64,000 bases of DNA, taken from Mesonia sp. HuA40 (GTDB lineage Bacteria > Bacteroidota > Bacteroidia > Flavobacteriales > Flavobacteriaceae). The translations under genes were made by a program, and so were the position numbers. The stretch spans positions 1 through 64,000 of the forward strand of contig NZ_VRLT01000063.1 of assembly GCF_008017835.1 (NCBI RefSeq), written 5' to 3'. Under the pieces are notes generated by a model. The model was not told the DNA's origin. It saw only the letters and a list, made by a program, of their open reading frames with translations, and did no database searches. Every line of letters begins with the position of its first letter. Within the stretch, counting starts at the first letter, position 1. Shown here in pieces: positions 1 through 64,000 of this stretch.

Positions 1-778
1 CAATCACGTGCCCCATTCCTACAGGAAACTGTATAGGTTGGTTACGTTTAAAAGACGAATCAAATACAGTACCATCAACTAACATGCCTTTGTAATGTAC
101 AGAAACGGTATTACCTTTTTTAGGTTTTGGTCCTTTACCTTCTTGGGTTATGGTATAGTGCAAACCAGACTCGGTTTTACTCAAACCTTCGGTTAAGGCC
201 TTTAATTTATCCTCTTCTCTTTTCTTAGCCTCGGCTTCTCTTTTTTCTTTCTCTTCATTAAAACTCTTGAAGTTAGCAGCTGCATCAAACTGTTGTGCTT
301 CTTCTCCAACTCGTTCTATACTTAACTTTTCAATCTGGTCACCCTGCTCAATGCTATCAACTATATCTTGACCTTCTACAACTTCTCCAAAAACCGTATG
401 CTTGCCATCTAGCCAGGGCGTTTCTACGTGTGTAATAAAAAACTGACTTCCGTTTGTACCAGGACCTGCATTTGCCATTGACAATATTCCTGGCTTATTA
501 TGTTTCAAATCAGGGTGTATTTCATCGTCAAATTGATATCCTGGTCCGCCAGCTCCTGTTCCATTAGGATCACCCCCTTGAATCATAAAATCGGAAATAA
601 CACGGTGAAATTTAAGACCGTCGTAATACGGCGTACCTTTTGCTTTTGCATCGTTTTTTATATTTCCTTCAGCAAGACCTACAAAATTTCCTACTGTCCC
701 TGGTGTTTTATCGTGGTGTAATTTTACCAATATTTCGCCCTTAGTGGTCGCGAACTTGGCATAGATTCCGTTTTCCAT
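1..778 (-). CDS. Cyclophilin-FKBP fusion peptidyl-prolyl isomerase (partial, C-terminus off window)
   Basis: Translated from the reverse strand, this gene starts with [20 protein letters not shown] and stays open to the window edge (259 codons). Residues about 5-150 are a cyclophilin domain with [15 protein letters not shown] and [22 protein letters not shown] charged linker follows (about 165-195, rich in E, K and R), then the beginning of an FKBP domain ([18 protein letters not shown]). Both domains catalyse cis-trans isomerisation of prolyl bonds and act as folding helpers. The two-domain order is seen in Bacteroidota proteins. No signal peptide is visible, so a cytoplasmic location is inferred. 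The C-terminus lies beyond base 1. A promoter box sits at 803-810. Confidence 0.93.
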
Positions 779-802
779 AATTTATTTTAATTTTTTAAAG
801 CG

Positions 803-810
803 CAAAGATA
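803..810 (-). promoter_or_regulatory. -7 promoter box of the cyclophilin-FKBP gene
   Basis: TATCTTTG on the reverse strand fits TAnnTTTG. A TTG lies 21 bases further upstream (832-834), as expected for the -33 element. The start codon is 24 nt downstream. Confidence 0.6.
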
Positions 811-832
811 CGCCTTCTTTAGGGTTTTTCTC

Positions 833-872
833 AAAAAGAAGAAACCCAAAATTTAAAATTTTGGGTTTCTTT
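833..872 (-). terminator. Terminator of recQ
   Basis: On the reverse strand, AAGAAACCCAAAATTT and its complement form a long near-perfect stem just after the recQ stop. A T-rich run (CTTCTTTTTG) follows. The hairpin lies between recQ and the cyclophilin gene promoter, so it probably insulates the two. Confidence 0.7.
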
Positions 873-889
873 AGATTTATAATGTATTT

Positions 890-3082
890 CTAATTAGCCA
901 CTTCACTCATAAACTTGATGCGGTAAAGCCTAAGTTCTTCTTCTTCGTAATCGCCGTCAAACTCATCCATCGCTTCATTTATTTTATCGCTTTCTGCCTC
1001 TAAAAAATACTCATGCAATTCTTCTTGTTGATCTTCATCCAGAATCTCATCTATCCAATAAGAAATATTTAATTTGGTTCCGCTATAAACAATGGCTTCA
1101 AGTTCTTTAATAAAATCATCCATCGATAGGCCCTTGGCGCTGGCTATATCGGGTAGCGGTAATTTTCTATCTACATTTTGTATAAAATATAGCTTATTAC
1201 TACTATTGGCACCGGTAGTTTTTACTACCATATCATCGGGTCTTATGATCTCATTATCTTCTACATACCGTTGTATGAGGCTTACAAATTCCTTACCGAA
1301 TTTTTTGGCTTTACCTTCACCTACTCCATGAATGTTTCCTAACTCTTCAATAGAAATCGGATATTTTGAAGCCATATCTTCCAACGAAGGGTCTTGGAAT
1401 ACCACATAAGGAGGTATATCTTTTTTTTGCGCTACCTTTTTTCGTAAATCTTTAAGCATTTTCATCAATTGCTCATCGGTTGCACTAGCCGCTTTGTTTT
1501 GTTGACCGGCTTTGTTTTGTTCTTCTTCGGTATAAATATGATCTTCAGACATCATAAAAGAACTAGGGCTTTCTAAAAACGCTTTACCTTCCGCTGTCAG
1601 TTTTATTACGCCATAAGTTTCAATATCTTTTTTGAGTAAGCCTTTTATAAAAACTTGCCTAATTAAAGCCATCCAATAAGATTTTGGCTTTTCTTTTCCT
1701 TTTCCAAAAATGGGAAGCTCATCTGTTTTATGCGATTTGATCATAGCGTTTACTTCTCCCACTAATGTTTTAACCAAGTCCTTAGCTTTATAAATCGATT
1801 TGGTTTTCTTAACGGTATTTAAAAGTAGAACCACTTCATCTTTGGCTTCTTTTTGGGTTTTGGGAAAACGAACGTTGTCATCCATATCAGCTCCTTCACC
1901 GGTCTCGCTATCAAAGGTTTCTCCAAAATAATGCAAAATAAACTTACGTCTTGAAATAGAAGTTTCCGCGTAAGCGACAACTTCTTGCAGTAAAGCAAAA
2001 CCTACTTCTTGTTCGGCAACAGGTTTACCACTCATAAATTTTTCTAGCTTTTCAATATCTTTATAAGCATAAAAAGCTAAGCAATGCCCTTCTCCCCCGT
2101 CGCGACCAGCTCTACCGGTTTCTTGGTAGTAGCTTTCGATACTTTTGGGTATATCGTGATGAATTACAAAACGCACATCTGGTTTATCTATTCCCATACC
2201 AAAGGCGATGGTAGCCACCACTACATCTACCTCTTCCATCAAAAACATATCTTGGTGCTTGGCTCGGGTTTTACTATCTAACCCAGCGTGGTAAGGTACT
2301 GCCGATATACCGTTTACCTGCAGCGTTTGCGCAAGTTCTTCTACTTTTTTTCTAGAAAGGCAATAAATGATTCCGCTTTTCCCTTGCCGCTCACGCACAA
2401 ACCGAATGATGTCTGCACTTACTTGAGCGGTTTTAGGCCTTACTTCATAATATAAATTTGGACGGTTAAAAGAAGCCTTAAATGTATTGGCTTGGGGTAT
2501 ACCTAGGTTTTTCAAGATATCTTCTTGTACCTTTGGCGTGGCCGTTGCCGTTAAAGCAATTATGGGTATATCATCCCCTATTCGTTTTATAATCTTGCGT
2601 AAATTTCTGTATTCTGGCCTAAAATCATGGCCCCATTCACTTATACAATGAGCTTCGTCTATAGCCAAAAAAGAAATTTTTTGCGTTCTTAAAAAATCTA
2701 TATATTCCTCTTTGGTTAAAGATTCGGGTGCCACATATAATAACTTGGTAATACCGTTTTCAATGTCGCTTTTAACCTGTTTTACTTCAGTTTTATTTAA
2801 CGAAGAATTCAAAACGTGCGCTACTCCTTTTTCCGAAGAAATACCTCTAATGGCATCTACCTGGTTTTTCATTAAAGCTATTAAAGGGGAGACTACAATT
2901 GCTGTCCCTTCTTTTATCAAGGCAGGTAATTGGTAACATAGAGATTTACCACCTCCTGTAGGCATAATCACAAAAGTGTGCTCACCATTAATAATGCTTT
3001 TTATTACTTGTTCTTGTAGACCTTTAAATTGGCCAAAGCCAAAATACTTTTTTAATTCCTGATGTAAATCGATTTCTGTCAA
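890..3082 (-). CDS. recQ: ATP-dependent DNA helicase RecQ
   Basis: RecQ-family 3'-5' helicases unwind DNA during recombination and replication repair. The 730-residue protein has Walker A MPTGGGKSLCYQ (about 40-51), the DEAH box IDEAHCISEWGHDFRPEY (141-158), motif VI YYQETGRAGRDG (318-329) and an HRDC domain (about 533-606, with HGVGEGKAKKFG). A C-terminal helical region follows. Residues 361-403 correspond to the RecQ zinc-binding subdomain but contain no cysteine (YAETSISRRKFILHYFGE, then TGEGADMDDN). The Cys4 zinc site of E. coli RecQ is therefore absent. The start is the first ATG and gives the usual RecQ N-terminus. It diverges from kdsD. Confidence 0.96.
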   Translation of the reverse strand: MTEIDLHQELKKYFGFGQFKGLQEQVIKSIINGEHTFVIMPTGGGKSLCYQLPALIKEGTAIVVSPLIALMKNQVDAIRGISSEKGVAHVLNSSLNKTEVKQVKSDIENGITKLLYVAPESLTKEEYIDFLRTQKISFLAIDEAHCISEWGHDFRPEYRNLRKIIKRIGDDIPIIALTATATPKVQEDILKNLGIPQANTFKASFNRPNLYYEVRPKTAQVSADIIRFVRERQGKSGIIYCLSRKKVEELAQTLQVNGISAVPYHAGLDSKTRAKHQDMFLMEEVDVVVATIAFGMGIDKPDVRFVIHHDIPKSIESYYQETGRAGRDGGEGHCLAFYAYKDIEKLEKFMSGKPVAEQEVGFALLQEVVAYAETSISRRKFILHYFGETFDSETGEGADMDDNVRFPKTQKEAKDEVVLLLNTVKKTKSIYKAKDLVKTLVGEVNAMIKSHKTDELPIFGKGKEKPKSYWMALIRQVFIKGLLKKDIETYGVIKLTAEGKAFLESPSSFMMSEDHIYTEEEQNKAGQQNKAASATDEQLMKMLKDLRKKVAQKKDIPPYVVFQDPSLEDMASKYPISIEELGNIHGVGEGKAKKFGKEFVSLIQRYVEDNEIIRPDDMVVKTTGANSSNKLYFIQNVDRKLPLPDIASAKGLSMDDFIKELEAIVYSGTKLNISYWIDEILDEDQQEELHEYFLEAESDKINEAMDEFDGDYEEEELRLYRIKFMSEVAN
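1964..1975 (-). repeat. Copy of dispersed motif GCTTnCGCGGAA
   Basis: Reverse-strand GCTTACGCGGAA inside recQ, encoding A-Y-A-E. It is one of four copies in the window, all in the same reading frame of their host genes. Confidence 0.5.
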
Positions 3083-3110
3083 ACTGATATTTTAGTGTTA
3101 CAATTTTACA

Positions 3111-3118
3111 TACCTTTG
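3111..3118 (+). promoter_or_regulatory. -7 promoter box of kdsD
   Basis: TACCTTTG matches TAnnTTTG 55 nt before the ATG at 3174. Transcription starting a few bases downstream would leave almost no leader for the alternative start at 3132. This favours the 3174 start. Confidence 0.5.
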
Positions 3119-3173
3119 TCAGTCTAAAGATATGTATTTCTTTAGTATTGGCAAATCGAAATTTAAAAAATTG

Positions 3174-4136
3174 ATGAAAGATTCTCAAATCCTTTCTTTT
3201 GCAAAAGACACTATTAAAAATGAGGCAGCCGCAATTGCCCAATTAGAAAACTTTTTAACTCAAGATTTCCCCAAAGCTGTAAATTGTATCTATCATAGCA
3301 AAGGGCGCGTGGTTATTACAGGAATAGGTAAAAGTGCCATTATCGCACAAAAAATAGTAGCTACTTTAAACAGTACCGGCACACCGGCAATTTTTATGCA
3401 TGCTGCCGATGCTATTCACGGCGATTTAGGGAATATTCAAAAAGATGATGTTGTAATATGTATTTCTAAAAGTGGAAACACCCCCGAAATTAAAGTACTG
3501 GTACCGCTAATTAAGAATTTTAATAACAAATTGATAGGTCTCACCGGTAACAAAGATTCTTTTTTGGGTCAACAAGCCGATTTTGTTCTGAATGCCTATA
3601 TTGAGCAGGAAGCTTGCCCAAATAATTTGGCCCCTACCACGAGTACCACCGCTCAATTAGTGATTGGCGATGCTCTTGCGGTAAGCTTGCTTCATCTTAA
3701 AGGTTTTTCTAGTAAAGATTTTGCAAAATACCACCCTGGGGGTGCTTTAGGAAAAAAACTCTATTTGCGCGTAGCCGATATTACGGCCCAGAACAATCTA
3801 CCTCAAGTAGCTCCTAACAGTAAAATTTCTGATGTTATTGTAGAGATTTCTGAAAAAATGTTAGGAGCAACGGCAGTTATTGAAAAAGGCGATATACTAG
3901 GAATCATCACCGATGGTGACATTAGAAGAATGTTGCAAAAAAGTCAAGATATCAATCAATTAACAGCTCGCGATATTATGGGCGAAGCGCCTAAAACCAT
4001 CGACAACCAAGCTTTAGCTTTAGAGGCTAAAAATATGCTCGAACAGTTTGGTATTTCTCAGTTAATCGCAACAGAAAAGGGTAGTTATAAAGGTATCGTT
4101 CATTTGCATAACTTAATTAAAGAAGGAATCATCTAA
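3174..4136 (+). CDS. kdsD: Arabinose-5-phosphate isomerase (KpsF/GutQ/KdsD family)
   Basis: This enzyme converts ribulose-5-phosphate to arabinose-5-phosphate, the first step of Kdo synthesis for LPS. From the ATG at 3174 the product has 320 residues, the usual length. The N-terminal half is a SIS sugar-isomerase domain (ITGIGKSAIIAQKIVATLNS; HGDLGNI; SKSGNTPEI; then APTTSTTAQLVIGDALAVSLL). The C-terminal half is a pair of CBS domains (AVIEKGDILGIITDGDIRRM). An in-frame ATG at 3132 would add 14 residues but lies almost on the predicted transcription start, so I reject it. tatC follows after 3 nt, placing kdsD first in a kdsD-tatC-AhpD-lptB operon. Confidence 0.92.
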   Translation: MKDSQILSFAKDTIKNEAAAIAQLENFLTQDFPKAVNCIYHSKGRVVITGIGKSAIIAQKIVATLNSTGTPAIFMHAADAIHGDLGNIQKDDVVICISKSGNTPEIKVLVPLIKNFNNKLIGLTGNKDSFLGQQADFVLNAYIEQEACPNNLAPTTSTTAQLVIGDALAVSLLHLKGFSSKDFAKYHPGGALGKKLYLRVADITAQNNLPQVAPNSKISDVIVEISEKMLGATAVIEKGDILGIITDGDIRRMLQKSQDINQLTARDIMGEAPKTIDNQALALEAKNMLEQFGISQLIATEKGSYKGIVHLHNLIKEGII

Positions 4137-4139
4137 AAC

Positions 4140-4991
4140 ATGGCGACAAAGACCAAGAAAAATCCTCAAGAAATGTCTTTTCTAGATCATCTAGAAACCT
4201 TGAGATGGCACCTTATACGTTCTGTAATAGCAGTAGTAGGAGTAGCCTTTATCGCTTTCTTTTTAAAGGATTTAATTTTCGGAATTCTATTTGCTCCTAA
4301 GGATGCAGATTTTATAACCTATAAAGTCTTATGTAATATGGCGCAAAGCCTTGGCTTGGATGAGAGTTTTTGTTTTAACGAAATTCCGTTTAGAATTCAA
4401 AGTAGAACTATGAGCGGCCAGTTCTCTGCACATATGTGGACCTCTATTACCACAGGTTTTATTGTGGCTTTCCCTTATATCCTGTTTGAACTTTGGCGTT
4501 TTATTTCACCGGCTTTGCACCCCAACGAACGCAATGCATCACGAGGTTTTATAGTTATCGCCTCCCTTTTATTCTTTACGGGAGTACTTTTTGGTTATTA
4601 TATTGTCTCTCCCCTATCTATAAACTTCTTAGGTAGCTACCAAGTAAGCGAGCAGGTGTTTAATGATATTGACTTAAGCAGTTATTTCGGATTAGTTCGC
4701 GCTTCGGCACTGGCTAGTGGTGTGATTTTTGAGCTACCCATTATCATTTACATTTTAACCCGTATAGGCTTGGTTACACCAGAGGCACTTAAAAAATATA
4801 GAAAATTTGCCTTGGTCGGAATTTTAATCTTATCGGCCATCATTACTCCTCCAGACATAGCCAGCCAGATAGTTGTGGCCATACCGGTTTTAATTTTATA
4901 TGAAATAAGTATTTTTATTTCGAGGTATGTACTCCGTAAAGAAGAAAAAAGATTAAAAAAAGAGAAAAATATTGTCCGTAAAAATGAGTAA
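4140..4991 (+). CDS. tatC: Sec-independent protein translocase TatC
   Basis: TatC is the substrate-recognising subunit of the twin-arginine translocon in the inner membrane. The 283-residue protein opens with MSFLDHLETLRWHLIRSV, the typical TatC N-terminus. It contains the conserved FELWRFISPALHPNER segment and about six membrane helices (near residues 25-48, 98-120, 140-165, 185-208, 222-236 and 238-258). The first periplasmic loop carries two cysteines (residues about 64 and 79), an elaboration of unknown role. No tatA or tatB lies in the window. The stop overlaps the following gene by 8 nt, implying translational coupling. Confidence 0.96.
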   Translation: MATKTKKNPQEMSFLDHLETLRWHLIRSVIAVVGVAFIAFFLKDLIFGILFAPKDADFITYKVLCNMAQSLGLDESFCFNEIPFRIQSRTMSGQFSAHMWTSITTGFIVAFPYILFELWRFISPALHPNERNASRGFIVIASLLFFTGVLFGYYIVSPLSINFLGSYQVSEQVFNDIDLSSYFGLVRASALASGVIFELPIIIYILTRIGLVTPEALKKYRKFALVGILILSAIITPPDIASQIVVAIPVLILYEISIFISRYVLRKEEKRLKKEKNIVRKNE

Positions 4992-5340
4992 TCAAGTAGA
5001 AGAATTCAATACTTACCGCGCTAAGATGAATACCAAAATCTTAGGCGAAAACAATAAGGTTTTAAAACGAATTTTTAATTTAGACACCAACGCTTTCGCG
5101 GAAGGAGCTCTAGATATAAAAACCAAAGAGCTACTAGGCTTAGTTGCTTCTTTAGTTTTACGTTGTGACGACTGTGTACGTTATCATTTAGAATCAAGTT
5201 TTAAAAATGGCGTAAATAAAGATCAAATTATGGAAACCTTAAGTATTGGGACACTCATAGGAGGTACCATTGTAATTCCGCACCTAAGAAGAGCACACGA
5301 ATACTGGGAAGAACTAGAAAACCATTACTCAAATCAATAA
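4984..5340 (+). CDS. Carboxymuconolactone decarboxylase / AhpD-like protein
   Basis: This is a 118-residue all-helical protein of the CMD/AhpD family. The hallmark CxxCxxxH signature is present as CDDCVRYH (C61, C64, H68). In AhpD proteins it serves as a thiol peroxidase or redox-relay site, so a redox role is inferred while the substrate is unknown. I chose the ATG at 4984; the earlier in-frame TTG at 4972 adds only MSVK and has no support. The gene overlaps tatC by 8 nt and precedes lptB by 4 nt, inside the LPS/Tat operon. Residues 37-40 (A-F-A-E) are encoded by a copy of the dispersed GCTTnCGCGGAA motif. Confidence 0.88.
   Translation: MSNQVEEFNTYRAKMNTKILGENNKVLKRIFNLDTNAFAEGALDIKTKELLGLVASLVLRCDDCVRYHLESSFKNGVNKDQIMETLSIGTLIGGTIVIPHLRRAHEYWEELENHYSNQ
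5092..5103 (+). repeat. Copy of dispersed motif GCTTnCGCGGAA
   Basis: GCTTTCGCGGAA within the AhpD-like gene, encoding A-F-A-E. It is flanked 5' by C and 3' by G, as in other copies. Confidence 0.5.
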
Positions 5341-5344
5341 GGTT

Positions 5345-6085
5345 ATGATGAAACTGCGCGCAGAAAACTTGATGAAGTCCTATAAAGGAAGAAAAGTAGT
5401 TAAAGGCATTTCGGTAGAAGTTAAACAAGGTGAAATTGTAGGCCTTTTGGGCCCCAACGGAGCAGGAAAAACCACTTCTTTCTACATGATTGTTGGCCTT
5501 ATCAAACCCAATGGTGGTAACATTTTTTTAGACCAAAAAAATATTACCAATTACCCCATGTATAAACGCGCGCAAAATGGTATTGGTTATTTAGCTCAAG
5601 AAGCCTCTGTTTTTCGTAAGCTAAGCATAGAAGACAATATTATGAGTGTCTTGCAACTTACCAAACTTTCTAAAAAAGAGCGTCAACATAAAATGGAGAG
5701 CCTTATCGATGAGTTTAGTTTAGGACATATAAGAAAAAACCGAGGCGATTTATTATCGGGAGGCGAACGTCGACGAACAGAAATTGCTCGAGCTTTAGCC
5801 ACAGACCCAAAATTCATCTTGCTAGACGAACCTTTTGCTGGGGTAGATCCAGTAGCCGTTGAAGATATTCAGCGTATTGTCGCACAACTCAAAGATAAAA
5901 ATATAGGCATTCTTATAACAGACCACAACGTTCAAGAGACACTAGCCATTACAGATAGAACTTATTTAATGTTTGAAGGTAGTATCTTAAAACACGGCCA
6001 ACCCGAAGACTTGGCCTCTGATGAAATGGTTCGCAAGGTGTATCTAGGACAAAATTTTGAATTGCGTAAGAAAAAACTTTTCTAA
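5345..6085 (+). CDS. lptB: LPS export ABC transporter ATP-binding protein LptB
   Basis: LptB is the cytoplasmic ATPase that powers extraction of LPS from the inner membrane through LptFG and the Lpt bridge. The 246-residue protein has Walker A GPNGAGKTTS, the Q-loop region YLAQEASVFRKLS typical of LptB, signature LLSGGERRRTEIARAL, Walker B FILLDEPFAGVDP and switch histidine TDHNV. These sequence features separate it from amino-acid transporter ATPases. Either the ATG at 5345 or the next codon, ATG at 5348, could start it. It is last in the operon with kdsD, which makes an LPS precursor, so co-expression is logical. Confidence 0.95.
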   Translation: MMKLRAENLMKSYKGRKVVKGISVEVKQGEIVGLLGPNGAGKTTSFYMIVGLIKPNGGNIFLDQKNITNYPMYKRAQNGIGYLAQEASVFRKLSIEDNIMSVLQLTKLSKKERQHKMESLIDEFSLGHIRKNRGDLLSGGERRRTEIARALATDPKFILLDEPFAGVDPVAVEDIQRIVAQLKDKNIGILITDHNVQETLAITDRTYLMFEGSILKHGQPEDLASDEMVRKVYLGQNFELRKKKLF

Positions 6086-6087
6086 GC

Positions 6088-6834
6088 TTAAGCTGATGTC
6101 GATTTTCTCACAAAAACACTTAACAATATATAACCTAAGATAATACAAGGAACGGCCAAAAACTGAAAAAAACCTATACCCAATACACAAGCGATAACAA
6201 ACAGAAATCTAAACCAGTTTTCTTTAAAGTTAAAGTTCTTGAACTTCAACGCAAACAAAGGAATTTCTGCATTTAAAATAATCGCGCTAAAAACACATAA
6301 TCCAATTAACACTGCTGGCAACTTTGTAACCGTTGCTAACCAAGATTCGGGTTGGTAGTGAATTATAAAAGGTAAACTAAGAATTAATAAGGCGTTGGCG
6401 GGTGTAGGCAAACCAATGAAAGAACTGGTTTGTCGCTCGTCTATATTAAATTTAGCCAAGCGATAAGCCGAACCCAAGGGTATTAAAAAAGCAAACAAAG
6501 ACCAGGCATAAAAAGATAAATTAAAAGTTTCATCTTCCCAGTTACTGTATAAAATCGCACTACTGGCAGGCAAGTATTGCTCCAACAATTGAAACACAAT
6601 TAAACCCGGCACCAAACCACTAGTCACCATATCTGCCAGCGAATCAAGTTGTAATCCCAAATCGCTTTTGACATCTAAAGCTCTAGCTGCCAACCCATCA
6701 AAGAAATCAAAAAATATTCCTAGGCATATGAAAATACCGGCTAATAGCAGTTGGTTATTTAATGCACAAACAGCAGCTATACTTCCTGAGAGCAAATTGA
6801 GTAAAGTAATCAGGTTAGGAATATGTTTTTTCAT
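6088..6834 (-). CDS. pssA: CDP-diacylglycerol--serine O-phosphatidyltransferase
   Basis: This integral membrane enzyme makes phosphatidylserine from CDP-diacylglycerol and serine, the precursor of phosphatidylethanolamine. The 248-residue protein carries the CDP-alcohol phosphotransferase signature DGLAARALDVKSDLG, followed by QLDSLADMV (D-G-x2-A-R-x8-G-x3-D-x3-D). This is preceded by MKKHIPNLITLLNLLSGSIA, the usual PssA N-terminus. About seven hydrophobic helices follow. It converges on lptB with a 2-nt gap. A TATATTTG box lies at 6860-6867. Confidence 0.93.
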   Translation of the reverse strand: MKKHIPNLITLLNLLSGSIAAVCALNNQLLLAGIFICLGIFFDFFDGLAARALDVKSDLGLQLDSLADMVTSGLVPGLIVFQLLEQYLPASSAILYSNWEDETFNLSFYAWSLFAFLIPLGSAYRLAKFNIDERQTSSFIGLPTPANALLILSLPFIIHYQPESWLATVTKLPAVLIGLCVFSAIILNAEIPLFALKFKNFNFKENWFRFLFVIACVLGIGFFQFLAVPCIILGYILLSVFVRKSTSA

Positions 6835-6859
6835 AAAATAATAGGTGTTTCAAACAAAT

Positions 6860-6867
6860 CAAATATA
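6860..6867 (-). promoter_or_regulatory. -7 promoter box of pssA
   Basis: Reverse-strand TATATTTG, an exact TAnnTTTG match. A TTG 21 bases upstream (6889-6891) could be the -33 element. The start codon is 25 nt downstream. Confidence 0.6.
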
Positions 6868-6951
6868 GCCTTTACATAAGAGCAAAAGCAATATAAAGCA
6901 CAAAATTAAGTTAATAAAAAATAAAATAAGATATTTGCAAAAAAGAAAACC

Positions 6952-8025
6952 TTGACAAAACAGGCGCTATACTTTTTATTTCTACTCCTAGGTATCGGCT
7001 TACAAGCACAAACGGCTCGCAAATACTCCAACGAATTTTTAAACATTGGTGTAAATGCAGCCGCTTTTGGAATGGCTAACGCGGTAACCGCCACTACAAA
7101 CGATGTGTATGCTGGATATTGGAACCCCGCCGGACTCACCCGCATCGAAGATCACGAAATTGCGCTAATGCACGCCAACTATTTTGCCAATATCGCCAAT
7201 TATGACTACTTAGGATCGGCTTTAAAAATAGATGACGAAAGCAGCCTTGGGATACACGTTTTGCGTTTTGGTGTAGATAATATTTTAAATACTACACAAC
7301 TTATAGACGATCAAGGCCAAATTGATTATGACCGTATTAGCCTATTCTCGGCGGCAGACTATGCTTTTACGTTTTCTTATGCCAAGAATTTACCGCTCGA
7401 AGGCTTTTCTTTTGGTGTAAATGCCAAAGTGATTCACCGCATTATAGGTGAATTTGCTAATTCTTGGGGGTTTGGGCTAGATGCAGGTATTCAATTTCAA
7501 GGCAAAAACGGGTGGGAGTTTGGTGCTATGGCACGAGATATTACCACTACCTACAACACATGGAGTATCGATGAAGATGCCTATAGCCAAGTACAAGATG
7601 CCGTTGAAGGTCAAAACCAAGAATTACCAGAAACTACAGAAATAACTTTACCAAAACTGCAATTAGGAGTAGCCAAAAATTTTCGCATTCGATACGATTG
7701 GGACATTAAAGCAGCCCTTGATTTGCAAATGCGATTTGCACAAACACAAGATTTAATAGCAACAGAAGCGGTAAGTGTAAGTCCTGCACTTGGCTTTCAA
7801 GTAGGCTACTTAAACTTGGTTTATTTACGAGGCGGTGTAGGTAACTTTCAAAATGTAGAACAACTTGAAGGCGGTTCAAAAGTTGGTTTTCAGCCCGGAT
7901 TCGGGTTAGGTTTTAAATACAAGGGTATACATATAGATTACGCCTTTACCGATATTGGTGATCAAAGTGTAGCACTCTATTCTAATGTGTTCTCACTTAA
8001 AATTGACTGGCGTGTTTTTAGATAA
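6952..8025 (+). CDS. PorV/PorQ-family outer-membrane protein (PorV2-like)
   Basis: The 357-residue protein begins with a signal peptide (TKQALYFLFLLLGIGLQAQ) cut near residue 20. It continues as a beta-barrel of the PorV/PorQ family, with NIGVNAAAFGMANA, YWNPAGLTRIED and repeated aromatic, glycine-rich strands up to a C-terminal strand ending in F-R. PorV proteins shuttle type IX secretion cargo at the outer membrane. The PorV2 label follows my memory of flavobacterial naming and is not proven. The only start that keeps the signal peptide is TTG at 6952; the next ATG is far inside. A 7-of-8 promoter match (GATATTTG) lies about 15 nt upstream. Its 3' end overlaps lnt. Confidence 0.85.
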   Translation: MTKQALYFLFLLLGIGLQAQTARKYSNEFLNIGVNAAAFGMANAVTATTNDVYAGYWNPAGLTRIEDHEIALMHANYFANIANYDYLGSALKIDDESSLGIHVLRFGVDNILNTTQLIDDQGQIDYDRISLFSAADYAFTFSYAKNLPLEGFSFGVNAKVIHRIIGEFANSWGFGLDAGIQFQGKNGWEFGAMARDITTTYNTWSIDEDAYSQVQDAVEGQNQELPETTEITLPKLQLGVAKNFRIRYDWDIKAALDLQMRFAQTQDLIATEAVSVSPALGFQVGYLNLVYLRGGVGNFQNVEQLEGGSKVGFQPGFGLGFKYKGIHIDYAFTDIGDQSVALYSNVFSLKIDWRVFR

Positions 8026-9634
8026 GTTATTACCAAAAACAGTACTACAAAAGTTAACATACTGCGTTTTAAGCGGTTTACTTTTGGCTTTAGCTTGGCC
8101 TACTTACGGCTTTCCTTTATTATTATTTGTAGGGTTTGTTCCTTTATTATTAGTGGAGTACCAGCTGCTTCAAGAAAACAAAAAAAGCAGTCTAGTTTTA
8201 GGCTATGCATTTACCGCTTTTCTAGTTTGGAACAGTATCACCACCTTTTGGATTTACTACTCTACTGCCTTCGGGATGGTGTTCGCCTTATTGGTTAACT
8301 CCTTACTTATGAGTTTGGTGTTTTTCTTATTTCACAAAGTGCACCACTGGTCTCGCAACAACCGAATTGCTTATATTTTTCTGGCAGGATGCTGGATTGG
8401 ATTCGAGTATATGCATTTGCATTGGGAATTTTCTTGGCCTTGGCTTAATTTAGGAAATGGTTTTGCTACTTATTATCAATGGATTCAATGGTATGAATAC
8501 ACTGGAACCTTTGGCGGAACCCTTTGGGTTTGGTTGGTTAATTTGCTAATATTTTTCAGCTTAATGGCAACGCAACCAAAAAGAATCAAAATACTACGAG
8601 CAATGGCTGTTTCTTTTGTGCTTTTACCCATTGGTGTTTCTTATCTCATTTTTCCCGATTACGCTTCCGCGGAAGCTAAAGAAGAATATATAGAGACTTT
8701 AATTTTACAGCCCAATATCAATCCGTATACAGAGAAATATAACACCACCGATAAAAGAGTGGGCGATTTATTACTAAAACTAACAGAAGAAAAAATAACC
8801 CCCAATACCCAATTGGTACTCGCACCAGAAACCGTCTTTGCAGACGGAACCAATATTGACTCTTGGTCTTTTTCGGTTGCCAAACGACAGGTAGAGCAAT
8901 TAAAAAACAAGTACCCGAACACCGCTTTTATTGGAGGCATTTCATTTTACAAATTAATTAAAGATGAAGCTAAAATAGAGCAACAAACCAATTTTGCGCG
9001 TCCTGGTCTTTGGTTTAACGATTACAATTCGGCTATTGCAGTGGTTCCCGGTCGTGAAGATGCTTTTTACCACAAATCAAAATTAGTGGTTGGGGTAGAG
9101 AACTTTCCTTATCAAGATTGGTTAAAGCCCATTTTAGGGAATATAATGATAGATTTAGGGGGTACAGTTGCCATGAAAACCACACAACCCGAGCGTAGCG
9201 TTTTTCAGCTATCCGACCAAACCAAGGTGGCTCCTATTATATGTTATGAATCGGTTTATGGTGAGTATGTAGGAGGCTATGTAAATAACCAAGCACAGAT
9301 TTTGGCAATTATTACTAATGATGCTTGGTGGGAAGATACGCAAGGGCATCAGCAGCATTTAAGTTATGCGCGTTTACGGGCCATTGAGCACCGCAGAGCC
9401 GTAGTTCGCAGTGCCAATACCGGTATTTCTGCAGGTATATTACCCAATGGCGATAGCACTCAAGAATTGGGCTATGAGAAACAAGGCAGCCTTTTGGTTA
9501 ACTTACCGCTTGAGAACAAAATTACTTTTTATGCCCGTTTTGGCGACTACATTGCTAGAATAGGTATATTTATTGCCATTTTTAGCTTTCTGTTGGCTTT
9601 AAGTCAAAAGTTACGAGACAAAAAAATAAAATAA
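7985..9634 (+). CDS. lnt: Apolipoprotein N-acyltransferase
   Basis: Lnt adds the third acyl chain to lipoproteins at the periplasmic face of the inner membrane. The N-terminal half has about seven membrane helices (from LTYCVLSGLLLALAWPTYGF onward). The C-terminal half is a nitrilase-type domain with catalytic Glu in LVLAPETVF, Lys in HKSKLVVGVENFPY and Cys in APIICYESVYGEY, plus ITNDAWW. A last helix anchors the C-terminus. The ATG at 7985 overlaps the preceding gene by 41 nt. A GTG at 8012 would shorten the overlap to 14 nt and drop nine doubtful residues. A hairpin terminator overlaps the stop codon. A perfect 14-bp palindrome lies at 8663-8676. Confidence 0.94.
   Translation: MCSHLKLTGVFLDKLLPKTVLQKLTYCVLSGLLLALAWPTYGFPLLLFVGFVPLLLVEYQLLQENKKSSLVLGYAFTAFLVWNSITTFWIYYSTAFGMVFALLVNSLLMSLVFFLFHKVHHWSRNNRIAYIFLAGCWIGFEYMHLHWEFSWPWLNLGNGFATYYQWIQWYEYTGTFGGTLWVWLVNLLIFFSLMATQPKRIKILRAMAVSFVLLPIGVSYLIFPDYASAEAKEEYIETLILQPNINPYTEKYNTTDKRVGDLLLKLTEEKITPNTQLVLAPETVFADGTNIDSWSFSVAKRQVEQLKNKYPNTAFIGGISFYKLIKDEAKIEQQTNFARPGLWFNDYNSAIAVVPGREDAFYHKSKLVVGVENFPYQDWLKPILGNIMIDLGGTVAMKTTQPERSVFQLSDQTKVAPIICYESVYGEYVGGYVNNQAQILAIITNDAWWEDTQGHQQHLSYARLRAIEHRRAVVRSANTGISAGILPNGDSTQELGYEKQGSLLVNLPLENKITFYARFGDYIARIGIFIAIFSFLLALSQKLRDKKIK
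8663..8676 (+). repeat. Perfect 14-bp palindrome, copy of GCTTnCGCGGAA motif
   Basis: GCTTCCGCGGAAGC inside lnt, encoding A-S-A-E-A. The identical 14-mer recurs in purL at 39151-39164. Confidence 0.6.
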
Positions 9635-9656
9635 GCTAAATACTAGCTTATTTTTT
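9630..9656 (+). terminator. Terminator of lnt
   Basis: AATAAGCTA and TAGCTTATT form a perfect 9-bp stem around a 5-nt loop, followed by a run of T. The left arm contains the lnt stop codon. Confidence 0.7.
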
Positions 9657-9687
9657 ATTAAAATTGTCTTCTAATATAAAAAACATC

Positions 9688-10026
9688 ATGGAATCACAGA
9701 AAGTAGACATGTTCATTATGAGTAATGCCAAATATTTTGAAGGGCATCAAATACCACAAATTCGCAAAAGACTTCTAGAATTAGATGACAATGCTTGGCT
9801 TAACCTCCAAAGCATTCAATTTAAAGACCCCACCACTTCGCTTATTGTTTCTTTACTGGCAGGTGGCTTAGGTATAGATCGATTTTTAATTGGTGATACT
9901 GGCTTGGGCGTGGGGAAATTAATTACTTGTGGTGGTTTTGGTGTTTGGGCCATTGTAGATTGGTTTATTATTATGGGTGCTACCCGTCAAAAAAATCTAG
10001 AAAATCTTTATAGAGTGCTTTTATAA
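9688..10026 (+). CDS. TM2 domain-containing membrane protein
   Basis: From the ATG at 9688 the product has 112 residues; the longer frame uses a TTG at 9664 inside the lnt terminator region. The C-terminal half is a TM2 domain: two membrane helices joined by the conserved G-x-D-R-F turn (LAGGLGIDRFLIGDTGLGVG, then KLITCGGFGVWAIVDW). The N-terminal 45 residues are soluble and polar. The function of TM2 proteins is not established. The stop overlaps the next ATG (TAATG), so it is coupled to the DUF2752 gene. Confidence 0.85.
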   Translation: MESQKVDMFIMSNAKYFEGHQIPQIRKRLLELDDNAWLNLQSIQFKDPTTSLIVSLLAGGLGIDRFLIGDTGLGVGKLITCGGFGVWAIVDWFIIMGATRQKNLENLYRVLL

Positions 10027-10433
10027 TGTACAGCCTACCTAAGATTTACAGTTTTTTTTTAGTATTCTTAGGCGCTTGTTGGACCTGGATAGTCTTGAAT
10101 TTATCATCGGTTCTTGGTACATCTTATAGTTGGAGTGTTTGCATTTTTAAAAACACCACTGGTTTAAATTGCCCCAGCTGTGGTTTAACTTCTGGGGTAA
10201 TTTATTTAATAAAAGGAGAACTATACGCGGCACATCAAGCACATATTTTAAGCCTGCCAGCACTCTTGGTTTTAATAGGTCTTTCATTTATTTGGTGCAT
10301 AGATATAATAGGTAAAAAGCGAAATCTCTTAAATTTTTATAGCAAATTCGAGCGTTTGCTTAAAAAACCATTATATTTATTCGTATTTTTAACACTAGTT
10401 GCCATCGTTTGGTTCTTAAACTATCTTTTTTAA
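10026..10433 (+). CDS. DUF2752 family membrane protein
   Basis: The 135-residue protein has three hydrophobic segments (about residues 8-28, 74-93 and 116-134). Between the first two lies the DUF2752 signature NCPSCGLTSG (C49, C52), a CPxCG pair near the membrane surface. The function is unknown; the cysteine pair could bind metal or undergo redox change, which is inference. It is the middle gene of a tightly packed trio: its ATG overlaps the TM2 stop by 1 nt, and the third gene starts 1 nt after its stop. Confidence 0.83.
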   Translation: MYSLPKIYSFFLVFLGACWTWIVLNLSSVLGTSYSWSVCIFKNTTGLNCPSCGLTSGVIYLIKGELYAAHQAHILSLPALLVLIGLSFIWCIDIIGKKRNLLNFYSKFERLLKKPLYLFVFLTLVAIVWFLNYLF

Positions 10434-10434
10434 T

Positions 10435-10884
10435 ATGTACCTAGAAACCGAAAACCGTATTTATGAAAGCGAGTGCGAACGTGCGAGCAATTCTTATTTA
10501 ATGTCATTAGTAGGAATTATCTTTGGTTTACCGCTACCTATAATTAACGTTATTGCTACCTTTTTTTATTTATTGAGCCAGCGAAAAAGTACTTTTTTTG
10601 TTCGTTGGCACGCAACTCAAGCGTTGTTGTCGCAATTGGTTTTACTCCCTTTTAATAGTATCTTGGTAATTAGTACTATCTTTTGCATCCAAACAGATGT
10701 GGGCCCCTTGAAAATATTTTACTGGTTTTATCTAGGCTTTGTGTTATTGCTTAATTTGATTGAATTTATTTTCACAATCATCATCGCAGATCGCGTAAGA
10801 AAGGGGCATCACATGCGTTGGCCTATTTTAGCATCGATTACCGATTCTTTAGTCAGCAAAAATCAATATTCAAGCGGATTTTAA
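10435..10884 (+). CDS. DUF4870-like small membrane protein
   Basis: The 149-residue product has three to four membrane helices. The segment FFVRWHATQALLSQLVLLPF resembles the F-x-R-x-H-A-x-Q-A-L motif of DUF4870/Tic20-like membrane proteins. The family assignment rests on this motif and the topology only. The start is ATG at 10435, one nucleotide after the DUF2752 stop. It ends the trio, and a strong terminator follows at 10920. No function can be given. Confidence 0.8.
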   Translation: MYLETENRIYESECERASNSYLMSLVGIIFGLPLPIINVIATFFYLLSQRKSTFFVRWHATQALLSQLVLLPFNSILVISTIFCIQTDVGPLKIFYWFYLGFVLLLNLIEFIFTIIIADRVRKGHHMRWPILASITDSLVSKNQYSSGF

Positions 10885-10919
10885 AATTACTATTTCATTT
10901 AATACATCTCTTAAAAAAT

Positions 10920-10951
10920 TAGCCAATTAAAAATATTGGCTATTTTTTTTT
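10920..10951 (+). terminator. Terminator after the TM2-DUF2752-DUF4870 trio
   Basis: TAGCCAAT pairs with ATTGGCTA around a short A/T loop and is followed by a run of nine T. Confidence 0.75.
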
Positions 10952-11051
10952 AAAAGAATGGGCTAGGAAAAACTAAAGGGACAAAACAAAAACGCTAATA
11001 ACAAGAAAACTTCACTAGCCAAAACTTTTAAAATTTAGTGGCTTGTTTACC

Positions 11052-12566
11052 TTACTCCCCTTGTCCTAAAGAGAAACCACGCTGACCATCAAACTCATAT
11101 AGATTTTCAGTTTTAATAATATCAAAATCAGAGGCTTGTAATTCTACTAGTAAATCAATCACATCAGAATAATTTATTGATAAATACTGTGGGGTGTCAT
11201 TTTTTAATTGCACTTGTTGCTTTACAAACCTACAACGCCAATGGTCTGTACAATATGTTTCTGGAATACCGTTAGGAAAAACTTTTACTCCACGATTGGT
11301 TATCATTTTTAATTTTAAACTGTTAGATGTTGCTTTCTGCAATTGTTCTCCAATTTCTTGGGGGTTGTTACCCGCCCAATCAATAAAGACATCTACACCT
11401 ACCAGTTGTTTTTTTGCGACTTTTCTTGTGTATTCAGGAATTTGAATTTCACCCGTTCCCTCATTTAAAACGCTAACTTTTAAATGTTCAGGCTCTTGTC
11501 CCAAACGCTCAATAACTGCATCGGCAAATTCATCGGTATTTACCCGTAGGACACTGCTTTTCTCTTCATAAATATCGGGTGTATGAATACCGTCTTCAAT
11601 AGTTTTTAACCAGGCGTTCTTGAGGCTATCGGCAAGTTTTGTTTGTTTTAAATGAGCCAATAGCATTACTGCGGCATTGATAAGACCAGACGGATTGGCA
11701 ATTTTTTGCCCCGCAATATCAGGAGCCGATCCGTGAATAGCTTCAAACATGGCTACCTCCTTACCGATGTTTGCCGAACCCGCCATTCCTACAGAACCAC
11801 CAATTTCGGCTACAATATCAGAAATAATATCGCCATATAAATTAGAGGTTACAATTACGTCAAATTGTTCTGGTCTTGCAGCTACTTTGGCAGAGCCTAT
11901 ATCTATGATTTGAGTATTGCTTTCTATATCTGGATATTCATGAGCTATCTCTTTAAACACTTTATGAAACAAACCATCGGTAATTTTCATAATATTGTCT
12001 TTTACCATACAAGTTACTTTCTTGCGGTTATAAGCGCGTGCGTATTCAAAAGCATAACGAATTATTTTTTCACTACCCGGACGGGTGATTAATTTCAAAC
12101 ATTGATAAACGTCTTGGGTTTGACGATGCTCAATACCAGCGTATAAATCTTCCTCGTTTTCACGGATTACCACGATATCCATATTAGGAAAGTTGGTTTT
12201 TACGAAAGGATGTAAGGCGCTTACTGGCCGAACATTGGCAAATAATCCTAAAGATTTTCTCAAAGTTACATTTAAACTTTTATAGCCTTTGCCTTGAGGG
12301 GTAGTAATGGGTGCTTTTAAAATAATTTTATTGCGCGAAATTATTTCCCAAGCTTCTCCACTTATTCCTGCCGTATTTCCTGCTAGATAAACCTGTTCAC
12401 CCACTTCAATAGGCTCGAAACTTAAGGGCGCTCCACTTGCTTTTAATATTTTTAAGGTAGCCTTCATAATTTCTGGACCTATACCGTCTCCATAAGCTAC
12501 CGCTACCTTTGTTAGCGCCTTATCTGTTTTTTTTAAATCTTCAACCTTTGTTAACTCGTTTTCCAT
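11052..12566 (-). CDS. icd: NADP-dependent isocitrate dehydrogenase, Thermus-type long form
   Basis: This is a 504-residue member of the isocitrate/isopropylmalate dehydrogenase family. The catalytic part (about 18-350) shows AVAYGDGIGPEI, SLNVTLRKSLGLFANVRP, the substrate-binding VIRENEEDLYAGIEHRQT, NLYGDIISDIVAEIGG and EAIHGSAPDIAGQKIANPSG. A C-terminal extension of about 140 residues ends EFDGQRGFSLGQGE. It closely matches what I remember of the extra C-terminal domain of Thermus thermophilus isocitrate dehydrogenase. The reaction is oxidative decarboxylation of isocitrate to 2-oxoglutarate. Preference for NADP is inferred from that type. A second, unrelated isocitrate dehydrogenase lies at 21910. 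Upstream lie dyads and a 22-bp repeat array. Confidence 0.9.
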   Translation of the reverse strand: MENELTKVEDLKKTDKALTKVAVAYGDGIGPEIMKATLKILKASGAPLSFEPIEVGEQVYLAGNTAGISGEAWEIISRNKIILKAPITTPQGKGYKSLNVTLRKSLGLFANVRPVSALHPFVKTNFPNMDIVVIRENEEDLYAGIEHRQTQDVYQCLKLITRPGSEKIIRYAFEYARAYNRKKVTCMVKDNIMKITDGLFHKVFKEIAHEYPDIESNTQIIDIGSAKVAARPEQFDVIVTSNLYGDIISDIVAEIGGSVGMAGSANIGKEVAMFEAIHGSAPDIAGQKIANPSGLINAAVMLLAHLKQTKLADSLKNAWLKTIEDGIHTPDIYEEKSSVLRVNTDEFADAVIERLGQEPEHLKVSVLNEGTGEIQIPEYTRKVAKKQLVGVDVFIDWAGNNPQEIGEQLQKATSNSLKLKMITNRGVKVFPNGIPETYCTDHWRCRFVKQQVQLKNDTPQYLSINYSDVIDLLVELQASDFDIIKTENLYEFDGQRGFSLGQGE

Positions 12567-12590
12567 TGGGTTTGTTTTATAATTACATTA

Positions 12591-12598
12591 CAAAGATG
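12591..12598 (-). promoter_or_regulatory. Probable -7 promoter box of icd
   Basis: Reverse-strand CATCTTTG matches TAnnTTTG at 7 of 8 positions (5 of 6 fixed bases), 24 nt before the icd start codon. No clear -33 TTG was found. Confidence 0.4.
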
Positions 12599-12784
12599 AA
12601 TAAAAATTACATAAGTTTTTATTTATGTTTTTAATGTTAACCATTAACAATTGTTATGTTCGTTACTTATAATATACTTGTTGTTATAAGTTTAAATTAT
12701 AGGTTTTGACTATTTGCTTTCCCTACTTTTTAAGCTAAGTAAATTCACAAAAAAATTACCAAGAATGAGGATATAAATTTTTCA

Positions 12785-12906
12785 CCGCAGTTTACCAAAA
12801 CAAACACAGCAGTTTATGATTACAAGCTCAGCAGCTTACAAACACAAGCTCAGCAGTTTGCGATTACAAACACAGCAGTTTGTAAAAAAAACACAGCAGT
12901 TTATTT
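12785..12906. repeat. Six-copy 22-bp tandem array of short dyads
   Basis: The core GCAG occurs at 12787, 12809, 12831, 12853, 12875 and 12896, a spacing of 22, 22, 22, 22 and 21 bp. Typical units read ACAAACACAGCAGTTTGT and ACAAGCTCAGCAGCTT. Most units contain a small inverted repeat around ACAGCA or CAGC. The arm pairs are AAAC/GTTT, ACAAAC/GTTTGT and AAGCT/AGCTT. One unit has AAGCT/AGTTT, which would still pair as RNA through G-U. No spacers are present and no coding is visible. Confidence 0.85.
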
Positions 12907-12939
12907 AGAGTGAAAAATAATTTATAGAAATAAAGAATC

Positions 12940-13398
12940 CTACAAATCGGTTATGAAGATGCGGTTATCGCTTAATCTATATTCGAAAACAGTTTTTAAG
13001 GCCGAGGAATAAACTTTGAAATGATCTAAACCATACAGGGGTGCATATAATCTAAATGTACAAATATCGGTAGCCGTGATATACGTCGTAGTTTTTACGT
13101 GAGAGTGCATCGCTGAGCTGATTTTTTGTTCATCAGTTTTGGGAATATCTATAGGAATAAAAGTGTTATGAAACTTCTGCCAATGACTAATCTTCTCCTC
13201 TTGATCGGCAACAAAAAGATAATCATTGCCTAATGGAATCCTATTTTCTTGGCTAGTTCCCAAGATCAAATACAAACGGTATTGAGCTTCACCTTCAAGT
13301 AATACTAAATTAGGACTGCAACCCTCGGGAATTGTAATATCTTTATGCTGAGTAAAAATTTGATTAAGAATTTTATTTTTGATATTCCACAGATTCAA
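12940..13398 (-). CDS. C-terminal part of a split secreted protein (unknown function)
   Basis: This frame encodes the last 152 residues of a protein whose first part lies at 13395-13751 in another frame. It has no ATG start: the first codon of the open frame is TTG at 13398, in the middle of continuous coding sequence. Reading upstream in the same frame gives a natural continuation (GKTYFNEELRTLSKTELNLW) back to the slippery site at 13440-13446. Joined by a -1 shift, the two parts make a 270-residue secreted protein. The sequence (PEGCSPNLVLLEGEAQYRLYL, then DYLFVADQEEKISHW) matches no family I recognise. It is either a frameshifted gene, a programmed frameshift or a sequence error. Confidence 0.6.
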   Translation of the reverse strand: MNLWNIKNKILNQIFTQHKDITIPEGCSPNLVLLEGEAQYRLYLILGTSQENRIPLGNDYLFVADQEEKISHWQKFHNTFIPIDIPKTDEQKISSAMHSHVKTTTYITATDICTFRLYAPLYGLDHFKVYSSALKTVFEYRLSDNRIFITDL

Positions 13399-13751
13399 CT
13401 CGGTTTTTGAAAGTGTTCGTAGTTCTTCGTTAAAATAGGTTTTCCCTGCCCTGCAGCCGAACTAAAACCGTATTGCGCCATAACAACTTTTTCCTGATTA
13501 TTCTCTAAAGCACTAACGTAGATACTATCGTTTTTTTCATATACCAGATATCCTCCATATTGCTCTTTTAAATGATTTTGCTGCATTAACAAATCGGTTG
13601 CCTGCCAGGCAGCCCATTCATAGGCATAAAGCTTATCGGCTTCTTGTACAATAGAATCTAATTTTTGTTGGCTAGGCAAAGATTCGGTCTGTGCGTACAT
13701 TCCGAAAGTCAAGAATATGAAAAAACTTCGTATAAAATAGGTCAAACTCAA
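13395..13751 (-). CDS. N-terminal part of a split secreted protein (unknown function)
   Basis: This is a 118-residue product with a signal peptide (MSLTYFIRSFFIFLTFGMYA, cut before Q21), so it is exported. A helical, acidic segment follows (QKLDSIVQEADKLYAYEWAA), then strand-like sequence (GGYLVYEKNDSIYVSALENN). In-frame sequence after K104 (PILTKNYEHFQKPS) looks like out-of-frame read-through before the stop at 13395. A -1 shift at GGGAAAA (13446-13440) would join it to the downstream frame. No family is recognised. It follows a 146-residue membrane protein gene by 44 nt. Confidence 0.65.
   Translation of the reverse strand: MSLTYFIRSFFIFLTFGMYAQTESLPSQQKLDSIVQEADKLYAYEWAAWQATDLLMQQNHLKEQYGGYLVYEKNDSIYVSALENNQEKVVMAQYGFSSAAGQGKPILTKNYEHFQKPS
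13440..13446 (-). other. Candidate -1 ribosomal slippery heptamer G GGA AAA
   Basis: The reverse-strand sequence GGGAAAA is positioned as X XXY YYZ relative to the upstream frame (codons 103-104 are GGA AAA). A -1 slip leads directly into the downstream frame at ACC TAT TTT. No strong downstream hairpin was seen by eye. A one-base deletion in the G or A run would look identical. Confidence 0.5.
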
Positions 13752-13795
13752 ATGGATTTAGTTTTTAAAAAACTGATTTAATCTTTATTTCAAAT

Positions 13796-14236
13796 TCAGC
13801 AAAAGTGACCATCCCAGTCAATTCTGAGGCTTTCACCCCTTTTTTGCACGCAATTATCTAGGTAAAACCCTAAAAATCCGCCAACGAGCATTCCTATAAA
13901 AAGAAAGAAAAATCCAAAAACTAGAGCCGCCAAGCCTCCTATTAAAATACCGATTTGCGTGTAGTAATAATTAGGTGTTAGCTTAAGTTCTCGCTTTAAA
14001 AACTTAAGTAGTTTATGGTATTCTTTCTTGACTTGTGTTTTATGTCCGTAGATTTCAAAATTCTGGTGTAACAAATCGAGCTCATTTTCTAGGCGATTTA
14101 TGGCAGAGTCTTCTAGTTTTCTTTCCTGTAAATCATTTATCAGGCGAATAAACTGCTCGGTGTATTGCTGGTTTTTCTTAGTTAGCGGATTTGCTCTAAA
14201 TTCAACTAAAAATTCTTTAAACTGTAATAAGGTCAT
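13796..14236 (-). CDS. Small membrane protein of unknown function
   Basis: The 146-residue product has a soluble, helical N-terminal 95 residues (QFKEFLVEFRANPLTKKNQQ; NRLENELDLLHQNFEI), likely coiled coil. Two adjacent glycine-rich membrane helices follow (about 96-113 and 114-127, YTQIGILIGGLAALVFGFFF then IGMLVGGFLGFYLDN). The C-terminal tail ends RIDWDGHFC with a terminal cysteine. No known family is recognised. It lies between mltG and the split secreted gene on the same strand, separated from mltG by 177 nt, so it may have its own promoter. Confidence 0.7.
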   Translation of the reverse strand: MTLLQFKEFLVEFRANPLTKKNQQYTEQFIRLINDLQERKLEDSAINRLENELDLLHQNFEIYGHKTQVKKEYHKLLKFLKRELKLTPNYYYTQIGILIGGLAALVFGFFFLFIGMLVGGFLGFYLDNCVQKRGESLRIDWDGHFC

Positions 14237-14413
14237 TTTTCTTTTATAATTTAATACTCCCCAATAAAATTAGAGGTGCCAAATTGAAATTATACTTTTT
14301 AAAGATAGTTAATTTTTTAGAAAAAACTACATAGGAAAATTAAATCTAAACCTTATCTTAATCCGCCTTAAGCGGTCTTTACACGCTAGAGCTATATTTT
14401 TTAACCTTAAAAT

Positions 14414-15460
14414 CTAGCGCTTTATACCCATTTTGTTTATCCAGGCCACATACTTACGCTTATTAGCGTTGTGTTGGGCTAAGGTTTTTGCAAACATATG
14501 ATAACCTGGCTTTTCAGGGTTGGCCACAAAATAGAAATACTTATGCTTTTCATAATTTAAAACAGCATCAATGCTCGAAATATCGGGCATTGCAATGGGT
14601 CCCGGTGGTAAGGTTTTGTATTTGTATGTATTATATGGACTATCAATTTCTAAGTCTTTATATAGTACTCTTTTAATTATGGTATCAAAAGATTTGTTTT
14701 GTAACTTGATGGCATAAATAACTGTAGGATCTGCGTCTAGTTTCCACCCATTGTTATACCTATTCATATACACTCCGGCTACTCGTTTGCGTTCATTAAC
14801 TTTTGCGGTTTCTTTTTGAACAATACTTGCTACGGTTATTACCTCCTGTTTTTCAAGTCCTATTTTTTGGGCTTGTTGTGTGCGCTTATCGTTCCAAAAT
14901 CGTTTGTATTCTGTAAGCATCCGTGCCCTAAATTCGTCTGCAGAGGTGTTCCAATATAATTCATATTGGTTAGGAATATACATCGCTAAAGCAGTAGCAG
15001 GTTTAAATCCGTTTTCCGCTAAAAAAGTAGCGTCTTTAAAACTATTTAGTAAAGACAAACTATCGGCTTCTATTTGTTGTGCTACGCGTCCGGCCAGATT
15101 TTCTAAGCGCTCCTGATTATTAAATACAACAGCTACAGGAGTGTTGGCACTTCGCAGGGTGTTTACTATATCATTGTTGCTCATACCCTTGCGTAAAACA
15201 TATTTCCCTGGTTTTAGATTTTGTATATAGCCTTTTTGCTTGGCCACCATATGAAAACTATTAGCATCTTGGACCAAGGGTTTTATTTGGTCTAAAACAT
15301 CTTTCTCGTAACTGGGTTTACTGGGAATATAGATTGCCTGAGTTTCGCTTTCAAAGGCGGTATTGGGTGCAAAAATACTTTGATAAATATGGTAACTAAA
15401 AAAGCTAAGCACTACAATGCCTAATACAGCGATAATAACAAGAATTTTCTTAATATACAT
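14414..15460 (-). CDS. mltG: Endolytic murein transglycosylase MltG
   Basis: MltG cleaves nascent glycan strands at the inner membrane. From the ATG at 15460 the protein has 348 residues with one N-terminal membrane helix (KKILVIIAVLGIVVLSFFSY). It has a LysM-like/YceG region and the catalytic segment VASIVQKETAKVNERKRVAG, with the conserved Glu in KETA. Then come DADPTVIYA and YKTLPPGPIAMP, all typical of the family. A longer frame starting at 15568 only reads through the upstream acetyltransferase gene in another frame and is rejected. The start overlaps the GNAT gene by 11 nt, so dapF, GNAT and mltG look co-transcribed. Confidence 0.93.
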   Translation of the reverse strand: MYIKKILVIIAVLGIVVLSFFSYHIYQSIFAPNTAFESETQAIYIPSKPSYEKDVLDQIKPLVQDANSFHMVAKQKGYIQNLKPGKYVLRKGMSNNDIVNTLRSANTPVAVVFNNQERLENLAGRVAQQIEADSLSLLNSFKDATFLAENGFKPATALAMYIPNQYELYWNTSADEFRARMLTEYKRFWNDKRTQQAQKIGLEKQEVITVASIVQKETAKVNERKRVAGVYMNRYNNGWKLDADPTVIYAIKLQNKSFDTIIKRVLYKDLEIDSPYNTYKYKTLPPGPIAMPDISSIDAVLNYEKHKYFYFVANPEKPGYHMFAKTLAQHNANKRKYVAWINKMGIKR

Positions 15461-15980
15461 GATTAATAAGTTGATATAAATATTGGTCTTCAAAAGTTCC
15501 TTGACGCAGCACCCAATCTTTTTGCACGCCGGTACGTTTAAAATTAAGCTTTTCAAATAATTGAACACTGGCGCGATTATGTGCTAATATTCCCGCATAA
15601 ATTTGATGTACTTTTAATTGTTCTTGGGCATATTCACAAGCCTGCTTTACCGCCGTATAAGCATAACCTAATTGCCTGTATTTGGGATCAAAAATAATAA
15701 CTCCTAACGCAACCCTTCTGTTTTGAGGATCAAAATCATAAAAATCTAATAGACCTATGCTCTTATCCGCTTTAAGCGAAATAACCAAGCGCAATTGCTT
15801 AACTTCGTAAATATCTCGATGTGAATCGGCTAAATATTGCTTTAATATATAGCGCGAAAAGGGTTTTTGGGTACCGCTAAGATGCCAGTACTTGCTATTG
15901 TTTTCTACCTGTTCTATAAAATCTAAATCTTCAGGTTCTAGTGCACGTAAATATATAGTATCTTCTGGATTGCTTAACAT
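15450..15980 (-). CDS. GNAT-family N-acetyltransferase
   Basis: The 176-residue product belongs to the GNAT superfamily (RimJ/RimL-like). It has an N-terminal strand IYLRALEPEDLDFIEQVENN, then VALGVIIFDPKYRQLGYAYT with the acetyl-CoA pyrophosphate-binding R-x-x-G-x-A/G type turn. The closing segment is HNRASVQLFEKLNFKRTGVQ. The acceptor is unknown; ribosomal-protein or amino-sugar acetylation are possibilities. It overlaps dapF by 7 nt upstream and mltG by 11 nt downstream, which suggests translational coupling in a cell-wall operon. Confidence 0.88.
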   Translation of the reverse strand: MLSNPEDTIYLRALEPEDLDFIEQVENNSKYWHLSGTQKPFSRYILKQYLADSHRDIYEVKQLRLVISLKADKSIGLLDFYDFDPQNRRVALGVIIFDPKYRQLGYAYTAVKQACEYAQEQLKVHQIYAGILAHNRASVQLFEKLNFKRTGVQKDWVLRQGTFEDQYLYQLINHVY

Positions 15981-16756
15981 GTGATACTACCTTTAAAAAC
16001 TTGTTGAGCTGGCCCTTTTAAAAAGACATTAGAAAAGCCTCCTTCTTTAGGAATAAAGGCGATTTGTAAAGAGCCGCCTAAGGTTTTTATTGATACTGGG
16101 CTTTTAATTATTTGCTTGCTATGATATGCGACTAAAGCGGCAGCCGTTACACCTGTACCACAAGATAAAGTCTCATCTTCTACACCGCGTTCATAGGTTC
16201 GAACAAAAAGAGTTTCTGGCTGCACCTCTACAAAATTAATATTGCTACCTTCTTTACCATACAAAGAACTATTGCGAATTTCTTTTCCGTTTGCATAAAC
16301 TTGGAAGTTTGCCAAATCATCTACAAAAGCCACATGATGAGGCGAACCCGTATCGGTAAAATAGGCGCTATCGCTTATTTTTTTAACAAAGGACACATCT
16401 TGCATTTGCAAACTTACCTCATTGTTTTCTATAGCCGCAGCGTGTAGTCCATCTACAGCCATAAATTGGGTTTTACTTTCAAAAACACCCAAAAAATGTG
16501 CAAAATGAACCAAGCATCGCCCACCGTTACCGCACATAGTACTTTCTTTACCATCGGCATTAAAATAAACCATCTTAAAATCAATTTCTTGATGCGGATG
16601 ATTCTCTAAAAGAATAAGTCCGTCTGCTCCTATGCCAAATTTTCGGTCACACAGCTTAGCTATGAGTTTGGTATCATTTTTGAAAAATTCTTTGCGATTG
16701 TCTATAAGAATAAAATCGTTACCGGTTCCTTGATATTTGTAAAATTCGAGTTGCAT
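15974..16756 (-). CDS. dapF: Diaminopimelate epimerase
   Basis: DapF interconverts LL- and meso-diaminopimelate for lysine and peptidoglycan. From the ATG at 16756 (MQLEFYKYQGTGNDFILIDN) the protein has 260 residues. Both catalytic cysteines are present: TMCGNGGRCLVHFAH and LSCGTGVTAAALVAYH. The longer frame begins with TTG at 16777, which lies inside the predicted -7 box (16775-16782), so it is rejected. It is first in an operon with the GNAT gene and mltG; all fit peptidoglycan metabolism. Confidence 0.95.
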   Translation of the reverse strand: MQLEFYKYQGTGNDFILIDNRKEFFKNDTKLIAKLCDRKFGIGADGLILLENHPHQEIDFKMVYFNADGKESTMCGNGGRCLVHFAHFLGVFESKTQFMAVDGLHAAAIENNEVSLQMQDVSFVKKISDSAYFTDTGSPHHVAFVDDLANFQVYANGKEIRNSSLYGKEGSNINFVEVQPETLFVRTYERGVEDETLSCGTGVTAAALVAYHSKQIIKSPVSIKTLGGSLQIAFIPKEGGFSNVFLKGPAQQVFKGSITC

Positions 16757-16774
16757 AAGTGGACTTAATTGCCG

Positions 16775-16782
16775 CAAATATA
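16775..16782 (-). promoter_or_regulatory. -7 promoter box of dapF-GNAT-mltG
   Basis: Reverse-strand TATATTTG, an exact TAnnTTTG match 18 nt before the dapF ATG. It predicts a leader of roughly ten nucleotides. Confidence 0.55.
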
Positions 16783-16872
16783 CAACCTTTCATGATTTCT
16801 AGGTGCCGTTAAGGTAGTGTTAAGCTTGTAACATCAGAAAAATTAAAGTGTATTTTTAAAATAAAAAGAATT

Positions 16873-18276
16873 ATGAAAAGAAACTTGCAATTACTTTTAG
16901 TTGCCTTTTTGGCTAGCGGGATATCTTTATTCTTGTACCAACAGTATCTTTTACCTAATACCGATGCTGCCCAGCAAACGCGTACAAAATCTATAGTTAA
17001 AATTGAGGATACCCTACCACAAGATACTGGAGTTAAGTTTGTAAAGCATTTTAATAGTAGCGATGCCGATTTTACCCAAGCCGCCAAGAAAACCGTTCAC
17101 GCAGTGGTACACGTAAAGAATGTAAGTATTGGAAGAGCACCAAGAACCATACAAGAATACCTGCGAGGTATGCGAGGAGGTCGGGCTGTGCAAGGAGCTG
17201 GATCTGGTGTGATTATAACAGAAGACGGCTATATTGTGACCAATTATCATGTTATTAAAGATGCTTCAGAAATTGAGGTCACGCTCAACAACAATCGCAA
17301 TTACAAAGCTAAGCTCATTGGTGCAGAACCAAATTCAGACATCGCCTTACTTAAAATAGAGGCCGAAGGTTTAGAGTATTTAACTTTTGGAGATAGCAAT
17401 GACACCCAGATAGGTGAATGGGTGCTAGCCGTTGGTAATCCCTTTAATTTAACTTCTACCGTAACGGCTGGAATTATAAGTGCAAAAGGGAGAAATTTAG
17501 GTGGCGAAACAACCGGATTACCCTCTTTCATTCAAACTGATGCTGCTATAAATCCAGGAAACAGCGGCGGTGCTTTAGTTAATATTAACGGGGAGCTCAT
17601 TGGCATAAATACAGCCATTACTTCACAAACAGGTAGTTATATTGGGTATGGATTTGCTGTACCAAGTAATAACGCACGAAAAATTGTAGAAGATCTAATT
17701 GAATATGGAAATGTAAAACACGCTATATTAGGCATACAAGCCGCAACGATAAACCCTAATATGGTTGAAGAAAATGAGCTAAATATTTCGCAGGGAGTTT
17801 ATGTTGCGGGCGTTGCTGATGGCGCAAAACAAGCTGGTTTAAAAAAGGACGATTTAATTACCAATATTGATGGTTTAAGAGTCCGCAAACTAGAAGATCT
17901 CACCTCGTATGTTCAAACTAAAAGACCCAACGATGTGGTAAGCATTACCTTTATAAGAAACGGAAAGGAGCAAACAACAGAAGTAAAGTTAACCGAGTTT
18001 GAACGTTTACGCATCGTTAAAGCTGGTATTGAAGTGGGCAACGCCTCAAAAGAATACCTAAAATATTTTAAAGCAGAAAACGGAGTTAAAATCTTAGGTA
18101 CTCTCAACGATCGCATTAATATTCCCGATGACCAATTTATCATAACCAGAATAGACGATCAAAAGATTTCGAGCGTGAAGGATGTTAAAAAGATAATTCA
18201 AAACAAAGCCGAAAACGAAAAAACAAAAATAACCTTTAAAGACCGTCTTGGCCGAGAAGAAAGCTATTATTTTTAA
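16873..18276 (+). CDS. degP: Do-family periplasmic serine endopeptidase (DegP/DegQ-like)
   Basis: This is an envelope protease and chaperone for misfolded proteins. The 467-residue protein has an N-terminal hydrophobic segment (LQLLLVAFLASGISLFLYQQ) acting as signal or anchor. The trypsin-like domain has catalytic H126 (TNYHVI), D156 (NSDIALL) and S231 (NPGNSGGAL). Two C-terminal PDZ domains follow: about 280-375 (ILGIQAATINPNMVEENELN; KKDDLITNIDG) and a shorter one at about 385-467. It diverges from dapF. A hairpin terminator lies 24 nt after the stop. No clear TAnnTTTG box precedes it; TATTTTTA 20 nt upstream is the nearest, so stress control is possible. Confidence 0.94.
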   Translation: MKRNLQLLLVAFLASGISLFLYQQYLLPNTDAAQQTRTKSIVKIEDTLPQDTGVKFVKHFNSSDADFTQAAKKTVHAVVHVKNVSIGRAPRTIQEYLRGMRGGRAVQGAGSGVIITEDGYIVTNYHVIKDASEIEVTLNNNRNYKAKLIGAEPNSDIALLKIEAEGLEYLTFGDSNDTQIGEWVLAVGNPFNLTSTVTAGIISAKGRNLGGETTGLPSFIQTDAAINPGNSGGALVNINGELIGINTAITSQTGSYIGYGFAVPSNNARKIVEDLIEYGNVKHAILGIQAATINPNMVEENELNISQGVYVAGVADGAKQAGLKKDDLITNIDGLRVRKLEDLTSYVQTKRPNDVVSITFIRNGKEQTTEVKLTEFERLRIVKAGIEVGNASKEYLKYFKAENGVKILGTLNDRINIPDDQFIITRIDDQKISSVKDVKKIIQNKAENEKTKITFKDRLGREESYYF

Positions 18277-18300
18277 TTGGTATTTATATTAAAAACATGA

Positions 18301-18332
18301 AATCCTCTTTTAGCTTTAAAAGAGGATTTTTG
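18301..18332 (+). terminator. Terminator of degP
   Basis: AATCCTCTTTTA and TAAAAGAGGATT form a perfect 12-bp stem around a 4-nt loop, followed by T-rich sequence. Confidence 0.8.
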
Positions 18333-18363
18333 TTTATTATACATGCCATTACATTTAAATGTA

Positions 18364-18371
18364 TATTTTTG
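18364..18371 (+). promoter_or_regulatory. -7 promoter box of gap
   Basis: TATTTTTG matches TAnnTTTG 37 nt before the gap start codon. Confidence 0.55.
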
Positions 18372-18408
18372 CACAGACTTTTAATTTTCATAACACAACA
18401 AAACAATA

Positions 18409-19857
18409 ATGAGTCAGCAAACAACTTACGAGAAAGAACTTGCTTTTCAGGCCGATAGACGCAAGGCTACAGTAGAGTTCATAAAGGTATTAAATGATTT
18501 ATGGTACGATAAATCTATAGAACTTGTTCTTTTTAAAAATCAATTATTAGATCAGAACGTTAGCGAAATTCTTTATTTGCACGAATACGCCGGAGAATTT
18601 GTTCAAAAACCAATTTCAATTTTTGATAGTGTAGAGATTGCTAAAGCGATAAAAGACTTAGACCTTCCCGCCTCAAAATTAGATATTGGTAAGTTAACCT
18701 ACGAGTTTCAACTTGATAGAAATGAAGCTAATAGCGCTACCTCATTTGTATCAAAAAAACTTGCAAAAGCCAAAGAGTTTGCTGGTTTTGAACCTAAGGA
18801 CGTGGTGCTTTACGGATTTGGACGTATTGGTAGGCTTTTAGCTCGCGAGCTAATGATGAAAACCGGTAAAGGTAGCCAGTTGCGTTTACGAGCTATCGTT
18901 GTACGTGGGCAAATAGATAAAACCGTTCTTGAGAAAAGAGCCTCGCTTTTAAAAAGCGATTCGGTTCATGGTGATTTTTCTGGTACAGTAAAAGTAGATG
19001 AAGCCAACCAAAGTTTAATTATTAACGGAACAACCGTTCATATTATAAGTGCCAACCAACCAGAAGATATTGATTATACCCAATACGGAATCAACAATGC
19101 TTTGGTTATTGATAACACAGGAGCATTTAGAGATAAAGAAGCTTTGCAAAGACACCTGGTGCCTAAGGGTGCAGACAAGGTACTATTAACCGCTCCCGGT
19201 AAAGGAGTTCCTAATATTGTTCACGGGGTAAATGAGTTGGAGCACAATCCAGATGAAATTGATATATTCTCAGCCGCATCTTGTACTACTAACGCCATTA
19301 CCCCAGTACTTAAAGCAATTGAAGACACTTTTGGTGTAGAACACGGACATTTAGAAACTATTCATGCGTATACCAACGATCAAAATTTGGTAGACAACAT
19401 GCACAAAAAATACCGAAGAGGTCGAGCAGCTGCCTTGAACATGGTTATAACCGAAACCGGAGCCGGAAAAGCAGTGTCAAAGGCTCTACCAGCCTTAGAA
19501 GGTAAACTAACTTCTAATGCTATTCGTGTGCCAGTTCCTAATGGTTCATTAGCTATTTTAAACTTAGAAATAAACAAGGCTACTAGCTTAACAGAACTTA
19601 ATGACGTTTTAAAACAATATGCTTTAGAAGGTAATTTGGTAGAGCAAATAAAATATTCTATAGATAATGAGCTGGTATCGTCTGATATTATAGGATCATC
19701 GGCGCCTTCTATTTACGATAGCAATGCTACAATTGTAAATAAAGATGGTAAAAACATCATTCTATATATTTGGTATGATAACGAATATGGCTACAGTCAC
19801 CAGGTAATCAGATTAGCAAAATACATCGCAAAAGTAAGACGTTTTACATACTATTAA
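18409..19857 (+). CDS. gap: Glyceraldehyde-3-phosphate dehydrogenase, long form
   Basis: GAPDH oxidises glyceraldehyde-3-phosphate to 1,3-bisphosphoglycerate, or the reverse in gluconeogenesis. The 482-residue protein is about 140 residues longer than classical GAPDH. Residues 1-130 form a helical N-terminal extension without a motif I know. The Rossmann motif YGFGRIGRLLARE starts near 135, and the active-site SAASCTTNAITP has C292. HAYTNDQNLVDNMHKKYRRG and WYDNEYGYSHQV are conserved. Flavobacterial genomes commonly encode this long form. A perfect 16-bp palindrome lies within the gene (18838-18853). It has its own promoter and terminator, so it is a single-gene unit. Confidence 0.94.
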   Translation: MSQQTTYEKELAFQADRRKATVEFIKVLNDLWYDKSIELVLFKNQLLDQNVSEILYLHEYAGEFVQKPISIFDSVEIAKAIKDLDLPASKLDIGKLTYEFQLDRNEANSATSFVSKKLAKAKEFAGFEPKDVVLYGFGRIGRLLARELMMKTGKGSQLRLRAIVVRGQIDKTVLEKRASLLKSDSVHGDFSGTVKVDEANQSLIINGTTVHIISANQPEDIDYTQYGINNALVIDNTGAFRDKEALQRHLVPKGADKVLLTAPGKGVPNIVHGVNELEHNPDEIDIFSAASCTTNAITPVLKAIEDTFGVEHGHLETIHAYTNDQNLVDNMHKKYRRGRAAALNMVITETGAGKAVSKALPALEGKLTSNAIRVPVPNGSLAILNLEINKATSLTELNDVLKQYALEGNLVEQIKYSIDNELVSSDIIGSSAPSIYDSNATIVNKDGKNIILYIWYDNEYGYSHQVIRLAKYIAKVRRFTYY

Positions 19858-19875
19858 TGGCAGCAGACTAAAATT

Positions 19876-19913
19876 AAGCAAACCTGTACTTTGTTATTGG
19901 TTTGCTTTTTTTG
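19876..19913 (+). terminator. Terminator of gap
   Basis: AAGCAAACC pairs with GGTTTGCTT around a 14-nt loop, followed by a run of seven T. Confidence 0.75.
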
Positions 19914-19986
19914 TTTAAAATAAACACAAATACCTCTTTAATTACAATAATGCCAATTATAAATCGTTTTGGCAAGAAAAATTTTT

Positions 19987-20577
19987 ATGAATAATATTCT
20001 TAAACTCTCGGTAACCTTTTTGCTATGTTTTTTCGCTTTAAGCGGAATGCGAGCTCAAGATAGTGTTCAAAAAGAACCCACTATTAATGAACAGTTCAGC
20101 GAACTTATTGAAAACGCCAATAACTACCAAGAATATAAAGTTGTTAAACACGCCTTACTACTTCAGCTTCAAAAGAAAACAAAAGTAAAGATCGACGGGT
20201 TGAATAAAAACATACAACAACTTGAAGATAGTTTAAGTGCTAAGCAAAATAGAATTGAGAAGCTAAATGGCTCTTTATCTTCTACCCAAGAAGATTTAGA
20301 CTTGGTAAATAGTGAGAAAAACAACATACAATTTTTAGGCATATCAACCGATAAGTCAACTTACCAAAGTATAATGTGGGGAGTTGTATTTGCTTTATTA
20401 GTTATCTTACTGTTCTTCATTTATAAATTTAAGAGCAGTAACGCAGCAACGAGAGAAGCCAAACAAAATCTACAAGAATGCGAGGCTGAGTTTGATGATT
20501 ATAAAAAAAGAGCTCTAGAAAAACAGCAGCGGCTAGGCAGACAATTACAAGATGAAATCAACAGAAATAAAGCATAA
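19987..20577 (+). CDS. Membrane protein with coiled coils, upstream of trmD
   Basis: From the ATG at 19987 the product has 196 residues; the longer frame begins with an unsupported TTG at 19969. It has a signal peptide (LKLSVTFLLCFFALSGMRAQ), then a coiled coil (about 60-110, KKTKVKIDGLNKNIQQLEDS). A membrane helix follows (about 125-147, SIMWGVVFALLVILLFFIYK) and a second charged helix to the C-terminus. The topology is one exported helical domain and one cytoplasmic helix. The function is unknown. It lies 3 nt before trmD, and I recall homologues sometimes mislabelled as tRNA methyltransferases because of that position. The start carries a CGCTTTAAGCGGAA element (20034-20047). Confidence 0.75.
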   Translation: MNNILKLSVTFLLCFFALSGMRAQDSVQKEPTINEQFSELIENANNYQEYKVVKHALLLQLQKKTKVKIDGLNKNIQQLEDSLSAKQNRIEKLNGSLSSTQEDLDLVNSEKNNIQFLGISTDKSTYQSIMWGVVFALLVILLFFIYKFKSSNAATREAKQNLQECEAEFDDYKKRALEKQQRLGRQLQDEINRNKA

Positions 20578-20580
20578 CCA

Positions 20581-21264
20581 ATGGCCATGCGCATAGACAT
20601 CATAACGGTTGTACCGGATTTACTCAAGAGTCCCTTTGAAGCTTCCATTTTGAAGAGAGCCATTGAAAAAGGTTTAGTTTCGGTTCACCTGCACAATCTA
20701 CGCGATTATGTAAGTGATAATTACAAGCAAATAGACGACTACCAATATGGAGGCGGCGCAGGAATGGTGATGATGATAGAACCCATTGATAAATGCATTA
20801 GTCATTTAAAATCACAACGCGACTATGATGAAGTGATTTATATGACACCCGATGGCAAAACATTAAACCAAGGTACGGCCAATCAGCTTTCGCTAAAAAA
20901 AAATATTATCATTTTATGTGGGCACTATAAGGGTGTAGATGAACGCGTTAGAGAGCATTTCATCACACGCGAAATCTCTATTGGCGATTATGTACTCTCT
21001 GGTGGCGAATTAGGGGCTGCGGTATTGTGTGACGCTGTAATTCGCCTGATACCTGGTGTATTGGGTAACGAGACCTCTGCCCTAACCGATTCTTTTCAGG
21101 ACAATTTATTAGCTCCACCTATCTATACACGTCCCGCCGAATACAAAGGTTGGAAAGTACCCGAAGTCTTAATTACAGGTAATTTTCCTAAAATAGAAGC
21201 CTGGAGAGAAAAAAAAGCCCATGAACGCACTCAAGAACGCAGACCCGACCTATTAAAAGACTAA
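20581..21264 (+). CDS. trmD: tRNA (guanine-N1)-methyltransferase TrmD
   Basis: TrmD methylates G37 of tRNAs that read codons starting with C, using S-adenosylmethionine, and prevents frameshifting. The 227-residue protein has the family N-terminus ([20 protein letters not shown]), [15 protein letters not shown], the trefoil-knot SAM site [12 protein letters not shown] and [15 protein letters not shown]. Then come [18 protein letters not shown] and [15 protein letters not shown] at 20581 or 20587 could start it. It is followed by rplS, the usual bacterial trmD-rplS order, although rplS has its own promoter here. Confidence 0.97.
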
Positions 21265-21293
21265 TAAAAATTGGTTATTTAAAAAAATAAAAT

Positions 21294-21301
21294 TATTTTT
21301 G
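21294..21301 (+). promoter_or_regulatory. -7 promoter box of rplS
   Basis: TATTTTTG matches TAnnTTTG. TTG at 21271-21273, 20 bases upstream, completes a good Bacteroidota promoter. The ATG lies 70 nt downstream, leaving a leader of about 60 nt, long for this window. Confidence 0.6.
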
Positions 21302-21371
21302 CACGCAATTCTAAAACAACCTCTGGCGAAATACGTGTATGTTGATTAGAAAAATTTTAAACCATAAAAAC

Positions 21372-21731
21372 ATGGAATCTTTAATTAAATTTGTTCAAGA
21401 CGAATTTGTAACCAAGAAAGACTTCCCAGAATTTAAAGCGGGAGACACAATCACGGTTTACTACGAAATCAAAGAGGGTCAAAAAACCCGTACACAGTTC
21501 TTTAGAGGTGTGGTAATTCAGAAAAAAGGAACTGGAGCTTCACAAACTTTTACCATTAGAAAAATGAGTGGTACAGTAGGTGTTGAAAGAATTTTCCCTA
21601 TCAACCTTCCTGCACTTCAAAAAATTGAAGTAAACAAAAGAGGTAAGGTACGTAGAGCTAGAATTTTCTACTTTAGAGAACTTACTGGTAAAAAAGCACG
21701 TATTAAAGAGCGTATGCACAAAGCTAAATAA
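21372..21731 (+). CDS. rplS: 50S ribosomal protein L19
   Basis: L19 sits at the subunit interface of the ribosome. From the ATG at 21372 (MESLIKFVQDEFVTKKDFPE) the protein has 119 residues, the usual size. It has the conserved GDTITVYYEIKEG, TQFFRGVVIQKKGTG, VGVERIFPINLPALQKIEV and the basic end KVRRARIFYFRELTGKKARI. A frame from 21339 adds 11 residues that are not part of the family. A strong terminator follows the gene. Confidence 0.97.
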   Translation: MESLIKFVQDEFVTKKDFPEFKAGDTITVYYEIKEGQKTRTQFFRGVVIQKKGTGASQTFTIRKMSGTVGVERIFPINLPALQKIEVNKRGKVRRARIFYFRELTGKKARIKERMHKAK

Positions 21732-21750
21732 GCCCTTTTTACGTTACAAA

Positions 21751-21790
21751 ACAAAGCCTTTTTTCTTGCGAAAAAAGGCTTTGTTTTTTA
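21751..21790 (+). terminator. Terminator of rplS
   Basis: ACAAAGCCTTTTTTC and GAAAAAAGGCTTTGT form a perfect 15-bp stem with a 4-nt loop, then a T run. Confidence 0.85.
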
Positions 21791-21835
21791 TAATTTTTCT
21801 AAACCTTTATCCTTTAAATTAGGCGTATAATTAAC

Positions 21836-21843
21836 TATATTTG
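21836..21843 (+). promoter_or_regulatory. -7 promoter box of monomeric icd
   Basis: TATATTTG, an exact TAnnTTTG match 66 nt before the start codon. Confidence 0.6.
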
Positions 21844-21903
21844 CTGCGATTTTAGTGCTAACTTTAAAAGAGTAGCGCAAATGCATTTAATAATTAAAAA
21901 TAA

Positions 21904-24132
<2,229 letters not shown>

Positions 24133-24151
24133 GCTTATATTCCTTTAAAAG

Positions 24152-24187
24152 AAAGCCATTAGTGTAAAAACTAATGGCTTTTTTTTA
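24152..24187 (+). terminator. Terminator of monomeric icd
   Basis: AAAGCCATTAGT pairs with ACTAATGGCTTT around a 6-nt loop, followed by a T run. The same 12-bp stem recurs at 35628. Confidence 0.8.
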
Positions 24188-24246
24188 TTTTTAAATATGA
24201 AGCATCTCCCTACCGTTAAAAAAATTTAATTGCTTATTCTTAGGCA

Positions 24247-24283
24247 TAAAAAAAAGCCAAATTTTAGTAAAATATGGCTCTTT
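24247..24283 (-). terminator. Terminator of rpmE2
   Basis: On the reverse strand, AGAGCCATATTTTACT pairs imperfectly with AAAATTTGGCTTTT and runs into eight T, 20 nt after the L31 stop. Confidence 0.65.
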
Positions 24284-24303
24284 AAATATGTGTCAAACAA
24301 AGT

Positions 24304-24558
24304 TTAGTTTTTCTTAAACTTCGCGTATTTGTTTTTAAACTTATCTATACGTCCAGCGGTATCAATTAATTTCTTCTTACCAGTATAAAATGGATGAGAA
24401 GTTCTAGAAATCTCTAATTTCACTAGCGGATACTCTGTACCGTCTACTTCAATAGTTTCTCTGGTTTTTACCGTTGACTTAGTAATAAAGACTTCTTCGT
24501 TAGACATATCTTTAAAAGCTACAAGTCTATAATTTTCGGGATGTATTCCTTGTTTCAT
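24304..24558 (-). CDS. rpmE2: 50S ribosomal protein L31 type B
   Basis: The 84-residue protein shows the L31 pattern: [20 protein letters not shown], then [20 protein letters not shown] and [12 protein letters not shown]. It has no cysteine, so it is the zinc-free (C-minus) form, usually called type B and often used under zinc limitation where a C-plus copy also exists. No C-plus copy is in this window. A promoter box lies 37 nt upstream at 24596-24603 and a terminator follows. It converges on the monomeric icd gene. Confidence 0.95.
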
Positions 24559-24595
24559 CTTCTTAAACTTTAAATCTTATGATTTTTTCGAGGTG

Positions 24596-24603
24596 CAAAT
24601 TTA
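24596..24603 (-). promoter_or_regulatory. -7 promoter box of rpmE2
   Basis: Reverse-strand TAAATTTG matches TAnnTTTG. A TTG 19 bases upstream (24623-24625) could be the -33 element. I saw no palindrome resembling a Zur site. Confidence 0.55.
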
Positions 24604-24686
24604 AACAATTATCAGAATAAAACAATATTTTTCTAATAATTATTCTACAAATATAAACTTTTTATTCTAACCCTGTAACCTTTTCC

Positions 24687-24694
24687 TATATTTG
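24687..24694 (+). promoter_or_regulatory. -7 promoter box of the DUF4199-glycosyltransferase unit
   Basis: TATATTTG, an exact TAnnTTTG match 32 nt before the start codon. Confidence 0.6.
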
Positions 24695-24726
24695 TACACC
24701 TATAAAGAAATCAATTCTTTTTTCCT

Positions 24727-25263
24727 ATGCAAAATTCTACCAATCTTAAATCAGTTGCCAGTAACTATGGGTTTTATTTAGCTTTAGCCGTAGTACTCAT
24801 TTTTAGTTTAGCCTATGCCCTTTCGGTTGAAATGTTTACCAAATGGTATCTAAGTCTAATTCTCTTTTTTGTCCTTGTAGGCTTTGGTGTGGCTTCCACA
24901 AAGGCTTGTAAATCGGCTTCGACCGAAATATTTTCATTCAAAAAAGCTTTTACTGCCTACTTTATTTGTGTAATCATTGGCTTGGTAGTACAAAGCCTTA
25001 CACAGTTTAGTATTTTTAACCTCATTGATCCCGAAGCAGGGGCTTATATCGTAGAATTTAGCAAAGAACAAGTAGCCGATACCATGGCAAAATTTGGTTC
25101 GACTCAAGAACAAATTGATTTGACTATAGCTGCTATGGAGCAAGAAAATCAATTCTCATTAAAAAATCAAGCCATCGGTTTAGCTACCAATATTGTGTTT
25201 TACTCGATTATCGGATTAATTGTTGCTCTTGTTTTTAGACAAAAACAACCCGACAACTTATAA
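24727..25263 (+). CDS. DUF4199 family membrane protein
   Basis: The 178-residue protein has four hydrophobic helices (about 13-30, 37-56, 72-92 and 148-168). Between the third and fourth lies a soluble loop of about 50 residues (PEAGAYIVEFSKEQVADTMA and onward). This topology and the C-terminal NQAIGLATNIVFYSIIGLIV match the DUF4199 family of Bacteroidota. The function is unknown. The glycosyltransferase gene starts 3 nt after its stop, a pairing I recall as common in Flavobacteriia, so a role with glycolipid assembly is possible. Confidence 0.82.
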   Translation: MQNSTNLKSVASNYGFYLALAVVLIFSLAYALSVEMFTKWYLSLILFFVLVGFGVASTKACKSASTEIFSFKKAFTAYFICVIIGLVVQSLTQFSIFNLIDPEAGAYIVEFSKEQVADTMAKFGSTQEQIDLTIAAMEQENQFSLKNQAIGLATNIVFYSIIGLIVALVFRQKQPDNL

Positions 25264-25266
25264 TTT

Positions 25267-26220
25267 ATGCAGCTTTCTATTGTCATTCCTTTATTAAACG
25301 AAGAAAAATCAATACCCGAGCTTTATCAATGGCTGGTTAAGGTACTCGAAGCTAACCAATTTAACTTTGAGGTAATCTTTATCAACGACGGCAGCCAAGA
25401 TCAATCAGGTAAAATATTAGATGCTTTAGGAAGTCAAGATCCTCGAGTACGGGTTATACATTTTCAAAAAAACTACGGGAAATCTCAGGCATTGCACGCC
25501 GGATTTTTAAAGACTAAAGGAGAAGTAGTAATTACTATGGATGCAGACTTGCAAGATAGCCCCGAGGAAATACCAGAACTGTATTCTCTAATTAACCAAG
25601 AAGGTTATGATTTGGTATCGGGATGGAAAAAAAGGCGATATGACAATGTGCTTACCAAAAACATCCCCTCTAAATTATTCAATGCCGCAGCCAGAAAAAT
25701 TAGCGGTTTAAGCTTACACGATTTTAATTGCGGACTTAAAGCTTACAAAAGCGAAGTGGTTAAAAATATTGAGGTTTACGGCGAAATGCATCGCTACATT
25801 CCGCTACTGGCCAAAAACCAAGGTTTCTCACATATTGGTGAAAAAGTAGTTAAACACCAGGCGAGAAAGTACGGCTCTACCAAATTTGGCGCAGAACGTT
25901 TTATTTTTGGTTTTTTAGACCTTATAACCATTTGGTTTTTTTCAAAATTTGGTAAACGTCCTATGCATCTATTTGGCTCAATGGGTGTGCTTATGTTCCT
26001 TATCGGATTTATGACGGCCTTTATTATTGGAGCCTCTAAACTTTACAAGCTATGGAACAATATTCCAGACATTTTGGTTACACAAAATCCTTGGTTTTAT
26101 ATTGCTTTAAGCGTTATGATAATAGGTAGTTTGTTTTTCCTTGCCGGATTTTTAGGCGAACTCATTTTACGCACGCAAAAAAATCAAAAACGCTATAAAA
26201 TCAGTAAAACTGTAAATTAA
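25267..26220 (+). CDS. Glycosyltransferase family 2, DPM/ArnC/GtrB-like
   Basis: The 317-residue protein has a GT-A fold domain: LSIVIPLLNEEKSIPELYQW, the nucleotide-sugar site FEVIFINDGSQD, ALHAGFLKTKGEVVITMDAD (DAD metal site) and LQDSPEEIPEL. The acceptor region is LHDFNCGLKAYKSEVV. Two C-terminal membrane helices (about 235-257 and 276-300) follow. This layout fits enzymes that load a sugar onto a polyprenyl phosphate carrier at the inner membrane. The sugar is not predictable. It is translationally close to the DUF4199 gene (3-nt gap). Confidence 0.9.
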   Translation: MQLSIVIPLLNEEKSIPELYQWLVKVLEANQFNFEVIFINDGSQDQSGKILDALGSQDPRVRVIHFQKNYGKSQALHAGFLKTKGEVVITMDADLQDSPEEIPELYSLINQEGYDLVSGWKKRRYDNVLTKNIPSKLFNAAARKISGLSLHDFNCGLKAYKSEVVKNIEVYGEMHRYIPLLAKNQGFSHIGEKVVKHQARKYGSTKFGAERFIFGFLDLITIWFFSKFGKRPMHLFGSMGVLMFLIGFMTAFIIGASKLYKLWNNIPDILVTQNPWFYIALSVMIIGSLFFLAGFLGELILRTQKNQKRYKISKTVN

Positions 26221-26244
26221 GGCCCTAGCCTATTTAATAATATT

Positions 26245-26252
26245 TACTTTTG
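26245..26252 (+). promoter_or_regulatory. -7 promoter box of the phosphosugar mutase gene
   Basis: TACTTTTG matches TAnnTTTG 24 nt before the start codon. Confidence 0.55.
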
Positions 26253-26276
26253 TAAACACACTTAACAACAAGTTGA

Positions 26277-27998
26277 ATGGATGCAATTAAACAAAAAGCA
26301 CAAGTGTGGCTAAACAGCCCATTTGATCAAAATACAAAGCAACAAGTACAAGCTTTAATAAATGAAAACCCAGAAGAGCTTAAAGACGCATTTTATAAAG
26401 ATTTAGCCTTTGGTACAGGAGGTATGCGCGGTATTATGGGGCCAGGTACCAATCGAATAAATCGGTATACGCTGGGAAAAAACACTCAAGGAATAGCAGC
26501 CTATTTAAAAAAGACCTTCCCTAATGAGGCCTTAAAAGTTGCAATTGCCTATGACTGTCGTCACAACAGCCAAAGTCTAGCACAAACAGTTGCCGATGTC
26601 TTTTCGGGTAATGGTATTGAGGTTTATTTATTTGAAGAATTAAGACCTACACCCGAACTTTCTTTTACCGTAAAGCATTTAAAGTGCCATTGTGGTATTG
26701 TATTAACTGCAAGTCATAATCCGCCTGAATACAATGGCTATAAGGTATATTGGCAAGATGGCGGTCAACTGGTTCCCCCGCAGGATCAAGAAATTATCGC
26801 CGAAATTAATCAACTTAACTACGACCAGATTGTTTTTGAACCAAAGCCCGAATTGATTCAAACTATAGGTAAAAACCTTGATGAAGCCTATATCAATACG
26901 GTGCTAGAAAAAGTAACTTTTAATACCCCAACTAAAGCTAAAAAAGAATTACGTATTGTTTTCACTAGTTTACATGGTACTTCAATTACCATTATACCAG
27001 AAGTTTTAAAACGCGCAGGCTATGAAAATTTACATATTGTAGAGGCTCAAGCAACTCCCAATGGCGATTTCCCTACTGTAAAATCCCCCAACCCAGAGGA
27101 ACCAGAGGCACTAAAGATGGCACTAGAATTGGCCGAGGAAGTTAATGCCGATATCGTAATTGGTACAGATCCAGATAGTGACCGCCTAGGAGTTGGAATT
27201 CGAGATAAGGCAGGAAAAATGATCTTGTTAAACGGTAACCAAAGCATGGTGCTAATGACCGATTTTCTTTTAAAACAATACACTCAGCAACACAAGCTAA
27301 TTGGAAATGAATTTATTGCCTCTACCATTGTTTCTACCCCGCTTATGGAAAAACTAGCCGAACATTACCAAGTGGAATGTAAAGTTGGTTTAACCGGATT
27401 CAAGTGGATTGCCAAAATGATTAAAGATTTCCCTGAACAGAAATTTATTGGTGGTGGCGAAGAGAGTTTTGGCTATATGGTAGGCGACTTTGTTAGAGAT
27501 AAAGACGCGGTGAGCGCCACATTATTAATGTGTGAAATGGCTGCTCTGGCCAAGCATGAAAACAAAAGTATTTACGAGCAATTGATAAGTATCTATACAA
27601 CGCACGGTTTGTATCAAGAACACTTGGTTTCGCTTGTTAAAAAAGGAATTACAGGTGCTCAAGAAATCAAACAAATGATGGAGGATTTACGCGCCAATCC
27701 TCCAAAAGAATTAAATGGAATTAAGCTAATTCGGCTAGAAGATTATGCTGCCTCAACAGCACTAGACCTAAGTCAAAATAAAAAGAGTGTTTTAGACATT
27801 CCTAAAAGTAACGTATTGATTTTCTATTTAGAAGACGGAACAAAAATTGCGGCTAGACCTAGCGGAACAGAACCAAAAATAAAGTTCTACATTAGCGTAC
27901 AAACCCCCTTGGCAGAGGCTAACCAGTATAATCAGCAAAAAGAAATTTTGACGCAAAAAATAGCCCAAATCCTAACCTATTTTAGACTTAACGATTAA
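26277..27998 (+). CDS. Phospho-sugar mutase (phosphoglucomutase/phosphomannomutase)
   Basis: This cytoplasmic enzyme moves phosphate between C1 and C6 of hexose phosphates, feeding nucleotide-sugar synthesis. The 573-residue protein has all four alpha-D-phosphohexomutase domains. The catalytic serine S146 lies in TASHNPPEYNGYKVYW, the metal-binding loop in GTDPDSDRLG (D298, D300, D302), and the sugar-binding loop in GGGEESFGYMVGD. The phosphate loop is RPSGTEPKIKFY. The length near 575 and the order resemble the Bacillus PgcA type, so phosphoglucomutase is more likely than phosphomannomutase. An ABC exporter gene follows after 8 nt. Confidence 0.94.
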   Translation: MDAIKQKAQVWLNSPFDQNTKQQVQALINENPEELKDAFYKDLAFGTGGMRGIMGPGTNRINRYTLGKNTQGIAAYLKKTFPNEALKVAIAYDCRHNSQSLAQTVADVFSGNGIEVYLFEELRPTPELSFTVKHLKCHCGIVLTASHNPPEYNGYKVYWQDGGQLVPPQDQEIIAEINQLNYDQIVFEPKPELIQTIGKNLDEAYINTVLEKVTFNTPTKAKKELRIVFTSLHGTSITIIPEVLKRAGYENLHIVEAQATPNGDFPTVKSPNPEEPEALKMALELAEEVNADIVIGTDPDSDRLGVGIRDKAGKMILLNGNQSMVLMTDFLLKQYTQQHKLIGNEFIASTIVSTPLMEKLAEHYQVECKVGLTGFKWIAKMIKDFPEQKFIGGGEESFGYMVGDFVRDKDAVSATLLMCEMAALAKHENKSIYEQLISIYTTHGLYQEHLVSLVKKGITGAQEIKQMMEDLRANPPKELNGIKLIRLEDYAASTALDLSQNKKSVLDIPKSNVLIFYLEDGTKIAARPSGTEPKIKFYISVQTPLAEANQYNQQKEILTQKIAQILTYFRLND

Positions 27999-28006
27999 GT
28001 ATTGTA

Positions 28007-29833
28007 ATGAATTATATTAAAAAGATTTTTCCCTTTGTACTCCCCTATAAAAAATATGCTTTTTTAAATATTATAAGCAATATTTTTTATGCGCTATTTA
28101 GCACTCTTTCTATGATATCACTTATCCCTATGTTAAAAGTGATGTTCTCTAATGCAGAGCGGGTAACCAATGAGCCAGAGTATAAAGGTTTAATGCATAT
28201 TTCAGATTATTTCGAGAATTATTCCAACTATTTCATTACTACCTACACTGCACAAAATGGTGGGGTGGCTACGCTAACAGTGTTGGTTATTCTCATTATT
28301 AGCCTGTTTTTGCTTAAAAATCTGTTTAATTATGCTGGTTTATATTTCATCGCCTTCTTGCGCAACGGTGTTTTACGGGATTTACAAAACAAACTATACC
28401 ATAAAATTGTAGCTATGCCCGTAGCTTTTTATAGCGAAAAAAGAAAAGGAGATACCATTGCAAGAATGACCTCAGATGTTGAGGAAGTGCAGCGTAGCTT
28501 TTTATCTATGCTTGAATTGGTGGTAAAAGAGCCGTTAACCATTTTATTTACAATTATCGGTATGCTGGCTCTTAGTCCGCAACTTACGCTATTTGTTTTT
28601 ATCTTTATTCCTCTTTCAGGCTATATTATTTCTTTAATCGGAAAGCAATTAAAGAAAAAATCAGATGATGTACAACGAGAGCGTGGCCAGGTTTTATCTA
28701 ATTTAGAAGAAACCCTTTCTGGTCTAAAAATTATCAAAGCCTTTAATGCTGAGGAGCGATTTGGAAAAAAATTTGAAAATACCACCAACAGGCTATATAA
28801 TTTTTCAAATAGTCTTATGCACAGACAAAATCTGGCCTCACCAACCAGTGAGTTTTTAGGCATAATTGTTATTGCCATTTTACTTTGGTATGGCGGAAAA
28901 ATGGTGATTATAGATGGTAATTTAGACGGGGCAACTTTTATAACCTATATGGGGCTCGCTTACAACATTTTAACTCCTGCCAAAGCAATAAGCAAGGCAT
29001 CGTATGCAGTTAAAAGAGGTAATGCTGCAGCAGATCGGGTTTTGGAAATTATTGAAAATGATACAATTTTAAAAGATCAACCCAATAGTCTTAAAAAAGA
29101 CAGTTTTGATCAAGGTATTCAAATCAAAAACCTATCTTTTGGTTATGACAAAAAACAAGTACTCAAAAATTTTAATCTTGAGGTTCAAAAAGGTAAAACA
29201 GTAGCCTTAGTGGGTCAATCTGGAAGTGGCAAAAGCACCATAGCCAATTTAATCACTCGTTTTTATGATATTGATCAAGGTGAAATTCTAGTAGATGGAG
29301 TGAATATTAAAAATATTCAAAAGAAGAGCTTGCGCGGATTAATGGGAATGGTAACCCAAGACTCCATCTTATTTAATGATAGTATTTACAACAATATTAC
29401 ACTAGGTAAGCCAGATGCTAGCGAAAAGGAAGTTATCGCCGCTTTAAAAATTGCTAATGCTTGGGAATTCGTTTCTGATCTACCAGAAGGCATTCATACT
29501 AATATTGGTGATGCTGGAGGTAAGTTGAGCGGTGGACAAAAACAACGACTTTCTATTGCCCGTGCGGTACTCAAAAATCCGCCAATAATGATTTTAGACG
29601 AAGCCACATCGGCCCTAGATACCGAGAGTGAACAGCTAGTGCAAAAAGCCTTAGAGAACATGATGCTTAACCGCACCTCAATTGTAATTGCACACCGTCT
29701 TTCTACCATTCAAAATGCCGATTTAATTGTGGTTATGAAACGAGGCGAGATTGTAGAGCAAGGTAAACACCAAGAATTATTGGCAGCTCAAGGAGTTTAT
29801 AAAAATTTAGTCGAAATGCAATCTTTTGAATAA
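28007..29833 (+). CDS. ABC transporter, fused permease and ATPase (MsbA-like)
   Basis: This is a 608-residue half-transporter. Six membrane helices fill residues about 15-330, with the type IV exporter fold and FYSEKRKGDTIARMTSDVEE in the coupling region. The ATPase domain (about 360-600) has Walker A LVGQSGSGKSTIANLI, Q-loop MGMVTQDSILFND, signature GGKLSGGQKQRLSIARAV, Walker B PIMILDEATSALD and H-loop VIAHRLSTIQNAD. It probably exports a lipid or glycolipid such as lipid A core; drug export is an alternative. An ECF sigma factor gene begins 3 nt after the stop, so the four downstream genes may be co-transcribed. Confidence 0.93.
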   Translation: MNYIKKIFPFVLPYKKYAFLNIISNIFYALFSTLSMISLIPMLKVMFSNAERVTNEPEYKGLMHISDYFENYSNYFITTYTAQNGGVATLTVLVILIISLFLLKNLFNYAGLYFIAFLRNGVLRDLQNKLYHKIVAMPVAFYSEKRKGDTIARMTSDVEEVQRSFLSMLELVVKEPLTILFTIIGMLALSPQLTLFVFIFIPLSGYIISLIGKQLKKKSDDVQRERGQVLSNLEETLSGLKIIKAFNAEERFGKKFENTTNRLYNFSNSLMHRQNLASPTSEFLGIIVIAILLWYGGKMVIIDGNLDGATFITYMGLAYNILTPAKAISKASYAVKRGNAAADRVLEIIENDTILKDQPNSLKKDSFDQGIQIKNLSFGYDKKQVLKNFNLEVQKGKTVALVGQSGSGKSTIANLITRFYDIDQGEILVDGVNIKNIQKKSLRGLMGMVTQDSILFNDSIYNNITLGKPDASEKEVIAALKIANAWEFVSDLPEGIHTNIGDAGGKLSGGQKQRLSIARAVLKNPPIMILDEATSALDTESEQLVQKALENMMLNRTSIVIAHRLSTIQNADLIVVMKRGEIVEQGKHQELLAAQGVYKNLVEMQSFE

Positions 29834-29836
29834 GCC

Positions 29837-30406
29837 ATGCTAACACCAGAGGAAAGCCATATTGTTAAAACACTCAAAGCTTCGCGAACAGAAGCCGAGC
29901 AAGCTTTTAAACAGCTGGTAGACCTTTATAAAGAACCTCTTTACTGGCATATTCGTCATATGGTTAAGAATCATGATGATGCGCACGATGTCTTACAAAA
30001 TACTTTTATAAAAGTATATCGCTACATTCATAACTTTAAAGGTGAAAGCAAACTTTATAGTTGGATGTATCGTATTGCCACTAATGAAGCCATTACTTTT
30101 TTAAACAAAAAAGCAAAACACCTTAATATCTCCAGTCAAGAACTACAAGAAGAGCTTATTGAGAACTTAAAAGCTGATATTTACTTTGATGGTGATGAAA
30201 TTCAATTGCAATTGCAAAAAGCGGTTAACAATTTACCTGAAAAACAACAACAAGTTTTTACAATGCATTACTTCGAGGGTTTGAAATACAAAGAAATCGC
30301 AGAAATATTAGAGGTAAGTGAAGGGGCTCTAAAGTCAAATTATCACCATGCCGTTCAAAAAATAAAAGAATTTTTAGCGCTCAATCAAACCTTTAATACA
30401 CATTAA
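29837..30406 (+). CDS. RNA polymerase ECF sigma factor
   Basis: The 189-residue protein has sigma region 2 (about 20-95: AEQAFKQLVDLYKEPLYWHI; DDAHDVLQNTFIKVYRYIHN; SKLYSWMYRIATNEAITFLN) and region 4 (about 118-175: LPEKQQQVFTMHYFEGLKYK; EIAEILEVSEGALKSNYHHA). It directs RNA polymerase to an unknown promoter set. It is followed by a membrane protein fit for an anti-sigma role and by a Spy-like exported protein, a frequent flavobacterial trio. The gene sits 3 nt behind the ABC exporter, so it may be made with it. Confidence 0.93.
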   Translation: MLTPEESHIVKTLKASRTEAEQAFKQLVDLYKEPLYWHIRHMVKNHDDAHDVLQNTFIKVYRYIHNFKGESKLYSWMYRIATNEAITFLNKKAKHLNISSQELQEELIENLKADIYFDGDEIQLQLQKAVNNLPEKQQQVFTMHYFEGLKYKEIAEILEVSEGALKSNYHHAVQKIKEFLALNQTFNTH

Positions 30407-30420
30407 AGTCTAAAAATTAA

Positions 30421-30939
30421 ATGGATACCTCAAAAAATAAACATAAGGCTGCTGGTTTCAAAGTTCCTAAAAATTACTTTGAAGATTTTCACGTTGCCTT
30501 TCCTGATAAATCTTTTACCGAGGAGCAGGTATTGCATGAATCCCTAAATTCAGGTGAAGCATATAAAACGCCAGGATACAAAACGCCAGCCTTGTATTTT
30601 GAAAACCTAAGCATAGATTTACCAGATACTAATAAGAAATCGGTTGTTCTTTTTAGTGTTCGAAAGACTTTACCCTATGTTGCTGTGGCAGCTGCTTTAA
30701 CTATTATTTTTCTAATCAACTCCAATTGGTTTTCAAAGGTAGATTACACCTCTCAAATAGACCCATTAGCCTTGGAATCTTACTTAGAAAAGTCGTTATT
30801 GGAGTCTGATTTTAATGAAGATTTAGAATCAACATTTCCCGATGTAAATCGGTCTATGGAAAGTACTAGTATTTCTGAACAAACAATTCTCAACTATGTT
30901 GATAAAAACCAAGAATTTTTAAGCTATTTAGAACCATGA
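30421..30939 (+). CDS. Putative anti-sigma factor, single-pass membrane protein
   Basis: The 172-residue product has a cytoplasmic N-terminus of about 80 residues with two repeated short motifs (AGFKVPKNYFEDF and PGYKTPALYFENL). One membrane helix follows (about 82-101, TLPYVAVAAALTIIFLINS), then an acidic external part. It lacks a recognisable zinc anti-sigma motif. Position directly behind an ECF sigma gene and the topology support an anti-sigma role, which is inference. It overlaps the next gene by 4 nt (ATGA). Confidence 0.7.
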   Translation: MDTSKNKHKAAGFKVPKNYFEDFHVAFPDKSFTEEQVLHESLNSGEAYKTPGYKTPALYFENLSIDLPDTNKKSVVLFSVRKTLPYVAVAAALTIIFLINSNWFSKVDYTSQIDPLALESYLEKSLLESDFNEDLESTFPDVNRSMESTSISEQTILNYVDKNQEFLSYLEP

Positions 30940-31367
30940 AAAAACTCATTTTCTGTATTGTTTTCGTTATGTTTTCCGCCTCCTTGGTCTGGAGTCAAAA
31001 TAATTCTGAAGAGAAAAAAATAGAATCGCTTAAAGTAGCCTTTATCACAGAAGAATTAAATTTAAGTAGTCAAGAAGCTGAAAAGTTTTGGCCAATTTAT
31101 CGTAAATATGAAGCTAAAAACGATAAACTTTATGACGAAAAATGGTGCGCCGTTAAAAACGGACTTGATTTAATCGATGAGATAGACGAAGCCACTGCTA
31201 GCGCTTTATTAAATGAATATATTGATTTAAAGAAGCAAAGTGCCCAATTAAAAGAAGATTTTGTTAATGAATTAAAGCGCGTGATTCCAGCCAAAAAGAT
31301 TCTACATTTAAAAAAAGCCGAGCGAGATTTTCACCGTGATTTATTGAAAAAGTTAAAAAACAAATAA
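30936..31367 (+). CDS. Exported helical protein of a sigma-factor module (Spy/CpxP-like)
   Basis: The 143-residue product begins with a signal peptide (KKLIFCIVFVMFSASLVWSQ) cut near residue 21. The mature part is almost wholly helical and charged: IESLKVAFITEELNLSSQEA, EKFWPIYRKYEAKNDKLYDE and AERDFHRDLLKKLKN. This resembles Spy/CpxP-type periplasmic proteins, which have LTxxQ-like helices. I recall homologues named sensor of ECF-type sigma factor in flavobacterial annotation. A periplasmic sensor or chaperone feeding the upstream anti-sigma is inferred. Its ATG overlaps the previous stop. Confidence 0.78.
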   Translation: MKKLIFCIVFVMFSASLVWSQNNSEEKKIESLKVAFITEELNLSSQEAEKFWPIYRKYEAKNDKLYDEKWCAVKNGLDLIDEIDEATASALLNEYIDLKKQSAQLKEDFVNELKRVIPAKKILHLKKAERDFHRDLLKKLKNK

Positions 31368-31371
31368 TTCA

Positions 31372-32436
31372 TTAATCCATCGAATCTTCAAGGAAAACAA
31401 TTTTCTTTATTCCTCCTTTACCGGCAGCGTACGCTGTATATTCATTTAAAAATGAAATCGTGTATAAGCCTTTATCGCTTAATTGTTTCCAGGTTTTACC
31501 AAAATCACTAGAATAGGCAATGCCGGTAAAACTTACCGCAACCATTTCTCGTCCCCCAGAATTTGGAATAAATTTAATGCAACTTTTGTAACCAGGCAGA
31601 GCTTGATTGCTTATAACCTGCCAACTTTTACCACCATCAAAAGTAATTGCTTTGTTATTATGCATTTGATTTGGTTGCGTGTAATCACCACCAACGATAA
31701 CGCCTAAATCTTCATTATAAAAATCTACGCTATAAATACCCTGGGTGGCTTTTCCCGCGATTATAGGTGTGTCATAAGCCTTCCACGTTATTCCCTTATC
31801 ATCGGTAAAATAAACCCTCGCCGCAGCTCCTCCGGTTACCACCCAAGCTTTATTCCCTTTAATATTAATATTGGTGTTACTTGCTGCAAATCCGGCTTCG
31901 CCCGGTATAAAACCTGGCAACTGTTTACAATCTACAGGTTTCCAACTGTTACCTCCATCTCGAGTAACCAAAAGTCGTAAGCAATTCTCTACTGGGTCTC
32001 CAAGCGCAAGGCCTTCTTGATCATTCCAAAAAGCTAATGCATTATAAAAAATTCCGGCTGTATTATCTTGATGAACCAACATTCGTTTACCAAAAAAATT
32101 TACTTTATATAAAAGAGCTGGGTTACCTGCACTTAATATAAAATCGGCATCACCCGTGTGAGCAATGGCTCTAAATTCGGGTTGATTACCATTAAAGTCT
32201 ACCTCCCCTATATATGCAATCGAATGGTCTGCAGTATTCAAATATCCAAATTCACCCTTTTCACCACCATAAAAAATATGTTTATCATTCACATTCAATG
32301 CGCGAATACTAATATCTCGATCTAAAACCGTTTCAATTTTCACATTAGTATAAACTTGTGGTCCCTGTTGATTTTGAGAAACTTTCACGCAAGAAAAGCA
32401 AAAAAATGCAAATAAACAGAGAAAGATATGCTTCAT
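31372..32436 (-). CDS. Beta-propeller lipoprotein (Ycf48/BNR-like)
   Basis: The 354-residue protein has a lipoprotein signal (KHIFLCLFAFFCFSC, lipidated Cys16). The mature part has repeated propeller blades with Asp-box-like turns: TRDGGNSWKPVDC, TDDKGITWKAYDT, TFDGGKSWQVISN and SDFGKTWKQLSD. Such folds resemble the Ycf48/HCF136 group and BNR-repeat proteins. The enzymatic activity is unknown, and the label oxidoreductase seen on homologues has no sequence support here. It converges on the Spy-like gene with a 4-nt gap and has a promoter box at 32453-32460. Confidence 0.85.
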   Translation of the reverse strand: MKHIFLCLFAFFCFSCVKVSQNQQGPQVYTNVKIETVLDRDISIRALNVNDKHIFYGGEKGEFGYLNTADHSIAYIGEVDFNGNQPEFRAIAHTGDADFILSAGNPALLYKVNFFGKRMLVHQDNTAGIFYNALAFWNDQEGLALGDPVENCLRLLVTRDGGNSWKPVDCKQLPGFIPGEAGFAASNTNINIKGNKAWVVTGGAAARVYFTDDKGITWKAYDTPIIAGKATQGIYSVDFYNEDLGVIVGGDYTQPNQMHNNKAITFDGGKSWQVISNQALPGYKSCIKFIPNSGGREMVAVSFTGIAYSSDFGKTWKQLSDKGLYTISFLNEYTAYAAGKGGIKKIVFLEDSMD

Positions 32437-32452
32437 AACTTGGTATTTATAT

Positions 32453-32460
32453 TCAAATAT
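32453..32460 (-). promoter_or_regulatory. -7 promoter box of the propeller lipoprotein
   Basis: Reverse-strand TATATTTG, an exact TAnnTTTG match 16 nt before the start codon. It faces the divergent promoter at 32486-32493, 25 bases away. Confidence 0.55.
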
Positions 32461-32485
32461 AAGATTATTCCCTTATAAAATTACG

Positions 32486-32493
32486 TAACTTTG
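32486..32493 (+). promoter_or_regulatory. -7 promoter box of the RsmB-like methyltransferase
   Basis: TAACTTTG matches TAnnTTTG 18 nt before the ATG at 32512. The box includes the TTG at 32491, ruling that codon out as a start. Confidence 0.6.
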
Positions 32494-32511
32494 CAAGCTA
32501 AATTTCAATCT

Positions 32512-33723
32512 ATGAGATTACACAGAAATCTTGTTTTTGCCGTAGTAGACACCTTGCATTTGGTATTTAATGAAGGTAAATATGCAGATAAAGAACTGGC
32601 TAACACCTTAAAAAGAGATAAGCGCTGGGGCGCAAGAGACCGCAGTTTTATTGCCGAAACCGTTTACGACATTGTACGCTGGAAAAGGCTTTATGCCGCT
32701 ATTGCCGAAGTTAAAGAACCTTATAGCAGACCTAACCTTTTTAGGTTGTTTGCAGTCTGGGCAACGTTAAAAGGAATCGCTTTACCCGACTGGAAGCAAT
32801 TAGAGGACACCCCTACAAGGCGAATTAAAGGTAAGTTTGATGAGCTTTCTCAAATTCGTGTTTATAGAGAGTCTATACCAGACTGGTTAGACAAAATTGC
32901 CGTTCAAGAAATGGGTGAAGAAAAATGGTCTAAAGAAATTGCATCTCTCAACAAAACTGCTCCAGTAGTTTTGCGCACCAACAAGCTTAAAACAGATTCA
33001 AAGAGTCTTCGCGACCTTCTTTTTCAGGAAGAAATTGAAGCGCACAGTATTCAGAATTACCCCGATGCCTTGGTGCTTGAAGAAAGAACCAATGTCTTCA
33101 AAACCCAAACTTTTAAAAATGGTTTCTTTGAGGTGCAAGATGCTTCTTCGCAACTGGTGGCTCCATTTCTGCAAGTTGAACCCGGTATGCGGGTGGTTGA
33201 CACTTGTGCAGGGGCTGGCGGTAAAGCCCTGCACCTAGCAGCACTGATGGAAAATAAAGGCCAGATTATTGCGCTAGATATTTATGGTAATAAATTAAAA
33301 GAACTAAAACGTAGAGCCAAACGAGCCGGTGCTCACAATATCGAAACCAGAACTATAGAAAACAATAAGGTTATCAAGAAATTGCACCAAAAGGCCGACC
33401 GTGTTTTGATTGATGCTCCTTGTAGTGGTTTAGGTGTTCTGAGTCGGAATCCCGATGCAAAATGGAAATTACAACCCGAGTTCTTAGAAAAAATAAAAGC
33501 CGTACAACGAGAAATATTAGCTAATTATTCAAAAATAGTGAAGTCAGGAGGAAAATTGGTGTATGCAACCTGCTCTATACTGCCTTCCGAAAATCAGCAA
33601 CAAGTCGAATTTTTCTTGAATTCTGAGGCAGGAAAAGACTTTACATTAGAAGATCAAAAAATAATTTTAAGTTACGAATCTGGTTATGACGGATTTTATA
33701 TGGCACGTTTAATTAAAAAATAA
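32512..33723 (+). CDS. RsmB/NOP2-family RNA (cytosine-5) methyltransferase
   Basis: This SAM-dependent m5C methyltransferase of the NOL1/NOP2/Sun family probably acts on 16S rRNA. The 403-residue protein has an N-terminal helical NusB-like or RNA-binding part (about 1-150). The catalytic domain has the SAM motif VVDTCAGAGGKALHLAAL, motif IV DAPCSGLGVLSRNPD (cysteine) and motif VI VYATCSILPSENQQQ (catalytic cysteine). I chose the ATG at 32512; the upstream TTG lies in the promoter box. It shares no operon upstream; an endonuclease gene starts 2 nt after its stop. Confidence 0.9.
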   Translation: MRLHRNLVFAVVDTLHLVFNEGKYADKELANTLKRDKRWGARDRSFIAETVYDIVRWKRLYAAIAEVKEPYSRPNLFRLFAVWATLKGIALPDWKQLEDTPTRRIKGKFDELSQIRVYRESIPDWLDKIAVQEMGEEKWSKEIASLNKTAPVVLRTNKLKTDSKSLRDLLFQEEIEAHSIQNYPDALVLEERTNVFKTQTFKNGFFEVQDASSQLVAPFLQVEPGMRVVDTCAGAGGKALHLAALMENKGQIIALDIYGNKLKELKRRAKRAGAHNIETRTIENNKVIKKLHQKADRVLIDAPCSGLGVLSRNPDAKWKLQPEFLEKIKAVQREILANYSKIVKSGGKLVYATCSILPSENQQQVEFFLNSEAGKDFTLEDQKIILSYESGYDGFYMARLIKK

Positions 33724-33725
33724 AA

Positions 33726-35606
33726 ATGAAAAAACTATTACTTCTTAGCTTTTTAGCAATTGGATTTTTGGCAAATGCACAAGCTCCTGCAGGATATTAC
33801 AGCAGTACTCAAGGCAAAACAGGCTTTGCACTAAAAACTGAATTAAGTCAAATTATTAGTAGCGGTCACAATGCGCAAAGCTATGGCGCTTTATGGACGG
33901 CTTACCAAACCTCTGATGTAGACACCTATTATGAAAACGATGGTAGTGTTTTAGATATCTACTCAGAAAATCCAAACAGCACAGACCCCTATAATTTCGT
34001 GTTTGGCTCAGACCAATGTGGAAATTACAGTGGTGAAAGCTCTTGTTATAACAGAGAGCATTTATTTCCGAAGAGTTGGTTTAACGACCAATCGCCAATG
34101 TATACAGACATTCACCATATCTACCCTTCTGACGGATATGTGAATGGGCAACGAGGAAATTTCTCTTTTGGAGAAGTAAATAACGCAAGTTGGACGTCGC
34201 AAAACGGATCTAAAAAAGGAAATAATACCTACAACCATCCCAATGCCTACAACGGTACTGTTTTTGAACCAATTGATGAATTTAAAGGTGATGTAGCAAG
34301 AGTTTGGTTTTATATGGCTACACGTTATGAGAGTCAAATTGCAGGTTGGGAAAACAACACCTCCCAAAGCGATGTAGCTTTAAATGGAACCTCAACCCAA
34401 GTTTTTGAAGATTGGGTCTTGGCCATGCTTTTAGAATGGCACAATAACGATCCTGTTTCTCAAAAAGAAATAGATCGCAACAATGCCGCTTTCAACTTTC
34501 AGGGAAACCGAAATCCTTATATCGATAATCCTGCTTGGGTAAATCAAATCTGGAATCCGAATCCAGACAATCAAGCCCCTACCGCACCAACAAATTTAGC
34601 GGCAAGCAATATTACTTCAAATAGCGTAGTACTGGACTGGACCGCTGCTACAGATAATGTTGGAGTAACCAGCTACCAAATTGAAGAAAACAATCAAATT
34701 GTTCAGACTACAGCGAACACACAAGCTACTGTGACCAATTTGAATCCGCAAACCACTTATAATTTTACCGTAAAAGCATTAGATGCTTACGGCAACGTTT
34801 CGGCGGCAAGTAATGCCGTAAGCATTACCACACTAGATGCACCCGTAATCATCTTTAGCGAAGACTTTGAAGACTGCAACAATCTTAATTTTATTAGCGT
34901 TTCAGAACAAAGCACACAAGATTGGGAATGTCTAGCTCAATACGGCGAAAATAACTCAGGAGCTTTCCAAATGAATGCTTATGCAAATGGGCAGCAGTAT
35001 CCAAGTCTTGATTGGTTAATCACAGATAGTCCTATAGACTTTAGTAATTTAAGTCAGGCTCAACTTAGCTTTTTTACTGCAGCAACTTTCGGAAATACGC
35101 CTTTGAATTTAGTATATAGTACAGATTACACACCAGGAAGTACACCAAGTAATGCCACCTGGACGCCAGTACCTAATGTAAATATTCCTATGTTTAGTGG
35201 AAGCGGTAGTACGATTGAAGAGAATACTTTTAGTAATATCGATATACAAGGAATCGCAGGTAACGCTTATTTAGCTTTTAAATATGACACCACCAATGGT
35301 GAAGATGCTACGCGTTGGACAGTAGATAGTTTTACTATCACCGCTAAAGTAACCGCTGGTTTGTCTACTACAAGTTTACAAGCGCAAATTTATCCCAACC
35401 CCAACTATAATAGAGTGCTGTTTGTTGAGCTTAACAATGCCAAAAACTATGATTATGCTCTTTACGATTTAAATGGAAGGTTAATTCTAAATAAACAAAA
35501 CGCAAATGCTAAAAACATAAAGCTTCCTCAATTAGAAGCAGGTATTTATCTGTTTGAAATTAAAAGTAAGCAGCAACGCGTAATTAAAAAGCTAATTTTA
35601 AATTAA
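33726..35606 (+). CDS. Secreted endonuclease I with FnIII, choice-of-anchor and T9SS sorting domains
   Basis: The 626-residue modular exoprotein begins with a signal peptide (KKLLLLSFLAIGFLANAQA, about 1-19). An endonuclease I domain follows (about 30-275) with CYNREHLFPKSWFND, DIHHIYPSDGYVNGQRGN and NGTVFEPIDEFKGDVARVWF. A fibronectin type III domain (about 290-372) begins APTAPTNLAASNITSNSVVL. A lectin-like choice-of-anchor region covers about 376-545. The C-terminal type IX sorting domain (about 556-626) has AQIYPNPNYNRVLFVEL, ALYDLNGRLI and GIYLFEI. It cleaves DNA or RNA non-specifically outside the cell, for nutrients or against extracellular DNA. A bidirectional terminator follows. Confidence 0.93.
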   Translation: MKKLLLLSFLAIGFLANAQAPAGYYSSTQGKTGFALKTELSQIISSGHNAQSYGALWTAYQTSDVDTYYENDGSVLDIYSENPNSTDPYNFVFGSDQCGNYSGESSCYNREHLFPKSWFNDQSPMYTDIHHIYPSDGYVNGQRGNFSFGEVNNASWTSQNGSKKGNNTYNHPNAYNGTVFEPIDEFKGDVARVWFYMATRYESQIAGWENNTSQSDVALNGTSTQVFEDWVLAMLLEWHNNDPVSQKEIDRNNAAFNFQGNRNPYIDNPAWVNQIWNPNPDNQAPTAPTNLAASNITSNSVVLDWTAATDNVGVTSYQIEENNQIVQTTANTQATVTNLNPQTTYNFTVKALDAYGNVSAASNAVSITTLDAPVIIFSEDFEDCNNLNFISVSEQSTQDWECLAQYGENNSGAFQMNAYANGQQYPSLDWLITDSPIDFSNLSQAQLSFFTAATFGNTPLNLVYSTDYTPGSTPSNATWTPVPNVNIPMFSGSGSTIEENTFSNIDIQGIAGNAYLAFKYDTTNGEDATRWTVDSFTITAKVTAGLSTTSLQAQIYPNPNYNRVLFVELNNAKNYDYALYDLNGRLILNKQNANAKNIKLPQLEAGIYLFEIKSKQQRVIKKLILN

Positions 35607-35624
35607 TTCTTAATTTAATTGCAT

Positions 35625-35663
35625 AAAAAAGCCATTAGTTGCATTCTAACTAATGGCTTTTTT
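35625..35663. terminator. Bidirectional terminator between endonuclease I and the reverse-strand membrane gene
   Basis: AAAAAAGCCATTAGTT pairs with AACTAATGGCTTTTTT around a 7-nt loop; A and T runs on both sides let it work in either direction. Outer bases GCATAAAA and TTTTATGC extend the symmetry. Confidence 0.85.
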
Positions 35664-35666
35664 ATT

Positions 35667-36395
35667 TTATGCATTGAAATACGTACTGTCCCAAACGGCC
35701 GAATTAAAATTCTTACCCATTTTAAATCCGTAAAACAAAGCAAGACCAACTATCCATTTAAAAATAAATAAGCTTAAAATTCCAGTTTTGAAGAAATCTA
35801 TTCCTGTATCAAAAATGATCAATGAAATTAGATTGCCTAAAAGCAGACTAACAGCAGCCAACAACAGTAAAAAATTTTCTAAGCTCTTTAACGGCCACAT
35901 CAACAGCTTTCGAAATGCATTCAAATCATTTCCCCATTTATGCACCAAATAATAGTATCCGTTTCCTAACGGAACAAAAAGTAGAGGGTCGTCGGCATTT
36001 CTCAATTTAAACCAGGAAGCAGGAGCCATAATTTTAAAACCGTTCAGTTCAATTTGATGCTGCTGCTCTAAAGCTTTAATCCTAATTAAAACTTCTTGAG
36101 GAAGCCTTTTTTTATAATAAAAACTAGGCAGAAAACGCAACCTATAAGTGGAACATATAGATTTTATATGTTCTTGATGAAAAATTCTGTCTAAATCCAA
36201 CTCATCAAAATTTAAGCGATTTATTTTTTCTTGTGAGTGATTTGTAAGGAGGCGCTTTCTAATTTGTTCATCTTTTGAAATTTCTAATTCCAAATGTTTC
36301 TTAATGGCTTCTAGATGTTGATTAAAAAGAGGATTTTTTTCTCTGTTCTTCCTTAATTCAATTTCTAAATTTACCGATTTCCATCCCATCTGCAT
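35667..36395 (-). CDS. Membrane protein of unknown function
   Basis: The 242-residue product has a long soluble N-terminal region (about 1-165). It is highly charged and probably helical at first (EIELRKNREKNPLFNQHLEA, LELEISKDEQIRKRLLTNHS), then mixed (GFKIMAPASWFKLRNADDPL, VPLGNGYYYLVHKWG). Two membrane helices follow (about 172-195 and 203-228). No family is recognised. ATG at 36395 or 36389 could start it. It is a lone gene: it diverges from purL and converges on endonuclease I. Confidence 0.72.
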   Translation of the reverse strand: MQMGWKSVNLEIELRKNREKNPLFNQHLEAIKKHLELEISKDEQIRKRLLTNHSQEKINRLNFDELDLDRIFHQEHIKSICSTYRLRFLPSFYYKKRLPQEVLIRIKALEQQHQIELNGFKIMAPASWFKLRNADDPLLFVPLGNGYYYLVHKWGNDLNAFRKLLMWPLKSLENFLLLLAAVSLLLGNLISLIIFDTGIDFFKTGILSLFIFKWIVGLALFYGFKMGKNFNSAVWDSTYFNA

Positions 36396-36478
36396 TCAAC
36401 TTAAATTGATCATACTTTTAAAATTAAAAAAACCTCATTTAATATTTAAATTTTTAACTACAAATATTTTTAAAAAAG

Positions 36479-36486
36479 TAAATTTG
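36479..36486 (+). promoter_or_regulatory. -7 promoter box of purL
   Basis: TAAATTTG matches TAnnTTTG 36 nt before the start codon. No purine-sensing hairpin was seen in the short leader. Confidence 0.55.
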
Positions 36487-36522
36487 CAAGACATTACACA
36501 ACACATTATTTAACTTTTTACT

Positions 36523-39500
36523 ATGATAACTTTTTTTGGGCAAGCATCAGACAAAATTTATGCGGTACACACCAAACAAAACTTGCCTCCCCAAGATTTA
36601 GAAAAATTAAGCTGGCTATTTGGCGAACAACCTATGCTTGAAAATAAGCAAATTGAAGCAAGCTTTATAGGCCCTCGTGCGGCAATGATTACCCCTTGGA
36701 GCACCAATGCCGTTGAAATAACTCAAAATATGGGGATTACGGGAATACTCCGTATCGAAGAATTTATAGCCGAAGAATTGGCAGGCCAGGTAGATCCCAT
36801 GCTTTCTCAAAAATATGAAACTTTAAATCAGTCTATTTTTGATATTGATGTAAAGCCACAAGGCATCATTGAGATTAAGGATATTCAAAAGTTTAACGAA
36901 GAAGAAGGTTTAGCGCTAAATGCGGAAGAAGTAACTTATTTAGAAAAACTTTCCGAAAAATTAGAAAGACCTTTAACCGATTCTGAGGTATTTGGCTTTT
37001 CGCAAGTCAATTCAGAACACTGCAGACATAAAATTTTTAACGGCACATTTATTATTGATGGTAAAGAAAAAGCGGAGTCGCTGTTTAAATTAATTAGAAA
37101 AACATCTGAGAAAAATCCAAATGATATTGTTTCTGCCTACAAAGACAATGTTGCTTTTATTTCTGGACCACGTGTAGAACAGTTTGCACCTAAAACCGCT
37201 CACCAACCCGATTTTTATATAGAAAAAGATTTTGATTCTGTAATATCTTTAAAAGCCGAAACACATAACTTTCCTACCACCGTAGAACCATTTAATGGAG
37301 CGGCAACTGGAAGTGGCGGAGAAATTAGAGATAGATTAGCAGGAGGTAAAGGTTCTTTACCGCTGGCAGGAACCGCTGTTTATATGACAAGTTACAGTCG
37401 ATTGAATGACCAAAAAAGTTGGGAAAATAAAATCTCTCAAAGAGATTGGTTATACCAAACCCCAAAAGATATTCTTATCAAAGCCTCTAATGGCGCATCA
37501 GATTTTGGAAATAAATTTGGTCAGCCGCTTATCGCTGGCTCGCTTCTTACTTTTGAGCACGAAGAAAACGAGCAAACCCTAGGTTATGATAAAGTTATAA
37601 TGTTAGCAGGAGGAATTGGCTACGGTAAAAAAGAGCAAGCCATAAAAGGCACCCCTAAAAATGAAGAGAAAATTGTTATTCTTGGGGGCGAGAACTACCG
37701 AATTGGCATGGGAGGGGCCGCAGTGTCATCGGCCAACACTGGAGATTTTAGCAGTGGTATCGAGTTAAATGCCATACAACGCTCTAATCCAGAAATGCAA
37801 AAAAGAGCTGCTAATGCCATTCGAGGAATGGTTGAAGCCGATTTTAATCCTATTGTTTCTATTCACGATCACGGAGCTGGCGGACATTTAAATTGCCTAA
37901 GTGAATTAGTAGAAGAAACAGGAGGTAAAATAGATTTAGACAAACTTCCTGTTGGAGACCCTACCCTTTCGGCCAAAGAAATAATTGGTAACGAGTCACA
38001 AGAAAGAATGGGACTAGTAATTGGTCAAGAACATATAAAAATCTTAGAAGAAGTAGCTTTGCGAGAGCGTTCTCCTATGTATACGGTGGGAGAGGTTACC
38101 AATGATAACCAATTTACCTTTGAAGGGAGCAAATCAAAACAAAAACCCATGAATCTCGCATTAGATGATATGTTTGGAAGCTCTCCAAAGACCATTATGC
38201 AAGATAATAGCGTAAAAGCTAATTATCAAGATGTAGCTTTTCAAGCCGATAAGGTTTATGAGTATACCAAGCAGGTATTGCAGTTAGAAGCTGTGGCTTG
38301 TAAAGATTGGTTAACCAATAAAGCTGACCGTTGTGTTACCGGAAAGGTAGCCAAACAACAAACGGTTGGCGCATTGCAATTACCTCTAAATAACCTTGGT
38401 GTTATGGCACTTGATTATAAGGGAAAACACGGTGTGGCCACAAGCATTGGGCACTCTCCCATTTCGGGTTTAATCGATCCTGTGGCTGGCGCTAAAAACT
38501 CAGTTGCCGAAGCTTTAACTAATATGGTTTGGGCTCCTTTAGAAAAAGATTTAAAATCTGTTTCGTTATCGGCTAACTGGATGTGGCCCTGCAATAACCC
38601 TGGTGAAGATGCACGATTATATGAAGCCGTTGAGGCACTTTCTGAATTCGCAATCGATTTAGGTATAAACGTACCTACGGGTAAAGATTCTTTATCGATG
38701 AAGCAAAATTATAAAGACAAATCGGTTTTATCTCCAGGTACAGTTATTGTTTCGGCTGCCGCACATTGCAACGCCATTCAACAAGTAGTTGAACCCGTAC
38801 TACAAAAAAACGCTGGTAGTATTTACTACATGAATATGAGTCAAGATTCCTTTAAATTGGGCGGTTCTTCGTTTGCTCAAGTATTAAATAAAGTGGGACA
38901 AAATGCGCCAAGTATTCAAGATAGCAGCCAGTTTAAAAACATGTTTAATGCACTGCAAGATTTAATCAAACAAAATTTAATCGTTGCAGGGCACGATGTA
39001 GCCTCTGGCGGACTACTCACCACCTTACTCGAGATGTGTTTTGCAGATCAAGATTTAGGAGCACAAATTGACCTTAGCAATTTAAAGGAAAGCGATTTAA
39101 TTAAAACCCTTTTCAATGAAAATGCAGGTGTTGTTTTTCAAACTAAAAATGCTTCCGCGGAAGCGATTCTAGAAAAGCATAATGTAGAGTTCTTTAAAAT
39201 AGGAGAAGCTAACTCATCTGCCGAGCTCGGCATTAAACACTTCGAAACACAGCTGAATTTTGATATAGCCACTTATAGAGATACCTGGTATAAAACCAGT
39301 TATTTATTAGATCAAGAACAAAGTGGTAAACAAAAAGCTCAAGAACGCTTTGAAAATTATAAAAATCAAGTTTTGAACTTTAGGTTTCCCGAGCATTTTA
39401 CAGGTAAAAAACCTCACATAGTAACCGACAAACCTCGTGTTAAAGCCGCCATTATACGTGAAAAAGGCTCTAATTCTGAGCGTGAAATGGCGCAAGCTAT

Positions 39501-40182
39501 GCATTTAGCTGGTTTTGATGTTAAAGATGTGCATATGACCGATTTGATTTCGGGTAGAGAAAATTTAGAGGATATAAAATTTATAGCCGCAGTAGGTGGG
39601 TTCTCTAATTCTGATGTTTTGGGTAGCGCAAAAGGATGGGCCGGTGCCTTTTTATACAACGAAAAAGCCAATACTGCTTTAAAAAAGTTCTTTGACAGAG
39701 AAGATACTTTATCTTTAGGAGTATGTAACGGTTGCCAGTTATTTATAGAATTAGGACTAATAAACCCAGATCACGAGCAGAAGCCAAAAATGCTACATAA
39801 CGACTCGCATAAATTTGAATGCAATTTTACTTCGGTAACTATTCAAGAAAACCAATCGGTTATGCTGTCGAGTTTAAGCGGTAGTACCTTAGGAATTTGG
39901 GCGGCACATGGCGAAGGTAAATTTAGTTTCCCGTATGCAGAAGACCGCTATAATATAGTAGGAAAATATGCTTATGATGCCTATCCTGCAAATCCTAACG
40001 GATCTGATTTTAATACTGCTATGTTAACCGATGATACCGGGCGCCACTTGGTAATGATGCCCCACTTAGAGCGCTCAACCTTTAGCTGGAACTGGGCACA
40101 TTACCCTAAAGACCGCCAAGATGAAGTAAGCCCTTGGCTAGAAGCCTTTGTAAATGCACGTAAATGGTTAGAAAAAAACTAA
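36523..40182 (+). CDS. purL: Phosphoribosylformylglycinamidine synthase, single-chain
   Basis: PurL converts FGAR, glutamine and ATP to FGAM in purine synthesis. The 1219-residue single chain combines the regions that are split as PurS, PurL and PurQ in many bacteria. They are an N-terminal PurS-like part, the linker VNSEHCRHKIFNG, and the synthetase with LKAETHNFPTTVEPFNGAAT and IHDHGAGGHLNCLSELV. The second half has TGKDSLSMKQ and AGHDVASGGLLTTLLEM. A class I glutaminase ends the chain (about 960-1219), with nucleophile LGVCNGCQLFIELG and histidine AHGEGKFSF. It is slightly shorter than the E. coli enzyme (about 1295). A perfect GCTTCCGCGGAAGC palindrome is embedded at 39151. A terminator follows. 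Confidence 0.97.
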   Translation: MITFFGQASDKIYAVHTKQNLPPQDLEKLSWLFGEQPMLENKQIEASFIGPRAAMITPWSTNAVEITQNMGITGILRIEEFIAEELAGQVDPMLSQKYETLNQSIFDIDVKPQGIIEIKDIQKFNEEEGLALNAEEVTYLEKLSEKLERPLTDSEVFGFSQVNSEHCRHKIFNGTFIIDGKEKAESLFKLIRKTSEKNPNDIVSAYKDNVAFISGPRVEQFAPKTAHQPDFYIEKDFDSVISLKAETHNFPTTVEPFNGAATGSGGEIRDRLAGGKGSLPLAGTAVYMTSYSRLNDQKSWENKISQRDWLYQTPKDILIKASNGASDFGNKFGQPLIAGSLLTFEHEENEQTLGYDKVIMLAGGIGYGKKEQAIKGTPKNEEKIVILGGENYRIGMGGAAVSSANTGDFSSGIELNAIQRSNPEMQKRAANAIRGMVEADFNPIVSIHDHGAGGHLNCLSELVEETGGKIDLDKLPVGDPTLSAKEIIGNESQERMGLVIGQEHIKILEEVALRERSPMYTVGEVTNDNQFTFEGSKSKQKPMNLALDDMFGSSPKTIMQDNSVKANYQDVAFQADKVYEYTKQVLQLEAVACKDWLTNKADRCVTGKVAKQQTVGALQLPLNNLGVMALDYKGKHGVATSIGHSPISGLIDPVAGAKNSVAEALTNMVWAPLEKDLKSVSLSANWMWPCNNPGEDARLYEAVEALSEFAIDLGINVPTGKDSLSMKQNYKDKSVLSPGTVIVSAAAHCNAIQQVVEPVLQKNAGSIYYMNMSQDSFKLGGSSFAQVLNKVGQNAPSIQDSSQFKNMFNALQDLIKQNLIVAGHDVASGGLLTTLLEMCFADQDLGAQIDLSNLKESDLIKTLFNENAGVVFQTKNASAEAILEKHNVEFFKIGEANSSAELGIKHFETQLNFDIATYRDTWYKTSYLLDQEQSGKQKAQERFENYKNQVLNFRFPEHFTGKKPHIVTDKPRVKAAIIREKGSNSEREMAQAMHLAGFDVKDVHMTDLISGRENLEDIKFIAAVGGFSNSDVLGSAKGWAGAFLYNEKANTALKKFFDREDTLSLGVCNGCQLFIELGLINPDHEQKPKMLHNDSHKFECNFTSVTIQENQSVMLSSLSGSTLGIWAAHGEGKFSFPYAEDRYNIVGKYAYDAYPANPNGSDFNTAMLTDDTGRHLVMMPHLERSTFSWNWAHYPKDRQDEVSPWLEAFVNARKWLEKN
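39151..39164 (+). repeat. Perfect 14-bp palindrome, copy of GCTTnCGCGGAA motif
   Basis: GCTTCCGCGGAAGC inside purL, encoding A-S-A-E-A. It is identical to the copy in lnt at 8663-8676. Confidence 0.6.
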
Positions 40183-40206
40183 ATTTATTTTATAACTATT
40201 TTTAAT

Positions 40207-40236
40207 AAAAACGCAGGGTATATTCCCTGCGTTTTT
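40207..40236 (+). terminator. Terminator of purL
   Basis: AAAAACGCAGGG and CCCTGCGTTTTT form a perfect 12-bp stem around a 6-nt loop, ending in T. Confidence 0.85.
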
Positions 40237-40368
40237 GGTTTAAAATCCACACAATTGTAGAAAAAAACCACAATTTACATAACTGCACTTAACTTTAACC
40301 TATTGATAAACAGACAAAAACAACTACGGCAAGCCTATTGAATATTCTCTTATCAAAAAAGAAACAAA

Positions 40369-41754
40369 ATGAAAGAGAAAAGAAAACAAGATTTGGCTTA
40401 TCAATCAAAACCAAAAGAATCCTCATCAAAAAAATCATTTAAAGCAGGCATGGTTATTGGTTTTACTTCCTTATTGATGTTACTAGCATTATTTTTTAAT
40501 TTTTACTTTAATTCCTATTTTGAAGCAGTACATCTAAGCCGTATTCAAAATCTATTTGGCAAAAGCGTCTGGATAATTGGATTAGTTTTATTAGGCATTA
40601 ACATCAGTTTTTTAATTTATTTATTGGTATTATACCTCAAATATGAATCGGTACCCTCTGGCTCAAATCAAGAATTACCAAAATGTACGGTGATTGTACC
40701 TGCTTATAACGAAGGAAGTTTAGTTTATAAAACGCTACACAGCTTGGTAAACAGTGATTATCCTGCCGAAAAACTTCAAATAATAGCCATAGATGATGGC
40801 AGCCAAGACGATACTTATGATTGGATGATAAAAGCCAAGCAATCTTTAGGCGAACGCATTCAGTTATTGAGACAAGGAACCAATCAAGGAAAGCGGCAAG
40901 CGCTTTACCGTGGGTTTAATTTGGCAACTGGCGAAATATTTATAACAGTAGATAGCGATTCGGTAGTAAAAGAAGATACTTTACGACAAATGGTGAGTCC
41001 GTTTATTAATAATCCCACCTGCGGTGCCGTGGCAGGAAATGTAAAAGTACTCAATAAAGATCAAGCACTTATACCTAAGATGCTACACGTGAGTTTTGCT
41101 TTTAGTTTTGAATTTGTGCGTTCTGCACAAAGTGTATTAGGAAGTGTATTATGTACGCCAGGAGCTTTGTCTGCTTACCGAAAAGAGGCAGTTATGAATT
41201 GTTTAGAAAGCTGGATCAACCAGACCTTTATGGGTAAACCATCTACCATAGGAGAAGATCGAGCCATGACAAATATGATTTTAAAGCAAGGCTATACGGT
41301 TAAATTTCAAAGAGATGCTTGGGTATTTACCAATATTCCCGAACGCTATAAAAATTTATACAAAATGTTCATTCGTTGGGAACGTAGCAACGTACGTGAA
41401 AACATTGCTATGAGTAAATTTGCATTCACTCAATTTAGAAGTTCAGGAAAATTAGGACCTCGTCTGCTTTTGCTCCATCAATGGCTAAAAATAATCATGG
41501 CTTACCCAATAATTTTATTAATGCTTTTTTTAATAATTAGTTACCCGTTGGTATTTTTAACCTCAACTCTCCTGGGTGTACTTGTTTTTTCAAGCATACA
41601 AGCTCTGTTTTTTGCTAAAAAGCATAATTTTAAAGAATCTGTATGGGCTTACCCCTATAGTTTATTTTATGCTTTTACATTATTTTGGATTACCCCATAT
41701 GCCATTGTCACCGCCAGCAAAAGCGGTTGGCTTACTAGAGAACTTAATAAATAA
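40369..41754 (+). CDS. Membrane glycosyltransferase family 2 (polysaccharide synthase-like)
   Basis: The 461-residue protein has two N-terminal membrane helices (about 27-47 and 66-88). A GT2 catalytic domain follows: CTVIVPAYNEGSLVYKTLHS, IIAIDDGSQDDTYDWM, GEIFITVDSDSVVKEDTL, STIGEDRAMTNMILKQG and MFIRWERSNVRE, in the place of QxxRW. Three C-terminal membrane helices complete it. This is the architecture of hyaluronan, chitin and poly-N-acetylglucosamine synthases that build and extrude a polysaccharide. The QxxRW position reads I-R-W-E-R, a variation seen in hyaluronan-type enzymes as I remember. No export partner lies nearby and the substrate is not predictable. Confidence 0.86.
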   Translation: MKEKRKQDLAYQSKPKESSSKKSFKAGMVIGFTSLLMLLALFFNFYFNSYFEAVHLSRIQNLFGKSVWIIGLVLLGINISFLIYLLVLYLKYESVPSGSNQELPKCTVIVPAYNEGSLVYKTLHSLVNSDYPAEKLQIIAIDDGSQDDTYDWMIKAKQSLGERIQLLRQGTNQGKRQALYRGFNLATGEIFITVDSDSVVKEDTLRQMVSPFINNPTCGAVAGNVKVLNKDQALIPKMLHVSFAFSFEFVRSAQSVLGSVLCTPGALSAYRKEAVMNCLESWINQTFMGKPSTIGEDRAMTNMILKQGYTVKFQRDAWVFTNIPERYKNLYKMFIRWERSNVRENIAMSKFAFTQFRSSGKLGPRLLLLHQWLKIIMAYPIILLMLFLIISYPLVFLTSTLLGVLVFSSIQALFFAKKHNFKESVWAYPYSLFYAFTLFWITPYAIVTASKSGWLTRELNK

Positions 41755-41935
41755 ATAAAAATTCAACACCCTGGTTAAAATTATTTAGCCGGGGTTAACA
41801 CTAATATAATTTAAAACAAGATTTTTGTCATAAATGTAGCTCTATTTAAAGAAAACTTAATTTTTTTTAGTTACAAGAAATAAAATTACCGAGTTAATTT
41901 ACTATTTTGCAATAGACAATTTTATCTTATAGACT

Positions 41936-43711
41936 ATGACATCGGTAAAAAGACTTTTTGATTTTCCTGCTTACCAACTGGAAAAATACAATTTGGAAGC
42001 AGCTTTAATCACCAAAAAAAATGGAAAATGGATTGAAACTTCTACGAAAGAATATTTAGATAAGGCTAATCAAATCAGTAGAGCCTTGCTCACAATGGGT
42101 GTAAAACCAAATGATAAAATTGCGATTATCTCTACCAATAATCGTACAGAATGGAATATTGTGGACATAGGTGTTTTACAAATAGGAGCGCAAGATGTAC
42201 CCATTTATCCTACCATTTCTGAGGAGGAGTATGCTTATGTACTCAATCATAGCGAGAGCATATTTTGTTTTGTTTCTGATAAGGAAGTACTTGATAAAAT
42301 TGAAAAAATTCGAGATAAAGTACCGCATTTAAAGGCCGTATATACATTTGACGAAATTGCGGGTGCACAGAACTGGCAAGAGGTCTTAGATTTGGGTAAA
42401 GATGATAGTAATCAGCAGCAGGTAGAAGAAATCAAGCAGAAGATAGATGAGAATGATTTAGCTACAATTATTTATACTTCGGGCACAACAGGAAAACCTA
42501 AAGGGGTTATGCTTTCGCATAAAAACATTGTAAGCAATGCTTTAAATAGTTCTACAAGGCTACCTATGGGTGAGGGAATTCAAAAAGCGATTAGCTTTTT
42601 ACCCGTTTGCCATATTTATGAGCGTATGCTTTTATATATGTACCAATACAATGGCGTAAGTATATATTATGCGGAGTCTATTGAAAAAATCAGTGACAAC
42701 TTGAAAGAAGTACAACCTCATGTAATGTCGGCAGTACCTCGTTTACTTGAAAAAGTATATGATAAAATCATTGCCAAAGGATCTGAACTGAGTGGTATTA
42801 AAAAGAAATTGTTTTACTGGGCCGTAGATTTAGGTTTAGCTTTTGAACCATATGAAGAAAATGGCTGGTGGTATGAATTTAGACTCAACATTGCACGTAA
42901 GTTGATTTTTAGTAAATGGCAAGAAGCTCTAGGTGGCCAGCTAAAAGTTATTGCTTCTGGAAGTGCAGCACTTCAACCACGACTAGCGCGTGTATTTAAT
43001 GCTGCAAATATCAAAGTGATGGAAGGTTATGGCCTAACAGAAACTTCACCGGTAATTGCGGTGAATGATACCCGTGACCGCGGATTTAAAATTGGTACTG
43101 TAGGAAAACCAATTCCAGAAACAGAAGTAAAAATTGCCGAAGATGGAGAAATTCTTATCAAAGGTCCGCAGGTAATGCTTGGTTATTATAAAGATACCGA
43201 AAAGACAAAAGAAGTTATGCAAGGTGATTATTTTTGTACGGGAGATATAGGAGAAATTGATGCAGAGGGCTTTTTAAAGATCACAGATCGTAAAAAAGAG
43301 ATGTTTAAAACTTCGGGTGGTAAATATGTGGCCCCCCAAATCATTGAAAACACTATGAAGCAATCTCGATTCATAGAGCAAATTATGGTAATTGGTGACG
43401 GGGAAAAAATGCCTGCAGCTTTAATACAACCAAATTTTGAATTTATTACCGATTGGGCCAAAAGAAAGTCTATTGATTTAAGTGATGACCCAGAAACTAT
43501 TGCGCAATCTACCATGGTACAAGAACGCATACGGCAAGAGATTGATTTCTATAATAAAAAGTTTGGTAAGTGGGAGCAAATAAAAGCCTTCCGACTTACG
43601 CCTAATGTCTGGACGGTTGAAGACGGTCACCTTACTCCTACCATGAAAATGAAAAGAAAAAAAATAAAAGAGAAGTATCAAAATTTATACAATCAAATCT
43701 ATCAGTTTTAA
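41936..43711 (+). CDS. fadD: Long-chain-fatty-acid--CoA ligase
   Basis: This enzyme activates fatty acids with ATP and CoA. The 591-residue protein is an ANL-superfamily adenylating enzyme. It has the P-loop-like motif TIIYTSGTTGKPKGVMLSH, LPVCHIYERML, the acyl/AMP motif MEGYGLTETSPVIAVN, YFCTGDIGEIDAEGFLKITD and the C-terminal lysine region TPTMKMKRKKIKEKY. The long-chain ACSL/Faa type is indicated by its insert and length, but chain-length preference is inferred. It lies 389 nt upstream of the marR-fadN-fadA-fadE operon, so it probably supplies that pathway. A 30-bp perfect palindrome follows the gene. Confidence 0.94.
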   Translation: MTSVKRLFDFPAYQLEKYNLEAALITKKNGKWIETSTKEYLDKANQISRALLTMGVKPNDKIAIISTNNRTEWNIVDIGVLQIGAQDVPIYPTISEEEYAYVLNHSESIFCFVSDKEVLDKIEKIRDKVPHLKAVYTFDEIAGAQNWQEVLDLGKDDSNQQQVEEIKQKIDENDLATIIYTSGTTGKPKGVMLSHKNIVSNALNSSTRLPMGEGIQKAISFLPVCHIYERMLLYMYQYNGVSIYYAESIEKISDNLKEVQPHVMSAVPRLLEKVYDKIIAKGSELSGIKKKLFYWAVDLGLAFEPYEENGWWYEFRLNIARKLIFSKWQEALGGQLKVIASGSAALQPRLARVFNAANIKVMEGYGLTETSPVIAVNDTRDRGFKIGTVGKPIPETEVKIAEDGEILIKGPQVMLGYYKDTEKTKEVMQGDYFCTGDIGEIDAEGFLKITDRKKEMFKTSGGKYVAPQIIENTMKQSRFIEQIMVIGDGEKMPAALIQPNFEFITDWAKRKSIDLSDDPETIAQSTMVQERIRQEIDFYNKKFGKWEQIKAFRLTPNVWTVEDGHLTPTMKMKRKKIKEKYQNLYNQIYQF

Positions 43712-43769
43712 GATTGTTATTTAGATCTGCTTTAGCGATTAAAAACTACAAATTTAGCAATAACCGTAT

Positions 43770-43799
43770 TATAAACCCGTTTAATTAAACGGGTTTATA
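43770..43799 (+). terminator. Perfect 30-bp palindrome, probable terminator of fadD
   Basis: Arms TATAAACCCGTTTAA and TTAAACGGGTTTATA are exact complements with no loop bases. The T tail is weak (ACTTTTAC), so a protein-binding role is also possible. Confidence 0.6.
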
Positions 43800-44048
43800 C
43801 TTTTACTAAAAATGTTGTTACCCCTAAAATTGAAGCAAAATTAAAAGCTAAAAAATTACTTATTTTTAAGTTCCTTTCCGTTATCATTCACCCATCATCT
43901 GACCCGCTAATCTACAATCGCTCTTTAACACAAGGAAATCTCTATTTATTCTTTTATAATCCTCAGGGTAATAAAATAGTTCTACCTATTTTTTAATTGA
44001 AATTAATTTCCTAAATTTCTCTAATCAAGGGCGTAATAATTTACCTAT

Positions 44049-44068
44049 ATACTATGCGTGCATAATAT
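44049..44068. promoter_or_regulatory. Candidate MarR operator
   Basis: The dyad TATGC-GT-GCATA (44053-44064) extends to ATA-N-TATGC-GT-GCATA-N-TAT over 20 bp. It overlaps the -33 region of the marR promoter. Size and position fit autoregulation by the MarR protein encoded just downstream; binding is inferred. Confidence 0.5.
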
Positions 44069-44075
44069 TTTTTAT

Positions 44076-44083
44076 TATCTTTG
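44076..44083 (+). promoter_or_regulatory. -7 promoter box of the marR-fadN-fadA-fadE operon
   Basis: TATCTTTG matches TAnnTTTG 17 nt before the marR ATG, which predicts a leader of about ten nucleotides. Confidence 0.6.
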
Positions 44084-44100
44084 AGAGAATCAATTACCAT

Positions 44101-44553
44101 ATGAAAGAAAAAACAATCGATTACCTCTTAAGAGCCACTTGGATTGCGGTAGCCAAGATGTACAATGAGGAAGCCAGTAAAAAAGGAAGCACTATGGCAA
44201 CCGGATTTGCCCTTTTAAATATTGACCCTGAAGAAGGAACGCCTTCTACCTCTCTGGGACCCAAAATGGGCATGGAGGCAACCAGTCTTTCTCGTACTTT
44301 AAGAAGTATGGAGGATAAAGGGTTAATTGTACGCAAAAAAAATCCGGAAGACGGAAGAAGTGTCTTAATTCAACTAACCGATTTTGGTAAAGAAATGCGC
44401 GCATTTTCAAAACAAGTGGTACTTAAATTTGATGAAGCGGTGCACCGCGAAATAAATCAGGAAGATTTAGATACTTTTAGTAAGGTTGCCCAAACAATTA
44501 TGGACTTGATCAACAATAAAAAAATTTATAAAAAACAAACTCCTTCAAAATGA
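44101..44553 (+). CDS. MarR-family transcriptional regulator
   Basis: The 150-residue protein has the MarR winged helix-turn-helix: ATGFALLNIDPEEGTPSTSL then GPKMGMEATSLSRTLRSMED and the wing KGLIVRKKNPEDGRSVLIQL. Helices on each side provide dimerisation. It overlaps fadN by 4 nt (ATGA) and leads a beta-oxidation operon. Control of fatty-acid degradation, with an acyl-CoA or fatty acid as ligand, is a reasonable inference. A dyad in its own promoter is a candidate operator. Other bacteria use FadR regulators of the GntR or TetR families for this task. Confidence 0.92.
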   Translation: MKEKTIDYLLRATWIAVAKMYNEEASKKGSTMATGFALLNIDPEEGTPSTSLGPKMGMEATSLSRTLRSMEDKGLIVRKKNPEDGRSVLIQLTDFGKEMRAFSKQVVLKFDEAVHREINQEDLDTFSKVAQTIMDLINNKKIYKKQTPSK

Positions 44554-46961
44554 TGATGAAAAGAACAATTAAAAAAGTAGCAGTAATAGGTTCTGGAATT
44601 ATGGGAAGCGCAATTGCTTGTCATTTCGCCAATATAGGAGTCGAGGTTTTACTGCTCGACATTGTACCTAGAGAACCTAATGAACAGGAAAAAAAGAAAG
44701 GCCTAAGTCTAGAAGATAAAAGTGTTAGAAATCGTATTGTGAATGAAGCGCTTAAAAACGCTTTGAAGTCTAAGCCTTCACCTATATATCATCAAGATTT
44801 CGCTAAACGTATACAAACGGGAAATTTAGAAGACGACATAAAGCTTGTAAACCAAGTAGATTGGATAATTGAGGTTGTTGTTGAGCGACTAGACATAAAA
44901 AAACAAGTTTTCGATAATATAGAAAAACACAGAAAACCCGGTACTTTAATTACTTCAAATACTTCTGGAATCCCTATAAAATTCATGAATGAAGGCAGAA
45001 GTGAAGATTTCAAGAAACATTTTTGTGGTACGCACTTCTTTAATCCACCTCGATATTTACGTCTTTTCGAAATTATTCCTGGTCCCGATACCAAGCCAGA
45101 GGTAATTTCCTTTTTAAACGAATACGGAAAAAAATTCCTCGGTAAGAAATCGGTTATTGCCAAAGACACACCGGCATTTATTGGTAATCGTATTGGCATC
45201 TTTAGCATAATGAGTCTATTTCATACGGTGAAAGAGATGGGTATGACAATTGAGGAGGTTGATAAACTAACTGGACCGGTTATTGGGCGGCAAAAATCGG
45301 CTACTTTTAGAACAGTAGACGTGGTAGGTCTAGACACTTTGGTTCACGTAGCTAACGGACTTTATGAAAATGTAGCTCACGATGAACAACACGAACTCTT
45401 TAAACTTCCTGACTTTATAAAAACAATGATGGAAAACAACTGGCTAGGAAGTAAAACTGGGCAAGGGTTCTATAAAAAAGAAAAAAAGAAAGATGGCTCT
45501 AGTGAAATCAAATCACTTGACCTTAATACACTCGAATACCGAGATCGCAAACGTGCCTCTTTTGCTACTTTAGAGCTTACAAAAACAATTGATCGCGTTG
45601 CCAATCGCTTTGAAGTTTTGATAAAAGGAAAAGACAAGGCTGGAGAATTTTACCGTAAAAATTTTGCCGCTCTTTTCGCTTATGTATCCAATCGTATTCC
45701 CGAAATTACCGATGAGCTTTATAAAATTGATGATGCGATGCAAGCCGGATTTGGTTGGGAACACGGCCCGTTTCAAATCTGGGATGCCATAGGTGTTGCA
45801 AAAGGAATAAAAATGATGGCTGAACAAGGCATCGAACCTGCAAATTGGGTAAATGAAATGCTTGAAGCTGGATGCGATTCATTTTATACAGTAAAAGACG
45901 GGAAAACCTACTTCTACGATATTCCTAATAAAAGAATGCAGCCAGTACCGGGGCAAGATGCGTTTATTATTTTAGACAATATAAGAGATACCAAAGCTGT
46001 ATTTAAAAATAGCGGAGTAGTAGTCGAAGATTTAGGCGATGGTATTTTAAATGTAGAGTTTAGAAGTAAAATGAATGCTATTGGAGGTGATGTTCTTGAC
46101 GGATTAAATAAAGCAATCGATTTGGCTGAGAAAGAATACCAAGGACTTGTTGTAGCCAATAACGGTCAAAATTTTTCTGTAGGTGCTAATATCGGAATGA
46201 TTTTCATGATGGCGGTAGAGCAAGAATATGACGAACTAAATATGGCTATCAAGTATTTTCAAGACACCATGATGCGTATGCGTTACTCCTCTATACCTAC
46301 CGTTGCGGCCCCGCATAATATGACCTTAGGTGGAGGTTGTGAACTTTCGCTTCACGCCGACAAGGTAGTAGCCCACGCAGAAACCTATATTGGTTTGGTT
46401 GAGTTTGGCGTTGGTGTAATTCCTGGTGGCGGTGGTTCTAAGGAGATGACTTTGAGAGCAGCAGATACCTATCAAAAAGACGATGTAGAATTAAATCGTT
46501 TACGGGAACACTTTTTAACCATTGGTATGGCAAAGGTTTCTACATCTGCTTATGAAGCATACGATTTAAACATATTACAACCCGGAAAAGACATTGTGGT
46601 GGTGAATAAAGACCGACAATTGGCTATTGCTAAAAAACAAGCATTATTAATGGTAGAAAATGCTTATACGCAACCTATCAAGCGTCAAGATATTAAAGTT
46701 TTAGGTAAACAAGCGCTAGGGGCCTTTTATGTTGGTACAGATCAAATGCTTGCCGGAAACTACATTAGTGAGCACGATAAAAAAATTGCCAATAAATTAG
46801 CTTATGTAATGGCTGGTGGTGATTTATCGGCCGCTGCACAAGTTAGTGAGCAATATTTGCTAGACCTAGAGCGTGAAGCATTCTTATCGCTTACTGGAGA
46901 AAGAAAGACGCTTGAGCGATTACAACACATGCTTAAAAAAGGAAAACCGCTAAGAAACTAA
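44550..46961 (+). CDS. fadN: 3-hydroxyacyl-CoA dehydrogenase / enoyl-CoA hydratase
   Basis: This bifunctional beta-oxidation enzyme hydrates enoyl-CoA and oxidises 3-hydroxyacyl-CoA with NAD. In the 803-residue protein the dehydrogenase comes first: VAVIGSGIMGSAIACHFANI (NAD site), SNTSGIPIKF, HFCGTHFFNPPRYLRLFEII and KDTPAFIGNRIG. A second dehydrogenase-type helical domain follows, then a crotonase domain (about 490-690: NNGQNFSVGANIGMIF; HNMTLGGGCELSLHADKVVA). This order is opposite to E. coli FadB and the same as Bacillus FadN. It overlaps marR by 4 nt and precedes fadA. Confidence 0.94.
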   Translation: MMMKRTIKKVAVIGSGIMGSAIACHFANIGVEVLLLDIVPREPNEQEKKKGLSLEDKSVRNRIVNEALKNALKSKPSPIYHQDFAKRIQTGNLEDDIKLVNQVDWIIEVVVERLDIKKQVFDNIEKHRKPGTLITSNTSGIPIKFMNEGRSEDFKKHFCGTHFFNPPRYLRLFEIIPGPDTKPEVISFLNEYGKKFLGKKSVIAKDTPAFIGNRIGIFSIMSLFHTVKEMGMTIEEVDKLTGPVIGRQKSATFRTVDVVGLDTLVHVANGLYENVAHDEQHELFKLPDFIKTMMENNWLGSKTGQGFYKKEKKKDGSSEIKSLDLNTLEYRDRKRASFATLELTKTIDRVANRFEVLIKGKDKAGEFYRKNFAALFAYVSNRIPEITDELYKIDDAMQAGFGWEHGPFQIWDAIGVAKGIKMMAEQGIEPANWVNEMLEAGCDSFYTVKDGKTYFYDIPNKRMQPVPGQDAFIILDNIRDTKAVFKNSGVVVEDLGDGILNVEFRSKMNAIGGDVLDGLNKAIDLAEKEYQGLVVANNGQNFSVGANIGMIFMMAVEQEYDELNMAIKYFQDTMMRMRYSSIPTVAAPHNMTLGGGCELSLHADKVVAHAETYIGLVEFGVGVIPGGGGSKEMTLRAADTYQKDDVELNRLREHFLTIGMAKVSTSAYEAYDLNILQPGKDIVVVNKDRQLAIAKKQALLMVENAYTQPIKRQDIKVLGKQALGAFYVGTDQMLAGNYISEHDKKIANKLAYVMAGGDLSAAAQVSEQYLLDLEREAFLSLTGERKTLERLQHMLKKGKPLRN

Positions 46962-47043
46962 TTATAGAATTCTCTATAAAATCAATTAGTGAAAACTCTT
47001 AAAAAAAGCATATCAAAAATAAATCGATTAAAAATAGAAAGAA

Positions 47044-48234
47044 ATGAACAAAACAGCATACATAGTAAAAGCGTATAGAACCGCAATAGGAAAATCTTCT
47101 CGAGGTGTTTTCAGATTTAAAAGACCCGATGAATTGGCAGCCGAAACCATCGATTATATGATCAAAGAATTGCCCAACCTGGATAAAAAAAGAATAGATG
47201 ATGTTATCGTAGGAAACGCCATGCCCGAAGCCGAACAAGGATTAAATATAGGTAGATTGATTTCTTTAATGGGGCTAAAAATTGAAGATGTGCCAGGCGT
47301 AACAGTTAATCGTTATTGCGCATCAGGATTGGAAACTATCGCTATGGCCACCGCAAAAATTCAAAGTGGCCACGCAGATTGTATAATCGCGGGAGGAGTA
47401 GAGAGTATGAGCTATATTCCTATGGGAGGATATAAACCTGTACCCGATTATCAAGTAGCAAAAGAAGGAAATGAAGATTATTATTGGGGAATGGGCCTAA
47501 CGGCAGAAGCTGTGGCTAATCAATATAAAGTCTCGCGTGAAGATCAAGATGAGTTCGCCTTTAATTCACACCAAAAAGCATTAAAAGCACAGGCAGAAGA
47601 TAGGTTTCAAGAGCAAATTGTGCCTATACAAATAGATGAAACCTATGTTGAAGACGGCAAAAAGAAAACAAGAACCTATACCGTAAATAAAGATGAAGGT
47701 CCGCGGGCAGACACTTCCAAAGAAGCTTTGGCTAAATTGCGCCCTGTTTTTGCTCAAGGCGGAAGTGTTACTGCTGGAAACTCCTCACAAACTAGTGATG
47801 GAGCGGCATTTACTATTGTAATGAGCGAAGCAATGGTCAAAGAGCTTAATCTAGAACCAATAGCACGATTAGTAAGCTACACTGCCGTTGGTGTAGAACC
47901 AAGAATTATGGGAATAGGCCCTGTAAAGGCTATCCCCAAAGCTTTAAAGCAAGCAGGATTAAGCCTTCAAGACATGGAGCTTATTGAGTTAAACGAAGCT
48001 TTTGCCTCACAATCTTTAGCGGTTAGCCGCGAATTAAATTTAAATACAGAAATTTTAAACGTGAATGGTGGCGCAATTGCGCTAGGACATCCCTTAGGCT
48101 GTACCGGAGCTAAGCTAAGTGTGCAACTATTTGACGAAATGCGTAAAAGAAACCTGCAAAACAAATATGGTATGGTGACCATGTGCGTAGGAACGGGACA
48201 AGGAGCAGCTGGCGTATACGAATTTATAAATTAA
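47044..48234 (+). CDS. fadA: Acetyl-CoA acyltransferase (3-ketoacyl-CoA thiolase)
   Basis: Thiolase cleaves 3-ketoacyl-CoA to acetyl-CoA and a shortened acyl-CoA. The 396-residue protein has nucleophilic Cys in [15 protein letters not shown], the loop [13 protein letters not shown], histidine in [20 protein letters not shown] and the second cysteine in [16 protein letters not shown]. It belongs to the degradative thiolase type by operon context. It lies 82 nt after fadN and 25 nt before fadE on the same strand. Confidence 0.95.
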
Positions 48235-48259
48235 ACCAACACCCTATAAAAGAAAAACT

Positions 48260-50065
48260 ATGAGTACAGAAAAAAATAAAGAAATACTTCGCGGCGGTCA
48301 ATTTTTAGTAAAAGAAACTCCGTGTGAAGCGGTCTTTACCCCCGAAGATTTTACCGAAGAACAAAAAATGATGCGAGACTCGGTTAAAGAGTTTGTCGAT
48401 AGAGAAATTTGGCCTAAAAAAGAGGAGTTTGAAAAGAAAAACTACCAACTAACCGAAGACATCATGAAAAAATTAGGTGAGTTAGGTTTCCTAGGAGTAG
48501 CCGTGCCCGAAGAATACGACGGTTTGGGTATGGGCTTTGTATCTACCATGCTGGTTTGCGATTATATATCTGGAGCAACAGGGTCTATTGCTACTGCTTT
48601 TGGAGCCCATACAGGTATTGGCACCATGCCCATAACCTTGTATGGTACCGAAGAGCAAAAAAAGAAATATGTCCCAAAACTTGCAACAGGAGAGTGGTTT
48701 GGCGCATATTGCTTAACCGAGCCTGGAGCAGGAAGTGATGCTAATTCGGGTAAAACAAAGGCTGTTTTAACAGAAGACGAAAAACATTACCTCATAAGTG
48801 GCCAAAAAATGTGGATATCAAATGCAGGATTCGCCAATCTTTTTATCGTATTTGCCCGTATCGAAGATGACAAAAACATTACGGGATTTATTGTAGAAAA
48901 CGACCCAGAAAATGGCATTAGCTTTGGCGAAGAAGAAAAAAAGTTAGGAATTCACTCCTCTTCTACCCGACAAGTATTTTTTAACGAAACCAAAGTACCG
49001 GTAGAAAACATGCTTTCAGAACGTGGCAATGGATTCAAAATAGCTATGAATGCCTTGAATGTAGGCCGAATAAAATTAGCTGCCGCCTGTTTAGACGCTC
49101 AAAGAAGAGTCACCGAAGGAGCGGTAAAATATGCCAATGAGCGTGTACAATTCGACACCCCAATTGCCAATTTTGGAGCCATAAAATATAAGCTAGCCGA
49201 AATGGCAACCTCTACCTACGTAGGCGAATCGGCTTCTTATCGTGCAGCAAAAAATATAGAAGACCGCATCGCAATCCGTCAAGCCGATGGAAATTCTCAC
49301 GCCGAAGCCGAACTGAAAGGAGTTGAAGAATATGCTATTGAATGCTCTATTTTAAAGGTAGCCTGCTCAGAAGATATTCAAAACTGCAGTGATGAAGGTA
49401 TTCAGGTGTTTGGTGGTATGGGCTTTTCTGCAGATACCCCAATGGAATCTGCTTGGCGCGATGCCCGTATTTCTCGAATTTATGAGGGAACCAATGAAAT
49501 TAACCGAATGCTTGCTGTGGGTATGTTGGTAAAAAAGGCCATGAAAGGGCACGTCGATTTATTGGGACCTGCTATGGCTGTCGCCGATGAACTTACCGGT
49601 ATTCCTTCTTTCGACAAACCTGATTATAGCGAACTATTTGCAGAGGAAAAAGAAATGATTGCCAAACTTAAAAAGGTGTTTTTAATGGTGGCGGGTAGTG
49701 CTGTACAAAAGTTTGGTCCGCAATTGGAAGAACACCAACAATTGCTTCTAGCTGCCGCGGATATACTTATTGAAATTTACATGGCTGAGTCTGCCATTTT
49801 AAGAACCGAGAAAAATGTGAAACGTTATGGTGAAGAAAAACAAACTGAGCAAATTGCTATGAGTAAGCTATACCTTTATAACGCTGTTGATATTATTGGT
49901 CAAAAAGCAAAAGAAGGTATCTTTTCATTCACCGAAGGTGATGAACAACGCATGATGCTAATGGGCTTAAAGAGATTTACAAAGTATCAAAATATGCCTA
50001 ATGTAGTAGCTCTTCGAAATGAAATTGCAGATAAGTTAATTGAAGAAAATAAATATTGTTTTTAA
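48260..50065 (+). CDS. fadE: Acyl-CoA dehydrogenase
   Basis: This FAD enzyme performs the first oxidation of beta-oxidation. The 601-residue protein is longer than the 380-residue short-chain type. It has the N-terminal helical domain (VKEFVDREIWPKKEEFEKKN) and the beta domain (WFGAYCLTEPGAGSDANSGK; MWISNAGFANLFIVFARIED). The helical domain has GMGFSADTPMESAWRDARIS and RIYEGTNEINRMLAVGMLVK, with the catalytic Glu in YEGTNE. An extra C-terminal helical region of about 150 residues resembles VLCAD and Bacillus FadE. It closes the operon and is followed by a terminator. Confidence 0.95.
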   Translation: MSTEKNKEILRGGQFLVKETPCEAVFTPEDFTEEQKMMRDSVKEFVDREIWPKKEEFEKKNYQLTEDIMKKLGELGFLGVAVPEEYDGLGMGFVSTMLVCDYISGATGSIATAFGAHTGIGTMPITLYGTEEQKKKYVPKLATGEWFGAYCLTEPGAGSDANSGKTKAVLTEDEKHYLISGQKMWISNAGFANLFIVFARIEDDKNITGFIVENDPENGISFGEEEKKLGIHSSSTRQVFFNETKVPVENMLSERGNGFKIAMNALNVGRIKLAAACLDAQRRVTEGAVKYANERVQFDTPIANFGAIKYKLAEMATSTYVGESASYRAAKNIEDRIAIRQADGNSHAEAELKGVEEYAIECSILKVACSEDIQNCSDEGIQVFGGMGFSADTPMESAWRDARISRIYEGTNEINRMLAVGMLVKKAMKGHVDLLGPAMAVADELTGIPSFDKPDYSELFAEEKEMIAKLKKVFLMVAGSAVQKFGPQLEEHQQLLLAAADILIEIYMAESAILRTEKNVKRYGEEKQTEQIAMSKLYLYNAVDIIGQKAKEGIFSFTEGDEQRMMLMGLKRFTKYQNMPNVVALRNEIADKLIEENKYCF

Positions 50066-50088
50066 CTATTAAATTTAGTTATTCCTCC

Positions 50089-50117
50089 AAGCCGCTTAAA
50101 AAAGCGGCTTTTTTTTA
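50089..50117 (+). terminator. Terminator of the fad operon
   Basis: AAGCCGCTT pairs with AAGCGGCTT around AAAA and runs into eight T. Confidence 0.85.
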
Positions 50118-50192
50118 TTAAAAAAAGATTAAAAATGCCTTTTTAACAATTCTATAATAAATTGCCTGCGCTTAAAATGATAATTTGAAACT

Positions 50193-51926
50193 ATGAAAAA
50201 TAATTTCTATTTAAGCATTATATCGGTTCTACTATATTCCATTTTTTCCTTCGCGCAAAGCAATGAAAAAAATGAAGACACTATTTACAGTATGCCTGAA
50301 GCAAAATCTGTAGTAGACACGGCAAAGAGTAAGTTTTTAGCCAATCCTATCAGCGAATATAATGAAGCTTACTTCATTTTAGACAGACTCAACACCAGCA
50401 TAGGGCTACCTCCAAATCAAATTAATTTAGAAACCCCACAAGCAGCATTAGAACATTTTTTAACCAAAGCCGAAGCAGGGAAATATCAAGAAGCCGCCTA
50501 TACCCTTAACTTAAACCTATTACCAAAAACTACGACCATAGAAGAGGCCGCTGTTTTAGCCGAAAAATTTCACTTTGTGCTTAAGCAAAGGGTCAAAATT
50601 GACTGGGATAATCTGGCCGATAGACCCGACGGCCAATTAGACTTTTCTACTACAACCAATAAAGCTGTAGCCGGTAAACCTAGACGCAGTGTTGCCTTTG
50701 GTGCGGTAAAATTAAACAACAGAAACATAGTTTTGCGCGTACAACGTATCAAGTACAAAAATTATGGTGCTTTTTGGCTTGTCTCTTCTAACACGGTTGA
50801 AAATATAGAACCATTATACGCCGAATATGGTCCTAGAAAATTAGACCGAATGATGCCTAATTGGGCACGAGTACAATTGTGGGATACCCCAATCTGGAAA
50901 CCAATAGGCACGCTTTGCATTTTTTTTATTTCTTATTTTTTAGGTAGGCTACTCATTTTTATAATCCGTAAAGGTTTAATCAAGTCTAATAAAATTTGGG
51001 TACAAAGCATTGCGAAAAAGTTAAGTAAACCTGCTGGGATCACCATGGGGATCCTATTTTTTTATATCCTTTTAAATGAATTGATTTCTTTTACGGGAAG
51101 ATACGCTAACACCCTTTATACCGTGTTATTAATAATAGTTATAGGTGCAATCACTTGGTTGATCATGAAGTTGATAGACTACATTATGGTTCATATTGCA
51201 GAAAACCGAATAGGCGATACCAATCCAGAAGAAAATTCTGAGGCACGTATGATGTTAACCTATATTTCGGTAGCTAGAAGAGTTATTACCTTTGTTGTGA
51301 TTATTGTGGGGGTAGCAGTAATTATATCGCAATTTAGAACGTTAGAGCGATTAGGTATTTCTTTAATAGCTTCAGCAGGAGTGGCAACTGTAATCATTGG
51401 TGTAGCAGCCCAAAGCACTTTAGGAAATATTATTGCAGGTATACAAATAGCTATTACCAAACCTGCTAGAATTGGTGATACCGTTATTATAAAAGATGAT
51501 TGGGGCTATGTTGAAGACATTCAATTTACTTATATGGTCGTACGCACGTGGGATTTAAGACGTCTGGTAGTGCCCTTAAAATATGTAGTTTCAAATGTAT
51601 TTGAAAATTGGTCGATGACCAATGCACATCAAATAAGACCCATTATTATACACGCAGACTATACGGTAAATGTAAATAAAATTAGGGCAAAATTTAAAGA
51701 GCTAGTTGAAGCAGATGAAGATTGGGATGGCGAACATCCTCCTAAGGTACAGGTAGTTGAGGCAAACGAAAAAACCATTGAAATAAGAGCGCTATGCAGT
51801 GCCAAAGATGCGAGTCATACCTGGGATTTTCATTGCCGATTAAGAGAGAAGCTTATTACCTACCTCGTAAATCTAGATGCGGGTGCCCATTTACCTACCT
51901 CTCGTTACCAAAATACTCAACAATAA
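50193..51926 (+). CDS. Mechanosensitive channel of the MscS family, with periplasmic domain
   Basis: MscS channels release solutes on hypo-osmotic shock. The 577-residue protein has a signal peptide (KNNFYLSIISVLLYSIFSFA) and a periplasmic N-terminal domain of about 210 residues (EEAAVLAEKFHFVLKQRVKI; LWDTPIWKPIGTLCIFFISY leads into the membrane). Several helices follow. The pore segment is LERLGISLIASAGVATVIIG then VAAQSTLGNIIAGIQIAIT, with the beta domain KPARIGDTVIIKDDWGYVED. The alpha-beta C-terminal domain completes it. No partner gene is evident. A near-match promoter (TAATTTG) lies about 20 nt upstream. Confidence 0.93.
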   Translation: MKNNFYLSIISVLLYSIFSFAQSNEKNEDTIYSMPEAKSVVDTAKSKFLANPISEYNEAYFILDRLNTSIGLPPNQINLETPQAALEHFLTKAEAGKYQEAAYTLNLNLLPKTTTIEEAAVLAEKFHFVLKQRVKIDWDNLADRPDGQLDFSTTTNKAVAGKPRRSVAFGAVKLNNRNIVLRVQRIKYKNYGAFWLVSSNTVENIEPLYAEYGPRKLDRMMPNWARVQLWDTPIWKPIGTLCIFFISYFLGRLLIFIIRKGLIKSNKIWVQSIAKKLSKPAGITMGILFFYILLNELISFTGRYANTLYTVLLIIVIGAITWLIMKLIDYIMVHIAENRIGDTNPEENSEARMMLTYISVARRVITFVVIIVGVAVIISQFRTLERLGISLIASAGVATVIIGVAAQSTLGNIIAGIQIAITKPARIGDTVIIKDDWGYVEDIQFTYMVVRTWDLRRLVVPLKYVVSNVFENWSMTNAHQIRPIIIHADYTVNVNKIRAKFKELVEADEDWDGEHPPKVQVVEANEKTIEIRALCSAKDASHTWDFHCRLREKLITYLVNLDAGAHLPTSRYQNTQQ

Positions 51927-52011
51927 TCGATTTGTTAATTTTTTAATGATTTAGGCCTAAATTTTAAATATAGATTAACGACAAAAATAAATTAATCATA
52001 AAGCCTTGTAG

Positions 52012-52019
52012 TATATTTG
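52012..52019 (+). promoter_or_regulatory. -7 promoter box of the YtxH gene
   Basis: TATATTTG, an exact TAnnTTTG match 23 nt before the start codon. Confidence 0.6.
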
Positions 52020-52042
52020 AATAAATAAAAAACACAACAATT

Positions 52043-52333
52043 ATGAGTAAAGGAAAAGGAAATGTAGTATTAGGAGTTTTAGCGGGTGCTCTAGCTGGAG
52101 CTACAGCAGGTTTATTATTTGCCCCAAAAAAAGGAAAAGACACTAGAAAGCAGATTGCGAGTTCTACACAGGATTATGTAGCAGGTGCTAAAGAGAAAGT
52201 TGATGACGTAAAAAATTCTATTGAGCATAAAATAGAAGCTCTAAAAGCGAAAAAAAATGCTGCCTTAGCAAATAGTAAAGGAGAAGAACTTACCGAAGAG
52301 GCAAAAGCTAAAATACATAACGCAGTCAGCTAA
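52043..52333 (+). CDS. YtxH domain-containing small protein
   Basis: The 96-residue protein has a glycine/alanine-rich membrane segment at the N-terminus (GVLAGALAGATAGLLFAPKK), then GKDTRKQIASSTQDYVAGAK and a long charged amphipathic helix. This is the YtxH/gas-vesicle-like stress protein pattern. In other bacteria such proteins are induced by general stress, so a stress role is inferred. It is a single-gene unit with its own promoter and a bidirectional terminator. Confidence 0.9.
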   Translation: MSKGKGNVVLGVLAGALAGATAGLLFAPKKGKDTRKQIASSTQDYVAGAKEKVDDVKNSIEHKIEALKAKKNAALANSKGEELTEEAKAKIHNAVS

Positions 52334-52355
52334 GCGAAAAATCTATTTAATAAAA

Positions 52356-52382
52356 GCACCCCAAAATTTGGGGTGTTTTTTT
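52356..52382. terminator. Terminator between ytxH and the APP1-like gene
   Basis: CACCCCAAA pairs with TTTGGGGTG and ends in a T run on the forward strand. The reverse gene also ends here, so it may act in both directions. Confidence 0.75.
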
Positions 52383-53340
52383 ATAGCCTATTTTGACTGT
52401 GTTCAACTGCTTCTTTACTTGATTTAAAGTATAGAGCACATACCCCAAGATTACTCATATTGCCTATTATTTTTTCAATATTTTCTTTTTTATTTTGATT
52501 GGTTTGCCTGATGTAAACAGCATATATATTGGCCGGAAAAATCTTTATTATATCTTGATAAATTTGCGCATCTTTTTGTGAATCGTCACCTAAAAGAACA
52601 AATTTCAATTCGGGATAAAACTCTACTATGTGTCTAATTTTATAAAACTTGTGTTGATGATCACCTCTGCCTGTTTTAATAAAATCCCGTAAACCGTTTT
52701 TAATCGCTTTTAATTGAAATACACCTTTTGGCAGCCCATGCAAATCCGTAAAGGAACTTATAAAATTATATAAATTCCACTCACTGCTACTCACATAAAA
52801 AAAAGCATTGTGTTTATTTTGATCCTCTCTACCTAGTTTTTCTAGTTCTCGATAATGATTAACCACCCCAGTAAAAACTTTTCGCTTGTATAAGTTTTTG
52901 GTAAGCATAACATAAAGTTTTTTAAAAAAACTACTGGAATGGGAAATTAAAAATGTATCATCAATGTCTGAAATAACACCATATTCTCCAGGATATGGCT
53001 TTATAAATTCGCCTTTTTTACTTAATGTCTGTTTTTCATCATTCACTGTGACCTTGAAAGTATGCCAACCAGAACTTAAACTTTTTTCATAGGGAATCAT
53101 CACTCGAAAATGTCCATCGTCTAACGTCTTAGTCGTCTGCTTTATATTGCCAAAGCTTATTGTAATTGAGATATTAGCCAATGTTTTTACTCTAAACATT
53201 TGAAAAACCTGTTTAGCATGCTTCCATCCCTTTAGATCTAATTTAAATATGTCTGGCGTATGTTTTTCAAATACATGCCCCATTATCAAGATCTTCCTTT
53301 GGTTGGCGTAACCTCTATAAATTTTTAAATCTTTTGGCAT
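52381..53340 (-). CDS. APP1-like phosphatidate phosphatase family protein (DUF2183)
   Basis: The 319-residue protein contains the DUF2183/APP1 catalytic domain. A HAD-like DxDxT motif is GVISDIDDTFLISHSS (about 143-158), followed by YRKREL-type helices (FTGVVNHYRELEKLG) and YVSSSEWNLYNFI. GRGDHQHKFYKI and KFVLLGDDSQKDAQIYQDII complete the site. The N-terminal 130 residues are beta-rich. The yeast relative APP1 dephosphorylates phosphatidic acid to diacylglycerol; the same reaction is inferred here. It is transcribed divergently from a diacylglycerol-kinase-family gene, 69 nt away. No signal peptide is visible. Confidence 0.87.
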   Translation of the reverse strand: MPKDLKIYRGYANQRKILIMGHVFEKHTPDIFKLDLKGWKHAKQVFQMFRVKTLANISITISFGNIKQTTKTLDDGHFRVMIPYEKSLSSGWHTFKVTVNDEKQTLSKKGEFIKPYPGEYGVISDIDDTFLISHSSSFFKKLYVMLTKNLYKRKVFTGVVNHYRELEKLGREDQNKHNAFFYVSSSEWNLYNFISSFTDLHGLPKGVFQLKAIKNGLRDFIKTGRGDHQHKFYKIRHIVEFYPELKFVLLGDDSQKDAQIYQDIIKIFPANIYAVYIRQTNQNKKENIEKIIGNMSNLGVCALYFKSSKEAVEHSQNRL

Positions 53341-53409
53341 TCCGTAAAGATATTATTAAGATGATGTGTCAAGTTTTATAACTAACTTTAAAATTAAAAT
53401 TAAGCTTGT

Positions 53410-54270
53410 ATGGCCATACTACTCATTTTAAACCCAATAAGTGGTGATATTAATAAAAGTTACTTTTTAAAAGTATTAAAAAATAAATTAGGTAAAAAGG
53501 TCAAGACGTTAAACATTTTTAAAACCACTGGAAAAAATGACTTAGAGCATCTAAAGAGACATTTTCAAGACCATACTTATAAAAAAGTTCTAGTGGCAGG
53601 AGGAGATGGCACCGTAAAATTAGCGGCAGAATGCTTGATGAATACTTCAATCCCTATAGGAATTATTCCGCTAGGATCGGCCAACGGTTTAGCTACAGAT
53701 TTAGAACTACCTACTTCAATAAATTCTAGTATAGATATCGCGTTGGGTGAGAATGCAAGAAAGATTGATGCTATGTTTTTAAATGAAAATTTGGGTTTAC
53801 ATATAAGTGATTTAGGCATTAATGCGTCACTTATAAAGACTTATGAGCAGTCTAGCGTTCGCGGTAAACTAGGCTACATATTTGCGGGTATCCCTACCCT
53901 ATTAAATAATAAAAATCCGCAAAATTTTAGCATTGAAACCAATGACCAGAAATTAACGAGGCGCGGTATTATGTTAGGAATTGCTAATAGTAGACGGTAT
54001 GGTACCGGTGCTTTAGTCAATCCTGAAGGGATTATCGATGATGGCTATTTTGAATTATTAATTTTTAAGGAGTTGAATGTAAAAGAGATTATTAAGACCC
54101 TAAGGGGTGAAAAAAGCCATAATTCCTCATTTCTAGAAATCATCTCTTGTCAGCAAGCTAAAATTTATTGTGAGACACCTATAGACTTTCAAATTGATGG
54201 TGAATATTTAGGCGAAGTAAGCTCTGTAGAAATAAAAATAAAACAAAAAGCTTTAAATATTATGATATAG
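53410..54270 (+). CDS. Diacylglycerol/lipid kinase family protein (YegS/DgkB-like)
   Basis: The 286-residue cytoplasmic protein has the lipid kinase fold: ILLILNPISGDINKSYFLKV, the nucleotide site VLVAGGDGTVKLAAECLM, IPLGSANGLATDLELP, and the C-terminal beta-domain with NPEGIIDDGYFELLIFKE and PIDFQIDGEYLGEV. Members phosphorylate diacylglycerol, phosphatidylglycerol or sphingoid lipids; the substrate is not predictable here. It diverges from a phosphatidate-phosphatase-like gene, so the pair could run opposite directions of one lipid step. Confidence 0.9.
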   Translation: MAILLILNPISGDINKSYFLKVLKNKLGKKVKTLNIFKTTGKNDLEHLKRHFQDHTYKKVLVAGGDGTVKLAAECLMNTSIPIGIIPLGSANGLATDLELPTSINSSIDIALGENARKIDAMFLNENLGLHISDLGINASLIKTYEQSSVRGKLGYIFAGIPTLLNNKNPQNFSIETNDQKLTRRGIMLGIANSRRYGTGALVNPEGIIDDGYFELLIFKELNVKEIIKTLRGEKSHNSSFLEIISCQQAKIYCETPIDFQIDGEYLGEVSSVEIKIKQKALNIMI

Positions 54271-54349
54271 CCCTAAACTTTTGTTAATGGCAAACTAATA
54301 TCTTGAGTGTTTGCATCTTACTTTATAAATTTATAAAAAAAGTACTATT

Positions 54350-55165
54350 ATGAAAAATGCAATATTAATTACCAATTTCATTTTGCTGATTTTATTTAAC
54401 TCATGCAAAGAAAATCAAACGAACAAAAATGAGGAAGTAAAAAATCCTCATGAAGAAGAGCAAGTTACCGTTGTCAAGGATGATATTAATTTAACTAAGC
54501 TTCAAAATTCACCCAAATTTGAAGATGCTAAATTACAAATGAAAATTCCTGAAACAAATATCCTTAAAGCAGGAGATAATATTTTTTCTTTTAAAGTCGA
54601 AAATTATGAATTAGGCGTAACTACCGAAACTGCTCAAGATTTAGGACTTGCAAACTCTAAAAAAGGACAGCACGTACATTTTATTTTAAATAACAATCCG
54701 TACTCGGCCCACTATGAAGAACAGTTTTCAAAAAATTTAGAAGCGGGTGAACATACAGTATTAGCCTTTTTATCACGTTCTTATCACGAATCTGTTAAAA
54801 ATAAGGATGCGTTTATACTAAAGAAAATTAGAGTAGGAGAAATTACCTCAGACAACCAGTTAGATTTCAACGTAGATAAACCGCATTTGTTTTATAGCCG
54901 ACCAAAAGGAACTTATTCAGGTAAGGACACCAAGCGCATTCTACTTGATTTTTATTTGGCTAATGCAGATTTAAGTGAAGATGGATTTAAAGTAAAGGCT
55001 AAAATCAACGGACAAGAATTTATGATTACTGAATGGGTACCTTATGTTATTGAAGGTTTAAAAATGGGTGAAACTACAATAGAACTAAACTTTTTAGATA
55101 AAGACAATAATATGGTTGATAGCCCATATAACCCTGTAAAAAGGACTATTATACTTGAAGAGTAA
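54350..55165 (+). CDS. Lipoprotein of unknown function
   Basis: The 271-residue protein has a lipoprotein signal (NAILITNFILLILFNSC, lipidated Cys19) and a Glu/Lys/Asn-rich linker (about 22-50). The mature part is beta-rich with a duplicated pattern: LKAGDNIFSFKVENYELGVT with HVHFILNNNPYSAHYEE, and KRILLDFYLANADLSEDGFK with KAKINGQEFMITEWVPYVIE. The duplication suggests two similar domains. No enzyme motif is visible. The name phosphopeptide-binding protein given to some homologues is not supported by anything I see. A terminator follows. Confidence 0.8.
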   Translation: MKNAILITNFILLILFNSCKENQTNKNEEVKNPHEEEQVTVVKDDINLTKLQNSPKFEDAKLQMKIPETNILKAGDNIFSFKVENYELGVTTETAQDLGLANSKKGQHVHFILNNNPYSAHYEEQFSKNLEAGEHTVLAFLSRSYHESVKNKDAFILKKIRVGEITSDNQLDFNVDKPHLFYSRPKGTYSGKDTKRILLDFYLANADLSEDGFKVKAKINGQEFMITEWVPYVIEGLKMGETTIELNFLDKDNNMVDSPYNPVKRTIILEE

Positions 55166-55187
55166 TATTAATCCTTAGATAATTAAA

Positions 55188-55221
55188 AAGAGGGCTACTT
55201 CTTGGAGTAGCCTTCTTTTTT
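55188..55221 (+). terminator. Terminator after the lipoprotein gene
   Basis: GAGGGCTACTTC pairs with GAGTAGCCTTC around a small loop with one mismatch and runs into a T tract. Confidence 0.75.
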
Positions 55222-55258
55222 ATTTTATTTTTACACAATATCACGTTAAAACATAAGT

Positions 55259-56446
55259 ATGAACCCTTCTGCGAATGGGTGGATTAATAAGCATCTCCAC
55301 AATCTAGAAAACAACGATTCTTTTTTTAAACAATCACCAGAGCAGTTTTACATCAAACTGCGTAGCACTGGATTTATATATGCTAATAATTTGAAAACGT
55401 TATCGGGTTTTATAAGTGATAAACTTAACTTTAGTAGTGAAGAAATAACAAAAATCAATATATTAGAGTCTTTAGTCTATATTTATGTTCATCAAAAGAA
55501 GCGTTTAATTCACCAAGCATTTTATGAGGATTTGCTTGGCTTTTATGCTACTATCAATGAAACTCCAAAAAGTTATTTCCATTTTTTAAAGTTTAAGACC
55601 AATCCAGCATCCCAAATCGAGGGCATTATCCAAGAGCGTATTCAAATAAATAATTCAGTTTTCAAAAAAAACTTAAGCAGATTAATTACCAATGCTCTTT
55701 TATTTGTTGATGTGTTGGCTTTTCAAGAATACCTTACCAACCCACAAAACACCAGCAACTATTATAAAAACTTTGAAAAATTAATCGCTGAAATAGTATA
55801 TAATTCATTTAAAGCCAAAACCAATCCTAACAAATATGACCATTTAGTGCTAGAAACCTTAAAGAATTCATTTCGCTTTTTGGCACTAGACCTCAACCAA
55901 AAACAAAATTTTACTGGTCGCCTCACAGATGATTTTATAGAAAAGCTATATTTAATGGATATAGCCTGTGTAACGGTTTTTAATGATGAAGAAATTGATA
56001 ACGATGAAAGAAGCTACCTATTTAAATTGGGGCACCAATTGAATTTAAGTGAACACAACACTAATAAAGCTTTAAATGCGATGCACGATTTTTTTAATTT
56101 ATTTAGCGATAAAATAAGCTACTTTCAAGAGTCTAATGCCTTAAACAACTTATACCAAAATACAAACAGAATGGTAAAGCTGTTAGTATTAAGAAATAAA
56201 AGCAGAATTCTGCAAGAACTTACAGAGAGTAAAGAGTTAGTTGCTCTGCTAGGCAAATCTACTTATTCTGAACTAAGTTTAGCTGAACGCAAAAAAGTAA
56301 AAACTCAATTGTTAGATATTTGCAAAACGGTACCTTCTTTAGCTATATTTATTTTACCAGGAGGAAGCGTTTTATTACCCATTTTAATAAAGTTTATTCC
56401 GCAATTACTACCTTCAGCATTTAACGAAAATCGGATAGATAATTAA
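55259..56446 (+). CDS. LETM1-related protein
   Basis: The 395-residue protein is largely helical with no signal peptide. The C-terminal 80 residues carry the LETM1-like segment KSRILQELTESKELVALLGK, ELSLAERKKVKTQLLDICKT, then PSLAIFILPGGSVLLPILIK and FIPQLLPSAF. The last part is a single hydrophobic segment with the PGGxxLLPI signature. A TerB-like acidic stretch (VTVFNDEEIDNDERSYLFKL, about 240-260) lies before it. I recall flavobacterial homologues named LETM1-related biofilm-associated protein. Eukaryotic LETM1 takes part in mitochondrial cation/proton exchange. Two small membrane protein genes follow on the same strand. Confidence 0.82.
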   Translation: MNPSANGWINKHLHNLENNDSFFKQSPEQFYIKLRSTGFIYANNLKTLSGFISDKLNFSSEEITKINILESLVYIYVHQKKRLIHQAFYEDLLGFYATINETPKSYFHFLKFKTNPASQIEGIIQERIQINNSVFKKNLSRLITNALLFVDVLAFQEYLTNPQNTSNYYKNFEKLIAEIVYNSFKAKTNPNKYDHLVLETLKNSFRFLALDLNQKQNFTGRLTDDFIEKLYLMDIACVTVFNDEEIDNDERSYLFKLGHQLNLSEHNTNKALNAMHDFFNLFSDKISYFQESNALNNLYQNTNRMVKLLVLRNKSRILQELTESKELVALLGKSTYSELSLAERKKVKTQLLDICKTVPSLAIFILPGGSVLLPILIKFIPQLLPSAFNENRIDN

Positions 56447-56516
56447 TACAATAAAAACCATCACCTTGCATCATCAACAGCAAACCAATATTTTTTTTAA
56501 AACTCTGTTGAAAAAT

Positions 56517-57056
56517 ATGAGTTTAATTACTTTATTAAGTGTTTTTTTAATCCAATACCTGTTTCTCTACCATATTATAATCGATGAGAACAACAATTGG
56601 TTTACAGCAGTATTTTGTTTGGCTCTTTGCCTATTAATAGGCCTCGCCTACGCCTACTTTTTTCTAAGAAAATTAACCTTTATTCTAATGAGTTTTACCA
56701 ATATCTTCGGATTGATGGGAGCGGCATTATTAACCAGTTTTCTCAATATAGAAATGGGTTTGGGAGCCGTAGTAAGCTCGGCTGGCTTAGGTAGTTTAAT
56801 TAGTTTTATACCTACTAAATCAGTAAAAAATTTAGATCTAGACAACTTAAAATTGGCTATGTACTGTGGTTCGTTCATAGGTATGGGTAGCAACACTTTA
56901 TCGCAAGACTACGTGTTTATTGCCCTAGCTTCTTTTATAAGCGGTTTGTATTTTTGCTTATCTGGCAATTGGCTAAATGGTTTTGGGGGAAAGCTCGGCA
57001 CAATAGCCTTTACAGGGGTAGCCTACGCCCTTTTCATTAATTTTCTAACCACCTAA
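56517..57056 (+). CDS. Small multi-pass membrane protein, partner of the next gene
   Basis: From the ATG at 56517 the product has 179 residues. A TTG at 56466 in the same frame would add 17 residues and cannot be excluded. It has about six hydrophobic helices, including LITLLSVFLIQYLFLYHIII, AVFCLALCLLIGLAYAYFFL and VFIALASFISGLYFCLSGNW. Motifs GSFIGM (118-123) and NGFGGKLGT (154-162) recur in the downstream protein with the same spacing, so the two are paralogous. No family is recognised. It lies between the LETM1-related gene and its paralogue; the 3-nt gap to the latter implies co-translation. Confidence 0.72.
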   Translation: MSLITLLSVFLIQYLFLYHIIIDENNNWFTAVFCLALCLLIGLAYAYFFLRKLTFILMSFTNIFGLMGAALLTSFLNIEMGLGAVVSSAGLGSLISFIPTKSVKNLDLDNLKLAMYCGSFIGMGSNTLSQDYVFIALASFISGLYFCLSGNWLNGFGGKLGTIAFTGVAYALFINFLTT

Positions 57057-57059
57057 AAA

Positions 57060-57467
57060 ATGCTAATACTTTATTTTATCACAAGTATTTTTGGCGCTTT
57101 ACTGCCCTACTATTTAAGTCGCAAGCACCAACTAGACGTTATAAAAGCTTCGGCCCTACCCAGTTTGGCCGTAGGTCTTATTGCTCTTATAGCCGAAAAT
57201 AGTTACAATGCCCCCATTGCCTATGAGCTCTCTTTGGTCTTTTATGGAGCAAGTTTTGTTGGCATGGTAAATTATCGTGTTTTACCTAAATATTATCAAG
57301 TCGCTTTATGCGGATTTATTTTTAGCATCTTATACCTAAATGCAAGTAGCTTTTTTAATGGTTTTGGTGGTGGGTTAGGTACAGCAGCTGCAATTACAAC
57401 TATTGCCCTTTACGGATTAATTAAGATACCCGTTTTAAAGCGACTAGTGTTAAAAAGGGATAAATAA
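57060..57467 (+). CDS. Small multi-pass membrane protein, paralogue of the preceding gene
   Basis: The 135-residue product has about four or five hydrophobic segments (LILYFITSIFGALLPYYL; ALPSLAVGLIALIAE; ELSLVFYGASFVGMV; VALCGFIFSILYLN; AAAITTIALYGLIKI). It carries GASFVGM (63-69) and NGFGGGLGT (100-108). The distance from M69 to N100 equals that between the matching residues of the upstream protein. The pair may form a heteromeric membrane complex, which is inference. It ends in a basic tail (KRLVLKRDK), likely cytoplasmic. It converges on the ndh gene with a 9-nt gap. Confidence 0.74.
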   Translation: MLILYFITSIFGALLPYYLSRKHQLDVIKASALPSLAVGLIALIAENSYNAPIAYELSLVFYGASFVGMVNYRVLPKYYQVALCGFIFSILYLNASSFFNGFGGGLGTAAAITTIALYGLIKIPVLKRLVLKRDK

Positions 57468-57476
57468 TAATACTCT

Positions 57477-58757
57477 TTAATTTTTTACTGATTTAAAGGG
57501 TCTAATTATAAGACGGGCTGCCTTATCAAAAGAAATATAAGCGTAAACCCAGTTAAAAAAGGTAACAATTCGGTTCCTAAAACCTACTAAGAACCATAGG
57601 TGTACAAACATCCAGACAAACCAAGCAAAGAAACCACTAAAACTACCTTTCTTTAAATCTACAACCGCCTTATTTCTTCCTATTGTAGCCATGGTACCTT
57701 TATCTCTATATTTAAACGGAATAAGTGTTTTGGCTTTAACCAGATTCACTAAGTTGTTCGCCAAGTGCTCGCCCTGCTGTATGGCTGGTTGCGCTACCAT
57801 AGGATGTCCATTTTCATACCCCTCTGCATTCATTTGAGCAATATCTCCTATAGCAAAAATAGATTCGTGGCCGTCAATTTGATTAAAATGATTTACCCTA
57901 TAACGATTCCCTTTTACCAATACCTCTTCGCCTAAACCCTTTATTGGGTTACCCGTAACCCCTGCACTCCAAATTAAAGTATCTGTCTCAAAGCGCAACG
58001 AATTATTGGTGATAACTTGTTTGCCATCATAATCTTTAACTAAAGTCTCAAGGTGAATTTGAACCCCTAATTTTTCTAAAAAAGTTTGAGCATCTTTAGA
58101 AGCCTTTTTACTCATAGGAGGTAAAACACGATCTGCCCCTTCGAGCAAATGAATTTGCATCTCATCCATATTCATATCGGGGTAATCTTTAGGAATGACA
58201 CTGCGTTTTAATTCTGCCAAAGCACCGCATAATTCTACACCTGTAGGACCGCCTCCAACAATAACAAAATTGAGCAAACTTTTTCTTTTCTCTAAGTTTG
58301 AAGTAATGATAGCTTGTTCAAGATTCTCTAAAATCAAACTACGAATATTAAGGGCCTGCGGTACCGTTTTCATAAACATTGCGTGTTTTGCTATGTTCTC
58401 GTTTCCAAAGTAATTGGTTTTAGAGCCCGTTGCAATAACCAAAAAATCATAATCAATACTACCAATGCTCGTTTTTAAAGTTTTATGTTGTGCATCTATA
58501 GTTTCTACTTGCGCCATTCTAAAATAAGTATTAGGTGTATTTATTATGGTTTTTCGTAGGGGATAGGCAATACTGTCTGGTTCTAGCCCAGAGGTTGAAA
58601 CTTGGTATAGTAGGGGCTGAAAAGTATGGTAATTGTGCTTATCAAGCATTACTATTTGAAAATTCTTGGTTTTACTTAGCTTTTTTACCAAATGTAAACC
58701 GCCGAAACCACCGCCAACAACAACCACTCGAGGTAAATTAGTTTGAGGTACAATCAT
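57477..58757 (-). CDS. ndh: Type II NADH dehydrogenase (NDH-2)
   Basis: NDH-2 passes electrons from NADH to quinone without pumping protons. The 426-residue flavoprotein has the FAD dinucleotide fold RVVVVGGGFGGLHLVKKLSK, the NADH fold LLNFVIVGGGPTGVELCGAL, the quinone-site-like AQPAIQQGEHLANNL and the FAD segment IFAIGDIAQM. A C-terminal amphipathic or hydrophobic region (FSGFFAWFVWMFVHLWFLVG) anchors it to the membrane, as in other NDH-2 proteins. A promoter box lies at 58773-58780. Confidence 0.93.
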   Translation of the reverse strand: MIVPQTNLPRVVVVGGGFGGLHLVKKLSKTKNFQIVMLDKHNYHTFQPLLYQVSTSGLEPDSIAYPLRKTIINTPNTYFRMAQVETIDAQHKTLKTSIGSIDYDFLVIATGSKTNYFGNENIAKHAMFMKTVPQALNIRSLILENLEQAIITSNLEKRKSLLNFVIVGGGPTGVELCGALAELKRSVIPKDYPDMNMDEMQIHLLEGADRVLPPMSKKASKDAQTFLEKLGVQIHLETLVKDYDGKQVITNNSLRFETDTLIWSAGVTGNPIKGLGEEVLVKGNRYRVNHFNQIDGHESIFAIGDIAQMNAEGYENGHPMVAQPAIQQGEHLANNLVNLVKAKTLIPFKYRDKGTMATIGRNKAVVDLKKGSFSGFFAWFVWMFVHLWFLVGFRNRIVTFFNWVYAYISFDKAARLIIRPFKSVKN

Positions 58758-58772
58758 ATTCTACAATTTACA

Positions 58773-58780
58773 CAAATTTA
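58773..58780 (-). promoter_or_regulatory. -7 promoter box of ndh
   Basis: Reverse-strand TAAATTTG matches TAnnTTTG 15 nt before the start codon. Confidence 0.55.
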
Positions 58781-58879
58781 AAGCATCCTAAAAATTAGAA
58801 TGTTAGCGAATTTATAAATTAGTATTTTTATCTGTAACTTTTAGCCCATTAAACCGACTAATCAAAATAAAAAGCACCT

Positions 58880-59374
58880 GTGACCAAGGCTCAAGAAAAA
58901 GAATTTCTAAAGCAACTAGAAAAGCATCAAAATATAGTACATAAAGTATGTAAGATGTATACAAACGATGAAGCCTCACACAAAGATTTATTTCAAGAGA
59001 TAAGCATACAGTTATGGAAGGCATACCCAAAATTTAGAGGAGATTCAAAGTTTACCACTTGGATGTATCGCGTTTCTCTAAACACGGCCATCACCCTTTA
59101 TAGAAAGTCTAAAAAAATAATCGCTACTCAGGATATAGCCGAAATTAGTTTTAAAGTTAAAGCTGAGGAATATGACACAACGACCGAAGAAAATCTCAAG
59201 TTTATGTATGCCGCGATTAAAGAATTAAATGATATCGATAAAGCTTTAGTGCTGCTATACCTAGAAGGAAAAGATTATAAAGAGATCGCCGAAACCTTAG
59301 GGGTGAGTCAAGTCAATGCTCGTGTAAAAATGACACGTATTAAACGTAAATTAAAAAGTTTGCTAAGCAGCTAG
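58880..59374 (+). CDS. RNA polymerase ECF sigma factor
   Basis: The 164-residue protein has sigma region 2 (KHQNIVHKVCKMYTNDEASH; KDLFQEISIQLWKAYPKFRG; FTTWMYRVSLNTAITLYRKS) and region 4 (ELNDIDKALVLLYLEGKDYK; EIAETLGVSQVNARVKMTRI). The start is GTG at 58880; the next ATG is already inside region 2. A membrane protein gene follows 1 nt after the stop and is the likely cognate regulator. No TAnnTTTG box precedes it, which fits self-directed transcription, though that is inference. It diverges from ndh. Confidence 0.92.
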   Translation: MTKAQEKEFLKQLEKHQNIVHKVCKMYTNDEASHKDLFQEISIQLWKAYPKFRGDSKFTTWMYRVSLNTAITLYRKSKKIIATQDIAEISFKVKAEEYDTTTEENLKFMYAAIKELNDIDKALVLLYLEGKDYKEIAETLGVSQVNARVKMTRIKRKLKSLLSS

Positions 59375-59375
59375 A

Positions 59376-59996
59376 ATGAAAGAATTAGAATTATTAAAAA
59401 AAGATTGGAAAAAGCAAGAAAAGGCTTTACCCCAGTATAAAATTGAGGAGCTTAGGCAAATGGTCTATAAAAGATCAAATAGCCTAATACGCACCATATT
59501 TATCATTAGTATTGTAGAGTTTTTATTGAGTTGCGCCCTAAGTATTTGGTTCGTTGATGATGAATACTGGCAATTGGTAACCCATCTGCATCTAAAAACG
59601 GTTACGCAAATTCTGCTAGTAGTAAGTTATACAATAACCCTATTTTTTATCTATTTATTTTACCATAATTATAAAAAAATCACCCCACAGGATAGTACCC
59701 GAGTTTTAATGAAGAAAATTTTACGTACCAGAATGACAGTACGTTATTATATTATATACATACTTATCTCAACTGGACTTAGTAGTATATTGTATTTTAT
59801 CTTCAGCTTAAAATATCCCATGCCAGAAACAGATTTAAACCTTTCAGGAATTAACGGGCTTATTGTAATTGGAGTAGGAATTTTATTTATTGGGGTGGCA
59901 TTATTACTGGTGTGGATTGTATATACCTTACTTTACGGAATTCTTTTACGTAAGCTAAAACGTAATTATGAGAATCTAAAGAAAATAGACTTATAA
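59376..59996 (+). CDS. Multi-pass membrane protein, putative anti-sigma partner
   Basis: The 206-residue protein has a cytoplasmic N-terminal helix (KELELLKKDWKKQEKALPQY) that could grip a sigma factor. Four membrane helices follow (about 38-58, 74-96, 120-143 and 158-190). A basic C-terminal tail (LLRKLKRNYENLKKIDL) completes it. I recognise no known domain. The one-nucleotide gap after the sigma gene suggests translational coupling and a regulatory partnership. Confidence 0.75.
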   Translation: MKELELLKKDWKKQEKALPQYKIEELRQMVYKRSNSLIRTIFIISIVEFLLSCALSIWFVDDEYWQLVTHLHLKTVTQILLVVSYTITLFFIYLFYHNYKKITPQDSTRVLMKKILRTRMTVRYYIIYILISTGLSSILYFIFSLKYPMPETDLNLSGINGLIVIGVGILFIGVALLLVWIVYTLLYGILLRKLKRNYENLKKIDL

Positions 59997-60108
59997 AAAA
60001 AATAAAATTGTAGCGCTTTGATAGCTAATCATATATAGCTTAATGCTCAAATTAGAAATTCTAATCTTTATGGTTTGCCGTGCCTAAACCCTATAAAAAA
60101 GCTACTAT

Positions 60109-60924
60109 TTATTCCGTTTCTTTATAACTCCAACGCCTTTTTTCATTCAATTCTTCCTGTGCTTTGATTTCTTCTTCTGGAATAACTTTAAGAAAAGAAG
60201 GATCTTGCTCTATCGCCATTTGAATTTTTTGAATAATATCTTCTACAGAATCGTTTTCATAATCAAACGTTAATGGTTGCTTTATTACCATAGATTGCAA
60301 GATATTACGTTTTTTTATACGAATACCTTTTTTATCAAAAGACCGTCTAAACCCATCTATCACAATAGGCACTACAATGGGTTGGTATTTCCTAATAATA
60401 TGAGCAGTACCTTTACGAATAGGTTTCCAAGGTTTTGTGGTACCTTGCGGAAAGGTAATTACCCATCCGTCATCAAGCGCTTTCCCGATATTGGTAATAT
60501 CGCTCATTTTCACTTGGCGATTAATCTCTTTTCCTTTTGCGCGCCAAGTACGTTCTACAGATATCGATCCGGCGTAAGCCAAAACTCTAGCCAAGACTCC
60601 TGATTTCATTGTCTCTTTGGCAGCAATATAATAAAGATTAAGTTTTGGATTCCATAAGTAGCCTATGTTTTTTATGTTGTCTTCTCTTCCGCTTAAGCTA
60701 GCATTAAAAACATGAAACATAGCGACAACATCTGCAAAATATGTTTGATGGTTCGAAACAAAAAGCACCTTAGTGTCGGGCAACTGCCTTATAATTTCTG
60801 AGCCTTCAATCTGTAATTCATTGAAACCGCGATAACGGCTATGCGTTAAGGCACCCATTATACGGATAAGCCATTTTTTTAAAAATAATATATGTCCAAA
60901 AGGATTTTTCTTGAATAATCCCAT
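60109..60924 (-). CDS. Lysophospholipid acyltransferase family protein (PlsC-like), variant motifs
   Basis: The 271-residue protein resembles 1-acylglycerol-3-phosphate acyltransferases. Motif I reads VSNHQTYFADVVAMF, with five residues between His and Asp instead of the usual four. Motif III reads FPQGTTKPWKPIRKG instead of FPEGTR. IVVPIVIDGFRRSFD matches motif IV. The N-terminal segment (GHILFLKKWLIRIMGALTHS) is amphipathic. The fold is clear, but the substrate is uncertain and may differ from standard PlsC. It is a single-gene unit with a promoter box at 60950-60957. Confidence 0.85.
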   Translation of the reverse strand: MGLFKKNPFGHILFLKKWLIRIMGALTHSRYRGFNELQIEGSEIIRQLPDTKVLFVSNHQTYFADVVAMFHVFNASLSGREDNIKNIGYLWNPKLNLYYIAAKETMKSGVLARVLAYAGSISVERTWRAKGKEINRQVKMSDITNIGKALDDGWVITFPQGTTKPWKPIRKGTAHIIRKYQPIVVPIVIDGFRRSFDKKGIRIKKRNILQSMVIKQPLTFDYENDSVEDIIQKIQMAIEQDPSFLKVIPEEEIKAQEELNEKRRWSYKETE

Positions 60925-60949
60925 AATGATTTCTCAATTTTACAAGGGG

Positions 60950-60957
60950 CAAATATA
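60950..60957 (-). promoter_or_regulatory. -7 promoter box of the acyltransferase gene
   Basis: Reverse-strand TATATTTG, an exact TAnnTTTG match 25 nt before the start codon. Confidence 0.55.
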
Positions 60958-60970
60958 CAAAAAGAAGTGT

Positions 60971-61612
60971 TTATAGACTCGCTTTAATCAACATCTTGAG
61001 CTCACTCAGCATCATTGCCGTAGCTCCCCAAACTATATGGTTGTTTAAACTATAAGCAGGAACCTGTTTATTTTTGGCATAACTGGTATGAATGGAAGCG
61101 TTTATTTGATTGTCTTCATTTAAGAAATCACTCAGTTTAACCTCGATAACATCTTCAACTTCGGTTTCTTGCTTTACAAATTGGGGTGTTTTATTTGTTA
61201 TCCCTAAAAATGGGTACACCCAAAAATTAGAAGGCGGGATGTACAAATGACTTAAACGACTAATCACTTCAACATCTTTAGGAGAAACACCCAATTCTTC
61301 TTGGGTTTCGCGCAAGGCAGTCTCCTGTAGAGAAGAGTCATGAGGTTCTACTTGCCCACCAGGAAAGCCTACTTGTGCCGAGTGTACGCCCTTGTACGTT
61401 TTGCGTAAGATAAGTACCAAGTTGGTCTGGTTATTTTGATCGGGGTAAAACAATATTAATACAGCAGCTTCACGGTGGCTTTCTTTTTTTACGGGATATC
61501 TTTTCAATTCTTTTTCTCTAAAGTCTGGAATCATTTTAACGTGCGCCTCCCAACCCAATAATTCAATTTTATTTACTTTTGAAATTGAATCTTTAAAAAT
61601 AGAAAATGTCAT
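60971..61612 (-). CDS. Nudix hydrolase, CoA pyrophosphatase type (NudL-like)
   Basis: The 213-residue protein has the Nudix box within GFPGGQVEPHDSSLQETALR then ETQEELGVSPKDV, with the UPF0035-like pattern seen in CoA pyrophosphatases. It also has LVLILRKTYKGVHSAQVGFP upstream. It would hydrolyse CoA and acyl-CoA to acyl-phosphopantetheine and ADP. The start at 61612 gives the full family N-terminus; a later ATG at 61534 would cut it. Its start overlaps that of the divergent cyclophilin gene head to head by 7 nt, which is unusual. Confidence 0.9.
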   Translation of the reverse strand: MTFSIFKDSISKVNKIELLGWEAHVKMIPDFREKELKRYPVKKESHREAAVLILFYPDQNNQTNLVLILRKTYKGVHSAQVGFPGGQVEPHDSSLQETALRETQEELGVSPKDVEVISRLSHLYIPPSNFWVYPFLGITNKTPQFVKQETEVEDVIEVKLSDFLNEDNQINASIHTSYAKNKQVPAYSLNNHIVWGATAMMLSELKMLIKASL

Positions 61613-62349
61613 TACGTCTTATTTTTAGTTTCTTGATTTTATCTCTTTGTGCTTGTCAAAAAAATAAATCTACTTCGGTTGAACAAGATACGGAACAAAT
61701 CCGTAAAGAAAAACGCGAACAGATTAAAAGAGATAGCTTGCTTAAAGCCGTCGAAATACCTAAAGGTGGAAATAATATCAGTGTAGATCTAGATCAAATT
61801 AAAACCTTATCACAAGAAGAGCTGAAACCATTTCTAAGAAAATACGGCTCAAATAATCCTGAAACACTGGTGAAAATTACTACAGAATTTGGTGATATTA
61901 AGGTAAATTTGTACGCCGACACCCCGTTGCACCGCGCTAACTTTATTCGTTTGGTTAAATTAGGATATTTTAATTCTAGTTTTTTTCATAGAGTGGCCCA
62001 GGGTTTTGTGGTTCAGGGAGGAAATAGCGATCTTCAAGAAACGCATAAGTTTAGGGCTAAGATTGGAAGTTATTTAATTCCTAACGAAATCAAAAAGAAG
62101 TATACCCACAAACGAGGTGCTTTTTCTGCTGCGAAATATAGTGAACAAAATGTAAGTAAAGCTTCCTCTCCTTTTGAATTTTTTATAGTACAAAGCCAAC
62201 GTGGCGCACATCATTTAGATAAAGATCATACGGTTTTTGGCGAGGTGGTGGAAGGAATGCAGGTAGTCGATAAAATTGCTGCTGTACCAGTTGACCAAAG
62301 CGAATGGCCTATCAAAAACATTTTCATTAAGGCAGAGGTAATCCGTTAA
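61606..62349 (+). CDS. Cyclophilin-type peptidyl-prolyl isomerase lipoprotein
   Basis: The 247-residue protein has a lipoprotein signal (SLRLIFSFLILSLCAC, lipidated Cys17) and a charged linker (EQIRKEKREQIKRDSLLKAV). The cyclophilin domain covers about 80-245: TEFGDIKVNLYADTPLHRAN, FHRVAQGFVVQGGNSD, FEFFIVQSQRGAHHLDKDHT and [19 protein letters not shown]. It helps fold exported proteins at the periplasmic side of a membrane. The start is fixed by the signal peptide even though it overlaps the divergent Nudix start. The 3' end overlaps the convergent TRIC-like gene by 4 nt. Confidence 0.93.
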   Translation: MSLRLIFSFLILSLCACQKNKSTSVEQDTEQIRKEKREQIKRDSLLKAVEIPKGGNNISVDLDQIKTLSQEELKPFLRKYGSNNPETLVKITTEFGDIKVNLYADTPLHRANFIRLVKLGYFNSSFFHRVAQGFVVQGGNSDLQETHKFRAKIGSYLIPNEIKKKYTHKRGAFSAAKYSEQNVSKASSPFEFFIVQSQRGAHHLDKDHTVFGEVVEGMQVVDKIAAVPVDQSEWPIKNIFIKAEVIR

Positions 62350-62966
62350 TCACTGGCTTCATCTGCTTGATATATAGAAGGCAATTGCAGTTTAAAAATC
62401 ACGGCTAGTAAACGAACTACAATCACAACACTACCTGCGATTATAGCATTAAAACTTACCAATACCCCTATATAATTTAATGCAAAGTAAACAAGACCAC
62501 CTGCTATGCATGCAGTTGCATAAATTTCTTTTCTAAAAATTATAGGGATTTCATTACATAAAATATCTCGAAGCACTCCACCAAAACAAGCACTTATGGT
62601 ACCCACCGCTATACAAATAGGAGCCGGCAACTCTAGCATAATTGCTTTTTGCATACCTATTACGGTATAAAGACCTATACCAATAGTATCAAAGAGAAAT
62701 AAAGAACGTCTAAAATATACCAATTTAGACCTAAATATAGCGGCAAAAAGCGTACTGGCTATAATTACATACAAATAAGTAAGGTTATGCATCCAGGCAA
62801 TAGGCGCTTTAATTAGAATATCGCGCAGAGTCCCCCCTCCTACGGCCGTAATAAAGGCAATTATAAATATGCCAAACGCATCCATACGTTTTCTCATAGC
62901 TGTAAGCACCCCCGAAATTGCAAAAGCAATAGTACCCAAAATATCTAAATAAAGTTGAAAATCCAT
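62346..62966 (-). CDS. Trimeric intracellular cation channel family protein (UPF0126)
   Basis: The 206-residue membrane protein has seven hydrophobic helices in a duplicated arrangement. The repeated GGGxLRD motifs are AVGGGTLRDILIKAPIAWMH and CFGGVLRDILCNEIPIIFRK. This is the UPF0126/TRIC signature. Bacterial members of known structure are homotrimeric potassium-permeable channels; the ion here is inferred. It follows the RDD gene with a 1-nt gap, so the two are likely co-expressed. Confidence 0.93.
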   Translation of the reverse strand: MDFQLYLDILGTIAFAISGVLTAMRKRMDAFGIFIIAFITAVGGGTLRDILIKAPIAWMHNLTYLYVIIASTLFAAIFRSKLVYFRRSLFLFDTIGIGLYTVIGMQKAIMLELPAPICIAVGTISACFGGVLRDILCNEIPIIFRKEIYATACIAGGLVYFALNYIGVLVSFNAIIAGSVVIVVRLLAVIFKLQLPSIYQADEASD

Positions 62967-62967
62967 A

Positions 62968-63681
62968 CTAACCCTGTGTAAAATATTGATAATCTTTAAT
63001 TACTTGGGCTAGAAAAACACTAGGACTTTCATTAGGAGTAACCCCCATTAATTGTGCTGTTTTTTTGCTTAAAGCCTCTAAAACTTGATCTTGCATATTT
63101 ACTTCGGCCGTTCGAAAGATTCGGCCAATTTCTTGCATCTGCTTATCGTTTAATAAACTCACCTCTGGATATTTCACTTCATGAGTGTCTGGCACATTAT
63201 GATAAACTAATTGTTGTGCGTTTACTCGCTTTCGCTCTGAAATAACGGTAGTTTTTGCTGCCATATCTCCTAACCGTTGTCCTTTTTTATTTAACAAAAA
63301 ACAAAAAATGGCAAGGCCACCACTGGTCAATGAAAAGTCGATTATTCGCAAAAGCCAACGAATTAGAAAATCTATAAACCTTGGTGCACTCCCATCTAAT
63401 TTTACTACTTTTATGTGGGCAACCATTTTACCTAAAGATTGACCGTTATTGAAAGTTTCAAGTAGAAGGTGATACAGAAAAACAGGCAAGCCGATAACAG
63501 CCATATAGGCCCACATATAATCGAAGCCTATACCAATATAGCTTAGCAACAAGTAAGTAAGAATACCATAGGCTACAAGAATCAAGTAATCTATAAAATA
63601 GGCTAAGCACCGCTCTCCCAGATTGGCGAGATTTTGATTGATGGTTACATTTTGAGCGGTTTGAATTTGATAATTATCCAT
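62968..63681 (-). CDS. RDD family membrane protein
   Basis: The 237-residue protein has an RDD domain (about 15-150). It opens with NLGERCLAYFIDYLILVAYG (R-x3-Y-F-I-D variant). Three membrane helices, QSLGKMVAHIKVVKLDG and KKGQRLGDMAAKTTVI complete the domain. A soluble C-terminal tail of about 85 residues follows. The transported substrate, if any, is unknown. Only 32 nt separate it from the divergent SpoIIM-like gene, a pairing I recall from Bacteroidota clusters with MoxR and DUF58 genes. Confidence 0.88.
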   Translation of the reverse strand: MDNYQIQTAQNVTINQNLANLGERCLAYFIDYLILVAYGILTYLLLSYIGIGFDYMWAYMAVIGLPVFLYHLLLETFNNGQSLGKMVAHIKVVKLDGSAPRFIDFLIRWLLRIIDFSLTSGGLAIFCFLLNKKGQRLGDMAAKTTVISERKRVNAQQLVYHNVPDTHEVKYPEVSLLNDKQMQEIGRIFRTAEVNMQDQVLEALSKKTAQLMGVTPNESPSVFLAQVIKDYQYFTQG

Positions 63682-63713
63682 TAAATATGTTACTTTGAGA
63701 CATAAAACAAATT

Positions 63714-64000
63714 ATGCGAGAAGCGGCCTTCATAAAACAAAATAAAGACAAATGGTTAACATTTGAAAATGTTATTGATAATAAAGAGGTTATTTCTCCA
63801 GATGAACTTTCTGCCTTGTATATGGAGGTAACCGATCATCTGAGTTATGCGCAAACTTTTTACCCAAATAGTAACACACTAACCTATCTGAATGAGCTAT
63901 CTATAAAAGCACATCAAAAAATATACAAGACAAAAAAAGAGTCTCGTGGTCGTATTTTTTCTTTTTATTTAAAAGAATTCCCTTTATCTTTTAAAAAGCA
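63714..64000 (+). CDS. SpoIIM-like (DUF95) membrane protein, partial at window edge
   Basis: The frame from the ATG at 63714 stays open to the window end (95 codons). It reads MREAAFIKQNKDKWLTFENV, then SALYMEVTDHLSYAQTFYPN and IYKTKKESRGRIFSFYLKEF. This soluble N-terminal region matches my memory of flavobacterial stage II sporulation protein M homologues. These bacteria do not sporulate, so the name reflects homology only. The membrane part lies beyond the window. A near-consensus -7 box (TTACTTTG) is at 63690-63697. Confidence 0.82.
   Translation, partial: MREAAFIKQNKDKWLTFENVIDNKEVISPDELSALYMEVTDHLSYAQTFYPNSNTLTYLNELSIKAHQKIYKTKKESRGRIFSFYLKEFPLSFKK

Follow-up and report, generated by a model that had tools for sequence, protein, structure and literature searches.

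What does a row of six evenly spaced dyads do in the gap between a secreted-protein gene and icd in Mesonia sp. HuA40? The row lies in the window, by which we mean the whole 64,000-nucleotide stretch analyzed here (contig NZ_VRLT01000063.1, positions 1 to 64,000), where it occupies positions 12783..12904, with no strand assigned and the consensus ACAAACMCAGCAGTTTGTNNNN. GCAG cores at 12787, 12809, 12831, 12853, 12875, and 12896/7 mark six units, the last of which arrives one step short of the 22-bp spacing. TRF returned a period of 22 with 5.5 copies over 12783-12903, together with a second row of 44-bp period (score 149), and identity at lag 22 was 32/40, compared to a maximum of 24/40 among 1000 dinucleotide shuffles (z 7.9). 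These results reproduce the core positions, the unit count, and the 22-bp tandem order of the preliminary description. A coding repeat or a CRISPR was ruled out, because the pitch of 22 cannot be divided evenly by 3 and spacers are absent. The unit, which we call type I, is an imperfect dyad, ACAAAC-N6-GTTTGT, flanking an asymmetric CAGCA core. Across 40 distinct units from three genomes, the mean Watson-Crick match was 0.79 at the dyad axis and ≤0.54 at the other tested axes, so that the inverted repeat originally described in the units has one clear axis.

Both flanking genes are carried on the minus strand, and their coordinates agree with the position proposed at the outset, in the 3′ flank of a frame-split secreted gene and upstream of icd. 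The latter encodes an NADP-dependent isocitrate dehydrogenase (11052..12566; NF006673, E 3.5e-232), and the array lies ~220-340 bp upstream of its start codon. On the other side, the array is bordered by the 3′ end of the secreted-protein gene (12940..13751), whose translations fall in two frames (13395-13751 and 12940-13398) and have no match in Pfam or NCBIfam. Near the break, an alignment of three relatives showed the window's genome to be one base short of a sister genome (G012). About 100 bp directly upstream of the icd start is kept in the relatives, and the stretch between the array and the promoter is not; a search for a Bacteroidetes-type icd promoter found just a −7-like TATGTTTG, in the relatives.

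We compared the window's own genome (G000, an assembly of 62 contigs) with its two nearest genomes, those of the Mesonia-like sister species G001 and G012. At the icd locus (locus A), the array has 6 units in G000, 8 in G001, and 4 in G012. Absence from this locus in close relatives and a constant copy number, two of the signs by which a chance microsatellite was to be recognized, were both lacking, and the shuffles and the orthologous arrays together ruled that origin out. A second type-I locus, adjoining a VOC-like gene and a Flavo-1 RNA (RF01705; ~140-210 bp away), is common to all three genomes. Moreover, G001 and G012 each carry two further type-I loci directly 3′ of an HU-HIG gene and its terminator, so that the sister genomes together have four type-I loci that follow such a gene. 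The gene ahead of these arrays, a small one whose product has 127 aa in G012, was assigned by PF18291 (E 5.7e-26) and also by TIGR01201 to HU-HIG, a poorly studied family of HU-like DNA-binding proteins. In both sister genomes, the module of ~1.5-2 kb that holds it is duplicated; each copy has different small lipoprotein or secreted-protein genes upstream, and one copy is also preceded by a group II intron. Searching 84,980 species genomes for the type-I motif gave 18 stretches, of which 8, in Mesonia records, are array loci; the other 10 are scattered single matches that we take for chance. A viral origin of the arrays was rejected, as a pattern search of viral contigs found no array and no HU-HIG relative was confirmed there.

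The window array shares its unit motif with the HU-HIG-adjacent arrays of G001 and G012, and its 21/22-bp tandem units exceed chance, as in the HU-HIG-linked family generally. Judged by its sequence, it is an orphan of the type-I HU-HIG-linked family. The linked HU-HIG genes lie outside the window, and the preliminary description did not see the link.

To place this link on a broader footing, we surveyed 36 HU-HIG protein clusters (80% identity) drawn from Bacteroidota, scoring a 350-bp segment as positive when its autocorrelation peaked at a lag of 21 or 22 bp (z>3). Lags of 21/22 came out on top downstream of the gene in 18/36 lineages, upstream in 8/36, and on either or both sides in 23/36, although the independent events are fewer, because some clusters are orthologues within one genus. 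In contrast, none of 34 control segments at +600..+950 downstream of HU-HIG genes was positive (Fisher p 5e-7, downstream versus far segments, downstream alone), and positive tiles of the window numbered 5/182, the array's own included (4/181 others). Thirteen of the 36 lineages failed on both sides, and a search beside Bacteroidales HU-HIG genes found no array at 22 bp. The array-adjoining genes score above the curated cut-off of the HU-HIG/HU_rel family. No earlier description of an array beside HU-HIG genes was found in a search of openly accessible literature, and a sequence search among solved structures returned no close relative of HU-HIG. Among 10 right-hand neighbors of HU-HIG genes tested, 6 were glycosyltransferase or nucleotide-sugar genes. 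In 9/36 lineages, one of them with a variant form, an exact repeat of the 13-24 nt that surround the HU stop codon lies 190-450 nt downstream of that stop, past the array and within a hairpin (G)CTCAAAAA..TTTTTGAG(C). This repeat varies from lineage to lineage and matches its own gene every time; read on the opposite strand, the hairpin resembles a terminator, as of an antisense RNA directed at the 3′ end of HU-HIG.

Between lineages, the motifs are unrelated in sequence, with the pitch constant at 21-22 bp (AAACMCAGCAGTTT, CATGCTGATGATT, TTGTACAA, AAACCTGCGCAGGTTT, CAAACGTTTG, and TTCACCCNGGGTGAA). The CATGCTGATGATT array, of type II, belongs to a second Mesonia HU-HIG gene, TTGTACAA lies upstream of a third, and AAACCTGCGCAGGTTT is the array motif of the HU-HIG gene in a more distant genome, G028. 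In two genomes, two HU-HIG paralogues have an array motif each, namely CAAACGTTTG and AAACNNACGTNNGTTT in G146, which has four paralogues, and TTCACCCNGGGTGAA and GATGCNCATC in G235; the G146 gene with the CAAACGTTTG array adjoins a Cas9-like gene. The more alike two HU-HIG proteins are, the more alike their motifs tend to be (Mantel p 0.0002), a correlation that can also stem from co-inheritance, since a gene and its neighboring array are inherited together.

Four motif families include arrays distant from the HU-HIG gene: type I of the window, TTGTACAA, type II (CATGC..ATGATT), and the G028 motif AAACCTGCGCAGGTTT. In G000, the TTGTACAA motif matched 26 times, compared to 0 in a reversed control, and forms four arrays, one upstream of its HU-HIG gene and three elsewhere. 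Among 16 Mesonia genomes, TTGTACAA arrays occur in exactly six, the same six that carry that HU-HIG type, a co-occurrence due in part to the one array that adjoins the gene. The orphan array of G028 has 4 units at an exact 22-bp pitch and adjoins uvrC. At five loci, TTGTACAA arrays are flanked by additional AGCAACTT/ACAGCAACTTTT units, 22-bp-spaced or inverted, that look like type-I units, and from this resemblance array types may mix. Because orphan arrays exist in three motif families besides that of the window, simple gene linkage cannot explain the pattern; the recurrence of matching motifs at distant sites is most simply explained by a trans-acting binder common to them.

That binder could in principle be a protein other than HU-HIG, with the arrays serving as operators of another dimeric repressor or nucleoid protein that regulates HU-HIG genes and a few others. 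The TTGTACAA-type arrays upstream of HU-HIG genes do look operator-like, and several orphans, such as those at icd and uvrC, lie upstream of a gene. Most arrays, however, lie downstream of the HU-HIG gene, past its terminator, and one TTGTACAA orphan sits between convergent genes, where a promoter or UTR role would be unnatural. Furthermore, since paralogues within one genome have different motifs, one regulator shared among them is unlikely. We regard operators of this kind as distinctly improbable.

The arrays might instead act as RNA. The preliminary description had seen the arms change together and had offered, as one of two readings, a chain of mini-hairpins, which would here lie in the 3′ UTR of the secreted gene. 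Folding of both strands, which it had also proposed, was indeed better than in shuffles (z −3.3 and −3.1); such an excess is uninformative for RNA, because any tandem dyad array folds well. The half-sites proved independent: when the right halves of the 40 distinct type-I units were shuffled, pairing was unchanged (Watson-Crick 0.714 versus 0.727, p 0.79), and no covariation appeared when G-U pairs were allowed as well (p 0.59) or in an alternative hairpin across the spacer (p 0.45). Compensatory pairing is therefore rejected for type-I units, in the core dyad as well as across the spacer, and with arms that vary independently, within and between units, the RNA reading is unsupported. In addition, RNA has no use for a strict 22-bp phase, and arrays occur on either strand relative to their neighbors as well as between the convergent genes. 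We consider an RNA chain very improbable. The other reading, in which a two-turn pitch lets successive dimers bind the same face of the DNA, is well supported: the 21/22-bp pitch is kept across lineages despite complete sequence turnover, which points to DNA phasing, and the arrays are tied to genes for DNA-binding proteins.

We also considered REP/BIME-like repeats, selfish or hitch-hiking elements that lack a dedicated binder and spread with or from the HU-HIG module, the orphans being scars of lost modules. Consistent with this, the HU module is itself duplicated (loci C/E and F/G share a block of ~1.5-2 kb), a type-II orphan is preceded by a terminator resembling that of the HU-II locus, and type-I arrays persist in a genome from whose locus C the type-I HU-HIG gene has been lost. 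That genome is G000, whose locus C site, beside dabA, has no type-I HU-HIG module; the type-I gene was not found elsewhere in this assembly, where fragmentation could hide a second copy, and other HU-HIG paralogues are present. Since an array may outlast its gene, an orphan does not strictly need the cognate gene in its genome. On the other hand, neither locus A nor locus B yielded an HU remnant, and a constant 21/22-bp pitch combined with complete sequence turnover is unexpected absent a binding constraint. The many dispersed copies per genome typical of REP elements were not seen, either: type-I loci number 2-4 per genome and are stable and orthologous between species, unlike spreading REPs. 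Overall, such repeats appear unlikely, although less so than the operators of another regulator.

Altogether, our data suggest that the window array is a row of phased dyad sites for an HU-HIG dimer and one of a few such sites dispersed over the chromosome, a reading to which we assign a probability of about 0.62. As far as its sequence and relatives tell, the array is probably a landing strip for HU-HIG, neither an RNA structure nor a chance microsatellite. What we infer is the identity of the binder (HU-HIG), its dimeric mode of binding, and whatever effect there may be on icd. An HU-HIG dimer would bind each dyad, with the dyads 22 bp, or two turns, apart, and several dimers in phase would together bend or wrap the DNA, giving rise to a local nucleoprotein structure. 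In the window, this structure would stand between the secreted-protein gene and the icd promoter region, where it could insulate or modulate transcription. The HU-HIG gene of each lineage would carry its own array directly after or before it, with orphans in other intergenic regions; the gene-proximal array could serve autoregulation or insulation of HU-HIG, and an orphan could nucleate a local architectural complex. Several observations count against HU-HIG as the binder: HU proteins classically have weak sequence specificity, the type-I gene is unseen in G000, the dabA site has no module, the Bacteroidales genes have no arrays, 13 of the 36 lineages were negative on both sides, and co-inheritance could yield the Mantel correlation.

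More tentatively, HU-HIG proteins may be previously unrecognized, sequence-specific, self-addressed nucleoid proteins whose lineages co-evolve with their own phased arrays, one at the gene and a few elsewhere. These could be chromosome-organizing or insulator sites marking surface-polysaccharide and other variable loci, with the Flavobacteriaceae module adding the antisense-like copy of the HU stop region; we hold this wider proposal to be possible, at somewhat less than even odds. If true, one branch of the HU superfamily has turned into site-specific architectural proteins, and HU-HIG, a family without a function, gains a testable one, which may shed light on the regulation or exchange of surface-polysaccharide loci in Bacteroidota. 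The target site of an HU-HIG protein could then be read directly from the DNA beside its gene.

Several known systems invite comparison. The family to which the array-adjoining genes belong is HU-HIG/HU_rel (PF18291, TIGR01201), and the window array itself has no such neighbor. With REP/BIME elements, the arrays share palindromic repeats dispersed in intergenic DNA; they differ in being few, fixed in helical phase, and linked to HU-HIG, and no RAYT-type transposase was noticed. R6K-type plasmid iterons are 22-bp direct repeats, and like them the arrays present tandem two-turn sites adjoining the gene of the presumed binder. This pitch and tandem layout could suggest remnants of an iteron-type replication origin. 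The arrays, however, consist of dyad units, occupy dispersed chromosomal intergenic sites conserved between species, and are linked to HU-HIG; no Rep gene or other replication gene was seen beside the examined arrays (loci A, B, and C-G, translations inspected by eye and in part against Pfam), and we find an iteron origin scarcely credible. The last comparison is with the Porphyromonas gingivalis HU protein PG0121, which is tied to the K-antigen capsule operon with its palindromic element, affects transcription of that operon, and prefers the 77-bp inverted repeat over a nonspecific 77-mer (PMC3969353). As a member of the HU family, PG0121 offers the same combination of an HU-family gene, a surface-polysaccharide locus, and a palindromic element; its element is one long inverted repeat, whereas the one described here is a 22-bp phased array.

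Follow-up and report, generated by a model that had tools for sequence, protein, structure and literature searches.

The window analysed here is a 64,000-nucleotide stretch of contig NZ_VRLT01000063.1 of Mesonia sp. HuA40. Between its positions 55259 and 57467, three open reading frames (ORFs) follow one another on the forward strand: gene 1, coding for a LETM1-related protein, and genes A and B, coding for two small membrane proteins (Table 1). Gene 1 and gene B begin with ATG and gene A with TTG, an internal ATG at 56517 being an alternative start that would give an A protein of 179 aa. The gap between gene 1 and A is 19 nt and that between A and B, which lie in the same frame, is 3 nt. An earlier sequence-only reading had placed a LETM1-like C-terminus (PGGSVLLPI) in the first of these genes and had described the other two, on the same strand and 3 nt apart, as paralogs. 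These points were confirmed, the layout by the ORFs, the C-terminus by its position at residues 367-375 of gene 1 together with a PF07766 match, and the paralogy by cross-hits between A and B (E ~4e-7) and by hhalign probabilities of 99.3-99.6%, the lower value extending over 113 columns. In comparison with the close relative G001 (locus L128), the differences at codon positions 1/2/3 amount to 35/15/105 in gene 1, 18/6/37 in A and 7/8/26 in B. Given this excess at the third position, the three ORFs look like coding genes under selection, and chance ORFs are unlikely.

Table 1. Coordinates of the genes and features of the locus in the window
Feature	Position	Strand	Basis
Gene 1, LETM1-related protein	55259..56446	+	NF040639, 433.6 bits, E 9.4e-130, residues 2-393 of 395
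TerB-like helical region, gene 1 residues 101-304	55559..56170	+	VIA-align; low to medium confidence
C-terminal proline-rich hydrophobic segment, gene 1 residues 357-388	56327..56422	+	PF07766 columns 1-53
Gene A, 196 aa, predicted 2 + 5 transmembrane helices	56466..57056	+	Model pLDDT 87.4, pTM 0.70; K/R bias 75/76
A signature 1, YCGSFIGM, end of helix c, predicted outer side	56862..56885	+	Y133, C134, G135, F137, G139, M140 invariant in 76/76
A signature 2, GFGGKLG, start of helix e, predicted inner side	56979..56999	+	G174, G175, K176, G178 invariant in 76/76
Gene B, 135 aa, five predicted transmembrane helices, basic C-terminal tail	57060..57467	+	Model; K/R bias 76/76; hhalign
B signature 1, GASFVGM, end of helix c, predicted inner side	57246..57266	+	G63, F66, G68, M69 invariant in 76/76
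B signature 2, GFGGGLG, start of helix e, predicted outer side	57360..57380	+	G103, G104, L106, G107 in 75/76

Three other parts of the window were also read. Upstream of gene 1, positions 54350-55165 encode a predicted lipoprotein with a weak N-terminal match to the BSAP5b pore-forming family, which at 18.3 bits, against a cut-off of 380, falls far short of membership. Further upstream (52381-54270), an APP1-type phosphatidate phosphatase on the reverse strand (PF09949, E 1.5e-43) and a YegS/DAGK-type lipid kinase on the forward strand are arranged divergently; these opposing lipid-phosphate enzymes are neighbours in most of the Mesonia relatives read. Downstream, at 62346-62966, lies a protein with two PF03458 repeats (the bacterial TRIC or 'glycine transporter' family), whose family is present in 27 of the 40 relatives searched.

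The LETM1-related protein

With its score set against the curated cut-off of 250 bits, gene 1 is a full-length member of NF040639, the NCBIfam family named 'LETM1-related biofilm-associated protein', and is therefore already catalogued; a search of the available literature found no paper behind the 'biofilm' of that name. The match to PF07766 (LETM1_RBD) reaches 34.0 bits, the cut-off being 25.3, and extends over residues 339-391, covering just 53 of the 229 profile columns. Among 395 sampled Bacteroidota genomes, gene 1 matches were found in 44, of which 36 were above the cut-off, all in the window organism's own family.

The structure model of gene 1 (pLDDT 76) was aligned by VIA-align with 2ou3_A, a tellurite resistance protein of COG3793 (Z 8.0, rmsd 4.8, 147 aligned residues), and with 2h5n_A (Z 7.1), the next unrelated row standing at Z 4.6; Foldseek matches to TerB-type structures had a TMt of about 0.5 and E-values above 3. 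The tail segment resembles the transmembrane segment of LETM1, and residues P359, P367, P374, K378, P381 and F388 are invariant in the 38 sequences compared. Gene 1 stops about seven residues after this segment, and the end is likewise close to it in all 38 sequences. Because the protein ends so shortly after the segment, it has no room for a ribosome-binding domain of the 14-3-3-like type found in Mdm38 (PMC6358941), which is absent at this place from all 38. In mouse LETM1, the transmembrane residue E221 has been reported as necessary for calcium flux (PMC5037442). No aspartate or glutamate occurs within gene 1 residues 357-388, and none in the aligned hydrophobic core of the 38 sequences.

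Thus, gene 1 has in common with LETM1/Mdm38 (SLC55) the proline-rich segment, but it differs in the predicted TerB-like domain placed in front, in the missing ribosome-binding domain and in the missing counterpart of E221. With both of the latter lacking, the ion-exchange chemistry of LETM1, from which the sequence-only reading had argued, is not transferable to gene 1. Gene 1 is read, with medium confidence, as a TerB-like soluble domain joined to a LETM1-type tail anchor, the protein being probably tail-anchored.

Linkage and origin of the adjacency

The order of the three genes had been taken as a functional sign, the LETM1-like protein and the membrane pair being proposed to form one ion-exchange or envelope machine. 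The common strand and the short gaps agree with this proposal, and so does the recurrence of the adjacency, possibly through a separate event, in Haloflavibacter putidus (G010; L099/L133). It was opposed by the survey of linkage, which comprised 60 relatives and one further genome (G227) from the phylum sample and yielded 18 genomes with both gene 1 and the pair. Gene 1 adjoins the pair in four of them (G000, G001, G012 and G010). In three others (G003, G007 and G015) the two lie 2.6-5.6 kb apart, and in G006 they are split by contig ends, with the same block and the same order implied, which brings the separated cases to four. In the other 10 genomes, including that from the phylum sample, they are unlinked. 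These counts give the outcome that the sequence-only reading had itself named as a refutation of its proposal.

Moreover, each is found without the other, the pair being present and gene 1 absent in G005 and G025. When the best 80 of 492 pair loci were read, just six had gene 1 within 6 kb, all in the Mesonia clade. The co-presence of gene 1 and the pair in family f1 was not significant (17/12/2/6, Fisher p 0.12, with shared ancestry uncorrected). As a separate observation, gene B of the pair in G005 (L095/L135), a Mesonia without the LETM1-like gene, seems frameshifted into two overlapping fragments in different frames, by either decay or an assembly error.

The usual neighbour of gene 1 is instead a LytTR gene, which was found in 19 of the 27 gene-1 loci read, including those of other genera. 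In G003, G007 and G015, a sigma factor, an anti-sigma factor and gene 1 are followed, on the opposite strand, by a LytTR response regulator, a 2TM protein and a 2TM histidine kinase, and then by a choice-of-anchor I secreted protein (uncalled in the G015 locus) and the pair; the family names of the intervening genes were checked in G003 (L093). In the gene-1 tree, G003 and G015 form the sister group of the window clade (G000, G001, G012), with support of 97/95. An ortholog of the kinase (61-100% identity) was found in G003, G007, G015 and G006, and a genome-wide search found none in G000, G001, G012, G010 or G005.

Since the LytTR gene stands near gene 1 in other genera too, the block appears to be the older neighbour, and since every genome with the adjacency is devoid of a kinase ortholog, the adjacency has the appearance of a scar left by a deletion. 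The simplest history is that a deletion of the LytTR/2TM-kinase block in this Mesonia lineage brought gene 1 beside the pair. The adjacency in G010, whose position in the tree is unsure (a long branch and an open fork), may reflect a second loss of the block. The linkage counts and the gene-order history led us to discard a functional LETM1-pair operon, and a single machine uniting these proteins is considered very improbable. The case also carries a caution, as adjacency can mislead when genes such as gene 1 and the pair come together through the loss of those between them. For NF040639 itself, the LytTR/2TM-kinase neighbourhood is a more promising functional lead than the A/B pair. At L093:3653-6106, a convergent LytTR regulator, 2TM proteins and a 2TM histidine kinase stand beside the LETM1-like gene.

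The A/B pair: distribution, topology and motifs

A and B share a homologous five-helix unit. A degenerate-pattern scan of GTDB contigs returned 492 stretches encoding such pairs, of which the best 80 were read. These came from Flavobacteriaceae, Pedobacter, Pontibacter, Chitinophagaceae, Saprospiraceae and one Desulfococcaceae assembly, and in 75 of the 80 both A and B were called as head-to-tail tandem ORFs. The distance from the A stop to the B start was mostly between -10 and +4 nt, a spacing that suggests translational coupling, so that the two genes are probably coupled. In the Desulfococcaceae assembly HSG9 (L154:5737-7150), the pair has a longer A (277 aa as called), and it represents either an inter-phylum transfer or assembly contamination.

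Outside Bacteroidota, a Pseudoalteromonas THAF3 plasmid carries an overlapping tandem A/B pair, and the haloarchaeon Natrinema zhouii encodes a single 325-aa protein whose first half matches A (98.5%) and whose second half matches B (97.2%). This natural fusion argues independently for a joint function of the two halves. The pair was detected in only 3 of the 395 sampled Bacteroidota genomes, a scattered presence which indicates that it is dispensable.

The topology was predicted from a model of the read-through A-B fusion (pLDDT 87.4, with a moderate pTM of 0.70), which gave two plus five helices for A and five for B, in line with hydropathy peaks fitting seven and five segments, respectively. 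The underlying alignment consisted of 12 fused rows, the other rows containing A only; this composition was used because MAFFT placed A rows onto B in a deep mixed alignment of A and B. Counts of lysine and arginine were then compared in 76 pairs. By these counts, the A unit is oriented N-in/C-out in 75 of the 76 and the B unit N-out/C-in in all 76. In the homologous loops, the number of pairs with more K/R in A and with more in B, respectively, was 0/72 for loop a-b, 74/0 for loop b-c and 1/66 for loop c-d. The loop limits were taken from the window model, and the loops of the window had been inspected beforehand, unlike those of the other 75 pairs. As the pair loci share ancestry and are not independent trials, counts are given instead of probabilities.

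An odd number of helices combined with reversed charges implies that the A unit would be N-in/C-out and the B unit N-out/C-in, and antiparallel packing is therefore to be expected. This reading of the pair as an antiparallel heteromer follows the general scheme described for inverted symmetry in membrane proteins (PMC3962082). The heteromeric membrane pair of the sequence-only reading is thereby supported and sharpened: it is a tandem, probably coupled pair of opposite predicted orientation, fused in one archaeon.

The conserved motifs of A and B are glycine-rich helix breaks at two places in each unit (Table 1). Further residues invariant in the 76 pairs are G109, A181 and F182 in A, and S31 in B. 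The two A motifs doubled as search patterns in GTDB, so that part of their invariance there follows from the search itself; they were kept equally in a 16-row set obtained from a whole-protein search and were largely kept in the archaeal and gammaproteobacterial relatives.

Relation to known families and proposed function

The searches of the pair against Pfam, NCBIfam, PADLOC and PHROGs returned nothing meaningful, those against PDB sequences nothing below E 0.06, and Foldseek against the PDB and viral models nothing at E 0.001. In the VIA structure comparison no row reached Z 8, the best being TRIC 5wuf (Z 7.6 over 101 residues), followed by RnfA 8ahx_A (Z 7.1), values in the range of common helix packing and equally compatible with a shared fold or with none. 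These weak structural rows, a shared architecture of five-helix halves encoded as tandem genes or fusions, and the string ASFVG(I/M)(I/V)S, common to the pair and ThrE_2, would suit a distant offshoot of one of the known antiparallel or two-part families (ThrE/YjjP-YjjB, YdcZ/DUF606, CrcB, RnfA/RnfE or TRIC). Such an origin would be compatible with the antiparallel reading, but the family would then not be new. Against it, hhalign gave at most 12.7%, over short stretches, with ThrE/ThrE_2, YdcZ/DUF606, CrcB, TRIC and RnfA/E, compared with 98.8% for the RnfA-RnfE control and 99.6% for A-B, and no Pfam hit was obtained in any member scanned. The ThrE2-ThrE1 control reached just 26.8%, so that the test is not very sensitive and leaves room for a distant ThrE link. 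On balance, descent from one of these families is judged unlikely.

Candidate by candidate, the YdcZ/DUF606 family (PF04657) is built of five-helix units. It occurs as single genes, as paired homologues of opposite orientation and as antiparallel two-domain fusions (Lolkema et al. 2008, as summarised in PMC3962082). The A/B pair resembles it in its five-helix units, its paired genes and its fusion, but differs in an hhalign value of at most 1.7% (12 members), the lack of a Pfam hit, other motifs and the two extra N-terminal helices of A. YjjP/YjjB and ThrE (PF06738, PF12821) function as two-gene or fused multi-helix membrane halves, a feature that the pair also displays. In contrast to YjjP and ThrE, A has no N-terminal soluble domain, hhalign gave at most 4.8% with its weak control, and the short ASFVG string is the sole shared feature; the ThrE_2 reading suggested by that string was set aside, the 4.8% extending over only 14 columns.

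RnfA/RnfE (RsxA/RsxE) and NqrD/NqrE are likewise homologous inner-membrane proteins, and the E. coli members YdgQ/YdgL are candidates for antiparallel heterodimers (PMC3962082). With them hhalign gave 0.1%, and Rnf works in a six-subunit redox complex whereas the pair stands alone. CrcB/Fluc and paired SMR proteins are small membrane proteins that form antiparallel dimers and are sometimes tandem paralogs, but they have four helices against five in the pair; a CrcB reading, prompted by a GF(C/G)GGL-like string, was rejected with a best hhalign value of 12.7% over 42 columns and no Pfam hit. Two tandem colony-spreading genes of Flavobacterium collinsii, described as glycosylation-related (PMC9950754), were set aside as different from the A/B pair. 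Overall, profile searches do not support membership in the families compared, and the pair would work in the manner of DUF606-type pairs and fusions.

The arrangement as an antiparallel paralogous pair is thus of a known kind, and the A/B family is widespread and unnamed and appears to be undescribed in the libraries searched. That A and B form an antiparallel two-subunit membrane protein is considered probable. They would be the two halves of one small inner-membrane protein, A (N-in/C-out) and B (N-out/C-in) packing in antiparallel fashion into a heterodimer or some multiple of one, related by inverted pseudo-symmetry. In this arrangement, the helix breaks conserved in A (YCGSFIGM, GGKLG) and in B (GASFVGM, GGGLG) would come together at the two opposite faces and border a common path, the first motif of A and the second of B facing one side, and the second motif of A, with its lysine, and the first of B facing the other. 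The invariant K176 of A would stand at the inner side of this path, and the LETM1-like neighbour would be a separate protein, outside the pair.

Transporters and channels typically show features of this kind, namely inverted five-helix halves, conserved glycine breaks and an invariant lysine. The likeliest role of the pair would hence be that of a small-solute or ion transporter or channel, and, taken by itself, such a function is favoured by a modest degree. A structural or regulatory membrane complex, acting as a scaffold or as a lipid or protease partner, would accord with the lack of a motif pointing to a substrate and with the neighbourhood of the pair, which in the best 80 of the 492 loci changes from genus to genus, consists of unrelated housekeeping genes and includes no conserved neighbour that names a substrate. 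The inverted halves, the glycine breaks and the lysine point the other way, and this alternative is regarded as rather doubtful. Homology, tandem coupling, fusion in the archaeal protein, charge reversal and motif conservation are what the data show; from these we infer the complex, its transport function and the role of K176.

On a broader scale, it is tentatively suggested, with less conviction than the antiparallel complex itself, that the pair could found a new, as yet unnamed superfamily of transporters or channels, defined by an obligate antiparallel heteromer of paralogous five-helix subunits, found in tandem in Bacteroidota, a gammaproteobacterium and Desulfococcaceae and fused in a haloarchaeon, with a fold absent from the PDB. 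The pair is probably a new transporter or channel. Antiparallel paralogous pairs stand midway between single genes of dual topology and transporters with fused inverted repeats, and a pair whose charges are clearly reversed, and which is known from numerous tandem copies and from a naturally fused protein in an archaeon, would add another independent case for the origin of such proteins.
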